Positions 1-64,000 of a stretch of DNA of 64,000 bases are shown here, in pieces. Source of the DNA: Nonomuraea sp. NBC_00507 (lineage in GTDB: Bacteria; Actinomycetota; Actinomycetes; Streptosporangiales; Streptosporangiaceae). The first letter of the stretch is position 1. Each line of letters starts with the position of its first letter. Under the pieces are notes generated by a model. The model worked only from the letters and a program-made list of their open reading frames with translations, was not told where the DNA came from and did no database searches. The translations under genes and the position numbers were made by a program. Location: NCBI RefSeq assembly GCF_036013525.1, contig NZ_CP107853.1, positions 8,928,001-8,992,000 on the forward strand, written 5' to 3'.

Positions 1-903
1 GCAAAGTTCGAATACGAGAGAGCCGACAGCGTGCCGCACGCGATCGAGCTCCTGGCGCGGTACGGTCCCGAGGCCAGGATCGTGGCCGGCGGGCACAGCC
101 TCATCCCGATGATGAAGCTCCGCCTGGCCCAGCCCGAGGCGCTGATCGACATCAACGGCCTGGCCGAGCTGGGGCGAATCGCCGTGGAGGGCGACGAGCT
201 GGCTATCGGCGCACTGGTACGGCACGCAGAGCTGCTCGACAGCACAATCGCAACCGACCTTTTCCCGATATTTCGGGACGCTGAGCAAGTTATTGCCGAC
301 CCGATAGTAAGAAATCGGGGGACCGTAGGGGGCTCATTGTGCCAGGGCGATCCTTCTGAGGATTTGTCGGCCGTCTTCTCGGCCTTAAGGGCGTCAGCGG
401 TCATCCAGGGGCCGGGCGGCACGCGTACGGTGCCGATCCGCGCGTTCCACCGCGGCCCGTACGAGACCGCCGTCGGGGACGGCGAGCTGCTGATCCAGCT
501 GCGCGTGCCGGTCACACCCGGCACCGGCAGCGCGTACGCGAAGGTCGAGCGGCGCGTCGGCGACTGGCCGGTGGCGGCGGCCGGAGCGGTGATCACCGTG
601 CGGGACGGCATGATCGCGCAGGCGGGCATCGGGCTGACCGCGGTCGGCGCCGAGCACTTCTGCGCCCCTGAGGCCGAAGCCTTCCTCCAGGGCGAGGCGC
701 CGGGCGAGGAGGCATTCGCCCAGGCGGCCAGGATCGCGGCCGAGCACTGCGAGCCGCACGCCGACCAGCGCGGCCCCGCCGACTACAAGCGCCACCTGGC
801 CGCCGAGCTGACCAAGCGGGCACTGGCCAGGGCGCAGCTGAATGTCGCCGGGTCCGCGACAGATCCGAATGTCGCCGGGTCCGCGACAGAAAAGAGGATC
901 TGA
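1..903 (+). CDS. coxM: CO dehydrogenase FAD-binding medium subunit (5' end outside window)
   Basis: This subunit carries the FAD that passes electrons from the CO dehydrogenase iron-sulfur clusters to the respiratory chain. The reading frame is already open at base 1, and the visible protein begins AKFEYERADS, just inside the usual CoxM N-terminus, so only a few codons are missing. The FAD-binding signatures AGGHSLIPMMKLRL and RNRGTVGGSLCQGDPSEDL are both present. The gene order M-S-L is the canonical form I cox order. The last 20 or so residues are unusual: the motif NVAGSAT occurs twice, encoded by a tandem 27-bp DNA repeat placed just before the stop codon. coxS starts one base after the stop, so translation is probably coupled. 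The family assignment is secure. Confidence 0.93.
   Translation, partial: AKFEYERADSVPHAIELLARYGPEARIVAGGHSLIPMMKLRLAQPEALIDINGLAELGRIAVEGDELAIGALVRHAELLDSTIATDLFPIFRDAEQVIADPIVRNRGTVGGSLCQGDPSEDLSAVFSALRASAVIQGPGGTRTVPIRAFHRGPYETAVGDGELLIQLRVPVTPGTGSAYAKVERRVGDWPVAAAGAVITVRDGMIAQAGIGLTAVGAEHFCAPEAEAFLQGEAPGEEAFAQAARIAAEHCEPHADQRGPADYKRHLAAELTKRALARAQLNVAGSATDPNVAGSATEKRI
843..888 (+). repeat. Two tandem copies of a palindromic repeat in the 3' end of coxM
   Basis: Copies at 843-861 and 870-888 both read TGTCGC-CGGGTCC-GCGACA, a 6-bp perfect inverted repeat around a 7-base loop, with an exact 27-bp period. Each copy is translated as NVAGSAT. A third, one-base variant lies at the end of coxS. 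I saw no other copy in the window, though I could not search exhaustively. Confidence 0.85.
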
Positions 904-904
904 G

Positions 905-1402
905 ATGCGGATCACGGTGACGGTGAATGGGCAGCCGCACACGAGAGAGGTCGAGCCGAGGCTGCTGCTCGTGCACTTCCTGCGCGACGAGCTGAGCCTG
1001 ACCGGCACCCACTGGGGTTGCGACACCTCCAACTGCGGTGTCTGCACGGTCCAGCTGGACGGCGTGCCGGTCAAGTCGTGCACGGTGCTGGCGGTCATGG
1101 CCGACGGCCACGAGGTGACCACGGTGGAGGGGCTGGAGCGGGACGGCGAGCTGGACGCGGTGCAGAAGGGGTTCGTGGAGTGCCACGGGCTGCAGTGCGG
1201 GTTCTGCACACCGGGCATGCTGCTGACCGCGCGCGCCCTCCTCGACCGCGTGCCCGACCCCGACGAGGGCCAGATCCGCGAGGCCATCTCGGGACAGCTG
1301 TGCCGGTGCACCGGCTACGAGAACATCGTCCGTTCGATCAGGTGGGCGGCTGAAGCGAGTCTGAATGTCGCCGAGTCCGCGACGGAGGCGAAGCAGCAGT
1401 GA
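905..1402 (+). CDS. coxS: CO dehydrogenase iron-sulfur small subunit
   Basis: This 165-residue subunit holds two [2Fe-2S] clusters that relay electrons from the molybdenum-copper site in CoxL to the FAD in CoxM. The plant-ferredoxin-type cluster ligands are C39, C44, C47 and C59; the second cluster uses C98, C101, C133 and C135 (CGFCTPG and CRCTGY motifs). I chose the ATG at 905 because it follows the coxM stop by one base and has AAAGAGGA upstream; an upstream in-frame start would run through the coxM repeat. The C-terminus carries an extra tail, LNVAESATEAKQQ, encoded by a third copy of the coxM palindrome. Its stop overlaps the coxL start. Confidence 0.95.
   Translation: MRITVTVNGQPHTREVEPRLLLVHFLRDELSLTGTHWGCDTSNCGVCTVQLDGVPVKSCTVLAVMADGHEVTTVEGLERDGELDAVQKGFVECHGLQCGFCTPGMLLTARALLDRVPDPDEGQIREAISGQLCRCTGYENIVRSIRWAAEASLNVAESATEAKQQ
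1366..1384 (+). repeat. Third copy of the cox palindromic repeat, at the 3' end of coxS
   Basis: The sequence is TGTCGC-CGAGTCC-GCGACG, differing from the coxM copies in one loop base and at the outermost base, where the pair becomes T-G. It is read in the same phase as in coxM, giving NVAESAT, and again sits shortly before a stop codon. Confidence 0.8.
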
Positions 1403-3747
1403 GCTACGGACCCATGCACCGCAAAGAGGACGCCCGCTTCATCCGGGGGCGCGGCAACTACACCGACGACGTACGGCTCCCTGGCATGCTGTACGGCGCC
1501 GTGCTGCGCAGCCCGCACGCCCACGCGAAGATCGTCTCCATCGACACCAGCGCCGCCGAGGCGCATCCGAAGGTCAAGGCCGTCATCACGGGCCAGACCC
1601 TCGCCGGGCTCGGCCTGGCCTGGATGCCCACGCTGTCGCAGGACACGCAGGCGGTGCTGGCCACGGACAAGGTGCGCTTCCAGGGGCAGGAGGTCGCGTT
1701 CGTGGTGGCCGAGGACGCCTACGCGGCCCGCGACGCGCTGGAGCTGATCGACGTCGAGTACGACCCCCTCGACGCGGTCATCGACGCCAGGAAGGCCCTC
1801 GACCAGGACGCCCCGGTGATCAGGGACGACCTCGAGGGCCGGACGGACAACCACATCTTCGACTGGGAGGCCGGCGACCGGGCCCGCACCGACGCGCTCT
1901 TCGAGCAGGCCGAGGTGAAAGTCGCGCAGGACATGCTCTACCCGCGCGTGCACCCCGCGCCGCTGGAGACCTGCGGCGCGGTCACCGACTTCGACAAGGT
2001 CACCGGCAAGCTCACCGTCTGGTGCCCGACGCAGGCGCCGCACGCGCACCGCACGTTGTACGCGATGGTGGCCGGGCTGCCGGAGCACAAGATCCGGGTG
2101 ATCTCGCCGGACATCGGCGGCGGCTTCGGAGGAAAAGTCGGGATCTATCCCGGGTATGTCTGTGCGATCGTCGGCTCCATCGTCACCGGCCGCCCGGTCA
2201 AGTGGATGGAGGACCGCTCCGAGAACCTCATGAGCACCGCCTTCGCCCGCGACTACCACATGCACGGCGAGATCGCCGCGACCCGCGACGGCAGGATCCA
2301 GGCGATCCGGGTGAAGGTGCTGGCCGACCATGGCGCGTTCAACGGCACCGCGCAGCCGACCAAGTTCCCCGCCGGGTTCTTCCACGTCTTCTCCGGCTCG
2401 TACGACATCGAGGCCGCCCACTGCGAGGTCACCGGCGTCTACACCAACAAGGCCCCCGGCGGCGTGGCCTACGCCTGCTCCTTCCGCGTCACCGAGGCGG
2501 TCTACCTGGTCGAGCGCATGGTCGACGTCCTGGCCGACCAGTTGAGCATGGACCCGGCCGACCTGCGGATGCGCAACCTGCTCAAACCCGAGCAGTTCCC
2601 GTACCACTCCCCCACCGGCTGGGAGTACGACTCCGGCGACTACCCCAAGGCGCTGCGCCTGGCCATGGACATGATCGGCTACGACAAGCTCCGCGCCGAG
2701 CAGGCCGACAAGCGGGCCAGGGGCGAGGTGATGGGCATCGGCGTCAGCTTCTTCACCGAGGCCGTGGGCGCGGGCCCGCGCAAGCACATGGACATCCTGG
2801 GCCTCGGCATGGCCGACGGGGCCGAGCTGCGCGTGCACCCGACGGGCAAGGCCGTGCTGCGGGTGTCGTGCCAGTCGCAGGGCCAGGGCCATGAGACGAC
2901 GTTCGCGCAGATCGTCGGGCAGGAGCTGGGCATCCCGGCCGACGATGTGGAGGTCGTGCACGGCGACACCGACCAGACGCCGTTCGGCCTCGGCACGTAC
3001 GGATCCCGCTCCACCCCGGTCTCCGGCGCGGCCACCGCGATCGTAGCCAGGAAGGTGCGCGACCGGGCCAAGATCGTGGCGGCGGCCATGCTGGAGGCCG
3101 CGCCGGACGACCTGGAGTGGGCCGACGGCAAGTGGTCGATCGTCGGCGACCCGTCCGCCGGCAAGTCGATGGCCGAGATCGCGCTGGCCGCGCACTCGAA
3201 CCTGGAGCTGCCCGAGGGGGTGGAGGGCCATCTGGACGCGGTGACCGTCTACAACCCGCCGAACCTGACGTATCCGTTCGGGGCGTACATCTGCGTCGTG
3301 GACCTCGATCCCGGGACGGGGCAGGTGAAGGTGCGCAGGTTCGTGGCGGTGGACGATTGCGGGGTGCGGATCAACCCCATGATCGTCGAGGGGCAGATCC
3401 ACGGCGGGCTGGCCGACGGGGTCGGGATGGCGCTCATGCAGGTGATGGCGTTCGACGAGGACGGCAACCACCTGGGGGCGTCGTTCATGGACTACCTGCT
3501 GCCGACCTCGATGGAGTGCCCGTCGTGGGAGCTGGGCGAGACCGTGACGCCGTCGCCGACGCACCCGATCGGGGCCAAGGGCGTGGGCGAGTCGGCCACG
3601 GTGGGCTCCCCCGCGGCCGTGGTCAACGCCGTGGTGGACGCGCTGGGGCCGTACGGGGTGCGGCACGCGGACATGCCGCTCACTCCGGCGAATGTGTGGC
3701 GCGTCATCAACGGCGACCCGTTCCGCACGGACCTGGCCATCCCATGA
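1399..3747 (+). CDS. coxL: Form I aerobic CO dehydrogenase large (Mo-Cu) subunit
   Basis: This is the catalytic subunit that oxidises CO with water to CO2 at a Mo-Cu site with molybdopterin cytosine dinucleotide. The 782-residue protein has the form I active-site loop AYACSFR at residues 357-363, so C360 is the predicted copper-ligating cysteine; form II enzymes and other xanthine-oxidase relatives have AYxGAGR instead. Cofactor motifs GGGFGGK and GAKGVGES, the latter with the catalytic Glu, are intact. The GTG start at 1399 overlaps the coxS stop (GTGA). The next gene overlaps its end by ATGA, so M-S-L-F behave as one transcript. Form I identity, and so probable scavenging of atmospheric or soil CO, follows from the loop motif and gene order. 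Confidence 0.95.
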   Translation: MSYGPMHRKEDARFIRGRGNYTDDVRLPGMLYGAVLRSPHAHAKIVSIDTSAAEAHPKVKAVITGQTLAGLGLAWMPTLSQDTQAVLATDKVRFQGQEVAFVVAEDAYAARDALELIDVEYDPLDAVIDARKALDQDAPVIRDDLEGRTDNHIFDWEAGDRARTDALFEQAEVKVAQDMLYPRVHPAPLETCGAVTDFDKVTGKLTVWCPTQAPHAHRTLYAMVAGLPEHKIRVISPDIGGGFGGKVGIYPGYVCAIVGSIVTGRPVKWMEDRSENLMSTAFARDYHMHGEIAATRDGRIQAIRVKVLADHGAFNGTAQPTKFPAGFFHVFSGSYDIEAAHCEVTGVYTNKAPGGVAYACSFRVTEAVYLVERMVDVLADQLSMDPADLRMRNLLKPEQFPYHSPTGWEYDSGDYPKALRLAMDMIGYDKLRAEQADKRARGEVMGIGVSFFTEAVGAGPRKHMDILGLGMADGAELRVHPTGKAVLRVSCQSQGQGHETTFAQIVGQELGIPADDVEVVHGDTDQTPFGLGTYGSRSTPVSGAATAIVARKVRDRAKIVAAAMLEAAPDDLEWADGKWSIVGDPSAGKSMAEIALAAHSNLELPEGVEGHLDAVTVYNPPNLTYPFGAYICVVDLDPGTGQVKVRRFVAVDDCGVRINPMIVEGQIHGGLADGVGMALMQVMAFDEDGNHLGASFMDYLLPTSMECPSWELGETVTPSPTHPIGAKGVGESATVGSPAAVVNAVVDALGPYGVRHADMPLTPANVWRVINGDPFRTDLAIP

Positions 3748-4490
3748 GTGATTTCCTCGGTATGCCGGCGCCCCGCAAGCGGGCGCCGGCCGCCCTGGAC
3801 GTCCAGGCCAGGGTGGCGGAGCTGCGGTCGGGGCGGGAGCCGTACGTCCTGGCCACCGTCGTGCGCGCGCAGCGGCCGACCAGCGCGAAGGCGGGCGACC
3901 GCGCGCTGGTGCTGCCCGACGGCACGATCGAGGGGTTCGTCGGCGGCGTCTGCGCCGCTGACACGGTGCGGGCGCAGGGCCTGCGGCTGCTCGAGCTCCG
4001 CCGGCCGCCGGGACAGACCACGCTGCTGCGGATCACCCCGGAAGCCGGCGAGCCGCACGAGGAGGAGGGCCTGGTGGCGGTGGGTCAGCCCTGCCTGTCC
4101 GGCGGCACACTGGAGATCTTCCTCGAGGCGGTGCTCCCGCCCGTCCTGGTCCACGTGTACGGCGACAGCCCCATCGCCCGGGCCTTCGCCGCCGTGGGCA
4201 GGGCGATGGGCTACCAGGTGGAGACGGACGCGGGTGCGGCGATCGCCGACGACACCGCGGCCGTGCTCGTCGCCTCGCACGGCGTGGGCGAGGAGCCGGT
4301 GCTGCGTGCCGCGCTGGCCAAGGACGTGCCGTACGTGGCGCTGATCGCCAGCCGCAGGCGCGGCGCGGCGGTGCTGGCGGGTGTGGAGGGAGGTGAGCGG
4401 GTGCACGTTCCGGCGGGTCTGGACATAGGGGCCAGAACGCCTGGTGAGGTGGCGGTGTCGGTGTATGCGGAGTTGATCAGCACGCGTTGA
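3744..4490 (+). CDS. XdhC/CoxF family molybdenum-enzyme maturation factor
   Basis: The 248-residue product belongs to the XdhC/CoxF family, which delivers sulfurated molybdenum cofactor to xanthine-oxidase-type enzymes. It has the N-terminal XdhC_CoxI region, including GFVGGVCAAD where the family has its conserved Gly-Gly-x-Cys, and a C-terminal Rossmann-like half (VHVYGDSPIARAFAAVGRAMGY). The ATG overlaps the coxL stop (ATGA), tying it to CO dehydrogenase assembly. The AAA ATPase CoxD, the VWA protein CoxE and CoxG, usual in form I clusters, do not follow and would have to lie upstream of the window or elsewhere. Family is clear; the exact coxF equivalence is inference. Confidence 0.8.
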   Translation: MSDFLGMPAPRKRAPAALDVQARVAELRSGREPYVLATVVRAQRPTSAKAGDRALVLPDGTIEGFVGGVCAADTVRAQGLRLLELRRPPGQTTLLRITPEAGEPHEEEGLVAVGQPCLSGGTLEIFLEAVLPPVLVHVYGDSPIARAFAAVGRAMGYQVETDAGAAIADDTAAVLVASHGVGEEPVLRAALAKDVPYVALIASRRRGAAVLAGVEGGERVHVPAGLDIGARTPGEVAVSVYAELISTR

Positions 4491-4589
4491 TCAGGGGTAT
4501 TCGGAAGCGCGGCGGCCGGGTAGGGCAAGAGAGGGAAAAGCCACAGCCTCGGGGACCCCCTCCTGCTCCCGGAGAGCGAAGGGACATTG

Positions 4590-5381
4590 ATGCTCACGCA
4601 AACGGCCAGCCAACCACCGCAGCTCATCGACGATCGCCCGGTGTCGCAGCCGGGGAGCCTCGAGAGGGGGATCGACATCCTCCTCGCACTGAGCGCGGCC
4701 TCGAGACCGGTCAGCCTGGCGCAGCTGTGCCGCAGCACGGGCCTGCCCAAGTCGACCGCGCACCGGATCCTGGGCGTGCTGTGCTCGCGCGAGCTGGCCA
4801 CCCGGGTGGGAAACGGCTACCTGCCCGGCGCGTTGCTGGAGACGATGGCGGGCCTCGCCCGCGCCCGGGTGCCCGGCACCCGCCGGGTCGTGCTGCCGTA
4901 CCTGCAATACCTGTACGAGACCACCCGGCAGACGGTGAACCTGGCCGTGCCCTCCGGCCTGGAGGCCCGTTACGTCGAACGGCTCTACGGCCACAACCGG
5001 GTCTGCTCCCCCTCCGACGGCCTGGACCGGGCGCCGCTGCACTGCACGGCGACCGGCAAGGCGTTGCTCGCGTTCGACCCGAGGCTGCGTGAGGAGGTGC
5101 TGGCGCGCGGCTCGTTCGAGCGCATGACGCGCCGGACGATCATCAGCCTGCCGGGGCTGGAACGCGAGTTGGCCCAGGTGCGCCGGCACGGCCTGGCGTA
5201 CGCGCAGGAAGAGTTCGTGGAGGGCGTGGTCTGCGTGGCGGCCCCGGTGTTCGGTCCTGGCGGCCGCATCTGCATGTCCCTGGGGGTGGCCGCGCGCGCC
5301 CACGCGGTGCCGCTCGGCAAGCTGGGCATCGCCGTGCGCGGGGCCGCCCAGGCCATCTCCGCCGCGCTTCTCGGCGTGTAG
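4590..5381 (+). CDS. IclR family transcriptional regulator
   Basis: The 263-residue protein has an N-terminal winged helix (residues about 22-80, GSLERGIDILLAL then GLPKSTAHRILGVL) and a C-terminal IclR effector domain ending in a conserved pattern around C212-V213 (EGVVCVAAPVFGPGG). IclR proteins bind small organic acids or aromatics and act as repressors or activators. I prefer the ATG at 4590, about 6 bases after GAAGGG, over the TTG at 4587. It lies 99 bp downstream of the cox operon on the same strand and could regulate it, but paired palindromes directly after its stop suggest it also, or instead, controls the following P450-like gene. Effector unknown. Confidence 0.88.
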   Translation: MLTQTASQPPQLIDDRPVSQPGSLERGIDILLALSAASRPVSLAQLCRSTGLPKSTAHRILGVLCSRELATRVGNGYLPGALLETMAGLARARVPGTRRVVLPYLQYLYETTRQTVNLAVPSGLEARYVERLYGHNRVCSPSDGLDRAPLHCTATGKALLAFDPRLREEVLARGSFERMTRRTIISLPGLERELAQVRRHGLAYAQEEFVEGVVCVAAPVFGPGGRICMSLGVAARAHAVPLGKLGIAVRGAAQAISAALLGV

Positions 5382-5382
5382 A

Positions 5383-5435
5383 CGTTCCGATCACTGGAAC
5401 GCTCCATCGCTCCGCGACCGCAAGCGTTCCAGTGA
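5383..5435. promoter_or_regulatory. Paired palindromic operators between IclR gene and P450-like gene
   Basis: Site 1 is CGTTCC-GATCACT-GGAACG (5383-5401). The segment TCACTGGAACGCT (5391-5403) recurs as an exact reverse complement at 5423-5435, so a second, weaker copy of the same site lies in opposite orientation. Symmetric GTTCC/GGAAC arms fit an IclR-type operator. Binding by the adjacent regulator is inferred. Confidence 0.55.
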
Positions 5436-5488
5436 CCGAAACCCGTGATTGCGGGCGCCCCGCCGCAGCGATCACATCAGGGGCATGA

Positions 5489-6712
5489 ATGTCCTTCCCG
5501 CCACGGCCATCCAGGAGGCGTCACCGGCCCGCCGCATCCCGGGCGCCCAGGCGCAGGTCGAGCGGCGGGTCGCGGGTGCCTAGGGGGCTGCCCAGGGCGA
5601 CCGCGCTGGAGAGCCTGCGCCTCGCGGCCGCCCTCGTGCCCCCGGGCGCGCCACACGTGGCAGCCGGGCGCGACCTGCTGCGCGGCAGGCCCCTGCTGGC
5701 CGACCTCGAATCCCGGTACGGCGGCCGCCCCGTGCTGGTCCGCGGCCGGAGGGGCCCGGCGCTGCTGGTGTTGTCCCGACGCGACGCGCTGCGCGTGCTG
5801 GAGGACGAGCGGGGCGCCTACGCGCCGGCCCGTGACGAGCGCAGGTTGAGCCTGCCGACGGACGTCCTGCGCCCGGCGTTCATCGAGATCGCCCGCGAGG
5901 AGGCCGCGGAGCTGGCCGACGGCGTGGTGGGCTACGAGCGGCTCGACGCCCGCTGGCAGCGCGTGGCCAGGCGCTGCGTGTACGGCGACGGCGCGGCCGG
6001 CGACGAGGAGCTCACCACCCTGCTGGCGCGGCTGGGCAGGCACCAGGCGGGGCGCCGCCAGGAGATCCTCTCCGGCCGCTACGACGCGCGGATCCTCGAC
6101 CACCTGCGCCGAGCCGAGCCGGGCAGCGTGGCCGGCCTGATCGCCGAGACCTCCGGCGAGGCGGAGTCGCGCCGGCTCATGCAGGCCGCGTTCTGGCTGA
6201 TGGGGCTCGGCGTCGCCGCGACGGGCCTCATGCAGACGCTGGCGTTGCTCGCCATCCACCCGAGTCATCGCAAGGCGGCCCGCGCGGACTCCCAGCATCT
6301 GCGGGCCTGCCTGCGCGAGGCACTGCGGCTGTGGCCGCCGGTCCCCGCGCTGTCCCGGGTCACCACCGTGAGCACCGAGTGGTGCGGCACCACCGTGCCC
6401 GCGGGCACCACCGTGCTGGTGCCGCTCGCCGCGCACCAGCGCAGCGCGCGCCTGCCGTACGCGAACACGTTCGCGCCCGAGATCTGGCTCGACGGCACCG
6501 CGGCGGGCGAATGGTGGGCCCGGCCGGGCTGCGACGGCGTGCACCTGACGCTCGCGGTCGGCACGGCCTTCCTGGGCGGCCTGCTGCGGGCCGCCCGCCC
6601 CAAGCCGGTCGGGCGGCTGCTCTCGCCGCACCGGCCGCTCCCGTACACGCTCAACGTCTCGCGGCTGCGGGTGAGGATGCGCCCGGCCCGCCGCGGACCC
6701 GCTCAGCCCTGA
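5489..6712 (+). CDS. Divergent cytochrome P450-like protein
   Basis: The 407-residue protein reads as a shortened cytochrome P450. The K-helix ExxR motif is present (E277 and R280 in REALRLWPPVP), followed by a beta-rich segment (CGTTVPAGTTVLVPL) typical of the region before the heme loop. The heme loop is unusual: RPGCDG supplies a cysteine at C348, but the normal FxxGxxxC signature is lost and Trp residues precede it. The I-helix acid-alcohol pair is not evident either (GLGVAATGL). It may be a catalytically altered P450 or a specialised clade. The N-terminal 35 residues are Arg/Pro/Ser-rich and may be untranslated if a later start is used. A typical partner ferredoxin gene is absent. Confidence 0.65.
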   Translation: MSFPPRPSRRRHRPAASRAPRRRSSGGSRVPRGLPRATALESLRLAAALVPPGAPHVAAGRDLLRGRPLLADLESRYGGRPVLVRGRRGPALLVLSRRDALRVLEDERGAYAPARDERRLSLPTDVLRPAFIEIAREEAAELADGVVGYERLDARWQRVARRCVYGDGAAGDEELTTLLARLGRHQAGRRQEILSGRYDARILDHLRRAEPGSVAGLIAETSGEAESRRLMQAAFWLMGLGVAATGLMQTLALLAIHPSHRKAARADSQHLRACLREALRLWPPVPALSRVTTVSTEWCGTTVPAGTTVLVPLAAHQRSARLPYANTFAPEIWLDGTAAGEWWARPGCDGVHLTLAVGTAFLGGLLRAARPKPVGRLLSPHRPLPYTLNVSRLRVRMRPARRGPAQP

Positions 6713-6782
6713 GGGGTGCCTGGTCAAGGCCAGTGGCCGACGTAGAGGCCCGTCCTCCGTTAGAGTCTGGGGTACAAACGGG

Positions 6783-9005
6783 ATGCCGGGCGGCGGACGG
6801 TTCGGGGTTAGGGGCCGGGGGGAGGAACGGTTCGCGTTGAGACGCGATGACGACGGCGAGAGGACGGCGACATTGGGGCGCTCCGCAGGCACTCCGCTGG
6901 AGCCGGAAGACCCGCCGGCGATCGGCCCCTATGAGCTGGTCAGCCGTCTCGGCTCCGGCGGCATGGGGGTGGTCTACCTCGCCAAGTCCGCCGATGGGCC
7001 GCGGGTGGCGCTCAAGGCGATCCGCAGGGACTTCACCGCCGACCCGGTCTACCGTGCGCGTTTCCACGAAGAGGTGTCCAACGCGCGCAAGGTGGCCTCG
7101 TTCTGCACGGCGCGGGTGCTCGACCACGGCGAGGACCGGGGCGTGCTCTACCTCGTCACCGAATACATCGACGGCATCTCGCTGGAAGATCACCTGATCG
7201 AGCACGGGGCGCTGTCGCCGTCCGTGCTGCACGCGGCCGCCGTCGGCGTGGCGGCCGCGCTGACCGCGATCCACGCGGCGGGGCTGGTGCACCGCGATCT
7301 CAAACCGGCCAACGTCATGCTGACGCTGGCCGGGCCGCGGGTGATCGACTTCGGGCTGGCCCGGTCGACGCATGTCGACTCCCGGCACACGAACGCCGGC
7401 ATGGTCATGGGCACACCCGGATGGATCGCTCCCGAGCAGGTCTTCGAGGGGCGGACCAGCCCGGCGGGAGACGTGTTCGCGTGGGGGTCGCTGATCGCGT
7501 ACGCGGGGCTGGGCGGGCACCCGTTCGGCGAGGGGGACGCCTACGTGATGGCGGCCCGGGCCCGTACGGCACCGCCCGATCTGCGGGGGTTGCCCACGCC
7601 GCTGGACCGGTTGGTGGCGGCGGCCATCCACCCTGACCCGGCGCGCCGGCCTACGGCGAGGCAGCTGCTGCTGGAGCTGGTGGAGGCGGCCGACGAGCCG
7701 GCGGCGCAGCTGGCCGCGACCAAGCATCTGACGAACGCGTGGAACCCGTCGGAGTTCGCACCGCACCCGGACGCTCGCGCGCCACGCCCCGACGCTGCCG
7801 GCCCGCACCTGGACGCCCGCGCGCCACGCCCCGACGCTGCCGGCCCGCGCCCGGACGCCCGCACGCCCCACCCCGACTCGGCCGGCCCGCGCCCAGACGG
7901 CGCCGGTCGTGGCCCGCAGCCGCTGCCTCACCCGGACGCCCGTACCGGGCAGGCGCCACCGCATCACGACAGCCGCGCCCTGCAGGCCGCACCGCATCCT
8001 GAGGCGCGCAACCCTCAGGGGTCGTCGCACGCAGAGGCACGCAGCCCTCTGGGGCCTCCGGCCGAGCGCACCGGTCCCACGCCGGTGACCTCCCGCGGGC
8101 CGCAACCGTCACCGGCCGAGCGCACGGGGCCGACGCCTGGCACCAGCCGGGGACCGCAGCCGCCACACGCCGAGCGGACCGGACCCGTACCAGGCGTAGG
8201 ACCCCAGCCGCCACACGCCGAGCGCACCGGGCCCGTACCGGGCGCAATGCCCCAACCGCCACACGCCGACCGGACCGGACCCGTACCGGGCGCAATGCCC
8301 CAACCGCCACACGCCGACCGGACCGGACCCGTACCAGGCGCAGCGCCCCAGCCGCCACACGCCGAGCGCACCGGGCCACTCCCCGGAACCGGGCGGGGAC
8401 CGCAGACGCACGGGCGGGGTGGGCAGGCCCGGCATCCCGAACGGAGCATGCCGCGGCCGGGCGGGCGAGGGCCGCTCCCCCACCACGCCACGACGGGCCA
8501 GGGGCCCTTGCCCGGCTACCGGCCCGCCCGCCCGAAGCGGGGCGTGTTCGCGGGCTGCCTCACCGCCCTGGTCATCGCGGCCGTGCTGCTGGTGCTGCTG
8601 TTGGCCGCGCTGGCCTGGTTATTCCGCGAAACTCCGGCCGGCGCGGACGGCCCGGTGGAGGATGGCAAGCTGAGGTTCGCGGTGACGAGCACGAAGTGCC
8701 CCAAGCCCGCCAAGGCCGCGACGACGCGCACCTGCCAGATCGGGGTGAAGGTCAACAACATCGGCCACGAGGCCAGGGTGCTCTACCCGGGCCAGCAGAA
8801 GCTGATCGACGAGGACGACATGCCGCACGGCGGCACCAAGCTGCTCGACAAGAGCGGCAAGGAGATCACGCCGATCCGCATCGAGGCAGGCGGCGCGTTC
8901 ACTGGCACGCTGGTGTTCGAGTTGCCGAAGAACCTGCAGCCCACGGGCCTGGAGGTGCACGACTCCGGGCTGAGCGCGGGAGCCAGGGTCAACCTGGATT
9001 CCTGA
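6783..9005 (+). CDS. Membrane Ser/Thr protein kinase with repetitive linker and extracellular domain
   Basis: This 740-residue protein has an N-terminal Hanks-type kinase domain (about residues 49-305): glycine loop GSGGMGVVY, ATP lysine in VALKAI, catalytic D172 in HRDLKPAN, DFG, and GTPGWIAPEQ. A Pro-rich linker follows, built of 14-residue then 16-18-residue repeats (about residues 327-540). A single membrane helix lies near residues 587-614. The outer C-terminal domain (about 125 residues) resembles the DUF4352 beta-sandwich found on other actinobacterial kinases, with a Cys pair and a late FTGTLVFELP strand. The ATG at 6783 lacks a strong ribosome site; a TTG at 6837 after GGGAGGAA is an alternative. 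No PASTA domains are present, so the signal sensed is unknown. Confidence 0.9.
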   Translation: MPGGGRFGVRGRGEERFALRRDDDGERTATLGRSAGTPLEPEDPPAIGPYELVSRLGSGGMGVVYLAKSADGPRVALKAIRRDFTADPVYRARFHEEVSNARKVASFCTARVLDHGEDRGVLYLVTEYIDGISLEDHLIEHGALSPSVLHAAAVGVAAALTAIHAAGLVHRDLKPANVMLTLAGPRVIDFGLARSTHVDSRHTNAGMVMGTPGWIAPEQVFEGRTSPAGDVFAWGSLIAYAGLGGHPFGEGDAYVMAARARTAPPDLRGLPTPLDRLVAAAIHPDPARRPTARQLLLELVEAADEPAAQLAATKHLTNAWNPSEFAPHPDARAPRPDAAGPHLDARAPRPDAAGPRPDARTPHPDSAGPRPDGAGRGPQPLPHPDARTGQAPPHHDSRALQAAPHPEARNPQGSSHAEARSPLGPPAERTGPTPVTSRGPQPSPAERTGPTPGTSRGPQPPHAERTGPVPGVGPQPPHAERTGPVPGAMPQPPHADRTGPVPGAMPQPPHADRTGPVPGAAPQPPHAERTGPLPGTGRGPQTHGRGGQARHPERSMPRPGGRGPLPHHATTGQGPLPGYRPARPKRGVFAGCLTALVIAAVLLVLLLAALAWLFRETPAGADGPVEDGKLRFAVTSTKCPKPAKAATTRTCQIGVKVNNIGHEARVLYPGQQKLIDEDDMPHGGTKLLDKSGKEITPIRIEAGGAFTGTLVFELPKNLQPTGLEVHDSGLSAGARVNLDS
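7761..8400 (+). repeat. In-frame tandem repeats in the kinase linker
   Basis: First block: about four 42-bp units encoding variants of PHPDARAPRPDAAG. Second block, from about 8064: seven 48-54-bp units encoding variants of ERTGPVPGAMPQPPHA, two of them nearly identical at DNA level (PGAMPQPPHADRTG). Such arrays change copy number easily and would set the distance between kinase and membrane. Confidence 0.85.
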
Positions 9006-9624
9006 CCCCCGCCTGGGCGAGCCTGGCCAGCAGGGCGGTGACGCGCCGGCCGGCGGCTTCGGCGCCGCCGGAGGTGAGCGCGGAGCCCATGCCGCAGGCC
9101 ACGGCGCCGGCCGCGATCCACTCCGGCGCGTTGTCGAGGGTGACGCCGCCCGTGGGGATGGCGGGAACCTGGGGCAGCGCGGCCCGTACGTCGCGCAGCC
9201 AGGACGGCGACACCGCGGACGCCGGGAAGATCTTCACCGCGTCCGCGCCTTCCTCCAGAGCACGGACGATCTCGGTCGGGGTGGCCACGCCGGGGAAGAC
9301 CGGCACACCGTAGCGGTGGCCGGCGCGGATCACCTCGGGATGCAGGTTGGGCGAGACCAGGAAGCGCGCGCCGGACTCCACGGCGGCGCGGGCCGCGGCG
9401 GCGTCGAGCACGGTGCCCGCGCCGACGAGCGCCTCGGGCCGCTGCTCGGTGAGCCGGGCGACGGCGGTGAGGGCGCGCGGCGTGGTGAGCGCCACCTCCA
9501 CGGCCCGCAGTCCGGCGTCCAGCACGGCCTCGGCGGCGGCCACCGCCTCCCCTGGCCCCGCGGCCCTGACGATCCCGAACACCCGCTGCTCGGTGACGGC
9601 CTGGACGATCTCCCAGCGGAACAT
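8989..9624 (-). CDS. eda: 2-keto-3-deoxy-6-phosphogluconate aldolase
   Basis: The enzyme cleaves 2-keto-3-deoxy-6-phosphogluconate to pyruvate and glyceraldehyde 3-phosphate. The 211-residue protein is the right length for this TIM-barrel aldolase and shows the active-site signatures VEVALTTP, GAGTVLD, FLVSPNLHPEV and the Schiff-base lysine in DAVKIFPAS, plus the phosphate loop PTGGV. I chose the ATG at 9624 because GAGAAGG lies just upstream; an ATG at 9639 would overlap that site. It lies downstream of KDG kinase on the same strand, giving the last two steps of uronate/KDG catabolism. Its 3' end overlaps the convergent kinase gene by 17 bp. Confidence 0.93.
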   Translation of the reverse strand: MFRWEIVQAVTEQRVFGIVRAAGPGEAVAAAEAVLDAGLRAVEVALTTPRALTAVARLTEQRPEALVGAGTVLDAAAARAAVESGARFLVSPNLHPEVIRAGHRYGVPVFPGVATPTEIVRALEEGADAVKIFPASAVSPSWLRDVRAALPQVPAIPTGGVTLDNAPEWIAAGAVACGMGSALTSGGAEAAGRRVTALLARLAQAGVRNPG

Positions 9625-9730
9625 GATTTCCCTTCTCATGGTCTACAGTCCGGCGCCGGCGGCGAGCCGCTCTCCCCGCCTCGGCGAACCCGCGCCAACG
9701 GCGCATGGTCCCCGCCGCAGTGAACGCGCC

Positions 9731-10645
9731 CTAACGGTGCACGGTCTCCCCCGCCGAGGTGAACGCGGCCAGCGCACGGTCCAGGCCCGTCCGGTCGGGC
9801 AGCCCGTCGGTGTCGTTGGCGCACTGCACCACGAGCGCCGCCACGGCCGCCCCCTCGCGCAGGCAGGTCTCGTACGGCATTCCGCGCAGCATCCCCGACA
9901 GGAACCCGGCGGCGAACGCGTCCCCCGCCCCCACGGGGTCGGTCACGGGCACCGGGAACGCCTCCTGACGCAGGCCAGCGCAGCCGGCCGACTTGTCGCG
10001 GTGCTTGACCACGGCGAGCCCGGACAGCCCCGCCGGGTCCACCTGGAGCAGCTCCAGCTCGTCCTCACCGGCGAACACCACGTCGGCGCGGCCCATGAGC
10101 GGCGCGACCCGCTCCCGCCACCGATCGGGCGGGCCGAGCTTGAGCCGGACGTTCGGGTCGAAGGAGATCGTGGCGCCCGCGTCCCTGGCCAGGTCGAGCA
10201 GCCTGAGCGTGGCGAGGTGCGCTGAGTCCGACAACATCGGCGTGATGCCGGTGACGTGGACGAGCCGGGCGCCGTCCACCATCTCGGGCGTCAGCTCGCC
10301 GGGCGCCAGCCGGGAGGCGGCCGAGCCGGCGCGGTAGTACTGGACGTCGATCGCCCTGGACGGGTGGCTGTCGCGCAGCAGCAGCCCGGTGGGGGCGTGC
10401 GGGTCCACGACGGCGTGGCGCGTGTCGATGCCGTCGGCGCGGAGCATGGCCAGGACAGACGCGCCCGCCGGGTCCGCGCCCACCCGCCCGAGCCAGCGCA
10501 CCTGGTGGCCCAGCCTGGCCAGGCCGGCGGCCACGTTCGACTCGGCGCCCGCGATCGAGCGGCGGAAGGCGGTGGCCCGCTCGAGCGGGATGCCCGGCTC
10601 GGCCAGCATCAGCAGCATCGCCTCACCGCACACCACAACGCTCAC
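9731..10645 (-). CDS. kdgK: 2-keto-3-deoxygluconate kinase (PfkB family)
   Basis: The protein (304 residues) phosphorylates 2-keto-3-deoxygluconate to the substrate of the aldolase encoded next to it. PfkB signatures are seen at both ends: GEAMLLMLAEPG and the Gly-rich SNVAAGLARLG near the N-terminus, and DPVGAGDAFAAGF with its catalytic Asp near the C-terminus. The GTG start at 10645 follows GGAG by seven bases. Together with eda this is a compact pathway for KDG made from pectin, alginate or uronic acids, which fits the sugar-degrading theme of the window. Specificity for KDG rests on the aldolase pairing, since PfkB kinases are hard to tell apart by sequence. Confidence 0.85.
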   Translation of the reverse strand: MSVVVCGEAMLLMLAEPGIPLERATAFRRSIAGAESNVAAGLARLGHQVRWLGRVGADPAGASVLAMLRADGIDTRHAVVDPHAPTGLLLRDSHPSRAIDVQYYRAGSAASRLAPGELTPEMVDGARLVHVTGITPMLSDSAHLATLRLLDLARDAGATISFDPNVRLKLGPPDRWRERVAPLMGRADVVFAGEDELELLQVDPAGLSGLAVVKHRDKSAGCAGLRQEAFPVPVTDPVGAGDAFAAGFLSGMLRGMPYETCLREGAAVAALVVQCANDTDGLPDRTGLDRALAAFTSAGETVHR

Positions 10646-10796
10646 GAACGGACTCCTCGGAAATCAATGGATCATGCGTCCCAATAGTTGTATCAAATCA
10701 CGTTTGTCCTGCGGCGAGAGACTCCATTGACCGCATGGCGCCCGTGGGGAACGCTGAAGCGGAAACCGTGGCCGGGGGGCGCCGGGGGGATCGAGC

Positions 10797-12041
10797 GTGA
10801 GGCGTCCATTCATCACCGTGCTGGCCGCCAACGCACTCTCCGTCACCGGGACCATGCTCTCCATGCTGGCCGTGCCGTGGTTCGTGCTGGAGAGCACGGG
10901 GAGCGCCGCGCTCACGGGGCTGGCGGCGTTCTCGACCACGTTCCCCATCGTCGTCTCGGCCGCGTTCGGCGGGACACTGGTGGACCGGCTGGGACCGCGC
11001 GGCGCGAGCGTGTTGTCCGACCTGGCGAGCGGGCTCGTCGTCCTGGCCATGCCGGTGCTGTCGTGGACGACGGGGCTGTCGTATCCGGCGCTGCTGGGGT
11101 TGCTCTTCGTGCGCTGGCTGCTGGCCACGCCCGGGGAGACGGCACGCAAGGCCATGGTTCCCGAGCTGGCGGCGCTCGGGCCTGTGCGCCTCGAACGGGC
11201 GGTGGCGGCGTACGACGGCGTCTACCGGGGCGCGGCGATGGTGGGCGCGCCGCTCGCCGGCGTGCTGATCGTCTGGCTCGGGGCCAGTGCGTTGCTGGTC
11301 GTCGACGGGGTCACGTTCCTGCTGTCCGCGGCTCTGATCGGCGGCGGGGTCCCGCGATCGGGAGGCGGCGCGGGACAGGGCGGTTATCTGAGCGATCTGC
11401 GCGACGGGGTGGCGTTCCTGTGGCGGGACCGGCTGCAGATGAGCGCGACCACGATGATCGTGGTCGTCAACATGCTCTACACAGGCGTGACGCAGGTCCT
11501 GCTGGCGTTGTACGCCCGGGACGTGGCCCACGATCCCCGCGCGTTCGGCCTGCTCGCCGGCGCGGTCGGAGCGGGCGCGCTGGCCGGGACCGTCGTCTAC
11601 GGCGCCGCCGGCGAGCGATTACCCCAGAGGCTGACCTTCGGGGCGTGCTTCCTGATCGCCGGAGTGCCTCGGGTGCTGATCCTGGCCCTCGGCGCCCCGT
11701 TGCCCGTCGCCCTCGGCGTCACCGCGCTGTCCGGCCTCGCCGCGGGCGCGATCAATCCCATTCTCGGCGTGCTGCAGTACGACCGGATCCCGGCCCGCCT
11801 GCGGGCGCGGGTGCTCGGCACCATGACGGCCGCCGCCTACGCGGGCATGCCGTTCGGCGGGCTTCTGGCGGGCTCGCTCACGGAGCTGACCGGCCTGACG
11901 GCCACCCTGTACGCGTTCACCGCCGTCTACGTGCTGGCGTCCATCCCGCCGTTCGCCGGCCGAGCCTGGCGGGAGCTGGACCACGACGGGCCGGCCGGCG
12001 TCAAGCGGCGGCGGACCGGCTCAGAAGGAGGGACTCCGTGA
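10797..12041 (+). CDS. MFS transporter (multidrug/siderophore exporter-like)
   Basis: The 414-residue membrane protein has about twelve hydrophobic segments in two halves, with the MFS loop motif FGGTLVDRLGPRGA between helices 2 and 3. It resembles the EntS/MefA-like exporters of actinomycetes rather than sugar importers. The GTG at 10797 has GGGGGGA upstream. It is divergent from kdgK across 151 bp and its last 41 bp overlap the convergent PfkB kinase gene. No substrate can be deduced from the neighbours. Confidence 0.85.
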   Translation: MRRPFITVLAANALSVTGTMLSMLAVPWFVLESTGSAALTGLAAFSTTFPIVVSAAFGGTLVDRLGPRGASVLSDLASGLVVLAMPVLSWTTGLSYPALLGLLFVRWLLATPGETARKAMVPELAALGPVRLERAVAAYDGVYRGAAMVGAPLAGVLIVWLGASALLVVDGVTFLLSAALIGGGVPRSGGGAGQGGYLSDLRDGVAFLWRDRLQMSATTMIVVVNMLYTGVTQVLLALYARDVAHDPRAFGLLAGAVGAGALAGTVVYGAAGERLPQRLTFGACFLIAGVPRVLILALGAPLPVALGVTALSGLAAGAINPILGVLQYDRIPARLRARVLGTMTAAAYAGMPFGGLLAGSLTELTGLTATLYAFTAVYVLASIPPFAGRAWRELDHDGPAGVKRRRTGSEGGTP

Positions 12042-12873
12042 TCGGGGACTCGTGGGTGCCGGCGGCCGTGCACGCGTGTGCCCCGGCGATCGAGCCCAGC
12101 CTGACGCACTCCTCCAGCGGCCTGCCGCGCAGCGTGCCGTACAGGAAACCGGAGACGAACGCGTCGCCCGCGCCGTTGCTGTCGGCCACCGGCCCGGGCA
12201 ACGGGGCGGCGGGGAAGGCCCGCAGTCCGGTCTCGCGGGTCAGCACCAGGCAGCCGTCCGCGCCGAGCGTGCACACGACGGTGCGGGCGCGGCCGCGGCC
12301 GAGCACGTCGCCCATCACGACGGCCGGGTCCTTGAGCGCGGCGGCCGACAGGAACACCAGGTCGGAACGGTAGGCGAAGTCCTTGTGGTAGGTGTTGACG
12401 CCGTCCCAGTCGTGCAGGTCCGTGGAGATCGGCACGCCGTCCAGGTCGGGGTAGACGTGGCGGCAGAAGTCCATGATCGACACGTGGACGTGCCTGGCCC
12501 GGACGTCCGCGTACAGCTGCCTGGGCAGGCGCTCGCCGGGCGTGACCTTGGCGTCGTAGAAGGAGGTGCGGCGGCCGTCGGGACCTACGAGCAGCACGCT
12601 CCTGCGCGTGCCCGCGTCGGCCGGTCCCCAGGAGCAGTCGAGGTCGCGCAGCGCGTGGCGGATCAGCGCGCCCTGCGGGTCGTCGCCGATCAGGTCGGCG
12701 AACGAGACGTCCAGCCCGAGCGCGTGGCAGCCGAGCGCCACCCCCGCGCCGGTGTTGCCGATCCTGTCGACGACCGGCGGCACCTGGTAGGTGTCCTTGT
12801 ACGGCAGCGGCAGCTCGGGCACGTAGACGGTCGTGTCGACCCCGGCACCGCCGAGGACCAGAAGGTCCCTCAC
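12001..12873 (-). CDS. PfkB family carbohydrate kinase
   Basis: A ribokinase-fold sugar kinase of 290 residues. The N-terminus VLGGAGVDTTVYV and the sugar-binding GNTGAGVALGCHALG are followed by the anion-hole/catalytic signature DSNGAGDAFVSGF. The start is the GTG at 12873, about ten bases after GGAGG; that ribosome site is inside a perfect hairpin. It lies 108 bp downstream of the LacI repressor and alpha-glucosidase genes on the same strand, so a role in phosphorylating an imported or released sugar is plausible, but the substrate is not identifiable. Confidence 0.82.
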   Translation of the reverse strand: MRDLLVLGGAGVDTTVYVPELPLPYKDTYQVPPVVDRIGNTGAGVALGCHALGLDVSFADLIGDDPQGALIRHALRDLDCSWGPADAGTRRSVLLVGPDGRRTSFYDAKVTPGERLPRQLYADVRARHVHVSIMDFCRHVYPDLDGVPISTDLHDWDGVNTYHKDFAYRSDLVFLSAAALKDPAVVMGDVLGRGRARTVVCTLGADGCLVLTRETGLRAFPAAPLPGPVADSNGAGDAFVSGFLYGTLRGRPLEECVRLGSIAGAHACTAAGTHESPITESLLLSRSAAA

Positions 12874-12882
12874 GTGTTCATG

Positions 12883-12901
12883 GCCTCCACTCCGTGGAGG
12901 C
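12883..12901 (-). promoter_or_regulatory. Hairpin that covers the PfkB kinase ribosome site
   Basis: GCCTCCAC-TCC-GTGGAGGC is a perfect 8-bp stem with a 3-base loop. On the transcribed minus strand its 3' arm contains GTGGAGG, the likely Shine-Dalgarno of the kinase at 12873. It could act as an attenuator, a weak terminator after lacI, or a translation brake. Confidence 0.5.
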
Positions 12902-12981
12902 GGGCTCGGTCGCCATATGCCGCCGCCTTCCCCCGCTCTGATCGCTGCGCTCCCGCCGCTCCTCCAGGCGACGGCACTCCC

Positions 12982-14007
12982 TCACCGGTTGACCAGCGGA
13001 CCGGAGCCGGTGGAGCCGCGGACCACCAGCTCCGGCTGGAAGATCAGCTCAACGTGCTTGGCGGGCGCGCCGCTGACCTCCTCGAGCAGCGTCTGCACGG
13101 CTGCCGAGGCCATGGCGCCGATCGGCTTGCGCACGGTGGTCAGCGGCGGGTCGGTGAACGCGATCAGCGGCGAGTCGTCGAACCCGACCACGGACACCTC
13201 CCCCGGCACCGACAGCCCCTTCTCCCTGCAGGCCCGGATCGCGCCGAGCGCCATCAGGTCGCTGGCGCACACGATGCCGGTGCAGCCGCGGGTGAGCAGC
13301 TGGGTGGCGGCCGCCTGCCCGCCCTCGACCGAGAACAGCGAGTGCGCGATCAGGTCGTCCACGTCGGCCGTGCCGAGCAGGTGCGCCATGACCTGCTTGA
13401 AGCCCTCGATCTTCCTGATCACCGGCACGAACCTGCGCGGCCCCAGCGCCAGCCCGATGCGCTCGTGACCGAGGTCGACGAGGTGCTGCACGGACAGCCG
13501 CACGGCCATGCGGTCGTCGGGCGAGATGAAGGGCGCGTCGATGTGCTCGCTGTAGCCGTCCACCAGCACGATCGGCAGCCCGCGGTCGACCAGGCGGGTG
13601 TAGCGGTCCATCCGCGCGGTCGTGTCGGCGTGCAGGCCCGACATGAAGACGATGCCGCTCACCCCGCGATCCACGAGCAGCTCGGTGAACTCGTCCTCGG
13701 GCGCGCCGCCGGGCAGCTGCGTGCACAACACGGGCGTGTAGCCGTGCTGGGTCAGCGCCTTCTCGATGGCCTGCGCGAACGCCGGGAAGATCGGATTGTC
13801 CAGCTCGGGCGTCACCAGGCCGACCAGTCCGTTGCTGCGCTGCCGCAGCCGGGGCGGGCGCTCGTAGCCCATGAGGTCGAGCGCGGTCATCACCGCCTGG
13901 CGGGTGCCCGCGGAGACCCCGGGTTTGCCGTTGAGCACCCGGCTGACCGTGGCCTCACTCACCCCGGCCTGGGCTGCGATGTCGGCAAGGCGAGCGTGAC
14001 CATTCAT
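12982..14007 (-). CDS. LacI family repressor, probable maltose/alpha-glucoside regulator
   Basis: The 341-residue protein has a LacI helix-turn-helix (residues about 5-28, ARLADIAAQAGVSEATVSRVLN, with the hinge region after it) and a periplasmic-binding-protein-like effector domain ending FDDSPLIAFTDPPLTTV. The start is set by the ATG at 14007, which overlaps the stop of the upstream alpha-glucosidase gene (ATGA). Being in the same transcript as an alpha-glucosidase suggests a MalR-type repressor. Operator-like sequences sharing AAAGTTGCG lie in front of that glucosidase and in the malE/alpha-glucosidase divergent region at 34.4 kb, so it may control both loci. Direct binding is not shown. 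Confidence 0.85.
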   Translation of the reverse strand: MNGHARLADIAAQAGVSEATVSRVLNGKPGVSAGTRQAVMTALDLMGYERPPRLRQRSNGLVGLVTPELDNPIFPAFAQAIEKALTQHGYTPVLCTQLPGGAPEDEFTELLVDRGVSGIVFMSGLHADTTARMDRYTRLVDRGLPIVLVDGYSEHIDAPFISPDDRMAVRLSVQHLVDLGHERIGLALGPRRFVPVIRKIEGFKQVMAHLLGTADVDDLIAHSLFSVEGGQAAATQLLTRGCTGIVCASDLMALGAIRACREKGLSVPGEVSVVGFDDSPLIAFTDPPLTTVRKPIGAMASAAVQTLLEEVSGAPAKHVELIFQPELVVRGSTGSGPLVNR

Positions 14008-15482
14008 AGGCCACACTTTACTTTCAACCAGACCGCCGAATCCGCTGCTCCAGGCTCATTCGAGGCCAGCAGCACCTCGCCGCCGAGACCGAAGTCCACA
14101 GGTGTCCCCGTGAGATTGACGGCGCACACCAGATCGCCCCGGGAGAAGACCAGCGTGCCCTCGGGAGAGTCGTGCCAGGTCAGGTCCCCGTCGAAGGACC
14201 GCCGCAGCCGCAGCGCGGTCCGGTAAAGCTCGAGTGTCGAGCCGGGGGCGCCCTCCTGGGCCTCCACGCTCAGCTCGGCCCACTCCGCCGGAATCGGCAG
14301 CCACGGGTTCGCCCACCCGGCCTCCGGGTCGCGGCGCGTCCAGGGCAGCGGCACCCGGCAGCCGTCGCGGCCGCTGTCGGGATCGCGCAGCCGCTGCGGG
14401 TCGAGGCACACCTCGGGCGGCAGGTCGAGCACCTCGGGCAGGCCCAGCTCGTCGCCCTGGTAGACGTAGGCCGAGCCGGGCAGTGCGAGGGTCAGCAACG
14501 CGGCCGCGCGGGCCCTGTCCAGGCCGCCGTAGCGGGTGACGTGCCGCTTGACGTCGTGGTTGGACAACACCCAGGTGGTCGGCGCGCCCACGGACGCGGC
14601 GGTGGCCAGCGAGGAGTCGATCACCTCGCGCAGCTCGGCGGCGTCCCACGGCGCGAACAGGTAGTGGAAGTTGAACGCCTGGTGCAGCTCGTCCGGGCGG
14701 ACGTACATGGCCAGCCGCTCGGGCGTGGGCGCCCACGCCTCGGCCACGCCGATCCGCTCGCCGGGATAGGAGTCGAGCACGCGCCGCCAGGCCCGGTGGA
14801 TCTCGTGCACGCCGTCGTTGTCAAAGAACGGCACCGGCTCCCTGCCGACCATCCTGGCCTGGTTTCCCTTGCCGATGTCGGGCAGGCCGGCCGGCTTGAC
14901 CATGCCGTGCGCCACGTCCACCCGGAAGCCGTCCACGCCCAGGTCGAGCCAGAAACGCAGGATCGACTCGAACTCGCCGCGCACCTCGTGGTCGTCCCAG
15001 TTGAGGTCCGGCTGGGCGGGGTCGAACAGGTGGAGATACCACTGCCCGTCCTCCACCTGGGTCCAGGCCGGGCCGCCGAAGATCGACTCCCAGTCGTTCG
15101 GCCGGTCGCGGAAGATGTAGCGATCCCGCCGCTCGCCGCGCAACGCCTGCTGGAACCAGGGATGCGCGGCGGAGGTGTGGTTGGGGACGATGTCCACGAT
15201 CACCCGCAGCCCCTGCTGGTGCGCCTCGTCGATCAGCGCCTTGGCGTCGGCCAGGGTGCCGAACAGGGGGTCGACGTCGCGGTAGTCGGACACGTCGTAG
15301 CCGAAGTCGGCCATCGGCGAGCGGTAGAAGGGCGTCAGCCAGACGGCGTCCACGCCCAGCCCGGCCAGGTACGGCAGGCGATCGCGAATGCCGATCAGGT
15401 CACCGACGCCGTCGCCGTCTCCGTCGGCGAAGCTACGCACGTAGACCTGGTAGATCACGGCGTTCCGCCACCACGCGGTCAT
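14004..15482 (-). CDS. Alpha-glucosidase, GH13 (first of two paralogues)
   Basis: This is a 492-residue cytoplasmic GH13 alpha-glucosidase (oligo-1,6/maltose-glucosidase group) with no signal peptide. The four GH13 regions are visible: DIVPNH, GFRVDVAHG with the nucleophile Asp, GVAEAW with the acid/base Glu, and LSNHDVKR. The ATG at 15482 begins MTAWWRNAVIYQVYVRSF and has GGGGGTG upstream. It is a close paralogue of the enzyme at 34492-35994, sharing long identical stretches around RYIFRD, NDWESIFGGPAW and VEDGQWYLHLF. The downstream lacI gene overlaps its stop. It likely releases glucose from imported maltodextrins or isomaltose. Confidence 0.93.
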   Translation of the reverse strand: MTAWWRNAVIYQVYVRSFADGDGDGVGDLIGIRDRLPYLAGLGVDAVWLTPFYRSPMADFGYDVSDYRDVDPLFGTLADAKALIDEAHQQGLRVIVDIVPNHTSAAHPWFQQALRGERRDRYIFRDRPNDWESIFGGPAWTQVEDGQWYLHLFDPAQPDLNWDDHEVRGEFESILRFWLDLGVDGFRVDVAHGMVKPAGLPDIGKGNQARMVGREPVPFFDNDGVHEIHRAWRRVLDSYPGERIGVAEAWAPTPERLAMYVRPDELHQAFNFHYLFAPWDAAELREVIDSSLATAASVGAPTTWVLSNHDVKRHVTRYGGLDRARAAALLTLALPGSAYVYQGDELGLPEVLDLPPEVCLDPQRLRDPDSGRDGCRVPLPWTRRDPEAGWANPWLPIPAEWAELSVEAQEGAPGSTLELYRTALRLRRSFDGDLTWHDSPEGTLVFSRGDLVCAVNLTGTPVDFGLGGEVLLASNEPGAADSAVWLKVKCGL

Positions 15483-15507
15483 GGTCACCCCCGAATGTTT
15501 CACCCAT

Positions 15508-15535
15508 GAAAGCGGTTTCCGCAACTTTACGCAAC
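15508..15535. promoter_or_regulatory. LacI-type operator candidates upstream of alpha-glucosidase
   Basis: GAAAGCGGTTTC (15508-15519) is a near-palindrome of the classic LacI-family type with central CG. It is followed by GCAACTTTACGCAAC (15521-15535), two direct GCAAC half-sites. The reverse strand reads AAAGTTGCG, the same half-site as in the palindrome at 34393-34411. Confidence 0.5.
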
Positions 15536-15619
15536 TCCTTCCATCCGCCCCCGATACGGAAATTTCGGTCTATGGACGCCCAAAACCCCTGTCCGATAAG
15601 CCCTAGAAGGAGATTCTTT

Positions 15620-15646
15620 ATGTCAAGGGTGGACATGCGGCGTTAA
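15620..15646 (+). CDS. Possible 8-codon leader peptide upstream of the sugar ABC ATPase
   Basis: A tiny frame encodes MSRVDMRR and stops with TAA. It is preceded by AGAAGGAG at proper spacing, which is a much better ribosome site than that of the ATPase gene 66 bp downstream. It could be a translated leader that controls the ATPase, or simply a chance frame. Confidence 0.3.
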   Translation: MSRVDMRR

Positions 15647-15711
15647 GGCGCGATGTACTACCTCTTCAATCAGCCCCGTCACAGGTGACACGTGCGCAAG
15701 GTGTGGGCCCC

Positions 15712-16995
15712 ATGAGCTCGGTCGTTCTCGACAAAGTGACCAAGGTGTACCCGGGCGACTACCTCGCAGTCGACCGGCTCAGCCTGCGTGCCGAGGATGG
15801 CGAGTTCCTCGTCCTCCTGGGCCCTTCAGGATGCGGCAAGTCCACCTTGCTCCGGATGATCGCGGGCCTTGAGGAGATCACCCAAGGCGAGCTCTGGCTG
15901 GACGGCCAGATGGCCAACCACCTGGCGCCACGCGACCGCGACGTCGCCATGGTGTTCCAGAACGGCGCCCTGTACCCGCACCGGACCGTGCGCGGGAACA
16001 TCGCGTTCCCCTTGGAGATCGCCAAGTCGGACCCGGCGATGGTGCGTGAGCGGGTCAAGGAACTGTCGAAGGCGTTGCACATCGACGAGACGCTGGACCG
16101 CCGCCCGGGCACACTCTCCGGCGGCCAGCGCCAGCGGGTCGCGATGGGCCGGGCGATCGTGCGCCAGCCCAAGCTGTTCCTCATGGACGAGCCGCTGTCG
16201 AACCTCGACGCCGGCATGCGCACCGAGCTGCGCATGGAGATCTCCGCGCTGGTCAGGTCGCTCGGCGTCACCACCATCTACGTCACGCACGACCAGGTGG
16301 AGGCGCTCACGCTGGCCGACAGGATCGCCATTTTGAATCGCGGCGTCCTGCAGGACGTGGGCACTCCGGCCCAGATTTACAACGATCCAGCCACGGCGTT
16401 CGTGGCGGCGTTCCTCAACTCCCAGCAGTTGAACCTGTTAGCGGCCGCAGTCAGGACGCCGCAGAACCAGTACGTGCTGCTCGACTTCGGCCCGCACCGG
16501 CTGACGATCCCGTGGAGCGATCCGCGGGCGTACGCCATCTCGCAGCACACCGGCGGCCACGTGCTGGTGGGGATGCGGCCCGACGGGCTGGCGCCGGTGC
16601 CGGAGACGTACGAGGGGCCGGCGTTCTTCGGGCGGGTGCGGGCGCTGGAGTACCACGGGCACGAGTGGCTGGCGTACCTGGAGTGCGGCATGCCGGCCGT
16701 CCCGGTGCCCGAGCCGCCGGAGCGGAGCGGGCGGGTCAACGGCGTCAAGAACGGCTCGGGCAAGCTGTCGGGGCTGATGCGGCGGATGTTCTCGCCTCCG
16801 AGGGAGGAGCCTCAGGAGCAGGAACGGGTGGGCCAGAACCCGAACAGCGGCATCCACCGCCGCTCTGACCTGATCGTCCGCCTGGGCAACCGGCCGGTCT
16901 GGCGGGCCGGCGACGCCTCCAAGGTCGCCGTCGACCTCTCCCGCATCATGATCTTCACGCCGGACGGCGCCCGCATCGACCCACCGCGCCGCTGA
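15712..16995 (+). CDS. Sugar ABC transporter ATPase, MsiK/UgpC type
   Basis: This 427-residue ATPase would energise binding-protein-dependent sugar importers. Walker A is GPSGCGKST (residues 37-45), with Q-loop FQNGALYPH, signature LSGGQRQR, Walker B LFLMDEP and switch His in VTHDQ; a TOBE-like regulatory domain follows. No permease gene is next to it, as is usual for MsiK, the shared ATPase for cellobiose and maltose uptake in actinomycetes. The window has two importers lacking an ATPase (mal at 31-34 kb, ceb at 54-58 kb). A Ser/Gly/Arg-rich insertion of about 50 residues (near 336-384) interrupts the TOBE region, making it longer than a usual MsiK of about 377. ATG 15712 is preferred to the GTG at 15685. 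Confidence 0.88.
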   Translation: MSSVVLDKVTKVYPGDYLAVDRLSLRAEDGEFLVLLGPSGCGKSTLLRMIAGLEEITQGELWLDGQMANHLAPRDRDVAMVFQNGALYPHRTVRGNIAFPLEIAKSDPAMVRERVKELSKALHIDETLDRRPGTLSGGQRQRVAMGRAIVRQPKLFLMDEPLSNLDAGMRTELRMEISALVRSLGVTTIYVTHDQVEALTLADRIAILNRGVLQDVGTPAQIYNDPATAFVAAFLNSQQLNLLAAAVRTPQNQYVLLDFGPHRLTIPWSDPRAYAISQHTGGHVLVGMRPDGLAPVPETYEGPAFFGRVRALEYHGHEWLAYLECGMPAVPVPEPPERSGRVNGVKNGSGKLSGLMRRMFSPPREEPQEQERVGQNPNSGIHRRSDLIVRLGNRPVWRAGDASKVAVDLSRIMIFTPDGARIDPPRR

Positions 16996-17001
16996 AGCCG
17001 T

Positions 17002-17628
17002 TTACTCCACGCCGACGAGCATGGCGGGGTCGAAGGAGACAGGGAAGGGCTGGGTGATCATCAGCATATCGCCCGCCTTCGCCTCTTCCACCAGTTCATA
17101 GCCCCGCGCTCCCAGGTTGAAGACCTCCACACGCGGCGCATCGTCGCCTTGGAGATCGACCCTGATGAAGACCGGGATGCCCGCCGCAGCATATTTGGGC
17201 GGCTTGATCTCGTAGTCGCGCCGACGGTTCACCTTGCCCGGACTGACGACCTCCACCACGCACACGACCTCGTCGGCGGAGATCTTGGCGAGCCCTGCCG
17301 CTATCGCCTTGGCATCCCCCACCACAATGTCAGGAATGAGGCCATCCTCGCCAGCCTGAAGGTTGAGCGTCTCAACCACCTCAAGGTCCCGGGGGCGCGC
17401 CTCGTCCAGGATACGGACCAGGCGCTTCGCCGCGAGTGCATGATCGGACTTAGGCATGGGACTCACGACGAAACTCCCGTCGATCAACTCGATCCGCTCC
17501 CCGGTTTCGGGCAGCTTGAGCCAGTCCTCGACGGTGTAGCCCTCGTTGGTGGACGTTTGCGCGAAAAGCCTGACACGCCATGGTGGCGGATGAGCAACCA
17601 ACCACCCATCCTCCGGCAAAGCAGTCAT
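17002..17628 (-). CDS. Uma2 family protein (DUF820, restriction-endonuclease fold)
   Basis: The 208-residue protein fits the Uma2 family, widespread in actinomycetes and cyanobacteria. The family signature runs from GERIELIDGSFVVSPMP through LIPDIVV to the PD-(D/E)xK-like core VVCVVEVVSPGKVNRRRDYEIKPPKY, with Asp, Glu and Lys in the expected spacing. Despite its nuclease fold, no biological role is established. Either the ATG at 17628 (MTALPEDGW) or that at 17646 could be the start. It is convergent with the ATPase gene and has no obvious partner. Confidence 0.88.
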   Translation of the reverse strand: MTALPEDGWLVAHPPPWRVRLFAQTSTNEGYTVEDWLKLPETGERIELIDGSFVVSPMPKSDHALAAKRLVRILDEARPRDLEVVETLNLQAGEDGLIPDIVVGDAKAIAAGLAKISADEVVCVVEVVSPGKVNRRRDYEIKPPKYAAAGIPVFIRVDLQGDDAPRVEVFNLGARGYELVEEAKAGDMLMITQPFPVSFDPAMLVGVE

Positions 17629-17756
17629 CGCCTCATCGCCTTCCATGAGTCGAGTCTCGCACGCACAGCAAATCGAGCCAACTGTAGCGGCATGAGCACG
17701 CGGAGTGACGACGCCACATAACCGTGCCTTTACCAGCTCCGTCAGCCACTTCCGGA

Positions 17757-18947
17757 TCACGGCGCAGGCGTCCATCGGGGGCCTTCCGGGGTGTCCTCCA
17801 CGAAGACGCCACCCGCGTGCATCGCCGCCCGCAGCGCATCCGCCACGTCGTAGCGTCCCGCCTCCCGCAACTCCGCGCGCAGCGAGACCAGCGGCTCCAC
17901 CAGGGACCGGAGACCCGCCGCACGCTGATCGGTCCTCGAGGCGAGCTCGCCGAGCCGGCCGATGAGCAGCCGCATCAGCTCTCTGGCCTGATCCACCCCG
18001 CCCGCGTCCTCTTCGGTGTCGGCCGCCCACTTGACGAGCTCGGCCTCGAGGTCGAGCACGGTCTGCGCGGCCGCGACCATGTCGGGCTCGGCCGCGGCCG
18101 CCTTGAACCGCTCCTCGCAGGACCGGATCGTCTCCTCCAGCGTGATCTCGGCAGGTGTGGCCTCCTCGTCAACCGGCGACGGCACGGAGACCGCCCCCGC
18201 GCCGCCCTCGGCCAGGCGGCGGATCTCGGCGAGGCCGGTACGGGTCCCCGCCGGCAACACCACCACCGAGCCCGGCCGCCGGACGGTCAGCCCGCCCCGG
18301 CCCGCCACCTGGACCGTCTCGCCGTCCAGGTCGATGACGACCGCTGTGTGCTCGTCGAGCCCCAGGACCGCGGTGCCGGCCGGCAACTCGCGCTCCATGC
18401 GGGACAGTCGGCGCTCGCCCAGGTAGCAGTAGCGGGTGTCGTGCGTGCCGCCCTCGGCGTTGTCGAAGTGGGGGATCAGCACGGCCTGCAGCCCGAGCGG
18501 CTCCAGCAGGCCGATGCCCTCGCGCCAATGAGGCTCCGCGCCCACCTTGTAGATCTCGTAGACCGGCACGGTGGCCAGCCCCGCCGTGCAAGCCGCCGCC
18601 GAGGCCAGCACGGTCACCCCCTGACGTGCGCGGACGCGTGCCCGCAGGTCGCCCGCCACCCCGGAATCGGCCCACCGGTCCAGCGCGTAGGTGGGGCTGC
18701 CCGGGCCGGAGAACACCCAGTCGGCGCCGGTGATCCCGGAGGCCACCTCGACATCCAGGCCGACGCTGCGGGCGAAGTATCGGCAGGCACGGGCGGAGAT
18801 GTCGGCGCGGTTTTCCTGGAAGGCGTAAGGAGTGTCGAGCAGCACGGCCCGCGCTCCGGCGCGCAGGGTCCGCGCCGCGGCGCGGTGGATCTCGACCATG
18901 GTCGGGCTCGTCTCGCCCGACCCCATCAGCACCAGCAAACCCGGCAT
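17757..18947 (-). CDS. S51/class I amidotransferase-like domain fused to a CysRS-like C-terminal tail
   Basis: The N-terminal 230 residues resemble the peptidase S51 (cyanophycinase/dipeptidase E) and class I amidotransferase-like fold: VLMGSGETSP, GADWVFSGPGSPTYAL and the elbow region ASAAACTAG. The usual GTSAGA nucleophile elbow is altered to ACTAGL, so the serine is missing or replaced by Thr or the preceding Cys. The C-terminal 130 residues look like the helical end of cysteinyl-tRNA synthetase, including DVADALRAAMHAGGVFVEDTPEGPRW. The ATG at 18947 has GAGAGAGG upstream. I know of no assigned function for this combination. Confidence 0.75.
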   Translation of the reverse strand: MPGLLVLMGSGETSPTMVEIHRAAARTLRAGARAVLLDTPYAFQENRADISARACRYFARSVGLDVEVASGITGADWVFSGPGSPTYALDRWADSGVAGDLRARVRARQGVTVLASAAACTAGLATVPVYEIYKVGAEPHWREGIGLLEPLGLQAVLIPHFDNAEGGTHDTRYCYLGERRLSRMERELPAGTAVLGLDEHTAVVIDLDGETVQVAGRGGLTVRRPGSVVVLPAGTRTGLAEIRRLAEGGAGAVSVPSPVDEEATPAEITLEETIRSCEERFKAAAAEPDMVAAAQTVLDLEAELVKWAADTEEDAGGVDQARELMRLLIGRLGELASRTDQRAAGLRSLVEPLVSLRAELREAGRYDVADALRAAMHAGGVFVEDTPEGPRWTPAP

Positions 18948-19018
18948 GACTGTCGGCCTCTCTCTCGCACGCCATCGACTACAGCGGGGCTCTCCGCGCT
19001 GTTCAAGACCAGGAGACA

Positions 19019-19043
19019 TATGCATTGCAGACGCAGTTGCATA
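19019..19043. promoter_or_regulatory. Imperfect palindrome between divergent genes
   Basis: TATGCATTGC at 19019-19028 is mirrored by GCAGTTGCATA at 19033-19043 with one bulged base. TTGCA occurs four times in the 45 bp around it. The palindrome lies in the promoter region of the S51-like gene and the hypothetical gene at 19082. Confidence 0.35.
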
Positions 19044-19081
19044 GGTATTGCAGTAAGTTGTTGGCAGTGACGGGGAGACAC

Positions 19082-19522
19082 GTGGTCTCGGTTGAGACGC
19101 TCATGCTACGGGTGGGCACCGACAATCGCTGGTCCTACCGGCGTGCCATGACCAGACCGGGACGCGGCGAGAGCCCGGACGAGGCCGCGCGGCGGCTCAG
19201 CGGCGTGACGGCCGCCGATCCGGGCACCGTGCTGCATTCCACCAGCTGGCGGTATGAGCCGGACGGCCGGATCGTCCTGACCTACGCGGTCTGTCCTGAC
19301 CCGTCGCCCTGGCTGCCCGCGATCGAGGTGCCCGTGCTGGAGATCGCCCGCGGCGAAGCCCCCGCCACGCCGTCACCTGACCACGTCGCCCTGGCCAACG
19401 TGGTCGCGCACGCCATCAGACACCTTGCCTTCCTCATGGCCGTGGACCCCGTCGTCGCCCGGGTCCTGTCCCGCCACCCCGAGATCGGCGCGGCGCTGGA
19501 GCCCGCGGGCGTCCCGGCCTGA
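19082..19522 (+). CDS. Conserved-looking hypothetical protein, 146 residues
   Basis: I do not recognise a named family. The GTG at 19082 is chosen because GGGGAG precedes it by about five bases, and the protein then begins VSVETLMLRVGTDNRWSYRR. It is soluble, mixed alpha/beta, with a Trp-rich middle (HSTSWRYEPDG) and an Ala/His-rich helical C-terminus. The first half has the feel of a small ligand- or nucleotide-binding fold, but no motif is decisive. Its last 150 bp overlap, in antisense, the end of the acyltransferase frame, so one of the two 3' ends may be mis-read. Confidence 0.65.
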   Translation: MVSVETLMLRVGTDNRWSYRRAMTRPGRGESPDEAARRLSGVTAADPGTVLHSTSWRYEPDGRIVLTYAVCPDPSPWLPAIEVPVLEIARGEAPATPSPDHVALANVVAHAIRHLAFLMAVDPVVARVLSRHPEIGAALEPAGVPA

Positions 19523-20692
19523 CAGGCGCCGGCCCAGAGCCTGCCCGGGCCGCTCGATGAAGCGGTAGGCCAGCGCGCTCACGCCCAGCACCACCGCCAG
19601 GGCCAGCGCCGCCATGCTCAGCTGGTGCGGCAGAGCCGCCTGCCGCAAATCGCCGGTGATCTCCACGAAGTACTTCAGCAGCGGGTGGTGCACCAGGTAG
19701 AGCGAATAGCTGACCAGCCCGAGCCAGACGAGCATCCTCGGCAGCCGCCGCCCGCGCAGCGCCATCGCGCCCGCGAAGGTGGCCCCGGCCAGCGCGATCG
19801 TGGTCAGCCACACGTCGGCCTGCACCCACCACCAGCCGCTCTCGATGGCCCACAGGGGCGCGATCGCCACCAGCGCCGTCGTGACCGCGACCGGCCACAG
19901 CCCGCCCGTTCCGCGTTCCCAGCGGTGGATGGCCGTGCCCGCGAACATGACCGCCAGCACCGCCGTCCCCAGCCACGGCACCCGGCTGCTCAGCAGCAGC
20001 GCCGCGAGCGCCATCAGGCCGAGTACGCAGGCCGCGGCCGTACGCGCCCGGCCCCACATCACGCAGGCCAGCCCGGCCGCGAACACCCCGGCCGACACGT
20101 AGGCGGGCCACCCGCCCGCGACCACCGCGCCCGACGCCACCAGCCCGACGACCACCGCGGCGGCCGCGAACCCCATGGACAACTGCCCGCTACGGTGATG
20201 CGCCCCGGTCAGGAACAGCGCGGTGACCAGCAGGTAGAACACCATCTCGTACGACAGCGTCCACATCGTGTCGGCCACGCCGCCCACGCTCACCACGTCG
20301 AGCAGCATGGTCGCGTGCGCCGCCACCGCGCTCCCGTCGCGCGGCACCTCCCCGCGCACCGGCACCCACCACGCCAGGGCGAGCACCAGCGCGATCACGC
20401 TCAGGTAGAGCGGGTAGAGGCGGAAGATCCGGCTGATCCAGAAGGCCCGCACATCGCCGTGCCGCTCCAGGGATGTGGGGATGATGTAGCCGCTGACCAG
20501 GAAGAACACCAGGATGCCGTAGACGCCCAGATTGAACCAGTATGGCCTGAGTGCCGGGAGGAACCACGGGAGCAGGTGCTCCGCCACGACGGCGAGCGCC
20601 CCGATGCCGCGCAAGGCGTCCAGCCAGGCCAGCCTGGACGTGGAGGACGACGGGGTGGGGGCGGGGACGGCGGCGGACACCCGCACCAACAT
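19373..20692 (-). CDS. Acyltransferase 3 family membrane protein (OafA-like)
   Basis: This is an integral membrane acyltransferase that would acylate a cell-surface sugar or secondary metabolite. Family hallmarks are LAWLDALRGIGALAVVAEHL near the N-terminus, FFLVSGYIIPTSLER, FRLYPLYLSV and the closing YSLYLVHHPLLKYF with YRFIERPGQALGRR. About ten membrane helices are visible. The family normally ends soon after ERPG; here the frame continues some 55 residues as a polar Gly/Asp/His-rich tail that runs opposite the end of the hypothetical gene at 19082-19522. The tail is probably an accidental read-through to the first stop codon. Confidence 0.87.
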   Translation of the reverse strand: MLVRVSAAVPAPTPSSSTSRLAWLDALRGIGALAVVAEHLLPWFLPALRPYWFNLGVYGILVFFLVSGYIIPTSLERHGDVRAFWISRIFRLYPLYLSVIALVLALAWWVPVRGEVPRDGSAVAAHATMLLDVVSVGGVADTMWTLSYEMVFYLLVTALFLTGAHHRSGQLSMGFAAAAVVVGLVASGAVVAGGWPAYVSAGVFAAGLACVMWGRARTAAACVLGLMALAALLLSSRVPWLGTAVLAVMFAGTAIHRWERGTGGLWPVAVTTALVAIAPLWAIESGWWWVQADVWLTTIALAGATFAGAMALRGRRLPRMLVWLGLVSYSLYLVHHPLLKYFVEITGDLRQAALPHQLSMAALALAVVLGVSALAYRFIERPGQALGRRLSGRDARGLQRRADLGVAGQDPGDDGVHGHEEGKVSDGVRDHVGQGDVVR

Positions 20693-20765
20693 ACCCTTAC
20701 CGCGCCTGGTGATGCGGCGAGGTCCAGCGAAGCACCCGGCACGCTTTCACCCGCCGACGACACGG

Positions 20766-21941
20766 TCAGGTGGTGCGGTGGGTGGAGAGGGTGGCGTGAT
20801 GGTCGGCGCCGGCCGGCCCGTGGGGGTCGGTGTGGACGGTGGCGGCGCGCAGGCGGGGCAGCTCGTGGATGAGGCGGTGCTCGGCCTCGACCGCCACCGC
20901 GTGGGCGTCCACAACCGACATGTCGTGATCCACGAGGATCTCTACCTCAGCGTGGAGCGCATGCCCGATCCAGCGCAGCCGTACGGATCCGACCCGCCGG
21001 ACACCGCCGACCGCGGCGATGATGCGTTCGGCGGCGTCCACGAGCGCGGGGTCCACGGCGTCCATGAGCCGGTGGTAGATCTCGCGGGCGGCGTCGCGCA
21101 GGACGAAGCAGATGGCGCCGGTGATCAGCAGGCCCACGATCGGGTCGGCGATGGGGAAGCCGAGCCCGGCGCCGCCCGCGCCCAGGAGGACGGCGAGCGA
21201 GGTGAAGCCGTCGGTCCTGGCGTGCAGGCCGTCGGCGACCAGCGCGGCCGAGCCGATCTCCCGCCCCACCTTGATGCGGTATCTGGCCACCCACTCGTTG
21301 CCGAGGAACCCCACCACGCCCGCGCCGGCCACCCACCAGAGCGCCTGGATGTCGTGGGGATCGAGCAGCCGCCTGATCGCCTCGTACCCGGCCAAGCCCG
21401 CCGAGACGGCGATGAGCAGGACGATGACGATGCCCGCGAGGTCCTCCGCCCGGCCGTACCCGTAGGTGAAGCGGCGGGTGGCCGCGCGGCGGCCCACCGA
21501 GAACGCGATGGCCAGCGGCACGGCCGTGAGCGCGTCGGCGAAATTGTGCAGGGTGTCGCCGAGCAGCGCCACCGAGCCGGACGCCACGACGATCACGGCT
21601 TGGATGGCGGCGGTGGCCATCAACACCGCGAACGAGATGGCGAGCACGCGCATGCCGCGGCTGCTGGATTCCAGCGCGGCGTCCGTCTTGTCGGCGCTGT
21701 CATGGCTGTGCGGCGCGATGGCGTGCACCATCCGGCTCAGCGCCGCCTTCGGCCCACGCCGCCCGGACGCCTCCCCGCTCGCGTGCCCGTGCCCATGGCC
21801 GCCTTCGCGCCCATCCCCGTGCCCATGCGCTTGAGCCTGCCCACCACCGTGCCCGTGCCCATGCCCGTGTCCATGGCCATGCGCCTGCCCGTCCGGATGA
21901 GCGTCCTGCGGTGTCGAGCCGGAATCCCGCTGATCAGCCAT
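20766..21941 (-). CDS. Cation diffusion facilitator, probable zinc exporter
   Basis: A 391-residue CDF transporter that exchanges cytoplasmic divalent metal for protons. The N-terminal 65 residues are rich in His-Gly repeats (several HGHGHG runs), a typical metal-collecting segment. Six membrane helices follow, with the metal-site motifs GDTLHNFAD in helix 2 and HARTDGFTS in helix 5, and a cytoplasmic C-terminal domain (HALHAEVEILVD). I chose ATG 21941, which follows GAGGG by five bases. It is divergent from an ArsR repressor with a zinc-type site, so zinc or cobalt stress control is likely. Confidence 0.92.
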   Translation of the reverse strand: MADQRDSGSTPQDAHPDGQAHGHGHGHGHGHGGGQAQAHGHGDGREGGHGHGHASGEASGRRGPKAALSRMVHAIAPHSHDSADKTDAALESSSRGMRVLAISFAVLMATAAIQAVIVVASGSVALLGDTLHNFADALTAVPLAIAFSVGRRAATRRFTYGYGRAEDLAGIVIVLLIAVSAGLAGYEAIRRLLDPHDIQALWWVAGAGVVGFLGNEWVARYRIKVGREIGSAALVADGLHARTDGFTSLAVLLGAGGAGLGFPIADPIVGLLITGAICFVLRDAAREIYHRLMDAVDPALVDAAERIIAAVGGVRRVGSVRLRWIGHALHAEVEILVDHDMSVVDAHAVAVEAEHRLIHELPRLRAATVHTDPHGPAGADHHATLSTHRTT

Positions 21942-21990
21942 GGCATCCCTCACTTGCGCACTTCATCCCTTTTGACCAGGATATGTAGTC

Positions 21991-22353
21991 ATGTACGCAC
22001 GCGACAACACCTCAGGTGCCAACCAGTCGCAGGAGCAAGAACAACCCACCCCCGCCCAGGTGAACGCGGCCGTTGACGCCTTCCGCATGCTCAGCGACGC
22101 GACACGGCTCAGACTGATGTGGCTGTTGTCATCCGGCGAGCGGGATGTGAACTCACTTGCCCAATCCATCGGCGCGCCCCGCCCATCGGTGTCCCAGCAC
22201 CTGGCCAAGCTCCGGCTGGCCGGCCTGGTGGACACCCGGCGAGACGGCCGCCGGGTGCTCTACAGGGCCCGCGACTCACACGTACGAGCCCTCATCGCGG
22301 AGGCCCTGTTCCACGCCGACCACGAGGTCTCGGGGCTCCCCCGCCACGATTAA
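21991..22353 (+). CDS. ArsR/SmtB family metal-sensing repressor (zinc alpha5 type)
   Basis: This 120-residue winged-helix repressor contains the SmtB/CzrA alpha5 metal site in full: D95, H97, H108 and H111 in DSHVRALIAEALFHADH, matching D-x-H-x10-H-x2-H. The DNA-recognition segment is APRPSVSQHLAKLRLAGLV. It has no alpha3 Cys pair (CxC), so arsenic or cadmium sensing is unlikely. Divergent from the CDF exporter over 49 bp, it probably represses both genes until zinc or cobalt is high. Its stop overlaps the convergent ACT-domain gene by four bases. Confidence 0.92.
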   Translation: MYARDNTSGANQSQEQEQPTPAQVNAAVDAFRMLSDATRLRLMWLLSSGERDVNSLAQSIGAPRPSVSQHLAKLRLAGLVDTRRDGRRVLYRARDSHVRALIAEALFHADHEVSGLPRHD

Positions 22354-22958
22354 GCCGGCGCGCGGGCGGCCAGCTTGGCGACCACGTCCACGATGCGGGC
22401 GGCACGTTCCAACTCCGCGCGATGGAACACCGGGCCCTCGGCGCGGGCCACGACCACGTGCATGCCATGCGCCACCACCGGCAGCAGCATCAGCCGCAGC
22501 TCGCGGGCGGCCAGCGAGACGGCCCGCGGCGGCGGCTCCGGCAGGTCGAACTGGGCGGGAGCCGCCAGCGAGGCATGCTGTACGGCGCCGTCGGCCACCG
22601 CGAGCGACCACTCCGCCCCGCACAGCCCCGGCAGCGCGTCCACCAGCGTGGCGAAGCCCCGGCCCGGCTCGGCCACGACATGCATGAGCAGGTCGTAGTC
22701 CAGCGCTGAGCCCGGCACCTCCTTGGTCGCCCAGACCCCCTCAACCCGTACGCCGGGCACGGCCGACAGCCGCTCGCGCGCCTCCGACGCGGTCACCGGA
22801 CCGGGCCAGGAGACGGTGAAGTCGTCCACGGCGCGTCCCGCCTCGCGCTCGAGCACAGTGACCTGCAGGATGTCGGCACCGAGTGTGCCCAGCGCCTTGG
22901 CCACCTGCCCCAGCCCGCCTGGCCGATCCGGCAGCGACACCCTCAGTCGCAGCAGCAT
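22350..22958 (-). CDS. ACT domain amino-acid-binding protein
   Basis: A 202-residue soluble protein starting with an ACT domain (LLRLRVSLPDRPGGLGQVAKALGTLGADILQV), the fold that binds amino acids in metabolic enzymes. The second half (from about residue 85) is a separate Val/Ala-rich domain with LLMHVVAEPGRGFATLVDAL and a helical end, of the type found in stand-alone actinobacterial ACT proteins. No enzyme domain is attached. I chose ATG 22958 because of GGGGG just upstream. Role unknown; neighbours give no metabolic hint. Confidence 0.82.
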   Translation of the reverse strand: MLLRLRVSLPDRPGGLGQVAKALGTLGADILQVTVLEREAGRAVDDFTVSWPGPVTASEARERLSAVPGVRVEGVWATKEVPGSALDYDLLMHVVAEPGRGFATLVDALPGLCGAEWSLAVADGAVQHASLAAPAQFDLPEPPPRAVSLAARELRLMLLPVVAHGMHVVVARAEGPVFHRAELERAARIVDVVAKLAARAPA

Positions 22959-23080
22959 TGCCGCCCCCTTTCCAGAGGCTCTCACAGTGCCGTGGAAAGG
23001 TTTCGAGTTTGTTCCACGGATATGTCGCGCATGCTGCGGTTATATCCCAGGATGAAGGGTTAAGTCCGTATTGTCGAGAA

Positions 23081-23097
23081 TGCTCTACCAACTGAGC
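23081..23097 (-). pseudogene. tRNA-like D-arm fragment
   Basis: On the minus strand this reads GCTCAGTTGGTAGAGCA, identical to the D-arm of many bacterial tRNAs. The flanks do not form a matching acceptor or anticodon stem, and no T-arm (GGTTCGAATCC-like) follows, so it is not a functional tRNA. It is most likely a remnant left after loss or rearrangement of a tRNA gene, in the 200-bp gap between the ACT gene and the CYP102 gene. Confidence 0.5.
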
Positions 23098-23158
23098 GCC
23101 ACGACTTTTCCCAGGTCACGGTAGGATCGCCCGGCACGGGCGGGCAACCATACCGGGG

Positions 23159-26100
23159 TCAGGCGAACACGTCCTGCTGGTAGCGGCCGGCCGCTTCCAG
23201 GCCGGCCAGCCACGCCGCGCCGTCCTCCCCCATCCGCGCCCCGTAGATGTCCACCAGGGCCTGCCGCACGGCGGGCGCCATGCGCAGGCCGTCGCCGCAG
23301 ACGTACACGTGTGCGCCCTGCTCCAGCAGCTCCCACAGCTCATCGGCATGCGCGGCGACAGCGTCCTGGACGAACCGGTACTGATGCCCGGGAACGGCCG
23401 AGAACGCGGTGTGCACCCGCACCTCGTCCCGCTCCGCCCAGGCCGAGAGCTCGTCCCCGTACAGCAGGTCGTGCTCGGGGTGACGGCACCCGGCGAACAC
23501 CTCCGCCCGCCCGGTGGCACCCGCCAGCGCGCGTTCTTCAAGGAAGCCGCGCAGCGGCGCGAACCCTGTGCCGGGGCCGACGAGGATCACGGGCGTGGCG
23601 GGGTCGTCGGGAAGCCGGAACGGCGGGGCAGGCACGCGGACGTAGCCGTAGAAGACCTCGCCTTCCTTCAGCCCGGCGAGGTAGGCCGAGCACATGCCCT
23701 GGTACGTGCCGGCGCCGGACCAGGCGGGCCCCTCGACGAGCCCGACCGTGAGCCGCACCAGCGACGGGTCGGCCAGCGGCGACGACGAAACGGAGTAGTA
23801 GCGCGGCTTGATCGGCCCGGCCATCTCCAGGAACACCGGCAGCGGCAGCTCGATCGCGGGGAACCGCTCCAGCAGCGCCAGCGGGGAGACCCGCTTGGCG
23901 AGGATCTCGTCGGCGTAGCTCGCGGTCAGCTCGGCCAGCTGACCGCGTGTCCACGGGCAGGCGGTGTGCGCGGCCAGCGCCTCCAGATCACCCCGAGTGG
24001 CCACCTCCTGCAGCTCGGCGAACTCGGTCAGCAGCAGTCCGGCCGTCACCGGCGTGTCCACCGGCAGGTGCGTGGCTCCGGCGGCACGCAGCCGCACGAC
24101 CTGCTCCCTGGGGACCCGCAGGCAACGCAGCGCCCATTCGACCAGCTCGGGGTCGTTCTTGGCGAAGACGGCCACGTGGTCGCCGGCCGCGTACGTGACG
24201 CCCTCGGGCAGCCTGGCCACGAGGGAGCGCACCCCGGGCCGCGGCGCCTCGAGTGAGAAGTCCCAGAGGCCGGCCGGGTCGCCGGTCAGCTCTTCGTTCG
24301 AGACGACGGTCAGCGGGAAGGCCCGCTCGGAGACGACGGCAGGCCGGACCTCGGCCTCGGTGAGCACCTCCATCTCGTAGCGCGGCCCCGCCGACTCGGC
24401 GCCGGCGCTGTACTCCTCGGCCAGCGCCGCCCACAGCCTGGCCGTCCACGCCGACACGTCGCCGTCGAAGTCGCCGTCGGCGTCGGCGTCGGCCTCGCCC
24501 CGCTCGATCAGCGGCTGCGCCCCGGCGGCCGTCAGCTTCTCGTACGCGCGCCGCGGGAACGCCTGATACGTGGGCCACTGCGTGTTCCCGCAGCCCAGCA
24601 TGGCGAGCCGGACGCCGGTCAGGTCGGGCAGCGCGTCCAGGGCGTCGAAGCGCTGGGCGTTGTCGGGGGCCTTGCCGTTGTAGGAGGAGGCCACCACCAC
24701 CAGCAGGCCCTCGCCCGGCGGGACCAGCGCGTCGAGCGTGGTCAGCGTGGTGGCGAACCCGGCCCGCCCGGCCCGCTCGGCCAGCCGCTCGGCGATGTCG
24801 GCGCTGGTGCCGAGGTTGGAGCCGTACGCGACGGTGAGCGGCACGCCGGTGACGGCGATTTCCTGCTCCTGGGCCTCCTGCGCGGCCTCCTGGACGACGG
24901 CGGCCCGCTCGTGGGCGCGGCGCTCGCGCACCCTGAGCGTGAATCCGTCCGGCTTGAGCGTGAGCGTCTGCTTGATCTTCATGCGGTAGGCGTCCGGGTC
25001 GGACAGCGCGAAGCGGCGCAGGATCATCGCCAGCGCCAGCCTGGCCTCGGTGAGCGCGAACTGGCGGCCGATGCAGGCCCGCTCGCCGTTGCCGAACGGC
25101 TTGTACGCGGCCGGGTGGTGGTGGTGCTTGTTCTCCGGCAGCCAGCGGTCGATGTCGAACTCGCCGGGCCGCTCCCACACCCTGGGGTGGCGGTGCAGCA
25201 CCGGCAGCAGCACGACGACCCCCTGATCCTTGGGGATGGGGTAGCCGCCGAGCGTGGTGTCCTCGACCGCGCTGACGTTGAACGCCGGGATCGGCGACCA
25301 GACCCGCAGCGTCTCCTCCAGGATGCGCGCGATGACGTCGAGCTTCATCACGGTCTCGTACGAAGGCGGCTCGTCGCCCGGCAGCAGCCTGTCCACCTCC
25401 TCATAGGCGCGGGCCAGCGTGTGGGGCTCGCGCAGCAGGTTGTACAGGGCGAAGGACAGCAGGCCGCTGGTGGTCTCGTGCCCGGCGATGAGGAAGGTGA
25501 GGACCTGGTTGCGGATGTTCTCGTCGGACAATCGCGCGCCACTCTGCGGGTCGGAGGCCTCCAGCATCAGGCCCAGGAGGTCTTTGGAGCCGGTGGCGCC
25601 CTCGGCGCGCCGCTGCTTGATCACCTCGTCGACGAGCTCCTGCATGGTGGCGATGTCGCGCCGGTAGCTCTCCTCCTGCTTGCGCTTGAGCTTGGTGACG
25701 AACGGCAGCTGCTGGTTGCGCAGCATGGCCGCGGTCAGCGCACCGCCCATGGCCTGCAGGAACGGGTGCAGCTCAGGTGAGTCGAAGGAGTTGAACCGGT
25801 AGCCGAACCCGGTGAGCGAGATCGTGTCGAGCGTGAGCCTGGTCATGTCGTCGGCGACCGGCAGGTCCTCCCCCTGGCGACCTGCCCACGACGCGACGAG
25901 CTGCTCGGCGACCTCCAGGAACTGGGGATAGTACGCCTTCATCGAACGCTGGCTGAAGGCGGGCATCAGGATGCGGTGCGCGTGCCCCCACACCGGCTCG
26001 TCATGGTCGGCCGTGAAGAGCCCGTCACCGCCGAAGTCGCGCACGATCGACAGCGGCGGCTTGATGCGCTTGACGAACCGGCTCTCGTCGCACGCCTCCG

Positions 26101-26278
26101 CGACCAGGTCGGGGTCGAAGACGAGCACGATCGTGCGCCCGGCGACCTCGAGCCGGAAGATGCCCTCCTCCTGGTATCGGGAGGCCACCTGGACGAAGTG
26201 CTCGATCGGCGCGTGAGAGGGAATCTGCAGCGTGTTGCCCAGGATGGGCAGGCCCTGTGGGGCGGGGATGCGCGACAT
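23159..26278 (-). CDS. CYP102 family self-sufficient P450/reductase fusion (P450 BM3-like)
   Basis: This 1039-residue enzyme hydroxylates fatty acids or similar lipids with NADPH without separate partners. The heme domain (about 1-460) has I-helix AGHETTS, K-helix EETLR and heme loop FGNGERACIGRQ with C402 as ligand, close to C400 of P450 BM3. A flavodoxin-like FMN domain follows (VAYGSNLGTSADIAERLAE), then FAD and NADPH domains (PRYYSVSSSPLAD, GPGTGFAPLRGFL). Length matches the family's 1049. The ATG at 26278 follows AAGGGAG. It is divergent from a TetR repressor, and one of two matching palindromes lies just upstream of its ribosome site. Confidence 0.95.
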   Translation of the reverse strand: MSRIPAPQGLPILGNTLQIPSHAPIEHFVQVASRYQEEGIFRLEVAGRTIVLVFDPDLVAEACDESRFVKRIKPPLSIVRDFGGDGLFTADHDEPVWGHAHRILMPAFSQRSMKAYYPQFLEVAEQLVASWAGRQGEDLPVADDMTRLTLDTISLTGFGYRFNSFDSPELHPFLQAMGGALTAAMLRNQQLPFVTKLKRKQEESYRRDIATMQELVDEVIKQRRAEGATGSKDLLGLMLEASDPQSGARLSDENIRNQVLTFLIAGHETTSGLLSFALYNLLREPHTLARAYEEVDRLLPGDEPPSYETVMKLDVIARILEETLRVWSPIPAFNVSAVEDTTLGGYPIPKDQGVVVLLPVLHRHPRVWERPGEFDIDRWLPENKHHHHPAAYKPFGNGERACIGRQFALTEARLALAMILRRFALSDPDAYRMKIKQTLTLKPDGFTLRVRERRAHERAAVVQEAAQEAQEQEIAVTGVPLTVAYGSNLGTSADIAERLAERAGRAGFATTLTTLDALVPPGEGLLVVVASSYNGKAPDNAQRFDALDALPDLTGVRLAMLGCGNTQWPTYQAFPRRAYEKLTAAGAQPLIERGEADADADGDFDGDVSAWTARLWAALAEEYSAGAESAGPRYEMEVLTEAEVRPAVVSERAFPLTVVSNEELTGDPAGLWDFSLEAPRPGVRSLVARLPEGVTYAAGDHVAVFAKNDPELVEWALRCLRVPREQVVRLRAAGATHLPVDTPVTAGLLLTEFAELQEVATRGDLEALAAHTACPWTRGQLAELTASYADEILAKRVSPLALLERFPAIELPLPVFLEMAGPIKPRYYSVSSSPLADPSLVRLTVGLVEGPAWSGAGTYQGMCSAYLAGLKEGEVFYGYVRVPAPPFRLPDDPATPVILVGPGTGFAPLRGFLEERALAGATGRAEVFAGCRHPEHDLLYGDELSAWAERDEVRVHTAFSAVPGHQYRFVQDAVAAHADELWELLEQGAHVYVCGDGLRMAPAVRQALVDIYGARMGEDGAAWLAGLEAAGRYQQDVFA

Positions 26279-26297
26279 GAGTGCTCCCTTGGAGTAG

Positions 26298-26336
26298 CCA
26301 TACACCGTATGGCTGACGCTACCATACGGTGTATGG
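26298..26336. promoter_or_regulatory. Twin operator between CYP102 and TetR genes
   Basis: CCATACACCGTATGG (26298-26312) and CCATACGGTGTATGG (26322-26336) are each 6-3-6 palindromes and exact reverse complements of one another, 24 bp centre to centre. The second includes the ATG of the tetR gene. This is a textbook binding site pair for the divergent TetR protein; actual binding is inferred. Confidence 0.8.
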
Positions 26337-26893
26337 CAGTGAGTGCGCGCAGGGGCGAGCCCCTGACGCTTCAAGAGATCAGCTCCACGGCTCTGCGTCT
26401 GATGGACGAGGGGGGCGTGGAGGGTCTGTCCATGCGCAAGCTGGCGGCGGAGCTGGACGTCAACCCGATGTCGCTCTACCACCACGTGGAGAGCAAGGAG
26501 GCGCTGCTCGGGCTGGTCTGCCAGGGGGCCGCGCGGCGCATGCACCTGCCGCCGGACGACGGCACGCCCTGGCAGCATCAGCTCAGGGCGCTGGCCCTCG
26601 CCTATCACCGGCACGCGCTGGAGCATCCCGCCCTGTGGACCTACGTCCACAACCATCCGGAGATCGTCTCTGACCGGCGGATAGCACTGTGGGAGGTGCT
26701 CTACCGGATCCTGCGGCTGGCCGGGATCCCGGAGGAGGAGCTGATCAGGACGGGGGACGTGCTGCACGCGTTCGTCTCCGGCTTCGTGATCTTCGAGACC
26801 CACGGGCACATGGCCGACGATCCCGAGGAGATCGACCGCACCTTCGACACGGCCATCAACGTGATCGTGCGCGGCCTGGCAAGACCCGATTAG
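26333..26893 (+). CDS. TetR family repressor of the CYP102 gene
   Basis: The 186-residue protein has a TetR-type DNA-binding domain at residues about 12-58 (LTLQEISSTALRLMDEGG then LDVNPMSLYHHVESKEALL) and a helical effector domain of the tetracycline-repressor class. It is divergent from CYP102, as is the repressor BM3R1 at the Bacillus P450 BM3 locus. Its ATG lies inside an operator half and has no ribosome site in front of it, so the mRNA may be leaderless; a GTG two codons later is the alternative. It would block its own transcription directly. The ligand is probably a fatty acid or related lipid, by analogy only. Confidence 0.88.
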   Translation: MAVSARRGEPLTLQEISSTALRLMDEGGVEGLSMRKLAAELDVNPMSLYHHVESKEALLGLVCQGAARRMHLPPDDGTPWQHQLRALALAYHRHALEHPALWTYVHNHPEIVSDRRIALWEVLYRILRLAGIPEEELIRTGDVLHAFVSGFVIFETHGHMADDPEEIDRTFDTAINVIVRGLARPD

Positions 26894-27009
26894 TCACCCG
26901 GCCACCACACGATCCACGCGGTGCCGTCGATCTCGTTGAAGAAGACGAACGCGCCCCAGGGGCCGCTTTCGCCCTCCGCCAGGCAGTAGTCCGTCAGCAC
27001 GCGGTCCAC
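26890..27009 (-). CDS. Small hypothetical protein, 39 residues
   Basis: A short frame, GTG at 27009, is preceded by a GGAGGAG run and encodes a compact protein with coding character: VLTDYCLAEGESGPWGAF followed by VFFNEIDGTAWIVWWPGD. Its high aromatic content, the presence of Cys and strongly GC-biased third positions argue for a real gene. A second GTG at 27000 is possible. Its stop overlaps the tetR stop region by four bases in convergent orientation. No family recognised. Confidence 0.55.
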   Translation of the reverse strand: MDRVLTDYCLAEGESGPWGAFVFFNEIDGTAWIVWWPGD

Positions 27010-27133
27010 GCCCTCCTCCTCCCGTCGTGGCCTGTCGCCAGGGCGTCGATCGGCCGGGCCCCGGATCGACGCCCTGAGGTGAAGGTCCTGCTCGCCGGAG
27101 GAGGTGAACGGCGAGTGGGTGAGCGCGGGCGGC

Positions 27134-27433
27134 TCAGGCGGACGCCTCCCAGACGGCCTCGAAGGAAGCCTGAGGGATCTCCGTCAGCTCCCAGATCTCC
27201 AGCGGCTGATCCGTGAGAAACCCCCGCTCGTCCTGCAGGTGCCGCCACCAATATCGGCGGGCGAGGCGATCGGCGCCGACCTCGACCTGCCGGACCGCCC
27301 AGTGTTCGCCGTCGCCCTCGACGCTCTCGAAGAGCCAGGCGCGGCCGTCCTCGTCGGCCATGTGCCAGTAGTGGCGGGGAGCGTCGGACTCGGCGAGCTG
27401 CCTGACCAGTGGTTGCCGGAGATCGTGGTGCAC
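27134..27433 (-). CDS. Hypothetical protein, 99 residues
   Basis: The GTG start at 27433 gives MHHDLRQPLVRQLAESDAP, followed by HYWHMADEDGRAWLFESVEG, VRQVEVGADRLARRYWW and a C-terminus EIWELTEIPQASFEAVWE. Many Trp and His residues and a predicted beta-rich core suggest a small folded cytoplasmic protein. I do not recognise the family. It is upstream of the 39-residue gene on the same strand, 124 bp apart, and could be its partner. Confidence 0.65.
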   Translation of the reverse strand: MHHDLRQPLVRQLAESDAPRHYWHMADEDGRAWLFESVEGDGEHWAVRQVEVGADRLARRYWWRHLQDERGFLTDQPLEIWELTEIPQASFEAVWEASA

Positions 27434-27464
27434 GGGCCCACTCTAGAGATCGGCGCCGTCAAAA

Positions 27465-28715
27465 CTAGCGCTGGTACGCCCCGGCGTCCGGTGAGCCGGC
27501 CACGGGCTTGCCCGCCGCGTCCTTGGCGACGGCCTTGCCCCCGTACCACTTGGCGGTGAGCGCGAGACCCCGGTCGAGCGCCGGGGAGCCGGGCCGCAGG
27601 CGCAGGTCCGTGCGGGAGACGAACTGCGGGTTCGCCATCACCGACTTGGGCCCGAGCTTGAACTTGGCCGTGCGGCCCTGGTAAACGCTGCCGGCCTCGT
27701 CCGCGCCCTGGCCGTCCTCCCAGCCGGCTTCCCCGCCCACGACGACGACGTTGTTGCGGAGCTTGAGTATCGACGGGGAGCAGCCGTCGTGGCAGGACCA
27801 GCCGATGGTGTCCTTGGCCGGCAGGTAGACCGAGTTGTGCACGGCGACGGTGCCCTTGACGGGTCCGACGATGTGGCGGGCGCCGCGGGTGATGAGGAAG
27901 GAGCCGCGGCTGCGCGAGGAGGTCACGACATTGAAGGCGTAGACGTTGCCGGTGGCGGTCTTGCCCTTCTGGGCTCCCAGCTCGGTGAAGGTCTCGTTGT
28001 TCCTGGCGATGTTGTGGGTGACGCGGTTGCGGTCGCCGTTGAAGATCTCGACGGCGGCCCCGTCGGTGCCGTAGTCCTGGCTCTTGGCGAAGCTGCCGGT
28101 GATGGTGTTGCCGGTGACGACGTTGTCGTCGCCGTTGAGCAGCACGCCGAAGGCGCCGGAGTCGTTGTCGCCGCCCTCGTCGTTGACGCTCATCCGGTTG
28201 TTGTCGGTCAGCACGCTGTCGCGGATGGTGTTGCGCGAGCCTGCGGCCGTGACGAACACGCCGGCGATGTTGCGGTCGGCCTGCACGCCGGTCAGCTCGT
28301 TGTGGTCGCCGTCGATCTGGAAGCCGGCCCAGCGGCAGCCGGAGGCACGCAGGCCGCTGACCCGCCAGTGATCTCCCGAGATCACGACGCAGTCCGCCTC
28401 ATCACCGCTGATCTTGGCGAGCGCGCCCTTGCCGTACGGCTTGATGGAGATCGGCCGGGCCGCGGTGCCCTTGGCCGCCAGGGTGAGGGTGCCCGTGAAC
28501 GCGCTGCCGCGCTTGACGGCGACGGTGTCGCCGGGCTTGAGGTCGGCCGCGTTGACCTTGTCCAGCGACTTCCACGGCGCGGTCGCGCTGGTGCCCGCGG
28601 CGGCGTCGTCACCCGCCCTGGAGTCCACGTAGTACGTCGTGCCCGCCTGGGCTGACGCCGTGACCGGTACGGCAGACAGGAGCGAAGCCATGACGGCTAC
28701 GGACAACACCCTCAT
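27465..28715 (-). CDS. Secreted right-handed beta-helix protein (polysaccharide lyase-like)
   Basis: The 416-residue protein begins with a Sec signal peptide (MRVLSVAVMASLLSAVPVTA, cleavage near ASAQA) and the N-terminal stretch TTYYVDSRAGDDAAAGTS that opens many secreted beta-helix proteins. Repeated NxI/NxV rungs such as HNELTGVQADRN, NTIRDSVLTDNN and NVVTGNTITGS form a parallel beta-helix, as in pectate lyases and related enzymes. Catalytic residues cannot be assigned. Near the carbohydrate genes it plausibly acts on plant or microbial polysaccharide outside the cell; a substrate-binding, non-catalytic role is equally possible. Confidence 0.8.
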   Translation of the reverse strand: MRVLSVAVMASLLSAVPVTASAQAGTTYYVDSRAGDDAAAGTSATAPWKSLDKVNAADLKPGDTVAVKRGSAFTGTLTLAAKGTAARPISIKPYGKGALAKISGDEADCVVISGDHWRVSGLRASGCRWAGFQIDGDHNELTGVQADRNIAGVFVTAAGSRNTIRDSVLTDNNRMSVNDEGGDNDSGAFGVLLNGDDNVVTGNTITGSFAKSQDYGTDGAAVEIFNGDRNRVTHNIARNNETFTELGAQKGKTATGNVYAFNVVTSSRSRGSFLITRGARHIVGPVKGTVAVHNSVYLPAKDTIGWSCHDGCSPSILKLRNNVVVVGGEAGWEDGQGADEAGSVYQGRTAKFKLGPKSVMANPQFVSRTDLRLRPGSPALDRGLALTAKWYGGKAVAKDAAGKPVAGSPDAGAYQR

Positions 28716-28772
28716 ACGAGCACACCACTATCTAGTTAAAACGCGGAATAGGCAGAGGACACCGTAGCGTGA

Positions 28773-30545
28773 TCAATGCGTGAGGCGCCAGACACGCAGC
28801 GAAGGTCCCTCACCCGGGATGACGTCGCCGTCCTCGGCGTCGTACACGCCTTCCGCGCGCATCCCGATGTGCAGCGGTTCGCCGGGGGCGCGGCGCGCGC
28901 AGACCAGCAGCGTCTCCTGGTACGTCTCGCGCGCGAACACCAGGCAGTCGGCGTCGGCGTGCAGCCAGCGCAGGCCGCCGTGGCGCAGCGAGGGCTCGGC
29001 GCGGCGCAGCCCGAGCAGGTCCCGGTATCCGGCGAGGGTCCGGGAGTCCTGGTCGGCGGGCCGGTTCCAGGGCATGGGGGTGCGGGAGTGCTCGCCGTTC
29101 ACGCCGGTCAGGCCGAACTCGCTGCCGGCGAACACCATCGGCGTGCCGGGCAGCGTGGCCTGCAGGCCGAGGGCGAGCAGGTGCCGCTCCCGGGACCCCG
29201 TGACGGTGCGGATGCGCGGCGAGTCGTGCGAGTCGAGCAGTTGCCAGGAGTGCCGGTACGACCGCCAGGACATGTGCGAGGCGAACGAGCGGAACGTGGC
29301 CAGCGTGGCCTGCCCGTCCCGTGCGGGCACGCCGCCCGGCACCCCCAGGAAGTGCTCCAGGTCCAGCTCGGGGCCGCGCAGCCAGGTCCAGACGGGGCGG
29401 GTGAAGCCGCCGTAGTTCATGGTGCCGTGCCAGCCGTCGCGGTCCAGGTCAGGCGTGGCGTCGTGGTTGTGCTCGGCGATGAAGGCGGCCTGCGGGCCGA
29501 GCGCGCGCCGCAGCATGCGCGCGACCTCGTGGTTGTGGTCGGCGGCGCCGAGCCTGCCGGTCATGTTGGCCACGTCCACGCGCCAGCCGTCCAGCGGCCC
29601 GAGCCACTTCGTCAGCACGTCCCGCATGGCGGCGCGCACCCGCTCGCTGGCCCAGTTGAGCTTGGGCAGCGACTTGACGCCCCACCAGCTCTCGTAGTCG
29701 CCGGTCTCGGGGTCGAAGAAGAACATGTCCCGCTCGGGGGCGTTCACGTCGGAGACGGCGGCGGTGAACCATTCGTGGGTGTCGCCGCAGTGGTTGGTGG
29801 TGATGTCGCCGAGCAGTCGCATCCCGCGCGCGTGCACCGCGTCGGACAGGCGGTGCAGCGCCGCGTCGCCGCCGAGGAGCGGGTCGACGGTGTCGAAGCT
29901 CGCGGCGTCGTAGCGGTGGTTGGAGCGGGCGGGCCAGATCGGTGTCAGGTAGACGGTGTCGGCGCCGAGGCCCTCGATGTGGTCGAGCCGCTGGGCGATG
30001 CCGTCGAGGTCGCCGCCGTAGAACTGCTCGGCGGTGCCGGGGCCGCTGGGGATGACCGGGTCGCGGTCCCAGTCGCGCGGCAGCGCCCAGTCCGGCAGCT
30101 TGCCCACGGGACGGGAGCGCTCGTAGCGGTCGGGGAAGATCTGGTAGACGATCGCGTCCGCCATCCACCCCGGCGGCGGTTGGTGGCACACCAGGCGGAA
30201 GTCGCTCGCGTCGGTCAGGTCGTGCGTGACGAGCCCGGCCGCGGTCAGCCACGCCTGGCCGCGGCCGGTGGTGAGCAGGAACCGGTAGGGGGTGACGGGG
30301 TTGACCGCGGTGATCTCGGCCCGCCACCAGGCGTCGGTGCCGCCGAATCCCCTGATGTCACGCGGCGTGCGCGACGCCGCGACATACCGCGGCTCGCCGT
30401 CACGAACCGTGCGTGCGTGAACGCCGGTGACTCCGGCCGCGAGCGGCGCCCGCAGCCAGAGCGTCACCCGCGAGCCGAGCTCGGGCGCCTGCTCGGAGAC
30501 GTACAGAGCCGAGCCGTCGTGATGCGGCTCCCCGATGTAGCGCAA
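28773..30545 (-). CDS. Neopullulanase/maltogenic amylase-type GH13 enzyme
   Basis: A 590-residue cytoplasmic alpha-amylase family enzyme. An N-terminal beta-sandwich (residues 1 to about 125) precedes the catalytic barrel, as in neopullulanase and cyclomaltodextrinase. GH13 regions are seen as DITTNHCG, GWRVDVANM (nucleophile Asp), FIAEHNHD (acid/base Glu) and LLDSHDSPR. It is the last gene of the malE-malF-malG transcript, starting at a TTG five bases after the malG stop, and would degrade imported maltodextrins or cyclodextrins. The weak start codon may keep its expression low. Confidence 0.9.
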   Translation of the reverse strand: MRYIGEPHHDGSALYVSEQAPELGSRVTLWLRAPLAAGVTGVHARTVRDGEPRYVAASRTPRDIRGFGGTDAWWRAEITAVNPVTPYRFLLTTGRGQAWLTAAGLVTHDLTDASDFRLVCHQPPPGWMADAIVYQIFPDRYERSRPVGKLPDWALPRDWDRDPVIPSGPGTAEQFYGGDLDGIAQRLDHIEGLGADTVYLTPIWPARSNHRYDAASFDTVDPLLGGDAALHRLSDAVHARGMRLLGDITTNHCGDTHEWFTAAVSDVNAPERDMFFFDPETGDYESWWGVKSLPKLNWASERVRAAMRDVLTKWLGPLDGWRVDVANMTGRLGAADHNHEVARMLRRALGPQAAFIAEHNHDATPDLDRDGWHGTMNYGGFTRPVWTWLRGPELDLEHFLGVPGGVPARDGQATLATFRSFASHMSWRSYRHSWQLLDSHDSPRIRTVTGSRERHLLALGLQATLPGTPMVFAGSEFGLTGVNGEHSRTPMPWNRPADQDSRTLAGYRDLLGLRRAEPSLRHGGLRWLHADADCLVFARETYQETLLVCARRAPGEPLHIGMRAEGVYDAEDGDVIPGEGPSLRVWRLTH

Positions 30546-30550
30546 TGCAC

Positions 30551-31390
30551 CTATCCCTTGACAGCTCCGGCGGTCAGCCCGGAGACGATGTATTTCTGCA
30601 ACCAGAGGAACACACCTACCGTGGGAACGGCGGTCAGCAGCGTCGCCGCGGCGAACATGCCGAAGTTCGCGTTGCGATGGTCGCCGGCGATCATGCCGTA
30701 CATGCCGACGGCGAGGGTCTTGCTCTCGGGGTCGCGCAGGAAGACGTTGGCCATGAGGAACTCGCTCATGGTGCCGATGAACGCCAGCAGCGCGGTGACC
30801 GCGAGGATCGGCGTGACCAGCGGCATGATGACGCGCCAGAAGATCTGCGCGTGGGTGGCGCCGTCCACGGTGGCGGCCTCGTCGAGCTCCTTAGGCACGG
30901 TGTCCAGGAACCCCTTCATCAGCCAGGTGTTCACGCCGAGCGCGCCGCCCAGGTAGAGCAGCATGAGCCCCCAGACGGTGTTGAACCCGAACGCCGGGTA
31001 CAGCTCCGTCACCCTGGTGAAGATCATGAAGATCGTGACGATGGCCAGGAACTGCGGGAACATCTGGATGAGCAGCAGCGCCAGCAGCCCGACCCGGCGG
31101 CCGGCGAAGCGCATGCGGCTGAAGGCGTAGGCGGCGAACATCGACAGCAGCAGGCTCGCGAACGACGCCACCAGCGCGATGAACACCGAGTTGAAGAACC
31201 ACCGCGCGAACGGGTAGGTGTCGGAGGCGAGCAGGTTGGCGAAGTTCGCCGGGCTCGCCCCGTTCGGCAGCAGGTCGGTGGAGGCCAGCGTGCCCAGCGG
31301 GTTGATCGCCGCGGAGACCACGAACAGGATCGGGAACACCGCGAACGCGCACACGACGAGCACGAACACGTGCCTGAGGGCGATTTTCAC
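30551..31390 (-). CDS. malG: Maltose/maltodextrin ABC permease MalG
   Basis: The 279-residue inner-membrane permease has six hydrophobic segments and the ATPase-contact EAA loop, read here as DEAATVDGATHAQIFWRVIMPL. Start is the GTG at 31390 overlapping the malF stop (GTGA). It partners MalF. No malK gene is in this operon; the ATPase at 15.7 kb is the nearest candidate. Assignment to maltose rather than another oligosaccharide rests on MalF architecture and on the two GH13 enzymes at the locus. Confidence 0.9.
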   Translation of the reverse strand: MKIALRHVFVLVVCAFAVFPILFVVSAAINPLGTLASTDLLPNGASPANFANLLASDTYPFARWFFNSVFIALVASFASLLLSMFAAYAFSRMRFAGRRVGLLALLLIQMFPQFLAIVTIFMIFTRVTELYPAFGFNTVWGLMLLYLGGALGVNTWLMKGFLDTVPKELDEAATVDGATHAQIFWRVIMPLVTPILAVTALLAFIGTMSEFLMANVFLRDPESKTLAVGMYGMIAGDHRNANFGMFAAATLLTAVPTVGVFLWLQKYIVSGLTAGAVKG

Positions 31391-32961
31391 GCGTAGACCT
31401 CCTCCTGCTTGCGCGTGCGCCGGAACGCCACGGCCGAGACGACCGCCACGATCGTGAAGATGAACACCGAGATCGCCGCCGCGAACCCGAACTGCGCCCC
31501 GCCCGCCCCGAACGCCAGCCGGAACGTGTAGGTGATCAGCAGGTCGGTGCCGCCCACCTGCGGGCTCTCGGCCGCGAACGGCCCGCCCTCGGTGGTGAGC
31601 GCGATCGCGTTGAAGTTGTTGAAGTTGTACGCGAACGACGAGATGAGCAGCGGCGTGAGCGCGACCAGCAGCAGCGGCAGCGTGACCCGGCGAAACGCCT
31701 TCCACGGCGTGGCCCCGTCGATGGAGGCCGCCTCGGTCAGCTCGCGCGGGATGGCCTGCAGCGCGCCGGTGGTGACGAGGAACATGTACGGGAAGCCGAG
31801 CCACAGGTTGACCAGGATCACCCCGAACCTGGCGGTCATCGGCTCGCCCAGCCAGTCCACGTTGGCCCCGAGCAGCTGGTTGATCAGCCCGAAGTCGCGG
31901 TTGAACAGGTCGCGCCACACCAGGAGCATGGCGAAGGAGGGCATCGCGTACGGCAGGATCAGCACGATCCGGTAGACGCGGGTGCCGCGCATCCGCGGGT
32001 GGTGCAGCGCCAGCGCCACCGCCATGCCCAGCGCGAACGTGCCGAGCACGGAGCCCAGGGCGAAGACGACGTTCCAGCCGAGCACTCCCACGAAATATCC
32101 GGAGATAGTGGGATCGGTCAGCACGCGGGCGAAGTTGTCGAACCCGACGCCGACCTGCCAGCCCTGCGCCAGGTGCTCGCCCTTGGCGTTGACGAAGTAG
32201 CCCTGGTCCTCGTCGGCCGTCCAGGTGTCGCCGTTGCCGCGCACGCAGTCGCAGGCGGCGTCGTACACCAGCGCCGCCCGGCCCTCGACGGCCCTGCTCA
32301 GCCCGTTGGCCTTGATCACGCCACCGGCGGTCGGCACGGCCAGCGCGGAGATCTGCTGGGCGCGGGCGGCCGCCTCGGGCGCCTTGAGCACGGTCAGGCC
32401 CGGCGCCCTCAGCACCTTGCCGGTGACGCCGACCTCGGCGCCCGGCAGCGGCGTCAGCCCCTTGGGGGTGCCGAGGGAGACCTGCTTGGTCGACGGGTCC
32501 ACCAGCAGGAACACCAGCTCCTCACCGCGCAGCGCGACCGTCAGGCCGTACTCGGGCGAGCCCGGGGCCTGCCGCACGGAGCCGGTCTCGATGGCGGTGA
32601 TGGCGGCGGCCTTGTCGCCACGGTGCCCGTCGCCGAAGTTCGTGAACGCGGTGGTGACCGTGTAGACGACGGGGAACACCTGGAACGCGACGAGGAAGAC
32701 GGTGCCCGGGATGAGGTATTTGGCCGGAATGAAGCGGCGGGTCAGGTAAAGGGAGGCGATGCCCGCGGTGGCCGCGCACAGCAGCCCGAGCGACCCCCAC
32801 GACTCGGCCGCGATCAGCGGCGGCACGGCGTAGACCAGGATCGCGGCGGCCACGGCCAGCACCGCGATCCTGCTCACCAGGAACGCCGTGGTGATCTCCC
32901 TGCGGGGCCGCTCGGGCGCGCTCACCCGGGCGGCCTCGCGTTCGTCCACAGACGATGACAT
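31387..32961 (-). CDS. malF: Maltose/maltodextrin ABC permease MalF
   Basis: A 524-residue permease, longer than a typical sugar permease because, like enteric MalF, it has extra N-terminal helices and a large soluble loop (about residues 90-275) between membrane segments; this loop contains a Cys pair (ACDCVRG). The EAA loop is TEAASIDGATPWKAFRRVTLPL. It begins five bases after the malE stop and overlaps malG. The large loop is characteristic of maltose systems and supports the mal assignment. Confidence 0.9.
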   Translation of the reverse strand: MSSSVDEREAARVSAPERPRREITTAFLVSRIAVLAVAAAILVYAVPPLIAAESWGSLGLLCAATAGIASLYLTRRFIPAKYLIPGTVFLVAFQVFPVVYTVTTAFTNFGDGHRGDKAAAITAIETGSVRQAPGSPEYGLTVALRGEELVFLLVDPSTKQVSLGTPKGLTPLPGAEVGVTGKVLRAPGLTVLKAPEAAARAQQISALAVPTAGGVIKANGLSRAVEGRAALVYDAACDCVRGNGDTWTADEDQGYFVNAKGEHLAQGWQVGVGFDNFARVLTDPTISGYFVGVLGWNVVFALGSVLGTFALGMAVALALHHPRMRGTRVYRIVLILPYAMPSFAMLLVWRDLFNRDFGLINQLLGANVDWLGEPMTARFGVILVNLWLGFPYMFLVTTGALQAIPRELTEAASIDGATPWKAFRRVTLPLLLVALTPLLISSFAYNFNNFNAIALTTEGGPFAAESPQVGGTDLLITYTFRLAFGAGGAQFGFAAAISVFIFTIVAVVSAVAFRRTRKQEEVYA

Positions 32962-32966
32962 GACCG

Positions 32967-34244
32967 TCAGTTCTTGAGCGCGCCGTCGATGGTCTTCTGC
33001 GCTGCCGCGGCCGCCTTGGCGGCGTCGCCGCCCTTGACGACGGCGGTCTCGGCGATGCCGAACGGCTCCCAGATCGCCGCCATCTCGGGGATGGCGGGCA
33101 TCGGCATGCCCTCCTTGCCGGCGTCCATGAACTTGACCGCGTCAGGGTCGGTGGCCTGGACCTCCTGCAGTGCGGCGGTCAGCGCCGGGGGCCGCGGGTC
33201 GGCCTCGTACAGGGCCTTGGCGACGTCCTTGTTGGTCACGTAGTTGGCGACGAACTCCTGCGCGAGGGCCTTGTTCTTGCCCTTGGAGGCGACGAAGAAG
33301 GACTGGACGCCGACGAACGGCGTGGCGGGCTTGCCGTCCTTGAACGCCGGGACGGCCGTGATGTCGTAGGTGATGCCGCCCTTCTTGACCTCGCTCATGG
33401 CCCACGGGCCGGAGACGAGGTAGGCGCACTTACCAGAGGCGAAGTTGACGATGTAGTTCTCGTTGGTGATCGACGTGCGCAGCGCGCCGTCGCCCTTCTC
33501 GCCCAGGGCCTTGAGCTTGTCGAACGCCTTGACCGAGTCCGGCGCGCCGAGCAGCACCTTCTTGGGGTCGGGGTCGCCGGTGGAGGTGGTGCCGAACAGG
33601 GCGCCGCCGCCGGAGGCGAAGATCGGGTAGACGTGGAAGGCGTCGCCCTTCTGGCCGACGGGGAGGCAGAGCACTTCCTTCACCTTGCCGTCCGCCTTGA
33701 GCTTCTTGCCCTCGTCGATCATGTCCTCGATCGTGGCGGGCGCCTCGGGGGCGAGCTTGGTGTTGCGGATCAGCGCGATGTTCTCCACCGCGTACGGCGC
33801 GCCGTAGATCTGGCCGTTGAAGGTCACCGCCTGGATGGCCTTCTCGGAGAAGGCGGCCTTCTGCTCCTCGGTCAGCGTGACCGGGTCGATGGCGCCGTTC
33901 TGCACGAGGTTGCCGATCCAGTCGTGCGCGCCGATCATGATGTCCGGGCCGCTGCCCTGCTGGGAGGCGGTGAGGAAGGTCTGCTGGTTGTCCTTGCTGA
34001 TCTCCTTCACCTCCACCGTCACACCGTTCTCGGTGCCGAACTGGTCGGCGAAGGGCTTGAGCGGCTTGACGCGGCTGGGGTCGGCCCAGATCACGAGCGT
34101 GCCGGAGCTCGCGCCGGCGGTGGCCGCCGGGGCGGAGGCGGACGCGCTGGGCGCCGCCGGAGAGGCCGACTGGGAGTTGCCGCACGCCGTCGCGGCGAAC
34201 GCGAGGGTCGCGAGAGCGGCCGTACCGAGCGCCCGCATGCGCAT
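32967..34244 (-). CDS. malE: Maltose/maltodextrin-binding lipoprotein MalE
   Basis: The 425-residue solute-binding lipoprotein has a signal peptide ending in the lipobox ATAC with C21 as the lipidated residue, a Ser/Ala-rich linker, and a two-lobed binding domain. It resembles E. coli MalE in segments such as LVIWADPSRVKPL, QQGSGPDIMIGAHDWIG and PYAVENIALIRNT. The ATG at 34244 has a near-consensus AGGAGGT seven bases upstream, consistent with a highly expressed binding protein. It is the first gene of malEFG-amylase, divergent from an alpha-glucosidase. Confidence 0.92.
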   Translation of the reverse strand: MRMRALGTAALATLAFAATACGNSQSASPAAPSASASAPAATAGASSGTLVIWADPSRVKPLKPFADQFGTENGVTVEVKEISKDNQQTFLTASQQGSGPDIMIGAHDWIGNLVQNGAIDPVTLTEEQKAAFSEKAIQAVTFNGQIYGAPYAVENIALIRNTKLAPEAPATIEDMIDEGKKLKADGKVKEVLCLPVGQKGDAFHVYPIFASGGGALFGTTSTGDPDPKKVLLGAPDSVKAFDKLKALGEKGDGALRTSITNENYIVNFASGKCAYLVSGPWAMSEVKKGGITYDITAVPAFKDGKPATPFVGVQSFFVASKGKNKALAQEFVANYVTNKDVAKALYEADPRPPALTAALQEVQATDPDAVKFMDAGKEGMPMPAIPEMAAIWEPFGIAETAVVKGGDAAKAAAAAQKTIDGALKN

Positions 34245-34336
34245 GGGACCTCCTGAGGTCACGCAGGAACGGCGGCACGCAGGGACACGCACCGCCGCCA
34301 CGAAGGAAAGCCAGTTTTCCGGGACGTTACTGACTC

Positions 34337-34364
34337 TTTGCAAGAATTGGAAGAACTTGCAAAA
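34337..34364. promoter_or_regulatory. MalR-like operator pair TTTGCAAG/CTTGCAAA
   Basis: TTTGCAAG (34337-34344) and CTTGCAAA (34356-34363) form an inverted repeat with an 11-base spacer between the divergent malE and alpha-glucosidase genes. Both contain TTGCAA, resembling the TTGCA-type motifs described for MalR in Streptomyces. Confidence 0.55.
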
Positions 34365-34392
34365 AGCGTTACAGAAGCTCGATGTGAGATCT

Positions 34393-34411
34393 GCAACTTT
34401 CCGAAAGTTGC
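34393..34411. promoter_or_regulatory. Perfect 9-1-9 palindrome in the mal divergent promoter
   Basis: GCAACTTTCCGAAAGTTGC is perfectly symmetric around C34402. It shares AAAGTTGCG with the region upstream of the paralogous alpha-glucosidase at 15.5 kb. A LacI-family protein, probably the one at 12982-14007, is the likely ligand. Confidence 0.6.
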
Positions 34412-34491
34412 GCTTGACCGGGTGGAAGTGATCGGGACATCCTTCACCAGAACATCACCCGACATCTCGGGCATCCGGGGGAAGGACAGCC

Positions 34492-35994
34492 ATGCTCGGC
34501 AACGACGACTGGTGGCGGGACGCCGTCGTGTATCAGGTCTACCCGCGAAGCTTCGCCGACGCCAACGGCGACGGCATGGGGGATCTCGAAGGCGTGCACA
34601 GCCGCCTGGACTACCTCGCCGACCTGGGCGTGGACGCCATCTGGCTGAGCCCCTTCTACACCTCCCCCATGGCCGACGGCGGCTACGACGTGGCCGACTA
34701 CCGCGACGTGGACCCCATGTTCGGCACACTCGCCGACTTCGACGCGCTGGTCGCCGACGCCCACGCCAAGGGCATCAGGGTCATCGTGGACCTGGTCCCG
34801 AACCACTCCTCCGACGAGCACCCCTGGTTCAAGGCGGGCCTGCGCGATCGCTACATCTTCCGCGACCAGCCGAACGACTGGGAGTCGATCTTCGGCGGGC
34901 CGGCCTGGACGCAGGTCGAGGACGGCCAGTGGTACCTGCACCTGTTCGCCCCCGAACAGCCGGACCTCAACTGGGACAACCCTGAGGTACGCGCCGAGTT
35001 CCGTGACGTCCTGCGCTTCTGGCTGGACCGCGGCGTGGACGGCTTCCGCGTCGACGTGGCGCACGGCATGATCAAGGCCGCCGGGCTGCCCGACGTGGGG
35101 CCGAAGGACGGCCCGCAGGCCCAGATGCTGGGCGATGAGCAGCTGCCGTACTTCGACCAGGACGGCGTGCACGACATCTACCGCGAGTGGCGGCCGATCC
35201 TCGACTCCTACCCCGGCGGGCGGATGGCCGTGGCCGAGGCGTGGGTGTCCTCGCCCGAGCGGCTGGCCCGCTACGTCGGCCCCGACGAGCTGCACCAGGC
35301 CTTCAACTTCGACTTCATGATGGCCGACTTCCACGCCAAGTCGTTCCGCACGGTCATCGAGAAGGCGCTCAGGGAGGCCGAGTTGGTGGGCGCGCCGACC
35401 ACCTGGGTGCTGTCGAACCACGACAAGCCCCGCCACGTCACCCGCCACGGCGGACTGGCCCGCGCCCGCGCGGCCACGCTGCTCATGCTGGCCCTGCCCG
35501 GCTCGGCCTATCTCTATAACGGCGAGGAGCTGGGCCTGCCGGAGGTGCTCGACCTGCCCGACGAGCTGCGCCAGGACCCGGCCTTCCTGCGCCGGGGCGA
35601 GAGCCGCGACGGCTGCCGGGTGCCGATCCCGTGGACCGCGGCCCCGGGCTGCGGCTGGCGGGACCCGTGGCTGCCGATCCCGCAGGAGTGGACCGCGCTG
35701 TCGGCCGAGGCTCAGGAGGACGACCCGGACTCCACGCTGAACCTCTACCGGGCCGCGCTGCGCCTGCGCAAGGAGCACCCGGCGCTCGGCGGCGCGAGCT
35801 CCGGCACGCTCACGTGGCTCGACTCCCCCAAGGACGTGCTGATCATCGAGCGCGACCCCGGCCTGGTCGTGGTGCTCAACACCGGCGAGGAGCCGGTGCG
35901 CCTCGACCTGGCGGGCGAGGTGCTGCTGTCCAGCGGCCCGCTGGCGGCCGACGGGTCGCTTCCGCCGGACACCGCGGTCTGGTTCCAGCGCTGA
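34492..35994 (+). CDS. Alpha-glucosidase, GH13 (second paralogue)
   Basis: A 500-residue cytoplasmic alpha-glucosidase with GH13 regions DLVPNH, GFRVDVAHG, AVAEAW and LSNHDKPR. The ATG at 34492 follows GGGGGAAGGA. It is divergent from malE and shares an operator region with it. It is a close paralogue of the enzyme encoded at 14004-15482, with identical stretches such as NDWESIFGGPAWTQVEDGQW, yet the two loci lie 20 kb apart on opposite strands. It likely hydrolyses maltose and short maltodextrins delivered by MalEFG. Confidence 0.93.
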   Translation: MLGNDDWWRDAVVYQVYPRSFADANGDGMGDLEGVHSRLDYLADLGVDAIWLSPFYTSPMADGGYDVADYRDVDPMFGTLADFDALVADAHAKGIRVIVDLVPNHSSDEHPWFKAGLRDRYIFRDQPNDWESIFGGPAWTQVEDGQWYLHLFAPEQPDLNWDNPEVRAEFRDVLRFWLDRGVDGFRVDVAHGMIKAAGLPDVGPKDGPQAQMLGDEQLPYFDQDGVHDIYREWRPILDSYPGGRMAVAEAWVSSPERLARYVGPDELHQAFNFDFMMADFHAKSFRTVIEKALREAELVGAPTTWVLSNHDKPRHVTRHGGLARARAATLLMLALPGSAYLYNGEELGLPEVLDLPDELRQDPAFLRRGESRDGCRVPIPWTAAPGCGWRDPWLPIPQEWTALSAEAQEDDPDSTLNLYRAALRLRKEHPALGGASSGTLTWLDSPKDVLIIERDPGLVVVLNTGEEPVRLDLAGEVLLSSGPLAADGSLPPDTAVWFQR

Positions 35995-36059
35995 CCAGTT
36001 GGGGGAATCTTTCCCTAAAAGCGGCATTTGACGGAAATTACGCTCGGTAGTGTCGGTGG

Positions 36060-37400
36060 GTGTCTGCCCTGTGGGCGAAGTCCCTACGGGGACGCGTCAC
36101 CCTCATCGCGACGGCCGTAGCCGCCCTCGTGCTCATCCCCGTGGGCGTCGCGACGGTCCTCGTCACACGGTCGCTGGTCGAGGCCAGCGTCTACGAGAGC
36201 ACCCGCGACACCGCCGAGCGCATCGCGTACGAGATGCGCAGCGGCGCCCTGCCCCTGGGCGCCGCCATCCCCGTGTCCGACCCGGCGGTGGACCTGATCC
36301 AGATCGTCGGGGCGGACGGGCGGTTCCTGGCCACCAGCGACGCGGCCAGGAACCTGCCGCCGCTCAGCGACGTGCGCCCCTCGGACGAGGACCGGGCCAT
36401 CAGCACCACCCACTGCCTGCCGACCGAGTGCGTCCACCTGTCGGCCGTCCGGGTGAGCAAGTTCGCCGACTCCCCCGTCATCTACGCCGGGCGCAGCACC
36501 CCCGACCTGCTGGCCACCAACACCCTCGAGGCGATCGTGTTCACCGAGATCGCCGTGCTGGTCGGGCTGGCGGGGTGGGCCACCTGGCTGGTCACGGGCC
36601 GGGCGCTGCGGCCGGTGGCGACCATGCGCGCGGAACTGGACGCCGTGCACGCCGGCGACCTGAGCAGCCGCGTCACCGAGCCGCACGGCGCGGACGAGGT
36701 GGTCGAGCTCGCCAAATCCGTCAACAGCACGCTGGCCCGGCTGGAACGCTCCGCCGAGCAGCAGCGCCAGTTCGCCTCCGACGCCTCGCACGAGCTCCGC
36801 ACCCCCATCGCCGGGCTGCGCGCGCAGCTCGAGAGCGCCCAGCTCTACCCGGACGACACCGACATCGACCTGCTCGTGCGCAGCGCACTGCGCGACACCG
36901 ACCGCCTGGAGGCCATCATCACGGACCTGCTCCTGCTGGCCAGGATCGGCTCCCGGGTGGACGCGGCCAAGGAGCGGGTGGACCTGGCCGAGCTGGTCCG
37001 CCAGGAGCTGTCCATCCGCAGCGACAAGATCCCCGTGCGCGCCCACCTGGCCGAAGGGGTGCGGGTGGACGGCGTACGGCTCCAGCTCGCCAGGGTACTG
37101 ACGAACCTGCTGGACAACGCCCAGAGGCACGCCGAGCACTACGTCAAGGTCACCGTCTCCAGGGAGGACTGCATGGCCGTGCTGTCGGTCGAGAACGACG
37201 GCGTGGAGATCCCCCAGCAGGACCGTGAGCGCATCTTCGAGCGCTTCACCCGCCTGGACGCGGCCCGCAGCCGCGACGCGGGCGGCACAGGGCTGGGCCT
37301 GGCCATCGCGCGGGACGTGGCGATGGCGCATCGCGGCCAGATCACCGTGGAGGACTGCAGGGGCGGCGCCAGGTTCGTCCTGCGCCTTCCCGCTGTCTAG
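36060..37400 (+). CDS. Orphan sensor histidine kinase
   Basis: A 446-residue membrane kinase: one helix at residues about 10-35, an extracytoplasmic domain of about 120 residues with a Cys pair (HCLPTEC), a second helix near 155-180, HAMP, a phospho-acceptor box SDASHELRTPIAGL and an ATPase domain with NLLDNAQRHA, VENDGVEI and GGTGLGLAIA. The GTG at 36060 has only a poor ribosome site. Normally a response regulator precedes such a kinase; here the upstream gene is an alpha-glucosidase and downstream is a gene remnant, so the partner is missing. Signal unknown. Confidence 0.87.
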   Translation: MSALWAKSLRGRVTLIATAVAALVLIPVGVATVLVTRSLVEASVYESTRDTAERIAYEMRSGALPLGAAIPVSDPAVDLIQIVGADGRFLATSDAARNLPPLSDVRPSDEDRAISTTHCLPTECVHLSAVRVSKFADSPVIYAGRSTPDLLATNTLEAIVFTEIAVLVGLAGWATWLVTGRALRPVATMRAELDAVHAGDLSSRVTEPHGADEVVELAKSVNSTLARLERSAEQQRQFASDASHELRTPIAGLRAQLESAQLYPDDTDIDLLVRSALRDTDRLEAIITDLLLLARIGSRVDAAKERVDLAELVRQELSIRSDKIPVRAHLAEGVRVDGVRLQLARVLTNLLDNAQRHAEHYVKVTVSREDCMAVLSVENDGVEIPQQDRERIFERFTRLDAARSRDAGGTGLGLAIARDVAMAHRGQITVEDCRGGARFVLRLPAV

Positions 37401-37431
37401 TCACTACCGCGACGTTCTGGCCCCGGCAGCC

Positions 37432-37521
37432 GCGGCGTTCACGCCGCGGCCCGGCAGGGAGATCGGCGCCTTCTTCGGCGACTTCGAGCTCATCCCGCCG
37501 GGCATCGGCCGCAAGCCCTAG
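37432..37521 (+). pseudogene. C-terminal remnant of a SAM-dependent methyltransferase (DUF574-like)
   Basis: A 29-codon open stretch ends with GREIGAFFGDFELIPPGIG, which resembles the C-terminal signature of the actinobacterial SAM-dependent methyltransferase family DUF574 (EEIAAFFDGLELVEPGLV). No start, ribosome site or SAM-binding part precedes it, because the histidine kinase gene ends 31 bp upstream. It is a decayed 3' fragment whose stop overlaps the dctA stop. Confidence 0.5.
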
Positions 37522-38849
37522 ACCTTCGTCAGCTCCTTCTCGCCGGCCTCCGGCTCGGTCCGCTCCTCGTCATCCAGCAGCGTGGCCTCGTCGAACGGGG
37601 CGTGCCCGGTCAGCACCTGCTCGGCGCGCTCCCGGTCGAACTCGCCCGTCCAGGTGCCGACGAGCACGGTGGCGACGGCGTTGCCGGCGAAGTTCGTCAG
37701 CGCCCTGGCCTCCGACATGAACCGGTCGATGCCGACGATGAAGCCCACGCCCTCGACGAGCTCGGGCCGATGCGCCTGCAGGCCGCCGGCCAGCGTGGCC
37801 AGCCCCGCGCCGGTCACGCCCGCCGCGCCCTTGGACGCGACCATCATGAACAGCAGCAGCGCCACCTGCTCGCCGAGCTCCAGCGGCGACCCGGTCGCCG
37901 TGGCGATGAACAGCGTGGCCATGGTCAGGTAGATCGCGGTGCCATCGAGGTTGAAGGAGTAGCCGGTCGGCACGGTGATGCCGGCCACGGTCCGGCTCAC
38001 GCCCAGGTGCTCCATCTTGGCGATGAGCCTGGGCAGCGCCGTCTCCGACGAGGAGGTGGACAGGATCAGCAGGAACTCGCGGCCGAGGTACCGCAGGAGC
38101 GACCACAGGTTGACGCGGGCGACCAGCCACAACATCGGGCCGAGCACGACGCCGACGAACAGCAGGCAGGTGATGTAGAAGGCGGCCATGATGATCGCCA
38201 GGCTCTTGAGCGCCTCGATGCCGGTGGCCCCCACGACGGCGGCGATCGCGCCGAAGGCGCCCACCGGCGTCGCCCACATGATCATGGCGAGGATGCGGAA
38301 CACGAGCCGCTGCAGGTGCTCCACGCCGCGCAGGATCGGCGCGCCCTTGGCGCCCATGGCCTGCAGCGCGAACCCGGTCAGCAGGGCCACCAGCAGCGCC
38401 TGCAGCACCGATCCCGAGGTCAGCGACGACACCAGCGTGTCGGGGATGACGCCGAGCAGGAAGTCGACCGTGCTGCCGCTCTCGGCGCCCTTGGCCGCCT
38501 CCGCCTCGGCCGCCTGCCTGGCTGCGTCGGTGAGCTGGAGCCCCTCGCCCGGGTGGATGATATTGCCCACGACCAGGCCGATGAGCAGGGCGACCGTGGA
38601 CATGACGATGAAGTAGCCGAGCGCCAGACCGCCGACCTTGCCGACCTTGGCCGCCTGCCGGACCGAGCCGACGCCGAGCACGATGGTGCAGAAGATGATC
38701 GGCCCGATCACCATCTTGATGAGCGAGACGAAGCCGGTGCCGAGCGGCTTGAGCTCCTTGCCTACGTCCGGCCAGAGAAACCCGACCAGGATGCCGAGCA
38801 GGACCGCCACAATGACGGCCACGTAGAGGTAGCGAGTGCGATCACGCAT
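37518..38849 (-). CDS. dctA: C4-dicarboxylate/cation symporter, DctA/GltP family
   Basis: A 443-residue symporter of the DAACS family that imports succinate, fumarate, malate or related acids with cations. Visible hallmarks are the Ser-rich motif STSSSETALPRLI, the unwound helix 7 region GYSFNLDGTAIYLT, and VASKGAAGVTGAG, with PTGYSFNLDGTA typical of DctA. I chose ATG 38849 (MRDRTRYLY), nine bases after GGAG, rather than the upstream GTG at 38906. It is divergent from a CitA/CitB-type two-component system that probably controls it. Confidence 0.92.
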   Translation of the reverse strand: MRDRTRYLYVAVIVAVLLGILVGFLWPDVGKELKPLGTGFVSLIKMVIGPIIFCTIVLGVGSVRQAAKVGKVGGLALGYFIVMSTVALLIGLVVGNIIHPGEGLQLTDAARQAAEAEAAKGAESGSTVDFLLGVIPDTLVSSLTSGSVLQALLVALLTGFALQAMGAKGAPILRGVEHLQRLVFRILAMIMWATPVGAFGAIAAVVGATGIEALKSLAIIMAAFYITCLLFVGVVLGPMLWLVARVNLWSLLRYLGREFLLILSTSSSETALPRLIAKMEHLGVSRTVAGITVPTGYSFNLDGTAIYLTMATLFIATATGSPLELGEQVALLLFMMVASKGAAGVTGAGLATLAGGLQAHRPELVEGVGFIVGIDRFMSEARALTNFAGNAVATVLVGTWTGEFDRERAEQVLTGHAPFDEATLLDDEERTEPEAGEKELTKV

Positions 38850-38908
38850 AGGGCGGTTCTCCAGCCATTTGGGGGGAAGTTCCGGTTGTGCGACTATGCG
38901 CTGCACAA

Positions 38909-38922
38909 GTGACCCAGGTCAC
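38909..38922. promoter_or_regulatory. Crp-type site GTGA-N6-TCAC
   Basis: GTGACCCAGGTCAC is a perfect palindrome and matches the core of the actinobacterial Crp/GlxR consensus (TGTGA-N6-TCACA). It lies midway between dctA and the sensor kinase gene. Confidence 0.5.
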
Positions 38923-38927
38923 GATTG

Positions 38928-38938
38928 CGTAAGTTACG
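38928..38938. promoter_or_regulatory. Palindrome CGTAAGTTACG near the sensor kinase start
   Basis: Perfect 5-1-5 palindrome 21 bp upstream of the sensor kinase ATG. It could be a response-regulator site; the neighbouring CitB-like regulator is the obvious candidate, without direct evidence. Confidence 0.3.
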
Positions 38939-38959
38939 TTCACGAAAGAAGTCGTTAAC

Positions 38960-40474
38960 ATGCGGCGCTGGAGCCTGGCGGGGCAGATGCTGGTCCTGCA
39001 GCTGCTGGTGGTCCTGGTCACGGCCACCGGCGGTGCCGTGCTGGCCTTGGTGCAGGCGCACGACCTGCTCACCCATGAGGCCCGGAGCACGGCCGAGGCG
39101 GTGGCGGTGGCCGTGGCCACGACGCCCGAGGTGCTGGAGGCCCTGGACGGCCCCGACCCGAGCGCGCGGCTGCAGCCGCTGGCGGAGGGCATACGCAAGA
39201 GCACCGGCGTCGACTTCATCACCATCATGAAGCCGGACGGCACCCGCTACACCCACCCCAACCCGGCCGAGATCGGCAAGAAATTCCGCGGCAACATCGG
39301 GCCGGCGCTGGCGGGCAGGACGTTCACCGAGACCTACACCGGCACGCTCGGCCCGTCCGAGCGGGCGGTCACCCCCGTCGTCTCGGACGGCCGGGTGGTC
39401 GCGCTGGTCAGCGCGGGCATCACGGTCGAAAGGATCAGCGGTTGGCTGCGTGACCGGCTGGCCTGGGGCGGGTTGATCGTGGCGCTGGCGCTCGGCCTGG
39501 GCGGCGCCGGCACGTGGCTGGTGACAGCGCGGCTGCGCCGCCAGACCCACGGGCTCGACCCCGTGGAGCTGGGCCGCATCCACGCCCACCACGACGCGAT
39601 CCTGCACGCCGTCAGAGAGGGGCTGCTGCTGATCGGCAAGGACGGCACGCTGACGCTGTGCAACGACGCCGCCCGGCACCTGCTCGGCCTGCCCGGCGAC
39701 GCCGAAGGGCGGCACCTGGCCGAGCTCGGGCTCGCGGACGTGCTGACGGGGGACGAGGAACGCGTTCACCTGGTGGGCGACCGCGTCCTGGCCGTCAACA
39801 GCGCCGCCAGCCGGCTCGGCACGGTCGTGACCGTACGCGACCACACCGAGCTGCAGGCGCTGAGCGGCCAGCTCGACGCCGAGCGCGGCTTCGCCGACAC
39901 GCTGCGCGCCGCCGCGCACGAGGCCGCCAACCGGCTGCACACCGTCATCACGCTGGTGGAGCTGGGCCGCACCGAGCAGGCCGTGGCGCTCGGCACCGCC
40001 GAGCTGCGCGCCGCACAGGAGCTCACCGACCGGGTGGTGGGCTCGGTACGCGAGCCGGTGCTGGCCGCGCTGCTGCTGGGCAAGAGCGCCGAGGCCGCCG
40101 AGCGCGGCAGCGAGCTGGTCATCAGCCAGGACAGCGAGCTGGACGACCTGGGCCTGGACCCGCGGGAGCTGGTCACGATCGTGGGCAACCTGATCGACAA
40201 CGCCATCGACGCGGCCACCCGCGTGGAGGTGCACCTGAGCGCGGACGGCAAGGAGGTCCTCATCAGGGTCGCCGACAACGGGCCCGGGCCGGCCGACCCG
40301 GCGGCGTTCACCAAGGGCTGGACGACCAAGGGCGACGGCCGCGGGCTCGGCCTCGCGCTCGTGGGGCAGGCGGTGCGCCGGTTGGGTGGCACTATCGACG
40401 TGCGAGGCTCGGTGTTCACCATCAGGCTGCCCATCCCGGAGCGGCCGCGCCTGGACCGGGAGGGAGCACGATGA
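38960..40474 (+). CDS. CitA/DcuS-type sensor histidine kinase
   Basis: A 504-residue sensor for di- or tricarboxylates. Between two membrane helices (about 8-30 and 172-192) lies a PDC sensor domain with the family motif FITIMKPDGTRYTHPNPAEIGK, as in CitA and DcuS. A PAS domain follows (HAVREGLLLIGKDGTLTLCN), then the SpoB-like acceptor box RAAAHEAANRLHTVI and an ATPase domain (GNLIDNAIDAA, GLGLALVGQ). The acceptor box has HEAANRLH where the family usually has HDFxNRLH. Its stop overlaps the response regulator start (ATGA). It likely controls dctA. Confidence 0.92.
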   Translation: MRRWSLAGQMLVLQLLVVLVTATGGAVLALVQAHDLLTHEARSTAEAVAVAVATTPEVLEALDGPDPSARLQPLAEGIRKSTGVDFITIMKPDGTRYTHPNPAEIGKKFRGNIGPALAGRTFTETYTGTLGPSERAVTPVVSDGRVVALVSAGITVERISGWLRDRLAWGGLIVALALGLGGAGTWLVTARLRRQTHGLDPVELGRIHAHHDAILHAVREGLLLIGKDGTLTLCNDAARHLLGLPGDAEGRHLAELGLADVLTGDEERVHLVGDRVLAVNSAASRLGTVVTVRDHTELQALSGQLDAERGFADTLRAAAHEAANRLHTVITLVELGRTEQAVALGTAELRAAQELTDRVVGSVREPVLAALLLGKSAEAAERGSELVISQDSELDDLGLDPRELVTIVGNLIDNAIDAATRVEVHLSADGKEVLIRVADNGPGPADPAAFTKGWTTKGDGRGLGLALVGQAVRRLGGTIDVRGSVFTIRLPIPERPRLDREGAR

Positions 40475-41136
40475 TCTCGGTGCTGGTGGTCGAGGACGAG
40501 GAGATCACCGCCGAGGCCAACCGCATCTACGTCGAGCGGGTGCCCGGCTTCGAGGTGGCCGGGGTGGCCCGCTCCGGCGGCGAGGCGCTGCGTTTCCTGC
40601 GCAAGAGGCCCGTGGACCTGATCCTGCTCGACCTGCACCTGCCGGACATGCACGGTCTGGAGGTGTGCCGGGCCGTGCGCGCGGGAGGCCTCATGTGCGA
40701 CATCATCGCCGTCACCTCCGCCCGCGACCTGGCCGTGGTCCGCTCGGCGGTGTCGCTCGGCATCTCCCAATACCTTCTCAAGCCGTTCACCTTCGCGACA
40801 TTGCTCGAAAAGCTCACCCGTTACGCCCGGTTCAAGGACGAGGCGGGGGTCGCTGTCGGCCAGGGGGACGTGGACCGCGTGCTCGGCACCCTCAGAGGCA
40901 GCTCGGAGCTGCCGAAAGGCATGTCGAAGGACACCCTCGACGCCGTGGCCGCCAAGCTGCGCGAGCGGCCCGAGGGCATGGCGGCGCAAGCCGTGGCCGA
41001 CGCGATAGGAGTGTCCCGTGTGACGGCCCGCCGCTACCTGGAACACCTGGTAGAGCTGGGTGTGGCGGCCCGCATGCCGCAGTACGGCGCAGTGGGCCGG
41101 CCAGAGCTTCTCTACCGGATCCCCATAGAAAGTTAA
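40471..41136 (+). CDS. CitB/DcuR-type response regulator
   Basis: The 221-residue regulator has a receiver domain (VLVVEDEEI, phospho-acceptor in LILLDLHLPDMHG, conserved Lys in YLLKPF) and the C-terminal helix-turn-helix of the CitB/DcuR family (AQAVADAIGVSRVTARRYLEHLVELG). It is translationally coupled to the sensor kinase and would activate the divergent dicarboxylate transporter gene. Confidence 0.92.
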   Translation: MISVLVVEDEEITAEANRIYVERVPGFEVAGVARSGGEALRFLRKRPVDLILLDLHLPDMHGLEVCRAVRAGGLMCDIIAVTSARDLAVVRSAVSLGISQYLLKPFTFATLLEKLTRYARFKDEAGVAVGQGDVDRVLGTLRGSSELPKGMSKDTLDAVAAKLRERPEGMAAQAVADAIGVSRVTARRYLEHLVELGVAARMPQYGAVGRPELLYRIPIES

Positions 41137-41209
41137 TGACGGTGATGCTGGCCGTTCAATCCAGCCCTCTAGCTTCTGGGTGCTATCCGAAGCTTTTGAG
41201 GAGACACCG

Positions 41210-43246
41210 TTGCGAGTCTTGGCCGTTGTTCCCGCCCGCGGAGGTTCAGCGGGCGTACCCCTGAAGAACCTCGCCCTGGTCGGGGGCGTCCCGCTGGTCA
41301 CCCGCGCGGTGCGGGCCTGCGTGCGCGCCGAGCTCGTGGACCAGGTCGTGGTCAGCACCGACCACGCCCAGATCGCCGAGACCGCCCGCGAGGCCGGCGC
41401 GCTCGTCGTCGAGCGTCCCGAGGAGCTCAGCGGCGCGACTGCCTCCAGCGAGTCAGCCGTGCTGCACGCGCTCGACGCTCTCGGCGAGGACCCCGAGGTG
41501 GTCGTGCTCGTACAGTGCACGAGCGCGTTCATCGACCCCGACGATCTGTCGGCCGCCGTGCGCAAGGTGCTCGACGGCGAGGCCGACTCGGTCGTGTCCG
41601 GGCTGCCCACGCACGAGTTCCTCTGGACCGCCACTGGCAGCGGCGTCAACCACGACCCCGCCGTCCGCCAGCGCCGGCAGGACCGCGACCCCGAGTTCCG
41701 CGAGAACGGCGCCTTCTACGTCATGCGCACCTCCGGGCTGCGCGAGCACGGCCACCGCTTCTTCGGCACCATCGCCGTGCAGCCGGTGCCGCCGCAGCAC
41801 GCCATCGAGGTCGACAACCCCGAGGACCTGGAGCTGGTCCGCGCGCTCGCGCCGTTCGTCGACAAGCCCGAGCCCATCGACGTCGACGCCGTCATCACCG
41901 ACTTCGACGGCGTGCACACCGACGACCGCGCTTACGTCGACTCCGACGGCCGCGAGATGGTGCTCGTCAGCCGCTCGGACGGGATGGGCGTGTCGCTGCT
42001 GCGCCGCTCGGGCGTCAAGGTCCTCATCATGTCCACCGAGCACAACCCGGTCGTGGCCGCCCGCGCCCGCAAGCTCGGCGTGCCGGTGCTGCAGGGCCTG
42101 GCCGACAAGCGGACCGTGCTGCGCGACTGGCTGCGCATCGAGGGCCTCGACCCGGCCCGCGTGGCCTATGTCGGCAACGACGTCAACGACCTGGGCCCGA
42201 TGGGCGAGGTCGGCTGGCCCGTCGCCACGCCCGACGCCCACCCGCGGGTGCGCGCCGCCGCCCGGGTGGTGCTGACCACGGCCGGCGGCTCCGGCGCGGT
42301 GCGCGAGCTGTGCGACCGCGTCGTGGCCGCCCGCCCCGAGGTGCCGGTGGTCGAGGTCAAGGAACGGCCCCGGCTCGGCCCGGTGGCGATCGGGGATGTG
42401 CTGGTCGGCGACGGCGAGCCCGTCTACGTCATCGGTGAGATCGGCATCAACCACAACGGCGACCTCGACATCGCCCGCCGGCTCATCGACGTGGCCGCCG
42501 ACGCCGGCTGCCAGGCGGTCAAGTTCCAGAAGCGCACCCCCGCGATCTGCGTGCCCGAGGAGCAGAAGGGCCAGATCAGGCAGACGCCGTGGGGCGAGAT
42601 GACGTATCTGGAGTACAAGGAGCGGACCGAGTTCGGCCGCGACGAATACCGGCAGATCGCGAAATACTGCGACGAGCGTGGCGTGCACTGGTTCGCCTCG
42701 CCGTGGGACGTGCCGTCCATCGAGTTCCTGGAGGACATGGACGTCCTGACGCACAAGGTGGCCTCGGCCAGCGTGGCCGACCACGAGCTGCTGCGGGCCC
42801 TGGCGGCCACCGGCAAGCCGATCATCCTGTCGACCGGGATGTCCACGCTGTCGGAGATCGACGCGGCCGTGGAGATCCTCGGGACCGATAGGCTGATCAT
42901 GATGCACGCGACGTCCACCTACCCCCTGCCGCCGGAGGAAGCCAACCTGCGCACGATCACCACGCTCAAGGAGCGCTACGGCGTCCCCGTCGGCTACTCC
43001 GGTCACGAGCGCGGCCTGCAGATCTCGCTGGCCGCCGTCACGCTCGGCGCCGTGTGCGTGGAGCGGCACATCACGCTCGACCGGACGATGTGGGGCTCCG
43101 ACCACGCGGCCTCGCTGGAGCCGTCCGGGCTCGAGCACCTCGTGCGTGACATCCGGATCATCGAGCAGGCCATGGGCGACGGCGTCAAGCGCGTCTTCCC
43201 CGGCGAGGAGGCCCCGAAGGCCCGCCTTCGCCGGGTGACCGTCTGA
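41210..43246 (+). CDS. Trifunctional nonulosonic acid enzyme: CMP-transferase / HAD phosphatase / NeuB synthase
   Basis: The 678-residue protein joins three steps. Residues 1 to about 215 are an N-acylneuraminate cytidylyltransferase (VVPARGGSAGVPLKN; the usual Lys of GGSKG is Ala). Residues about 225-385 are a KdsC-like HAD phosphatase with D231 and D233 in DFDGVHTDD, and GNDVND. From about residue 405 comes a NeuB-type PEP-condensing synthase (GEIGINHNGD, VKFQKR, LSTGMS, GYSGHE). The C-terminal SAF domain normal in NeuB is absent. TTG 41210 is chosen because GAGGAG lies six bases upstream. A phosphatase between synthase and CMP-transferase suggests a Kdn-9-phosphate or similar route. Confidence 0.88.
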   Translation: MRVLAVVPARGGSAGVPLKNLALVGGVPLVTRAVRACVRAELVDQVVVSTDHAQIAETAREAGALVVERPEELSGATASSESAVLHALDALGEDPEVVVLVQCTSAFIDPDDLSAAVRKVLDGEADSVVSGLPTHEFLWTATGSGVNHDPAVRQRRQDRDPEFRENGAFYVMRTSGLREHGHRFFGTIAVQPVPPQHAIEVDNPEDLELVRALAPFVDKPEPIDVDAVITDFDGVHTDDRAYVDSDGREMVLVSRSDGMGVSLLRRSGVKVLIMSTEHNPVVAARARKLGVPVLQGLADKRTVLRDWLRIEGLDPARVAYVGNDVNDLGPMGEVGWPVATPDAHPRVRAAARVVLTTAGGSGAVRELCDRVVAARPEVPVVEVKERPRLGPVAIGDVLVGDGEPVYVIGEIGINHNGDLDIARRLIDVAADAGCQAVKFQKRTPAICVPEEQKGQIRQTPWGEMTYLEYKERTEFGRDEYRQIAKYCDERGVHWFASPWDVPSIEFLEDMDVLTHKVASASVADHELLRALAATGKPIILSTGMSTLSEIDAAVEILGTDRLIMMHATSTYPLPPEEANLRTITTLKERYGVPVGYSGHERGLQISLAAVTLGAVCVERHITLDRTMWGSDHAASLEPSGLEHLVRDIRIIEQAMGDGVKRVFPGEEAPKARLRRVTV

Positions 43247-43272
43247 CCGTCACCACCAGGAAGAACAAACCA

Positions 43273-44256
43273 TTGATCACGCTCTCGGTCGTCGTGCCGA
43301 TTCGAGACGGCGAGCGTTTCATCGCCGACGCGCTCACCTCGCTCTGCCGTAACGCTCGGCACGACTTCGAGTTCATCGTCGTCAACGACGGGTCCGTAGA
43401 CGCCACCGGGGACATCATCGACGACTTCCGCGCCGATCTCCCCGGGCTGACCGTACTGCGCAATCCCGCGCCGGTAGGGCTCGCCGACGCCCGCAACACG
43501 GGCCTGTCGGCGGCCTCCGGCCGGTACGTGACGTACATGGACGGCGACGACTGGCTCGCCCCCGGCTACCTGGCACGGCTCGTCGAGGCCATCGACGGGC
43601 TCGGCTGCGACTTCGTGCGCGCCGACCACGTGCAGGTCGAGGGCCGAAAGCGGGTCGTGCACCGTGCCCCTCTGGCGCGGAGGGGCACGGTGCTCAACCC
43701 TCGCGAGGCGATCCTGCCCGCGAACGTGCGGACGATGGTCGACTACCCCTACGCCTGGGCCGGGGTCTACCGGCGCTCGCTGGGTGACCTGCTGCACTTC
43801 CCCGGCTCCCTGCACACCGCCGAGGACCGGCCGTGGATCTGGCGGCTGCATCGGGAGGCCGCCTCGTTCGCCGTGGTGTCGCTGGCCGGGGTGTTCTACC
43901 GGCGCATGGTGTCGGGGTCGCTGACCCAGGTCGGCGACGAGCGCCAGCTGCATTTCTTCGACGCCTTCGAGCTGGTGTTCAAGGATCTGGAGCCGGAGTT
44001 CATGCCCAAGGCGGCACGGAACTTCTGTGCGCTGCTTGCCCACCATCTGGAGATCGCCGATCGGTTCACGCCCACGCTGCGCGCCCGCTTCGAGGAGCGG
44101 GGCGCGCAGATGGTGCGCTCGCTGCCGCCGGAGATCGTGTCCGAGGCGGTGTCGCGCATGTCCGTCGAGCGCGAGGCCACACTGCGGGCCCTGGTGCCCG
44201 ACCTGCCACCCAGTCCGCACGTCCGGGTCCGCCGCGACCGGGAGGAGACATCGTGA
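43273..44256 (+). CDS. GT2 family glycosyltransferase
   Basis: A 327-residue GT-A glycosyltransferase: SVVVPIRDGERFIADAL at the N-terminus, VVNDGSVDAT nucleotide-binding loop, and the metal-binding MDGDDW (DxD). The C-terminus is helical with no membrane segment. The start is a TTG 26 bp after the trifunctional enzyme, with AGGAAG upstream; its stop overlaps the next gene (GTGA). It probably adds a sugar residue in the nonulosonic acid polymer. Confidence 0.87.
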   Translation: MITLSVVVPIRDGERFIADALTSLCRNARHDFEFIVVNDGSVDATGDIIDDFRADLPGLTVLRNPAPVGLADARNTGLSAASGRYVTYMDGDDWLAPGYLARLVEAIDGLGCDFVRADHVQVEGRKRVVHRAPLARRGTVLNPREAILPANVRTMVDYPYAWAGVYRRSLGDLLHFPGSLHTAEDRPWIWRLHREAASFAVVSLAGVFYRRMVSGSLTQVGDERQLHFFDAFELVFKDLEPEFMPKAARNFCALLAHHLEIADRFTPTLRARFEERGAQMVRSLPPEIVSEAVSRMSVEREATLRALVPDLPPSPHVRVRRDREETS

Positions 44257-45488
44257 AGGTCTTCTACGCCTCGACGTTGTTCGGGGCGATGTCGCTGGCC
44301 GCCGCGATCGACGACGGCCGGTTCGGCGACGGGCGCCGCGTCCTCGTCGTGTCCAACAACGCCGCCATCCCCGAGGTGTCGACGCCGCTGGACAAGACGC
44401 CCGGCTTCGCGGTGCTCCGCTCGCGCTTCGACGAGGTGCACTCCTGGAACGACCTCATCGCGCCGCTGCACCCGTCGGACTGGAAGGCACGCGTCATCGA
44501 GGTGCCGATGATGGAGCGCCTCATCCGCTCCCACTGGGGGCTGGACGGGGTCGAGGAGCTGGTGGTCGAGTCGATCGCGGTGCCGCCCGCACGGACGATC
44601 GCCGGGTTGGTGCGCGACTGCCCGATCACGGTCTACTCCGACGGGCTGATGAGCTACGGCCCGACCCGCGACCCGCTGCCCGCCGAGATCTTCCGCCGCA
44701 TCGAACGGCTGCTGCACCTGGACCTGGTGCCCGGCCTGACACCACTGCTGCTCAGCGAGTACGGCGTGGCGCCCGAGATCCTGCCCGCCGAACGCTTCCT
44801 GGCGATCGTGCGGGAGGTCACCTCCACCGCCCCCGACATGCTGGCCGGGCAGGCCGTCATCCTCGGCCAATACCTGTCGGCCCTGGAGATCGTCACGCCG
44901 GAGGAGGAGGCGGCGCTGCACGAGACGATGCTCAAGGCGCTGGCCGCCCGCGGCTACACCAACATCGTGTTCAAGCCGCACCCGGCCGCCGGGCGCCGGC
45001 ACGCCCAGCTGATGCGGGCCGCGGCCGAGCCCTTGGGGGTGCGGCTGTCGGTGCCCGGGGAGAGCGTCCCGGCCGAGGTGTGCTTCGCCGCGCTCCGGCC
45101 CGAGCTGGTCGTCGGCTGCTTCTCCACCGGGCTGGTGACGGCGCAACGTTACTTCGGACTGTCCGTGGCCTCCTACGGCACGGAGCTCGTGCTGGACCGG
45201 CTGGCGCCGTACGAGAACAGCAACCGGATCCCGGTCACGATCGTGGACGCGCTGCTGCCGCGGCTGTCGGCCGAAGGCCACATCGACCAGCCCCCGGCCG
45301 TGGACCTGCCGGCGCTGGTGCGCGCGGTCGGCTACTGCATGCAGGCCGAGGCCTACCCCGACCTGCGGCCTGCGGGCATCGAGTTCGACGCCCGCTACTT
45401 CAAGCGCAAGCGTCTGGAGACGCTGGGCTTCGTGGCCAAGCCCAGCACACTCACCCGGCTGCGGCGGAAGATCCGATCCGCGATCTGA
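44253..45488 (+). CDS. Polysialyltransferase-like protein
   Basis: A 411-residue protein resembling bacterial alpha-2,8-polysialyltransferases (GT-B fold). Supporting segments are VFYASTLFGAMSLAAAID near the start, the central LLLSEYGVAP, NIVFKPHPAAGRRHAQLM with the KPHP motif, and VVGCFSTGLVTAQRYFGL, the latter two typical of CMP-sialic acid-using polymer transferases. The GTG at 44253 overlaps the upstream stop and has GGAGGAG before it. In the operon with the CMP-nonulosonate enzyme it likely polymerises that sugar. A strong hairpin follows its stop. Confidence 0.78.
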   Translation: MKVFYASTLFGAMSLAAAIDDGRFGDGRRVLVVSNNAAIPEVSTPLDKTPGFAVLRSRFDEVHSWNDLIAPLHPSDWKARVIEVPMMERLIRSHWGLDGVEELVVESIAVPPARTIAGLVRDCPITVYSDGLMSYGPTRDPLPAEIFRRIERLLHLDLVPGLTPLLLSEYGVAPEILPAERFLAIVREVTSTAPDMLAGQAVILGQYLSALEIVTPEEEAALHETMLKALAARGYTNIVFKPHPAAGRRHAQLMRAAAEPLGVRLSVPGESVPAEVCFAALRPELVVGCFSTGLVTAQRYFGLSVASYGTELVLDRLAPYENSNRIPVTIVDALLPRLSAEGHIDQPPAVDLPALVRAVGYCMQAEAYPDLRPAGIEFDARYFKRKRLETLGFVAKPSTLTRLRRKIRSAI

Positions 45489-45502
45489 TCGCCCGGCATC
45501 AC

Positions 45503-45527
45503 GGCCCCCGGCTCTCTGCCGGGGGCC
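45503..45527. terminator. Perfect 10-bp hairpin terminator
   Basis: GGCCCCCGGC and GCCGGGGGCC flank the loop TCTCT, 15 bp after the polysialyltransferase-like stop. There is no T-run, which is common for actinobacterial terminators. It lies between convergent operons and may serve both. Confidence 0.75.
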
Positions 45528-45608
45528 TCGACGTATGCGTCCGCTTTTCAGCGCCCGGCCATCGGCGCGATTCGCGGCATCGTCGCGCTCACCGCCCCGC
45601 GCGGCGGC

Positions 45609-45665
45609 AAGGAGCGGCGGCGAGGGGCCGGGGGTCAGGCGAAGGAGCGGCGGCGAGGGGCCGGG
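45609..45665 (+). repeat. Near-tandem 24-bp repeat, 33-bp period
   Basis: AAGGAGCGGCGGCGAGGGGCCGGG, as two runs at 45609-45632 and 45642-45665, each followed by TCAGG. In the second copy that TCA is the minus-strand stop codon of the next gene, so the duplication includes the gene end. The 121 bp between this and the terminator hold nothing else recognisable. Confidence 0.8.
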
Positions 45666-46832
45666 TCAGGTGAGGGCGCGCAGGTAGCGGCGCATGCGCC
45701 GCTTGGCCTTGTAGCCGGCCCGCAGCATCGTGGGCGGCACCTCCACCCGCAGCCTGGCCCGCCGCCGCGCCGCCGCGAACTCGGGCCCGTCGAGCAGCGA
45801 CTTGGCAGGCACCCGCGGCCGGGAGATGACCAGCCCGGTCAGCAGCCCCGCCCAGTCGTTGCGCTCCACCGGATGGAAGTAGTTGGCCGCGCACCAGGCC
45901 GCCGACGCCGTGCGGAAGTCGCCCGCCGCCAGCTCATCGAGGGTCCCCAGCAGGTCGCTGCCCTCGAACACCAGGTTGATCATCTCGGCGCTGACGCCGA
46001 AGTCGCGCAGCACCAGCAACGGCACGTCCAGCGCGATGGCCTCCAGCGCCGCCGTCGAGCTGACCGTGACGAATCCGGCGGCCCGCATCAGCTGATCGTG
46101 CATCGACCCGGCCTCGAACACCAGCCGCCCCGGCTCGCCCATCTCCCGCCACAGCCGCTGGTAGTGGTGACGCTCGTTGTGCGTCTGCCGCTCGTCCTCC
46201 AGCGCCCGCAGCTTGACCACCACGTCCAGGTCGGGCCGCAGCCGCGCCAGCTCGGCCAGCGCCACCAGGATCCGCTCGCGCTCCTCGCGCTCGCGCGGCA
46301 CCTTGGCCTGGGTGGCGAACACCACCCGGTTGCCCCCCTGGGCGGCCGCCTTGGACCGCAGGAACGGCAGCCGGGCCAGGCCCACCGCCCCTCCCCCGCC
46401 GAGCCGGCGGGCGATCTCGCCGAACTCGGCCACCTCCCGCTCACTGTGCACCACGAACAGGTCACACCCGCTGCGGAACTGCCACGCCTTGTCGGTCGCC
46501 GGCACCGAGATGCCCGGCAGTCCGCTGACGAACACCGGCCGCGGCCTCAGGTCCGCGAGCACCTCGGCCACCAACACGTCCACGACCGGTCCCGTGCAGG
46601 CCACGAGGATCACGTCGGGCCGGATGCGCTCGGCCGCCCGGCGCACCGACCGGGCCGACATCACCGCGGGCGCCTCCCGCTCGCCCACGGCCGCGGCGAT
46701 CTGCTCGGGCGAGGGCGCGATCGGCGTGCGGACCACCACCAGGTCCGTCACGCAACCCTCGGGCAGATCGGCGAGCAGGCAGGCCGCCCACTTCAGGTAC
46801 GAGTCGGAGTCGGCGACCGCCAACACTTTCAA
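45666..46832 (-). CDS. GT-B glycosyltransferase-like protein (DUF6716-like)
   Basis: The 388-residue protein looks like a GT-B glycosyltransferase of the DUF6716 type found beside nonulosonic acid genes. Segments include VLAVADSDSYLKWAACLLADL at the N-terminus, SGLPGISVPATDKAW, NRVVFATQAKVP and a late AGFVTVSSTAALEAIALDVPLLVL that resembles a nucleotide-sugar site. The start is TTG 46832, overlapping the upstream stop (TTGA) and preceded by GGAG; a longer frame exists upstream but would overlap that gene by 58 bp. C-terminus is Arg/Lys-rich. Substrate unknown. Confidence 0.72.
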   Translation of the reverse strand: MKVLAVADSDSYLKWAACLLADLPEGCVTDLVVVRTPIAPSPEQIAAAVGEREAPAVMSARSVRRAAERIRPDVILVACTGPVVDVLVAEVLADLRPRPVFVSGLPGISVPATDKAWQFRSGCDLFVVHSEREVAEFGEIARRLGGGGAVGLARLPFLRSKAAAQGGNRVVFATQAKVPREREERERILVALAELARLRPDLDVVVKLRALEDERQTHNERHHYQRLWREMGEPGRLVFEAGSMHDQLMRAAGFVTVSSTAALEAIALDVPLLVLRDFGVSAEMINLVFEGSDLLGTLDELAAGDFRTASAAWCAANYFHPVERNDWAGLLTGLVISRPRVPAKSLLDGPEFAAARRRARLRVEVPPTMLRAGYKAKRRMRRYLRALT

Positions 46833-47809
46833 CCGGACACTCCAGTCAGATGCGAGCGAAGGGCGGGAGCCGCCCTGCTGGTCCACCAGTCTTCGGGAAC
46901 GTCCACGGGCTCGACGGCGACGCCGCGCGGGCTCAGCAGCACCCGCAGCGAGGTGATCGCGGTCGACGGGAGGCTGAGCACGCGCTGGCCGGAGTCCAGG
47001 CCGCGCAGGGTCAGCTCGGCGGGCGCGCCGGCGTCGTGGACGGTGATCCCGGGGCGCTCCCGGATCAGCGCCACGTCCACGGGGTCCTCGCGGCGGTGCG
47101 GGTAGTAGGCGACCGGCTCCTGCGAGGCCAGGTCCGTCAGCCAGCGCAGGTAGCGGTCGCGGTGGACCAGGCCGTTCCTGACGAGCGAGGTGCCGAGGAC
47201 GACGGTGCGCTCGGCGGGGCCCTCGGCGCTGGGCGGCTGGGCACGCAGCCAGGCGAAGTCGTGGCGGACCAGGTCGACGCCGGCGCGGCGTACGCCGTCC
47301 TCCAGGTCCTTGTCCACGTCGAGCGCGGTGAAGACGGAGACCTTGCTCAGCCGCAGCCGCAGCGCGGCCGCCAGGCCGAGCACGGCGCGCAGCTTGGTGG
47401 GCTGCGCGCGGGCCCGCAGCAGCGGCCGGCGAGGCCCCGCGGCCAGCAGCTCCAGCAGCCGGATCGTGGCCAGCCCGTCGTCGACGATGACGATGCGGCC
47501 CGGGTTGGAGATCAGCCAGCGCAGCTGCACCTTGCCGGAGAAGGCGTCACCCACGGCCTGCACACGCCGCGGCATCTGCTCGCGCGGCTCGGCCAGCTCC
47601 AGGCCCTCGGGCAACCCGAGCCTGCGCAGCTCCCTGCGCGTGGCCTTCAGTGGCCGCAGGCCCGCTCGCGGCACGACGGCCGTCGTGGGCCCGAGGAGCC
47701 CGGCGTGGTGAGCCTCGACGGCGCACAGCATCTGGAGCGGGGACTCCACCCAGGCCGACGCCTGTTCGACCACTCGTTCGCCCTCCCCGCCGGGTGATGG
47801 CCCGTTCAT
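46829..47809 (-). CDS. Predicted glycosyltransferase-like protein of the nonulosonate locus
   Basis: A 326-residue soluble protein. The N-terminal AWVESPLQMLCAVEAHHAG resembles the opening of bacterial sialyltransferase-like families (ESPLQ motif), followed by VIVDDGLATIRLLELL and VVLGTSLVRNG, which would be the nucleotide- and acceptor-binding halves of a GT-B fold. ATG 47809 follows GGAG. The next gene overlaps its stop, so the two are one operon convergent with the polysialyltransferase-like operon. The family assignment is tentative. Confidence 0.6.
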   Translation of the reverse strand: MNGPSPGGEGERVVEQASAWVESPLQMLCAVEAHHAGLLGPTTAVVPRAGLRPLKATRRELRRLGLPEGLELAEPREQMPRRVQAVGDAFSGKVQLRWLISNPGRIVIVDDGLATIRLLELLAAGPRRPLLRARAQPTKLRAVLGLAAALRLRLSKVSVFTALDVDKDLEDGVRRAGVDLVRHDFAWLRAQPPSAEGPAERTVVLGTSLVRNGLVHRDRYLRWLTDLASQEPVAYYPHRREDPVDVALIRERPGITVHDAGAPAELTLRGLDSGQRVLSLPSTAITSLRVLLSPRGVAVEPVDVPEDWWTSRAAPALRSHLTGVSG

Positions 47810-47872
47810 GACCGCTCCAAGTTAGCCTTGTCGCCTTAAGCCGCCTGGAACGGAACGTGAACAATGGAGGGT

Positions 47873-48694
47873 ATGAACTCGCTCATGCTCAACACCGACG
47901 GCGTGCAGATCCCGCAGCTCGGGTTCGGCGTCTGGCAGATTCCCGGCGGCGAGGCCGAGCAAACCGTGCGGATCGCTCTGGAGGCCGGCTACCGGCACAT
48001 CGACACCGCCTCCGCGTACGGCAATGAGGAGGGCGTGGGCCGGGCCGTGCGCAGCGCCAAGCGCCCCCGCCATAAGCTGTTCGTCACCACCAAGCTGTGG
48101 AACGCCGACCACGGCCGCGCCGAGCAGGCCTTCGATGAGAGCCTGGCCAGGCTGGGCCTCGACTACGTCGATCTTTTCCTCATCCACTGGCCTGTCCCGA
48201 AGCAGGACAAGTACGTGCAGGCGTGGAAGGCCCTCGAAAAGATCTACCGTGACGGGCGGGCCAAGGCCATCGGCACCTCCAACTTCACCGTCAAGACCCT
48301 CACCCGGCTGATGGACGAGACCGACATCACGCCGTCCATCAACCAGATCGAGCTCCACCCCTACCTGCAACAGCGCGAGATGCGGGCCTTCCACGAGGCC
48401 AACGGCATCCTGACCGAGGCGTGGAGCCCACTGGGCCAGGGCCAGGGCCTGCTCGACGACCCGGCACTGAGCGTGCTGTCCGGCAAGTACGGCAAGACGC
48501 CCGCCCAGATCGTGCTGCGCTGGCACCTGCAGCTCGGCAACGTCGTCATCCCCAAGTCCGCCACCCCGTCGCGGATCCGCGAGAACATCGACGTGTTCGA
48601 CTTCATCCTCGACGCCGAGGACATGGCCGCGATCGGCGCCATGAACAGGAACAAGCGCATCGGACCCGACCCCGACACCTTCAACATGACCTGA
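47873..48694 (+). CDS. Aldo/keto reductase
   Basis: A 273-residue NADPH-dependent aldo/keto reductase of the 2,5-diketo-gluconate reductase type. The TIM-barrel signatures are IPQLGFGVWQI, GYRHIDTASAYGNEEGVG with the tetrad Asp and Tyr, VTTKLW with Lys, FLIHWP with His, and the cofactor end VVIPKSATPSRIREN. ATG at 47864 or 47873 is possible; the site GGAGGG lies between them. It is divergent from the glycosyltransferase operon. Likely housekeeping carbonyl reduction. Confidence 0.92.
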   Translation: MNSLMLNTDGVQIPQLGFGVWQIPGGEAEQTVRIALEAGYRHIDTASAYGNEEGVGRAVRSAKRPRHKLFVTTKLWNADHGRAEQAFDESLARLGLDYVDLFLIHWPVPKQDKYVQAWKALEKIYRDGRAKAIGTSNFTVKTLTRLMDETDITPSINQIELHPYLQQREMRAFHEANGILTEAWSPLGQGQGLLDDPALSVLSGKYGKTPAQIVLRWHLQLGNVVIPKSATPSRIRENIDVFDFILDAEDMAAIGAMNRNKRIGPDPDTFNMT

Positions 48695-48700
48695 TACGTC

Positions 48701-48706
48701 TACGAT
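48701..48706 (+). promoter_or_regulatory. Candidate -10 box of a leaderless transcript
   Basis: TACGAT lies eight bases before the GTG of the Gfo/Idh gene, where no ribosome site is seen. The spacing is that of a leaderless mRNA. The -35 is poor. Confidence 0.3.
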
Positions 48707-48714
48707 CTCCCCTT

Positions 48715-49668
48715 GTGCGGGATTTTGCATGGGGAATAGCGGCGACAGGTGTCATAGCGCGCACGGTGGGAGCGGCCATCGTGGCCGAACCGGGCATGCG
48801 GGTGGCCGCCGTCGGCTCTAGGAACCTCGGCCGGGCACAGGCCCTGGCCGCGACGCTGGGCGCGGAGTCGGCCTACGACTCCTATGAGCGGCTGTGCGCC
48901 GACCCGGCCGTGGACGCGATCTACGTGGCCACTCCGCATGCCCAGCACCTTCAGGTCGCCGAGGCCGCCATCGCCGCCGGCAAGGCCGTGCTGTGCGAGA
49001 AGCCGCTGGCGGCCACCGTGGACGACGCCGAGAAGATGGTGCGCCTGGCACGCGAGGCGGGCGTCTTCTTGATGGAGGCCATGTGGATGAGGTTCAACCC
49101 CCTCATCCAGAAGATCGCCTCCGATGAGCGCTTCGGCGAGATCCGCTCCGTGCAGGCCTCCTTCGGCTTCTCCCTGCCCTACGACCCCGCCCACCGGCTC
49201 TGGGCGCCCGAGCTGGGCGGCGGCGCGCTGCTCGACCTGGGGATCTACCCGTTCGGGCTGGCCCAGCTGCTCCTCGGCATGCCCTCCGGCCTGCGGGTCA
49301 CCGGCTCCCTGGCCCCGAACGGGGTGGACGCGGAGACCGCCGGCGTTTTGCTCTATCCCGGTGGCAGGCACGCACTCGTGTCGACCTCGTTGCTCGGGAA
49401 TTACCCGAACAATGCCAGCGTTGTAGGAACTCAGATGCGGGCGGACCTCCAGGCTCCGTTCTGGGCGCCGCAGCGGATCCTTCTCACCGGGCCCTCCATG
49501 GAGCCGGAAGAGCACGTGCTCGATCCGGCCGACAACGGGTACGCCGGAGAGCTCCGCGAAGTCCGTGCCGCGACGGCCGAAGGCAGGACCGAAAGCTCGA
49601 TCATGCCGCTTGACGAGTCCCTTGCCATGATGGGGCTTCTGGCCGACGCTCGCAGGCAACTCGCCTAG
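48715..49668 (+). CDS. Gfo/Idh/MocA family oxidoreductase
   Basis: A 317-residue NAD(P)-dependent dehydrogenase. The nucleotide site is WGIAATGVIARTV, the catalytic EKP is in AVLCEKPLAATVDDAEKM, and the second domain has FLMEAMWMRFNPLIQ and ELGGGALLDLGIYPFGLAQLLLG. The GTG at 48715 starts 21 bp after the aldo/keto reductase and has no ribosome site. Substrates in this family are sugars, inositols or aldehydes; the closest characterised type is a trans-1,2-dihydrobenzene-1,2-diol or glucose-fructose-like dehydrogenase. Confidence 0.9.
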   Translation: MRDFAWGIAATGVIARTVGAAIVAEPGMRVAAVGSRNLGRAQALAATLGAESAYDSYERLCADPAVDAIYVATPHAQHLQVAEAAIAAGKAVLCEKPLAATVDDAEKMVRLAREAGVFLMEAMWMRFNPLIQKIASDERFGEIRSVQASFGFSLPYDPAHRLWAPELGGGALLDLGIYPFGLAQLLLGMPSGLRVTGSLAPNGVDAETAGVLLYPGGRHALVSTSLLGNYPNNASVVGTQMRADLQAPFWAPQRILLTGPSMEPEEHVLDPADNGYAGELREVRAATAEGRTESSIMPLDESLAMMGLLADARRQLA

Positions 49669-49697
49669 CTGGGCTTTTATGTAGTTGTAATCCCCTT

Positions 49698-49721
49698 GCC
49701 CCATGTATTACCTTATGGGGC
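49698..49721. terminator. Stem-loop downstream of the Gfo/Idh gene
   Basis: GCCCCAT (49698-49704) and ATGGGGC (49715-49721) form a perfect 7-bp stem around ten bases, 30 bp after the stop. It is the only hairpin before the riboswitch leader. Confidence 0.4.
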
Positions 49722-49775
49722 ATCTTGCGGCATGCGTCCGGTTTGTCCGGACACGTCCGACCATCGCACGAAACA

Positions 49776-49794
49776 TCACAGGACAGTCCTGTGA
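49776..49794. promoter_or_regulatory. 19-bp perfect palindrome upstream of the riboswitch
   Basis: TCACAGGACAGTCCTGTGA is perfectly symmetric around A49785 and abuts the 5' end of the ydaO element. It may be an operator for the cell-wall hydrolase promoter or an extended basal helix of the leader RNA. Confidence 0.5.
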
Positions 49795-49918
49795 CCGCTG
49801 AATCCGCCTTGCGCGGAACCGGGGACCCATGTCCTTTGGGGCGAATCGGCACTTCGGTGCCGTAGGGCAGCTTCCACGCCCGAGCCCGTCAGCTAACCCG
49901 GTAAGCGGCATGGAAGCA
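49793..49918 (+). promoter_or_regulatory. c-di-AMP riboswitch (ydaO/yuaA class)
   Basis: The conserved ydaO core is unmistakable: CCGCTGAATCC, GGAACCGGGGACCCA, TTGGGGCGAATC, GTAGGGC, then CGAGCCCGTCAGCTAACCCGG and GTAAGCGGCATGGAAG directly before the AAGGAG ribosome site. This RNA class binds cyclic di-AMP and usually switches expression off; in actinomycetes it controls cell-wall hydrolases such as rpfA. The 3' boundary is within 16 bases of the CHAP gene start. Confidence 0.93.
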
Positions 49919-49933
49919 AGGAGTAATCCCTCG

Positions 49934-50620
49934 ATGGCCAAGCACCCCACTTTCGCTGCCCACAAGATCAACCTCGCGCGCGCCGCCCTCGGCGCCACCA
50001 TCCTCGCCTCCGCAGTCACCGCTCACGTCACGGGCACCGCCATCGCCGCGACGGACAAGCAGCCGGTCGCCTCCAAGGCCGAGCACGCCGGCATCAAGAC
50101 CGCCACGACCGACGAGAACAAGATCAACGTCACCGCCGCCCAGGTCCTGGCCCTGGCCAGGTCCCAGGTGGGCACCAGCGAGAACGCCGCCGGCGGCGGC
50201 ACCAAATACCAGCAGTGGTACGCCAACTCCCAGCGCGCCGCCGAGACCATCGCCCGTGACGGCGGCAGCCGCGCCGACTACCTGAACGCCGCCTGGTGCG
50301 CGATGTTCGTCTCCTGGGTCGGCGAGCAGACCGGCGCCCGCCCGCAGATCGGCTGGGACGCCTGGACCGTCGCCCACGCCAAGTGGTTCAAGGCCAACAA
50401 CCGTTTCGGCACCGTCGCCAAGCCCGGCGCCGTCGTGTACTTCTCTTGGAGCGGCAGCAAGGACATCCGCGACATCAAGCACGTCGGGTTCGTCGTGAAG
50501 GACAACCAGGACGGCACCGTCTCCACCATCGAGGGCAACACCGGCAACGGCAAGGTCGAAGAGCGGACCCGGCCGAAGGCGCACGTCGTCGGCTACGGCT
50601 ACCCCGAGTACGCCGCCTGA
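49934..50620 (+). CDS. Secreted CHAP-domain cell-wall hydrolase under c-di-AMP control
   Basis: The 228-residue protein has a signal peptide (residues 1 to about 40, cleavage near GTAIAAT) and a CHAP amidase/endopeptidase domain that cuts peptidoglycan peptides. The catalytic pair is C122 in AAWCAMFVSW and H183 in IKHVGFVVK. ATG 49934 follows AAGGAG by ten bases. The ydaO riboswitch directly upstream ties it to c-di-AMP-regulated wall remodelling, as in spore germination or growth. A strong hairpin terminator follows. Confidence 0.93.
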   Translation: MAKHPTFAAHKINLARAALGATILASAVTAHVTGTAIAATDKQPVASKAEHAGIKTATTDENKINVTAAQVLALARSQVGTSENAAGGGTKYQQWYANSQRAAETIARDGGSRADYLNAAWCAMFVSWVGEQTGARPQIGWDAWTVAHAKWFKANNRFGTVAKPGAVVYFSWSGSKDIRDIKHVGFVVKDNQDGTVSTIEGNTGNGKVEERTRPKAHVVGYGYPEYAA

Positions 50621-50637
50621 CCCTCTGCACATCCGAA

Positions 50638-50670
50638 CGAGCGCGCGTCCCGCCGCGGGACGCGCGCTCG
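50638..50670. terminator. Perfect 14-bp stem terminator
   Basis: CGAGCGCGCGTCCC (50638-50651), loop GCCGC, then GGGACGCGCGCTCG (50657-50670). It follows the CHAP gene stop by 17 bp and lies between convergent genes. Confidence 0.85.
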
Positions 50671-50706
50671 CGGCGTTCAGGGGTTCTTCCCGTGATCGCC
50701 CATCCA

Positions 50707-51525
50707 TCACTCCATGAAGAACCGCCCCAGAGCGGCGGCGACCGCGGCCGGATCGTTCTCCATCGGGATGTGACCGGCGTTCGGGACGCGGACCAGGGAG
50801 GTGTTCGGCATCTCGGCGGCGAAACGCTCGGCGTACCGGACCTCCTGGAAGGTGTCGTCCTCCCCCCACACCAGCAGCTTCGGCGTCCCGTCGGCCTGCA
50901 GCGCGGGCACCAGGTCCAGCGTGTAGCGGCCGTCGGCGGCTCCCGCCAGCGCCATCCACGACCGTCGCACCCGGGCGTCGTTCCACGGGTCCAGGTAGTC
51001 GGCCAGCTCGGCCTCCGTCGCGGGGCGGTGCAGGGCCGTGGTGACGGCCGTGCGGCGGGCGGCCAGCAACTCCTCCGCGGTCACCGCCGCCACCACCGCC
51101 GGATCACGGAAACGGGCCACGCCCGGCACCGGCCACGAGTCGTACGTGACCGAGTTGACCAGCGCCAGCCGCCGCACCTTCACCTCGCCCGCGGCCAGCA
51201 GGTGCTGCGCCACCGCACCCCCGATGTCGTGCCCCGCCACCGCCAGCGGCTCGCCGGCGCCCACCGCCGCCGCGAACCGGGCCACCCACCCGGCCAGCGC
51301 CGGGACCGCCGCCGTCGCCATGGTGAGCTCCCCTTCGGAGCGCCCCAGCCCCGGCAGATCCACCGCGACGGGACGCAACCCCGCCGCCGCCAGCTCGTCC
51401 AGCACCGGCTGCCAGACCCGGCTCCAGTACGTCCCGTGCAGCAGCAACACCACCGGACCCCGCTCGCCCGCCGTCAGATAGCTGGCCTGCCGCCCGTCGA
51501 CCTCGATCGTCATTCGCTCAGACAT
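50707..51525 (-). CDS. Alpha/beta-fold hydrolase with Asp nucleophile
   Basis: A 272-residue alpha/beta hydrolase. The oxyanion region is LLLHGTYWS, the nucleophile elbow is AGHDIGG, giving Asp rather than Ser, the acid is in WGEDDTF and the His in NAGHIPM. An Asp nucleophile is typical of haloalkane dehalogenases, fluoroacetate dehalogenases and epoxide hydrolases. ATG 51525 or 51513 may start it. It is divergent from a LysR regulator over 58 bp and is probably its target. Substrate unknown. Confidence 0.87.
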   Translation of the reverse strand: MSERMTIEVDGRQASYLTAGERGPVVLLLHGTYWSRVWQPVLDELAAAGLRPVAVDLPGLGRSEGELTMATAAVPALAGWVARFAAAVGAGEPLAVAGHDIGGAVAQHLLAAGEVKVRRLALVNSVTYDSWPVPGVARFRDPAVVAAVTAEELLAARRTAVTTALHRPATEAELADYLDPWNDARVRRSWMALAGAADGRYTLDLVPALQADGTPKLLVWGEDDTFQEVRYAERFAAEMPNTSLVRVPNAGHIPMENDPAAVAAALGRFFME

Positions 51526-51543
51526 GGCATAACCATCGGGTTC

Positions 51544-51577
51544 TGACCAACCGCCGGTCAAATACCAATTAGGGTAT
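51544..51577. promoter_or_regulatory. Two inverted repeats in the LysR/hydrolase divergent promoter
   Basis: TGACC-N7-GGTCA (51544-51560) and ATACC-N6-GGTAT (51562-51577) lie side by side between the divergent starts, as expected for the recognition and activation sites of a LysR regulator. Confidence 0.5.
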
Positions 51578-51583
51578 GCCGCT

Positions 51584-52447
51584 ATGACGTTAGCGCAGCT
51601 CCGGGCGTTGATCGCGGTCGCCGAGCACGGCGGCTTCACCGCCGCCGCCGACCACACCGGCATGTCCCAGCCCGCCGTCAGCCGCGCCGTCGCCGCGCTC
51701 GAACGCGAGCTCGGCGCGGCCCTGTTCGTACGCCACCGCGACGGCATCGCCCTCACCGAGGCCGGCCGCCGCGCGGTCAGCCGGGCCCGCGAGGCGCTGC
51801 GCCACTTCGACCTCGTCCGCGCCGACGTGGCGGCCGCCGCCGGCCAGATCACCGGCGAGTTGCGCCTGGCCAGCCTCCCCAGCGCCACGGGAACGCTCAT
51901 CGCCCGGTTGCTGCGCGCTTTCACCGACCGCTACCCGCAGGTGCGCGTACGGCTGTTCGAGGGGGTGGACGACGACATCCGGGCCTGGCTGCACCGGGGC
52001 GCCGCCGAGGTCGGCGTCGTGACCTTGCCCGCCCCCGGACTGGACACCGTCCCGCTGAGCACCCACGACATGGTGGCCGTGCTGCCCGCCGGCCACCCGC
52101 TCGCCGATCAGGCAGTGGTGCATCTCGCCGACTTCGCCGGCCGGCCGTTCATCCTGACCACCGCCGGCTGCCGCCCGCTGATCATGACCGCGGCGCGGGC
52201 GTCGGACGTACGGCTCGACGTCGCCTTCGAGGCGAGCGGCCCGGCTGCCATCCTCGAGATGGTGGCCGCGGGGCTCGGGGTCAGCATCGTTCCCACCCTG
52301 GGACTGCCCGCGGACCTCGGCGCGGTGGTCACCCGCCCGCTGAAGCCGGGTATGACCCGCTCGCTGGGGCTGGCCGTCCCGTCGCTGGCCGACTGCGGTC
52401 CAGCCGCCCGCGCGTTCCTCGACCAGCTGGCCGCCTTTACAACGTAG
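51584..52447 (+). CDS. LysR family transcriptional regulator
   Basis: The 287-residue protein has the LysR helix-turn-helix (residues 2-60, LAQLRALIAVAEHGGFTAAA, MSQPAVSRAVAALERELG) and an effector-binding domain (LRLASLPSATGTLIARLL, ILEMVAAGLGVSIVP). It is divergent from the alpha/beta hydrolase gene and probably controls it. Effector unknown. Confidence 0.93.
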   Translation: MTLAQLRALIAVAEHGGFTAAADHTGMSQPAVSRAVAALERELGAALFVRHRDGIALTEAGRRAVSRAREALRHFDLVRADVAAAAGQITGELRLASLPSATGTLIARLLRAFTDRYPQVRVRLFEGVDDDIRAWLHRGAAEVGVVTLPAPGLDTVPLSTHDMVAVLPAGHPLADQAVVHLADFAGRPFILTTAGCRPLIMTAARASDVRLDVAFEASGPAAILEMVAAGLGVSIVPTLGLPADLGAVVTRPLKPGMTRSLGLAVPSLADCGPAARAFLDQLAAFTT

Positions 52448-52491
52448 ATTTTTCGGTCGGGAGTGGCGCGGCGCGGAACTTCGCGAAAGAG

Positions 52492-52518
52492 TGTCGATTC
52501 GCCCCGCAGCCGTTCGAC
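52492..52518 (+). promoter_or_regulatory. ECF42-type promoter
   Basis: TGTCGA (52492-52497) and CGAC (52515-52518), 17 bases apart, lie 43 bp upstream of the DGPF gene. ECF42 promoters are reported, as I recall for Streptomyces venezuelae, to have TGTCGA at -35 and a CGA/TC-like -10, so this is probably the self-regulated promoter of the module. Confidence 0.6.
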
Positions 52519-52560
52519 GCGTTGGCGAGACGTCGCTGACGCGTGAAGGGAGAAACACCG

Positions 52561-53001
52561 ATGAAGTTCATGATCGTCGGCAAGGCCAGCGCGGAGACCG
52601 AGGCCGGGGTGCTGCCCAGCCAGGAGCTCGTCGACAACATGCACGCCTACAACGAGTCACTCGCCAAGGCCGGGGTGCTGCTGGCCGCCGAAGGGCTCTA
52701 CCCGAGCTCGCAGGGCGCGCAGATCGCCTACAGCGGCGGCAAGGCCACCGTGATCGACGGGCCGTTCGCCGAGGCCAAGGAGCTCATCGCCGGGTTCTGG
52801 CTGATCCAGGTGAAGTCCAGGGAAGAGGCCCTCGAGTGGGCGCTGCGCGTCCCGGTGCCGCCGGGGCATGAGGGGATCGGGCTGGATGTGTGGCGGGTGT
52901 TCGACGCCTCGGACGTGCCGGACGACTCGATGCCCGCCGAGGAGCGCGAGCGTGAGGAGGCCCTGCGCGAGCGCCTCCGCGCCGACCAGCCCGGCGACTG
53001 A
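52561..53001 (+). CDS. DGPF (YCII-related) protein partnered with ECF42 sigma factor
   Basis: A 146-residue YCII-fold protein. It has the name-giving motif DGPFAEAKELIAGFWLIQ at mid-length, N-terminal KFMIVGKASAE, and a charged helical C-terminus. DGPF proteins are regularly encoded next to ECF42 sigma factors and depend on them for expression; their biochemical role is not known. ATG 52561 follows GGGAG by eight bases. Confidence 0.9.
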   Translation: MKFMIVGKASAETEAGVLPSQELVDNMHAYNESLAKAGVLLAAEGLYPSSQGAQIAYSGGKATVIDGPFAEAKELIAGFWLIQVKSREEALEWALRVPVPPGHEGIGLDVWRVFDASDVPDDSMPAEEREREEALRERLRADQPGD

Positions 53002-53111
53002 CCGCGGGACCGGCCGCCTCATCAGCGCGGCGTCGTCCACCAGCACCTGCCGCGTGACCGCGGCGGCGACAGCGGTTGCGAGGCGGCGTGCGGCCCTGGT
53101 CTTATGGGCCC

Positions 53112-54374
53112 GTGACGGCTACCGACACGCATCGCGCGATCGAGGCGGTTTGGCGGATCGAGGCGGCCCGGCTCATCGCCGGACTCGCCCGGCTGGTGCG
53201 CGACGTCGGCCTCGCCGAGGAGCTGGCACAGGACGCGCTGGTCGCCGCCCTGGAGCAGTGGCCCGAGTCGGGGGTGCCGCGCAACCCCGGCGCCTGGCTG
53301 ATGACGGTCTCCAAGCGCCGCGCCATCGACCTGATCCGCAGGAACGAACGCCTCGAACGCAACCTGGCCGAGCTCGGGCACCGGCTGGAGCACGAGGCAG
53401 AGCTCCCCGAGGTCGATGAGATCGAGGACGACCTCCTGCGCCTGGTGTTCACCGCCTGCCACCCGGCGCTGTCGATGGAGGCGCGGGTGGCGCTGACGCT
53501 GCGCGTCCTCGGCGGCCTGACCACCGAGGAGATCGCCCGCGCGTTCCTGGTCCCGGAGTCCACGGTGGCGCAGCGCATCGTCCGCGCCAAGCGCACCCTG
53601 GCCGACAAGCAGATCCCCTTCGAGGTTCCGCAGGGCGCCGAGCTGGCCGGCCGCCTGGCCGCCGTCCTGGAGGTCATCTACCTCATCTTCAACGAGGGCT
53701 ACTCGGCCACGGCCGGCGACGACTGGATGCGCCCCGCCCTGTGCGAGGACGCCCTGCGCCTGGGCCGGGTCCTGGCGGGCCTGCTGCCCAGGGAACCGGA
53801 GGTCCACGGGCTCGTGGCGCTGATGGAGATCCACGCGTCCCGTTCGGCGGCCCGCGTGGGCCCCTCTGGAGAGCCCGTTCTCCTGCTCGAGCAGAACCGC
53901 GCCCGCTGGGACCAGCTCCTCATCCGCCGCGGCCTGACCGCCCTGGAGCGCGTGGAAGACCTCGGCGGCGCCCACGGCCCTTACGCGCTCCAGGCCGGCA
54001 TCGCCGCCTGCCACGCCCGCGCGCTCAACCCCGAGGACACCGACTGGGTACGCATCGCCGGCCTGTACGAAGAGCTGGCAAAGCTGTCGCGCTCTCCCGT
54101 CGTCGAGCTCAACCGTGCGGTCGCCCTGTCCATGGCCTACGGCCCGTCGGTCGGCCTCGAGCTCCTGGATCAGATCATGGAGGAGCCTTCGCTGAAGGAC
54201 TATCACCTGCTGCCGAGCGTCCGCGGCGACTTCCTGTTCAAGCTGGGACGGCGGGAGGAGGCACGGGCCGAGTTCGAGCGGGCGGCGGGCATGACCCGCA
54301 ACGCCCGCGAGCGCACGCTGCTGGAGGAACGCGCCGCCGCCTGCCGCGCCGGCACCGCGCCCACCCGGCCCTGA
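53112..54374 (+). CDS. ECF42 family RNA polymerase sigma factor
   Basis: A 420-residue extracytoplasmic function sigma factor with long C-terminal extension. Region 2 (VRDVGLAEELAQDALVAALEQ, KRRAIDLIRR) and region 4 (LTTEEIARAFLVPESTVAQRIVRAKR) are followed by about 220 helical residues with TPR character, including the signature YLIFNEGYSA. This extension and the adjoining DGPF gene define ECF42, which has no anti-sigma factor; the extension itself is thought to regulate activity. GTG 53112 is chosen by alignment of region 2; no ribosome site is evident. Confidence 0.9.
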   Translation: MTATDTHRAIEAVWRIEAARLIAGLARLVRDVGLAEELAQDALVAALEQWPESGVPRNPGAWLMTVSKRRAIDLIRRNERLERNLAELGHRLEHEAELPEVDEIEDDLLRLVFTACHPALSMEARVALTLRVLGGLTTEEIARAFLVPESTVAQRIVRAKRTLADKQIPFEVPQGAELAGRLAAVLEVIYLIFNEGYSATAGDDWMRPALCEDALRLGRVLAGLLPREPEVHGLVALMEIHASRSAARVGPSGEPVLLLEQNRARWDQLLIRRGLTALERVEDLGGAHGPYALQAGIAACHARALNPEDTDWVRIAGLYEELAKLSRSPVVELNRAVALSMAYGPSVGLELLDQIMEEPSLKDYHLLPSVRGDFLFKLGRREEARAEFERAAGMTRNARERTLLEERAAACRAGTAPTRP

Positions 54375-54454
54375 GTCCAGGCCACGCCGGCCAGACGGCC
54401 GCGGTCGGCCGCCAGCCGCGACAGGTTGGCGGGCGCGAGGCCTGCGCACTCCGT

Positions 54455-54477
54455 CGGGGCCCTGCGTGGAGGCCCCG
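54455..54477. terminator. 7-bp stem-loop after the sigma factor gene
   Basis: CGGGGCC (54455-54461) pairs with GGCCCCG (54471-54477) around nine bases, about 80 bp downstream of the sigma factor stop. Confidence 0.45.
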
Positions 54478-54557
54478 CAACGCCGGTGCGTGACTGTGAG
54501 CAAGTGAAGGTTACGGGCGACATGCCCAGGATGTGACACAAAAGATGTCTCTTGTGG

Positions 54558-54571
54558 TGGGAGCGCTCCCA
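54558..54571. promoter_or_regulatory. CebR box 1
   Basis: TGGGAGCGCTCCCA, a perfect 14-bp palindrome identical to the Streptomyces CebR operator consensus. It overlaps the -35 zone of a promoter with TACTTT/TATCCT at about 54586-54596. Confidence 0.9.
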
Positions 54572-54687
54572 ATCGGCTCTTTGTGTACTTTATCCTCATA
54601 AGTCCGGCTTCATCTTTCCAAATCGCACCATTGGTAACGGTTGCGTTTCGGTGGATTGACGTGTAGACGCCGCAAGGGCACCCTTTG

Positions 54688-54701
54688 TGGGAGCGCTCCC
54701 A
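54688..54701. promoter_or_regulatory. CebR box 2
   Basis: Second perfect TGGGAGCGCTCCCA, exactly 130 bp from the first and 73 bp before cebE. A TTGACG -35-like element at 54656 precedes it. Confidence 0.9.
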
Positions 54702-54773
54702 AAACACTCCCACCGCGGCGGAGCGTATGCCGCGGTGCACTCCCCCCAACATTCACCCGAGAAGGGGTCCACC

Positions 54774-56114
54774 ATGATGACCAGCAAGCGTCGCGGCGGT
54801 CTGGCCGCGGCCTCTGTGCTCGCTGCGGCGGCGCTGACCGTCGCGTCCTGCGGCTCCGGCAGCACGCCGCAGTCCAGCGGCGCTCCGGCCTCCTCGGCGG
54901 CGGCCCAGCCGGTCACGATCCGCGTGCAGACCTTCGGCGGCGGCACGAACTTCGGCTACAAGAACGCCATCGACAAGTGGAACGCCGAGCACAAAGACAT
55001 CCAGATCAAGCACGAGAACCTCACCGACCAGTTCGAGCAGCAGTACTGGCCGCAGATGATCCAGTGGCTGCAGGCCGGCAACGGCGCGGGCGACGTGGTC
55101 GGCATCGACGAGGGCGGCATGGGCCTGGCCAAGGCGCACCCCGAGTGGTGGGCCGACCTGAAGGAGTACGGCCTGGAGTCCCGCAAGGCCGACTTCCCCG
55201 CCTGGAAGTGGGAGACCGGTGTCAGCACCGACGGCAAGGTCTTCGGCCTGGGCACCGACATCGGCGGCATGAGCATCTGCTACCGCACGGACCTGTTCAA
55301 GAAGGCCGGCCTGCCGACCGACCGGGCGGAGGTCAGCGCCCTGTGGCCGACGTGGGACGAGTTCATGAAGGTCGGCCAGCAGTTCCAGGGCAAGGTCAAG
55401 GACACCAAGTGGGCTGACGGCACCAACACGCTGTACCAGGTGGTGCTCTACCAGGAGGCGGCCAAGAACGGCAACGTCGCCTACTTCGACCAGCAGAACA
55501 ACCTCATCGTCGACAAGAACCCGGCGGTGAAGACGGCCTTCGACTTCGCCTCGAAGATGAGCCAGGGTGGCCTGACCGCCAAGCTGCGCAACTTCACCGA
55601 CGAGTGGGCGGCGGGCACCCAGAAGGGCTCGTTCGCCACGCTCGGCTGCCCGTCCTGGATGCTCGGCGTGGTCAGCGGCAACGCCGGCGACGGCGGCAAG
55701 GGCAAGTGGGACGTCGCGTCCGTGCCGGGCGGCGGCGGCAACTGGGGCGGCTCTTGGGTGGCCGTGCCCAAGCAGTCCAAGCACCCGAAGGAAGCGGCCA
55801 TGGTGGCCGACTACCTGACGCAGGCGCAAACCCAGGCGAGCATCTTCGCCGACTTCGGCAACATGCCGAGCAACACCAAGGCTCAGCAGGAGGCGGCCGT
55901 GCAGGGCGCGAAGAACGAGTTCTTCAACGACGCCCCCATCGGTGAGATCTTCGCCAAGTCGGCGTCGAGCCTGCAGCCGGTCTTCCTCGGCGTGAAGCAC
56001 GCCCAGGTCAAGAACGCCATCGAGTCGGTCATCCAGGGCATGGACGACGGCTCCGTCCCGCATGACAAGGCCTGGCAGCAGCTGGTCGACGACGCGGTCA
56101 AGGCCGCGGGCTGA
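54774..56114 (+). CDS. cebE: Cellobiose/cellotriose-binding lipoprotein CebE
   Basis: The 446-residue lipoprotein captures cello-oligosaccharides outside the cell. Signal peptide with lipobox VASC and lipidated C26, Ser/Ala linker, then a solute-binding domain with IRVQTFGGGTNFGYKNAIDKW and NTLYQVVLYQEAAKNG. Two perfect CebR boxes upstream and the downstream permease and beta-glucosidase genes give the assignment. The ATG at 54774 follows GAAGGGG; a second ATG is next to it. A strong hairpin after its stop may protect or limit the message, raising CebE over CebF/CebG. Confidence 0.92.
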   Translation: MMTSKRRGGLAAASVLAAAALTVASCGSGSTPQSSGAPASSAAAQPVTIRVQTFGGGTNFGYKNAIDKWNAEHKDIQIKHENLTDQFEQQYWPQMIQWLQAGNGAGDVVGIDEGGMGLAKAHPEWWADLKEYGLESRKADFPAWKWETGVSTDGKVFGLGTDIGGMSICYRTDLFKKAGLPTDRAEVSALWPTWDEFMKVGQQFQGKVKDTKWADGTNTLYQVVLYQEAAKNGNVAYFDQQNNLIVDKNPAVKTAFDFASKMSQGGLTAKLRNFTDEWAAGTQKGSFATLGCPSWMLGVVSGNAGDGGKGKWDVASVPGGGGNWGGSWVAVPKQSKHPKEAAMVADYLTQAQTQASIFADFGNMPSNTKAQQEAAVQGAKNEFFNDAPIGEIFAKSASSLQPVFLGVKHAQVKNAIESVIQGMDDGSVPHDKAWQQLVDDAVKAAG

Positions 56115-56121
56115 TCTCCCC

Positions 56122-56148
56122 GCCCGGCCCGCCACCAGCGGGCCGGGC
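56122..56148 (+). terminator. Intra-operon 11-bp stem-loop between cebE and cebF
   Basis: GCCCGGCCCGC (56122-56132), loop CACCA, GCGGGCCGGGC (56138-56148): perfect, no T-run. Likely a partial terminator or mRNA-stabilising element giving more CebE than CebF and CebG. Confidence 0.65.
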
Positions 56149-56183
56149 CTGTTGCTGCCGACAAGCTGCCGAAAAGGTCTGTT

Positions 56184-57140
56184 ATGAGCCTCGACACCCT
56201 TCCGCGGGCGATGCGGAACTCGCATCGGCGTGACCGCCCGCCGGGCCGCCGCTGGCGGTCCCGGCTGGACGTCAAGGCGATGCCGTACGCCCTGGTGTCC
56301 CCCTACTTCATCCTGTTCGCCGCCTTCGGGCTCTTCCCGTTGGCCTTCACGCTGTACTACTCGCTCTACGACTACGACCTGGCCGGGACCACGGAGTGGG
56401 CCGGGCTGGGCAACTACACCGCACTGCTCGCCGACGAGGACTTCTGGCGCGCCGTCGTCAACACGATCGGCATGTTCGTCATCGCCACCGTCCCGCAGAT
56501 GTTGCTGGCGCTGTTCCTGGCCAACGCCCTCAACAAGCGGTTCAAGCTGCGCCTCGCGATCCGCATGAGCGTGCTGCTGCCGCTGGTGACCTCGGTGGTC
56601 GCGGTCGCGGTGGTCTTCACGCAGCTGTACGCCCGCGACTGGGGCCTGGTCAACTGGATCCTGAGCTGGTTCGGCATGGACGCGCTGAACTGGCGGGCCG
56701 AGCGCATCCCTTCGTGGATCGCCATCGCGACCATGGTCGACTGGCGCTGGACGGGCTACAACGCGATCATCTTCCTGGCCGGCATGCAGACGATCCCGCG
56801 CGACCTGTACGAGGCGGCCGCGATCGACGGCGCGTCGCGGCGCAGGCAGTTCTGGCAGATCACGCTGCCGATGCTGCGCCCGACCATGATCTTCGTGGTG
56901 CTCAACTCCACGATCGGCGGGCTGACGCTGTTCTCCGAGCCGACCACGTTCTACAACGGCAACGTCGACGGCGGGTCGCAGGGCCAGTTCCAGACGGTGG
57001 CCATGTTCATCGTCAAGCAGGGCTTCCGCGAGTTCGACTACGGCTACGCCGCCGCGGCCGCCTGGCTGCTGTTCCTGCTCATTCTCATCGGCGCGGCGAT
57101 CAACTTCCTGTTCGTACGCAGGATCGGGGGCTCGAAATGA
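56184..57140 (+). CDS. cebF: Cellobiose ABC permease CebF
   Basis: A 318-residue permease with six membrane segments and the ATPase-docking EAA loop in YEAAAIDGASRRRQFWQITL. The N-terminal 30 residues are Arg-rich and cytoplasmic. Its stop overlaps the cebG start (ATGA). No ATPase gene is in the operon; MsiK-type ATPase at 15.7 kb is the likely motor. Confidence 0.92.
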   Translation: MSLDTLPRAMRNSHRRDRPPGRRWRSRLDVKAMPYALVSPYFILFAAFGLFPLAFTLYYSLYDYDLAGTTEWAGLGNYTALLADEDFWRAVVNTIGMFVIATVPQMLLALFLANALNKRFKLRLAIRMSVLLPLVTSVVAVAVVFTQLYARDWGLVNWILSWFGMDALNWRAERIPSWIAIATMVDWRWTGYNAIIFLAGMQTIPRDLYEAAAIDGASRRRQFWQITLPMLRPTMIFVVLNSTIGGLTLFSEPTTFYNGNVDGGSQGQFQTVAMFIVKQGFREFDYGYAAAAAWLLFLLILIGAAINFLFVRRIGGSK

Positions 57141-57963
57141 CCAACTGGTCTCCGACCATCCTCACCAGGGTCATGCTGGGCGTGGCCGTCCTGTTGTCGG
57201 CGTTCCCGCTCTACTGGATGCTGGTGATCGCCTCCCGGACCAACGCCGACGCGGTGGCGGTGCCGCCGCCGTTCCTGCCGGGCGGCAACCTGGGCGAGAA
57301 CATCGTCGCGGTGCTCAACAACCCGGACGCGCACTTCCTGCTGGGCCTGACGAACTCCTTCATCGTGGCGAGCGTCGTCACCGTCTCCGTCGTCATCATC
57401 TCGACGCTGGCCGGCTTCTCCTTCGCCAACCTGAACTTCAAGGGCCGGAACCTGCTGCTGGTGCTCGTGCTGCTGACCATGGCGGTGCCGCTGCAGCAGA
57501 TGGGCGTGGTGCCGCTCTACCGGCTCATGGTGAGCCTGGAGTGGACGGGCACGCTCACGGCGGTCATCCTGCCGTACCTGCTCAACGGGTTCGGCGTGTT
57601 CCTGATGACCCAGTACACCCGGCAGGCCGTGCCGATGGAGCTGGTCGAGGCGGCCAGGGTGGATGGCGCCGCCACGCTGCGGATCTGGTGGAACGTCGTG
57701 CTGCCCGCCGTGCGGCCGGGCATGGCCGTGCTCGGCATCAACACGTTCATGCTCATGTGGAACGACTTCATGTGGCCGCTGATCGTGCTGACGCCGGACA
57801 ACCCCACCGTGCAGATCGCCATCACCCAGCTCAACGCCAGGTTCTCCACGAACTACACGTTGATCTTCGCAGGTACGGCGCTGTCCATCATTCCGCTCGT
57901 CGCGGTATTCGTCCTATTCGGCCGTCAGATCGTCGGCGGACTCATGGAAGGTGCGGTCAAGGC

Positions 57964-57967
<4 letters not shown>
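57137..57967 (+). CDS. cebG: Cellobiose ABC permease CebG
   Basis: A 276-residue permease, partner of CebF, with the EAA loop VEAARVDGAATLRIWWNVVL. Its ATG overlaps the cebF stop and its own stop overlaps the bglC start (GTGA), so the membrane pair and the intracellular glucosidase are translated together. Confidence 0.92.
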
Positions 57968-59353
<1,386 letters not shown>

Positions 59354-59373
<20 letters not shown>

Positions 59374-60352
59374 GGCTGTCGCGGCTCGGGCCGGTGTGGG
59401 CCGGGGCACGGTGTCGAGAGTCATCAACGGCTCGCCGAACGTCAGCGCCAAGGCCCGCGAGGCCGTCGAGCTGGCGATCCGCGAGCTGGGCTACGTGCCC
59501 AACCGTGCGGCGCGCGCCCTGGTGACGCGCCGCACCGACACGGTGGCGCTGGTGGTGTCCGAGTCGCAACTGCGGGTGTTCGACGAGCCCTACTTCGCCG
59601 GCACCATCCGCGGCATCGGCTCGGCGCTGGCCGAGACCGGGCTGCAGCTCATCCTGGCGATGGCGCGCACGCCCGAGGAGCACGAGCGTCTGGAGACCTA
59701 CCTGACGGGGCAGCACGTCGACGGCGTGCTGCTGCTGTCGCTGCACGGCGCCGACCCGCTGCCGGGCCGGCTGGAGGCGATGGGCGTGCCGACCGTGCTG
59801 GGCGGCCTCCCCGTCGGCCTCAACCCTTACAGCTATGTGGACATGGACAACAGGGCAGGGGCCCGGCAGGCGGTCAAGCACCTGCTGGGCCTCGGCCGCC
59901 GCCGGATCGCCGCGATCGCCGGCTCCCAGGACATGGGCGTGGGCGTCGACCGACTGGCCGGCTACCGCGACGCGTTGCTGCCCTCGGGCCTGCCCGAGCT
60001 GGTGGTGTACGGGGACTTCTCCGAGCAGAGCGGGGCCACGGCGATGGCCGAGCTGCTGCAGCGCCATCCCGAGGTGGACGCGGTGTTCGCCGCGTCCGAC
60101 CCGATGGCGCTGGGGGCGATGCGCGTGCTCAAGGCCGCCGGCCGGGCGATCCCGGAGGATGTGGCGGTGATCGGGTTCGACGACTCCAAGGCCGCGGTGA
60201 GCGCCGACCCGCCGCTGACCACCGTCCACCAGCCGACCGAGGCCATGGGCCGGCAGATGGCCAAGCTGCTCGTCGCCCGCATCAACGGCGAGGTGCTGCG
60301 CCAGCCCGTCGTGATCCTGGACACCCATCTCGTACGCCGCGAATCCGCCTGA
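59354..60352 (+). CDS. cebR: LacI family cellobiose repressor CebR
   Basis: A 332-residue LacI repressor: helix-turn-helix LEAVAARAGVGRGTVSRVIN with hinge region, and an effector domain ending VIGFDDSKAAVSADPPLTTV. Cellobiose or cellotriose binding would release it from the two boxes upstream of cebE. In Streptomyces cebR stands upstream of cebE; here it is the fifth gene of the operon, overlapping bglC by 20 bp, so it would be repressed together with its targets (negative autoregulation). Confidence 0.92.
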
Positions 60353-60367
60353 CCAGCGAGGAGTTCC

Positions 60368-61375
60368 GTGGACAGCAGGACCAAGCGCCAGTTAACCGCC
60401 GCCGAGCTCGACGCACTCGCCCACCGGGCGCTGGGCACGGGCGTGTGGTCGTCGACCGAGCTGACCGACGGCTACGCCAACGCCGTCTGGCGGCTCGCAC
60501 TCGAGGACGGGCGCGAGGTGGTGCTGAAGTTGTCGCCGCCGCCCGAGCTGGACCAGCTCAGCTACGAGCGCAACCTGCTGCGCATGGAGGCCGCCGCCAT
60601 CGAGCTGGCCACGGGGGCGGGGGTCCCGGTCGCGCCGCTGGTGCACGCCTGTTACGACGACCCGGTGCTGGGCGGCGACTACCTGATGCTGGCCGCGCTG
60701 GACGGGGTGTCGTGGAACGACGTCAAGCCCGACGTCAAGCCCGACGACGAGGCAGCGCTGCGCCGTGAGCTGGGCCGCCATCTGGCCAGGTTCAACGCGG
60801 TGACCGGCGAGGTGTTCGGCTACCCGCACGCCGGGATCGTGGGCCGGACGTGGCGGGAGGCGTTCCTGGCGATGGTGGCGGCGCTGCTCGGGGACACCGA
60901 GCGCTATCCGACGCCGCTGCCCCGGCCGGTCGAGGAGATCATGGCCGTGTTCGAGGCCGCCTCGCCCGTGCTCGACGAGGTGACGACGCCGCACCTGGTG
61001 CACTTCGACGTGTGGGTGGGCAACGTCTTCCTGGATCTGCGCGGCACGCCGCGGATCCAGGCCATCATCGACCACGAGCGGGCGTTCTGGGGTGACCCGA
61101 TCGCCGAGTTCGTCACGCCGACGATCTTCGGCGAGCTGCGCGAGGACGACCCGCTGCTGGCGGGCTACCGCGAGGTGACGCCGCTGGAGCTGACTCCGGC
61201 GGCGCTCACCAGGCTCGACCTCTACCGGGCCTACCTCTCCTTGATCCTGCTGGTGGAAAACGGTCCCCGGCAGTATCCGGAGGAGGAATACGCCAGACTC
61301 CGCGACGGCGCGACGCGGTCACTGACGGACATGCTGGACCGCCTCGTACGCTCCTCCCTCGGGGCCCGCGGCTAG
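60368..61375 (+). CDS. APH-fold phosphotransferase, possible sugar kinase
   Basis: A 335-residue kinase of the aminoglycoside phosphotransferase fold. The N-lobe has VVLKLSPP (ATP lysine), the catalytic loop is VHFDVWVGNVFL (HxD and Asn) and the metal-binding Asp is in IIDHERAFWGDP. It begins 15 bp after cebR with GAGGAG upstream, so it is probably the last gene of the cellobiose operon. Actinobacterial members of this fold phosphorylate glucosamine, hygromycin-like drugs or other sugars; operon context favours a sugar. Its end overlaps the convergent M64 peptidase gene by 57 bp. Confidence 0.8.
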   Translation: MDSRTKRQLTAAELDALAHRALGTGVWSSTELTDGYANAVWRLALEDGREVVLKLSPPPELDQLSYERNLLRMEAAAIELATGAGVPVAPLVHACYDDPVLGGDYLMLAALDGVSWNDVKPDVKPDDEAALRRELGRHLARFNAVTGEVFGYPHAGIVGRTWREAFLAMVAALLGDTERYPTPLPRPVEEIMAVFEAASPVLDEVTTPHLVHFDVWVGNVFLDLRGTPRIQAIIDHERAFWGDPIAEFVTPTIFGELREDDPLLAGYREVTPLELTPAALTRLDLYRAYLSLILLVENGPRQYPEEEYARLRDGATRSLTDMLDRLVRSSLGARG

Positions 61376-63568
61376 CTTCGCGCACTGGCCGGCGCCGGCG
61401 CCGGCCAGGTTGTTCGGCACGCCCAGGTCGGCGGGCGCCGGCGTGTTGCCGGTGCAGGCGAGGGCTCCCTTGACGGTGGTGTCCGACAGGATCGGCGCCG
61501 TGTTGCCGGCCAGCTGCGCGGCGCCGCGCAGCTCAGCGCCCACGACGACCAGCTCGGCCGCCCCGCTGACGGTCAGTGCGCCCTCGACGCGGGCTTCGAG
61601 CAGGTGGACGGCGGCCGGCTTCGACGCGGTCAGCGCGCCGGTGACACGGCCGCCGGTGACCACGATCGAGGCCCCGGGCCTGACCGTGACGGGGCCGGTC
61701 ACCTGTGCGTGGTCGAGGCAGGTGACGCCGCCTGCGACGACGAGGGCGCCCCGGTGCTCGCCGGTGACCGTGCGGGTGCAGGCGGGCGGCGGCGCGATAG
61801 TGGTGACGGTGAAGCTCTTGGCCTTGCCGAGGTTGCCGGCGGCGTCGATCGAGCGATATTCGATCGTGTGGCGGCCGCGCGGCAGCTTGCCGTACACGAG
61901 CGAGTCGATGACCGTGCCCTGCTCGGAGAACGTCCACGGCAGCTCGGACGACGTGGGCCAGCCGAAGTAGTTGAACCAGCCGTCGCCGTCCACCCTGGAC
62001 TCCGCGACCACGTACCCGTCGCGGTCGTCGGTCCCGGTGAGCCGCATCGAGAACGGGCCGTTGTAGACGTAGGTGTCGCCCGACCTGGCCAGCGGCTGCG
62101 ACAGCTCGTACGCCGTGCGCGGCGCCTCCGCGTCGACCGGCCACGTGAGCGTGCGTCCGCCGAGCGCCGCGGTCAGCGTGTGCGCCCCCGGGCCGAGATC
62201 GAGCTCGCCCAGGTCGAGGTCGGTGCCGCCCTTGACGGGTTTCCCGTCTAGCGTCCAGGTGATCTCGGGAACGGCGGTGGCCGGGTGGGTGGTCTCGACG
62301 GACACGACGTCGGCGCGGCCGAGCGGCCGGTCCGTCGGCGTCGAGGAGACGACGGCGGGCTCCACGCCGTCCGGCGGAGTGGTCAGCGCGGTGTCCACCG
62401 TCCAGGTGCGGGACCTGGTCATGGACTGCCTGATCGCCGGGTCCCTGACGAACCCGGTCGGGTCGGAGACGGCGGCCGTGACCGTGTGCGTGCCCGGCGC
62501 CAGGTTCAGGGTGCGCAGGTCGAGCGTGTCCCGCTCGCGCGGCAGCTCACGGCCGTCCACGGTCCACGTGGTCGTCAGCGAGTGGCTCACGGGACGCATC
62601 GGCTCCACCCACAACACCCGCTCGGCGCCGACGGGCGCGTCCGTGGGCGCCGAGTCCTGGATCAGCGTGGTCTTGGCGGTGATGCGCTGCGTCATGATCT
62701 CGCGGCTGACCTGGTCGAAGTAGTAGCCGAGCGTCTTCATCATCGAGTGCGCGCTCGGCCGCCACACGCCGGTCGTGGAGTAGAGGCCGCCCTCGTAGCG
62801 GCCGATGGGGCCGCCGGACTCGCTCGGCTCGCCCAGCCAGCGCCACCACTTCTTCTGCTGGTCGCGCAGCTGCTGCTCGGTCAGCAGGGTGTGGTGGGCG
62901 CTCGACGGCTCGGGGCCGGTGTAGGCGCCGCCGGGGACGCCACGCTGGTAGTAGTCGTACTCGTCCTGCAGGCCGCCCAGGGAGTGGCCCAGCTCGTGCG
63001 GGCTGATCAGGGCGGACATGCTGTTGCTGCCGGAGGCGGTGGCGTACGTGCCGCCCGCGCCGCCGTAGGTGGCGCTGTTGGCCAGCGCGAGGATCTGCCG
63101 GTTGGCGGGCGCGGTGCCGGTCACCAGGTTGGCGTAGCGGGTGGCCGCGGCGTTGTCCATGGTGATGAGGCGCTGGACGCTGCTGGGGTTGCAGCGGCCC
63201 CAGAAGCCCATGCTCAGCGGCGTCGTCCGCCTGGGCGCGTCCAGGCCGGGGTCGCAGCTGATGCCGGACTCTCCGGAGACGATGTCGATCCGATAGACGT
63301 TGATGTAGTTCCGGTACGACTTGAACGGCTCGATCGACCACATCACGTTGAGGTGCCGGTCGGCGTCGGCCTGGAACTCGGCCTGTTCGGCCTCGGTGTA
63401 GCCGTCGCCCATGAGGATCAGGTTGAACCGCTTGGCCGGAGAACCGGTGACCTGCACGGGCACCACGGTGGCCGCGCCGGGCTCAACGGCGGCGTGCGCG
63501 GCGGTTAACGGGACAGAGGGCACGGTCAGGACGACGGCGGCCATGATCAGGACCGCGAATCTACGCAT
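61319..63568 (-). CDS. Secreted M64 family metallopeptidase
   Basis: A 749-residue secreted zinc peptidase of the M64 (IgA peptidase) family. Signal peptide at residues 1-27 (LTAAHA), then the domain opening with FNLILMGDGYTEAEQAEF, and the zinc signature HELGHSLGGLQDEYDY, with HExxH and the following Asp-Glu-Tyr. After about residue 350 come several immunoglobulin-like repeats (TTTWTVDGRELP, ITWTLDGKPV) and a beta-rich C-terminal region that may bind substrate or the cell wall. ATG 63568 is chosen; GTG 63577 is possible. Physiological target unknown. Confidence 0.9.
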   Translation of the reverse strand: MRRFAVLIMAAVVLTVPSVPLTAAHAAVEPGAATVVPVQVTGSPAKRFNLILMGDGYTEAEQAEFQADADRHLNVMWSIEPFKSYRNYINVYRIDIVSGESGISCDPGLDAPRRTTPLSMGFWGRCNPSSVQRLITMDNAAATRYANLVTGTAPANRQILALANSATYGGAGGTYATASGSNSMSALISPHELGHSLGGLQDEYDYYQRGVPGGAYTGPEPSSAHHTLLTEQQLRDQQKKWWRWLGEPSESGGPIGRYEGGLYSTTGVWRPSAHSMMKTLGYYFDQVSREIMTQRITAKTTLIQDSAPTDAPVGAERVLWVEPMRPVSHSLTTTWTVDGRELPRERDTLDLRTLNLAPGTHTVTAAVSDPTGFVRDPAIRQSMTRSRTWTVDTALTTPPDGVEPAVVSSTPTDRPLGRADVVSVETTHPATAVPEITWTLDGKPVKGGTDLDLGELDLGPGAHTLTAALGGRTLTWPVDAEAPRTAYELSQPLARSGDTYVYNGPFSMRLTGTDDRDGYVVAESRVDGDGWFNYFGWPTSSELPWTFSEQGTVIDSLVYGKLPRGRHTIEYRSIDAAGNLGKAKSFTVTTIAPPPACTRTVTGEHRGALVVAGGVTCLDHAQVTGPVTVRPGASIVVTGGRVTGALTASKPAAVHLLEARVEGALTVSGAAELVVVGAELRGAAQLAGNTAPILSDTTVKGALACTGNTPAPADLGVPNNLAGAGAGQCAKLAAGPEGGAYEAVQHVRQ

Positions 63569-63622
63569 GCTCCGCACTATCTCGCAGCCGACGATCATTG
63601 CCCAGACGCCACGGGCCCTGGC

Positions 63623-64000
63623 TCAGGTCTCGGGCAGGTCGGCCAGCATGATGGGCTGCGTCGTGGGTTTCTCCGAGCCGCTCGCCGGCTCGACCGTGAT
63701 CGCCACTTTGTCGTCGTCACGCAGCGGGGTGAGCATCATGGGCGCGGTGACGCCGTCCTCGGCGGGGCTGAGCACTCCGGCCGGGCGCGGGCCGCCGGGG
63801 CCCATCAGCCACAGCTCGTACGCCTGCGTGTCCGGCAGCTTGCGCAGGTCGGACGAGGTGAACACCATGCGGCCCTTCGACCGCGAGATCACGATCGTGC
63901 CGGTGCCGCCGGAGGTGACCGGCTGGCGCAGCGTCTCGGCGTCGGCGGCGGCCAGCACGGCCACCAGGTCGTCGTTCCTGGCGGCCAGCTCTCCCAGGTC
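63623..64000 (-). CDS. RskA-type anti-sigma factor (5' end outside window)
   Basis: The visible 125 residues are the C-terminal half of an anti-sigma-K-like factor: a beta-sandwich with GTGTIVISRSKGRMVFTSSDL, YELWLMGPGGPRPAGVL and DDKVAITVEPASGSEKP. Its N-terminal zinc-finger part and membrane helix, and a neighbouring ECF sigma gene, would lie beyond base 64000. The sequence is open through the window end. A role in restraining an ECF sigma factor in response to envelope stress is inferred from the family. Confidence 0.85.
   Translation of the reverse strand, partial: DLGELAARNDDLVAVLAAADAETLRQPVTSGGTGTIVISRSKGRMVFTSSDLRKLPDTQAYELWLMGPGGPRPAGVLSPAEDGVTAPMMLTPLRDDDKVAITVEPASGSEKPTTQPIMLADLPET

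Follow-up and report, generated by a model that had tools for sequence, protein, structure and literature searches.

The DNA repeat that lies at the ends of the coxM and coxS genes of Nonomuraea sp. NBC_00507 is inserted DNA, and it is found in many unrelated genes and in both orientations. We consider it probable that the repeat is a non-autonomous, partly palindromic mobile element of Nonomuraea, 27 bp in length, each copy of which adds nine codons to a gene that receives it. The C-terminal tails of the CoxM and CoxS proteins are likely to be by-products of three copies of this element rather than a feature of CO dehydrogenase.

The stretch of DNA that we analysed (the window, 64,000 nucleotides in length) contains three copies of TGTCGC-N7-GCGAC(A/G) on the plus strand, at positions 843-861, 870-888 and 1366-1384, ahead of the stop codons of coxM and coxS. 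As a first-pass annotation of the window had reported, all three are read in the frame of the gene that contains them, as NVAGSAT, NVAGSAT and NVAESAT, and the first two are spaced 27 bp apart. The repeating unit comprises about 10 variable bases followed by a 17-bp core, GTCGCCGRGTCCGCGAC. The coxM gene (1..903, plus strand, TGA at 901-903, 5' end outside the window; Pfam FAD_binding_5 and CO_deh_flav_C), which encodes the FAD subunit of CO dehydrogenase, carries one unit at 834..860, made up of 10 variable bases and a core at 844-860, and a second at 861..887, with a tandem copy of the core at 871-887. Both units are on the plus strand and both cores read GTCGCCGGGTCCGCGAC, so that CoxM ends NVAGSAT-DP-NVAGSAT-EKRI. 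The gene for the 2Fe-2S subunit, coxS (905..1402, plus strand, TGA at 1400-1402; Pfam Fer2 and Fer2_2), ends SLNVAESATEAKQQ and carries one unit, on the plus strand at 1357..1383, whose core GTCGCCGAGTCCGCGAC occupies 1367-1383. The reading frame that overlaps the coxS stop codon (1399..3747, plus strand) encodes the large subunit and is one that we take to be coxL; its product contains AYACSFR, presumably the mark of form I CO dehydrogenase. A 19-base pattern made from the repeat gave five strand-matches in the window, compared to a shuffle mean of 0.15, and 0 of 100 shuffles reached five. (Note that the five strand-matches represent three places, two of which are perfect palindromes that are each counted on both strands.)

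Filled and empty sites in related genomes

Our comparison of the coxM–coxS region covered 29 loci, each from a different one of the 54 Nonomuraea genomes. Of the 29 orthologous junctions, 25 are without the coxM tail, and the coxS genes of 24 of the 29 loci have other tails. Thus, for the loci in this comparison, the proposal that such tails are not normal for either subunit is correct, and CoxM and CoxS orthologues that lack the repeat lack the tail sequence too. The segment at the junction is 9-22 bases long in 25 of the 29 loci versus 64 bases in the NBC_00507 genome (G000), and filled coxM junctions measure 40 bases in G046 (one unit), 63 in G043 (two units) and 91 in G050 (three units). 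At coxS, an intact core is present in four of the 29 loci (G000, G046, G037 and G013, the last with six units) and a decayed one in G050; the coxS gene of G037 is 27 bp longer than that of G049 at the same place. In G043 the two units at the coxM–coxS junction (L133) have a spacing of 26 bp. Judged from the sequence, this puts coxM into a frame with a TGA in the array itself, such that the CoxM protein of this genome should end early, within the array. Two other loci (L145 in G027 and L156 in G008) have unrelated repetitive tails at the same C-terminus of CoxS, which argues that this terminus tolerates changes of length in general.

Empty counterparts exist for other sites as well. The glyoxalase-like gene of G046, a genome of the same species as NBC_00507 in which the 120-bp flanks of the site are 99% identical, is shorter by a net 27 bases, and the gene is likewise 27 bases shorter in five further relatives; approximately four bases at the junction also differ. 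(Note that at five loci, L318, L320, L323, L324 and L325, the glyoxalase gene start is longer and has apparent repeated start-codon stretches at the place of the element.) For GH38C, 23 of 28 rows of the comparison are empty and five are filled, and for zwf seven rows are empty and four are 27 bases longer, two of these four being the same place; the genes for DapA, for the OppC permease and for a small zinc-ribbon protein exist in both empty and filled forms. (The counts for these five genes are of rows, not genomes, and some genomes appear twice, with two loci standing for one place in L056/L161, L028/L190, L123/L191, L027/L192, L059/L199 and L216/L257.) Many zinc-ribbon and DapA orthologues retain an insert of about 27 bases whose letters have drifted, and these inserts are plausibly decayed copies. 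Decayed or absent copies in relatives could in part reflect vertical inheritance with loss and not repeated insertion.

The two genomes of one species, G000 and G046, differ in copy number at five of seven sites: coxM (2 and 1 copies, respectively), glyoxalase (1 and 0), DapA (0 and 1), GH38C (0 and 3) and zwf (0 and 1, the G046 copy having one mismatch in its core). They have equal numbers at coxS (1 and 1) and in the thiamine-diphosphate enzyme gene (2 and 2). The existence of filled and empty sites within one species makes both the movement of the element and its possible shaping of proteins testable in bacteria that can be cultivated.

Structure of the arrays and spread of the element

Arrays of the element contain from one to six units, mostly in 27-bp steps; the exceptions are 26-bp steps in L026 and L133 and a single 24-bp step in L128. 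The 10-base spacer is a repeat of the left flank of the array in L022, L029, L047, L054, L055 and L057 and of the right flank in L059, and the spacers of the coxM, L030, L032 and L035 arrays do not repeat the left flank. Because the spacer repeats a flank in several arrays, we infer that arrays may grow by replication slippage or unequal exchange. Undecayed net inserts measure 27 bases or multiples thereof, except for those of 24 (OppC, G021), 33 (DapA, G053) and 30 (coxM, G046) bases. Of the features of a MITE, inverted arms are present, and among the junctions compared by eye there was no constant target-site duplication; what the junctions share is a few letters (GAC or GCGAC, and up to six letters in zwf). 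Both orientations of the element occur at nearly one place in OppC (L028 sense, L034 antisense) and in GH38C (L049 and L057 sense, L223 antisense).

Fourteen insertion sites of the genus could be projected onto the NBC_00507 chromosome, where they form six pairs within 10 kb compared to 0.15 expected (0 of 20000 trials); without OppC and coxS, the remaining 12 sites form two pairs compared to 0.10 expected (reached in 81 of 20000 trials). (This analysis left out three sites with weak or uncertain matches in this genome, S8, RibD and ABC, and three genes with no clear match there, the helicase, Rieske and L341 genes.) Such clustering suggests either copying over short distances or gene neighbourhoods that are permissive. 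Two short intervals of the chromosome each hold three of the genus insertion sites: C1:4357469-4360525 (DapA, the OppC-OppD linker and OppC) and C1:8921830-8929384 (zwf, coxM and coxS).

We entertained the idea that the repeat spreads mainly through short-range copying during replication or repair, for instance by template switching primed by GCGAC-like ends, such that no transposase is needed. Consistent with this idea, in addition to the clustering, GCGAC is present at most of the empty zwf and zinc-ribbon sites, and the left flank of the core resembles the right arm GCGAC, with C at -11 (90%), G at -10 (76%) and A at -9 (46%) across 30 places, although these places include orthologues and are thus not independent. 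(T and C at -6 and -5 are also prominent in these flanks, and T at -1 and, in part, A at -2 were built in by the search patterns.) However, distant sites exist too, much of the weight in the clustering comes from the coxM/coxS and OppC/OppDF pairs, and the clusters could be groups of genes that are permissive or co-inherited. On balance we regard copying of this kind as a real possibility, albeit not the likely one.

With a mobile element, the reading that we prefer, dispersal to new sites would need some activity supplied in trans and would favour sites nearby. No helper gene for the element was found. Members of the Y1 transposase family (PF01797) are present in 34 of the 54 genus genomes and in 11 of the 14 carriers of the element, and their distribution does not follow that of the carriers. 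Dependence on a Y1 or RAYT transposase was rejected, as carriers G024, G034 and G037 (two of the three being drafts) have no PF01797 member; the presence of a Y1 gene alone would not prove its use.

Reading phase, encoded peptide and RNA folding

Consistent with the frame bias that had been anticipated, 16 of the 20 gene sites to which a phase could be assigned are in one phase (binomial P = 2.5e-5 at an expectation of 1/3, or approximately 0.001 if one sense phase is counted as closed by TGA). In this phase, phase 0, GTC is a codon on either strand. The 16 sites are coxM, coxS, the thiamine-diphosphate enzyme, the zinc-ribbon protein, OppC and GH38C (each in both orientations), a CBM9 protein, RibD, a second thiamine-diphosphate enzyme (which we take to be IolD-like), an ABC ATPase, DapA, the OppC-OppD linker, an S8 protease, GH38N, an IucA/IucC siderophore synthetase (L340/L342) and a C39-peptidase-like protein (L341). 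Three sites are in phase 1 (glyoxalase, zwf and a Rieske oxygenase) and one is in phase 2 (an MrfA-like helicase). Note that the automatic frame score fails at gene ends, where frames were chosen by hand from open reading frames, Pfam domains and orthologues, such that the count involves some subjectivity. It leaves out orthologues of sites already counted, the non-coding or gene-edge loci L026, L042 and L298, L029 (gene unsure), the single two-mismatch sites L282, L287, L301, L302, L303, L308 and L309, and L310 and L343, whose frames were unsure and for which Pfam later supported phase 0 (ApbE and Mur ligase, respectively); inclusion of the last two would give 18 of 22. The L310 locus (G045) has, in the N-terminal part of its ApbE-family gene, a strongly drifted array of four repeats of about nine residues each, which is probably an old copy of the element.

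The expectation that copies would lie at the 3' ends of genes was not borne out. Among the 20 sites, only those in coxM and coxS are C-terminal; five are N-terminal (glyoxalase, DapA, the IolD-like enzyme, ABC and RibD), L341 is perhaps a sixth, and the rest are internal. (Of the loci outside the 20, L042 has its copy upstream of a ThiS-family gene, and the L026 array begins at a stop codon.) Thus, of the earlier suggestion of a mobile repeat placed at gene ends, the dispersed small palindromic element inserted in genes stands and the placement does not.

In phase 0 the peptide encoded by the element is VA(E/G)SAT or, from the opposite strand, VAD(S/P)AT, and as these peptides are nearly alike the orientation of a copy hardly matters. 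Given that 27 is a multiple of three and that the peptide read in the favoured phase is small and soft, insertions would survive where such a peptide is tolerated, at termini and in loops. The same properties, namely the same harmless peptide from either strand and nine codons that keep the frame, would allow a minimal, coding-compatible mobile element to spread through genes and not between them, by local copying from its own GCGAC ends and with no transposase. We hold this version of the mobile element to be rather unlikely.

The phase bias, together with the ability of the palindrome to encode almost the same peptide on both strands and the location of several copies at termini or between domains (the siderophore synthetase insert, for example, lies between the IucA_IucC and FhuF Pfam domains), might instead indicate that selection acts on the VA(E/G/D)(S/P)AT peptide, which recombination would spread as a linker or tag module and which would be retained for its role in the proteins. 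Against this, four gene sites are in other phases, L042 is non-coding and L026 lies at a stop codon, most of the orthologues compared are without the peptide, and the plausibly decayed zinc-ribbon copies keep their length and lose the peptide. Moreover, third codon positions are no richer in mismatches than the others. In a count that covered 85 stretches within five mismatches of the core in ten phase-0 genes, in which only fixed letters were scored and each was assigned to its codon position in the gene, the mismatches relative to fixed letters at positions 1, 2 and 3 were 29/491, 29/444 and 18/425, respectively; for the 46 stretches that are distinct within a gene they were 26/264, 26/242 and 15/230. 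There is thus no third-position excess in these counts, in which the stretches were selected by similarity to the core, a selection that limits the test, and copies decay with no sign that the peptide is protected. We consider selection for the peptide to be decidedly unlikely.

Less probable still, and in our view very improbable, is that the repeat is a regulatory or DNA-binding palindrome (an operator, a terminator or an mRNA hairpin) selected at these places. The arms, perfect over five base pairs, and the tandem spacing would suit such a role, and the coxM pair folds below shuffled sequences (z of -2.34, with 3 of 200 shuffles as good), mainly by pairing of one copy with the other. However, the coxS copy folds as shuffles do (z of 0.07), so that the RNA hairpin that had been proposed receives little support, most of the sites inspected lie inside coding sequence, at ends and in the middle and in either orientation, and there are only six copies in 12.9 Mb. 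The copies do not fit an intrinsic terminator either: the support from folding is weak, and no T run follows the copies in the window.

Distribution of the element and comparison with known repeats

The 12.9-Mb genome of NBC_00507 contains six copies that match a 21-mer with no more than two mismatches, and two more matches at three mismatches, compared to four matches in the reversed control of this search. Those outside the window are at C1:9133150, at the start of the glyoxalase-like gene, and at C1:10177470-10177517, where two copies in 27-bp tandem lie in the interior of the thiamine-diphosphate enzyme gene. A scan with an exact pattern detected copies in 13 of 54 Nonomuraea genomes, and control matches in none. 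With a second pattern applied to the whole family, 14 of 54 Nonomuraea genomes were positive versus 1 of 287 from other genera, and there were two control matches among all 341 family genomes. A search for two palindromes 27 bp apart, with any loop and one mismatch, picked out 37 of the 341 genomes (15 of Nonomuraea and 22 others) versus three control genomes. The one of the 22 that was inspected, G195, has an exact array with the element core: two cores 27 bp apart (L339, 1529-1573 in the minus-strand view) lie inside a calcineurin-like phosphoesterase gene in a different phase. Matches with two mismatches numbered 163 compared to 18 in the control; they include chance matches, and part of them were inspected.

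In a collection with one genome per species (84,980 species), a 19-mer gave 33 exact stretches, of which 21 have Nonomuraea in their titles and none is from Rickettsia. The remaining 12 stretches each come from a different record and are single matches, several in the favoured phase; 11 non-Nonomuraea stretches, each with one copy and with their frames inspected, look like chance. (A match in a Nocardia MAG, L119, was rejected as a copy of the element, as it lies in a different, 17-bp tandem repeat.) The element is therefore found almost, though perhaps not quite, exclusively in the genus Nonomuraea. Chance matches outside the genus also favour phase 0, whose codons are frequent where GC content is high; frequent codons do not explain the sites proved to be insertions. 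That the repeat as a whole is a chance run of favoured codons (GTC GCC GAG TCC GCG AC) in a GC-rich genome is scarcely credible, notwithstanding these single non-genus matches and a native DVAESAT segment in one conserved Nonomuraea protein, in view of the exact 27-bp arrays, the empty sites, the restriction to the genus and the lack of control matches in 54 genomes, and for sites with empty orthologues it is already refuted. The native segment, ...L(A)(D/E)VAESATE..., is encoded by nearly the same DNA as the element at five loci (L262, L297, L299, L304 and L306, which were dropped from the counts for this reason). The protein has stop-to-stop frames of 521-536 codons, in L297 with a CDP-alcohol phosphatidyltransferase domain, and its segment could be either a chance match or a source of the element.

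Palindromic elements of Rickettsia and Wolbachia, as described in the cited passages, are in-frame inserts that are tolerated in unrelated conserved protein genes with insert-free orthologues (PMC2229807, PMC3767692, PMC10969869), and in Rickettsia such elements (RPEs) measure approximately 100-150 bp (PMC3767692, PMC2229807) in genomes such as that of R. japonica, with a GC content of 32.4% (PMC3767692). The Nonomuraea element resembles those described there in that it too lies in frame in protein genes whose orthologues lack the insert, and differs from them in that its unit is 27 bp, GC-rich, actinobacterial and often tandem. The RPEs are the nearest working model for it, by likeness of behaviour. 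In the same cited passages in-frame palindromic insertions have been discussed above all for Rickettsia and Wolbachia, and annotators should be aware that tails and loops of the present type are insertions.

The passage of PMC3733652 on GTAG and CGTC REPs describes short stem-loops, some inside open reading frames and some at their ends, and gives the CGTC REPs stems of 8-9 bp, loops of 4-5 bases and no dedicated transposase. As a short stem-loop that is found inside open reading frames or at their ends and has no dedicated transposase, our element is similar to the CGTC REPs of that passage, whereas its arms of 5-6 bp and loop of 7 bases fall outside their stem definition, and it lies mostly inside genes and not downstream of them. 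The tags of these REPs are terminal and unpaired (GTAG, CGTC, TGTC or CCTC). The core of the element does start with TGTC at its left end, one of the variants allowed for CGTC in that account, although these letters form part of the paired arm; there is no constant GTAG tag in the 30 element flanks, and the phyla named in the passage do not include actinobacteria. In view of the size of its unit we do not class the element with the RPEs, nor, in view of its stem, with the CGTC REPs. PARCELs, in the part of PMC2996958 that describes them, are translated tandem palindromic repeats of 25 residues in open reading frames without assigned function; the element shares with these the tandem, palindromic and translated repeats, and differs in having nine residues and in residing in known enzymes.

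Our literature search, which covered few subscription journals, returned no description of the element or of an actinobacterial counterpart. The best explanation of the comparisons is a very small element that would work like the RPEs and that may be active, or have been so until recently, in the large genomes of free-living actinomycetes. Mycobacterial interspersed repetitive units are actinobacterial repeats of tens of base pairs that are tandem, intergenic, near gene junctions in operons and partly translated. They differ from the present element in being longer and intergenic, whereas the Nonomuraea copies inspected are mostly internal to genes.
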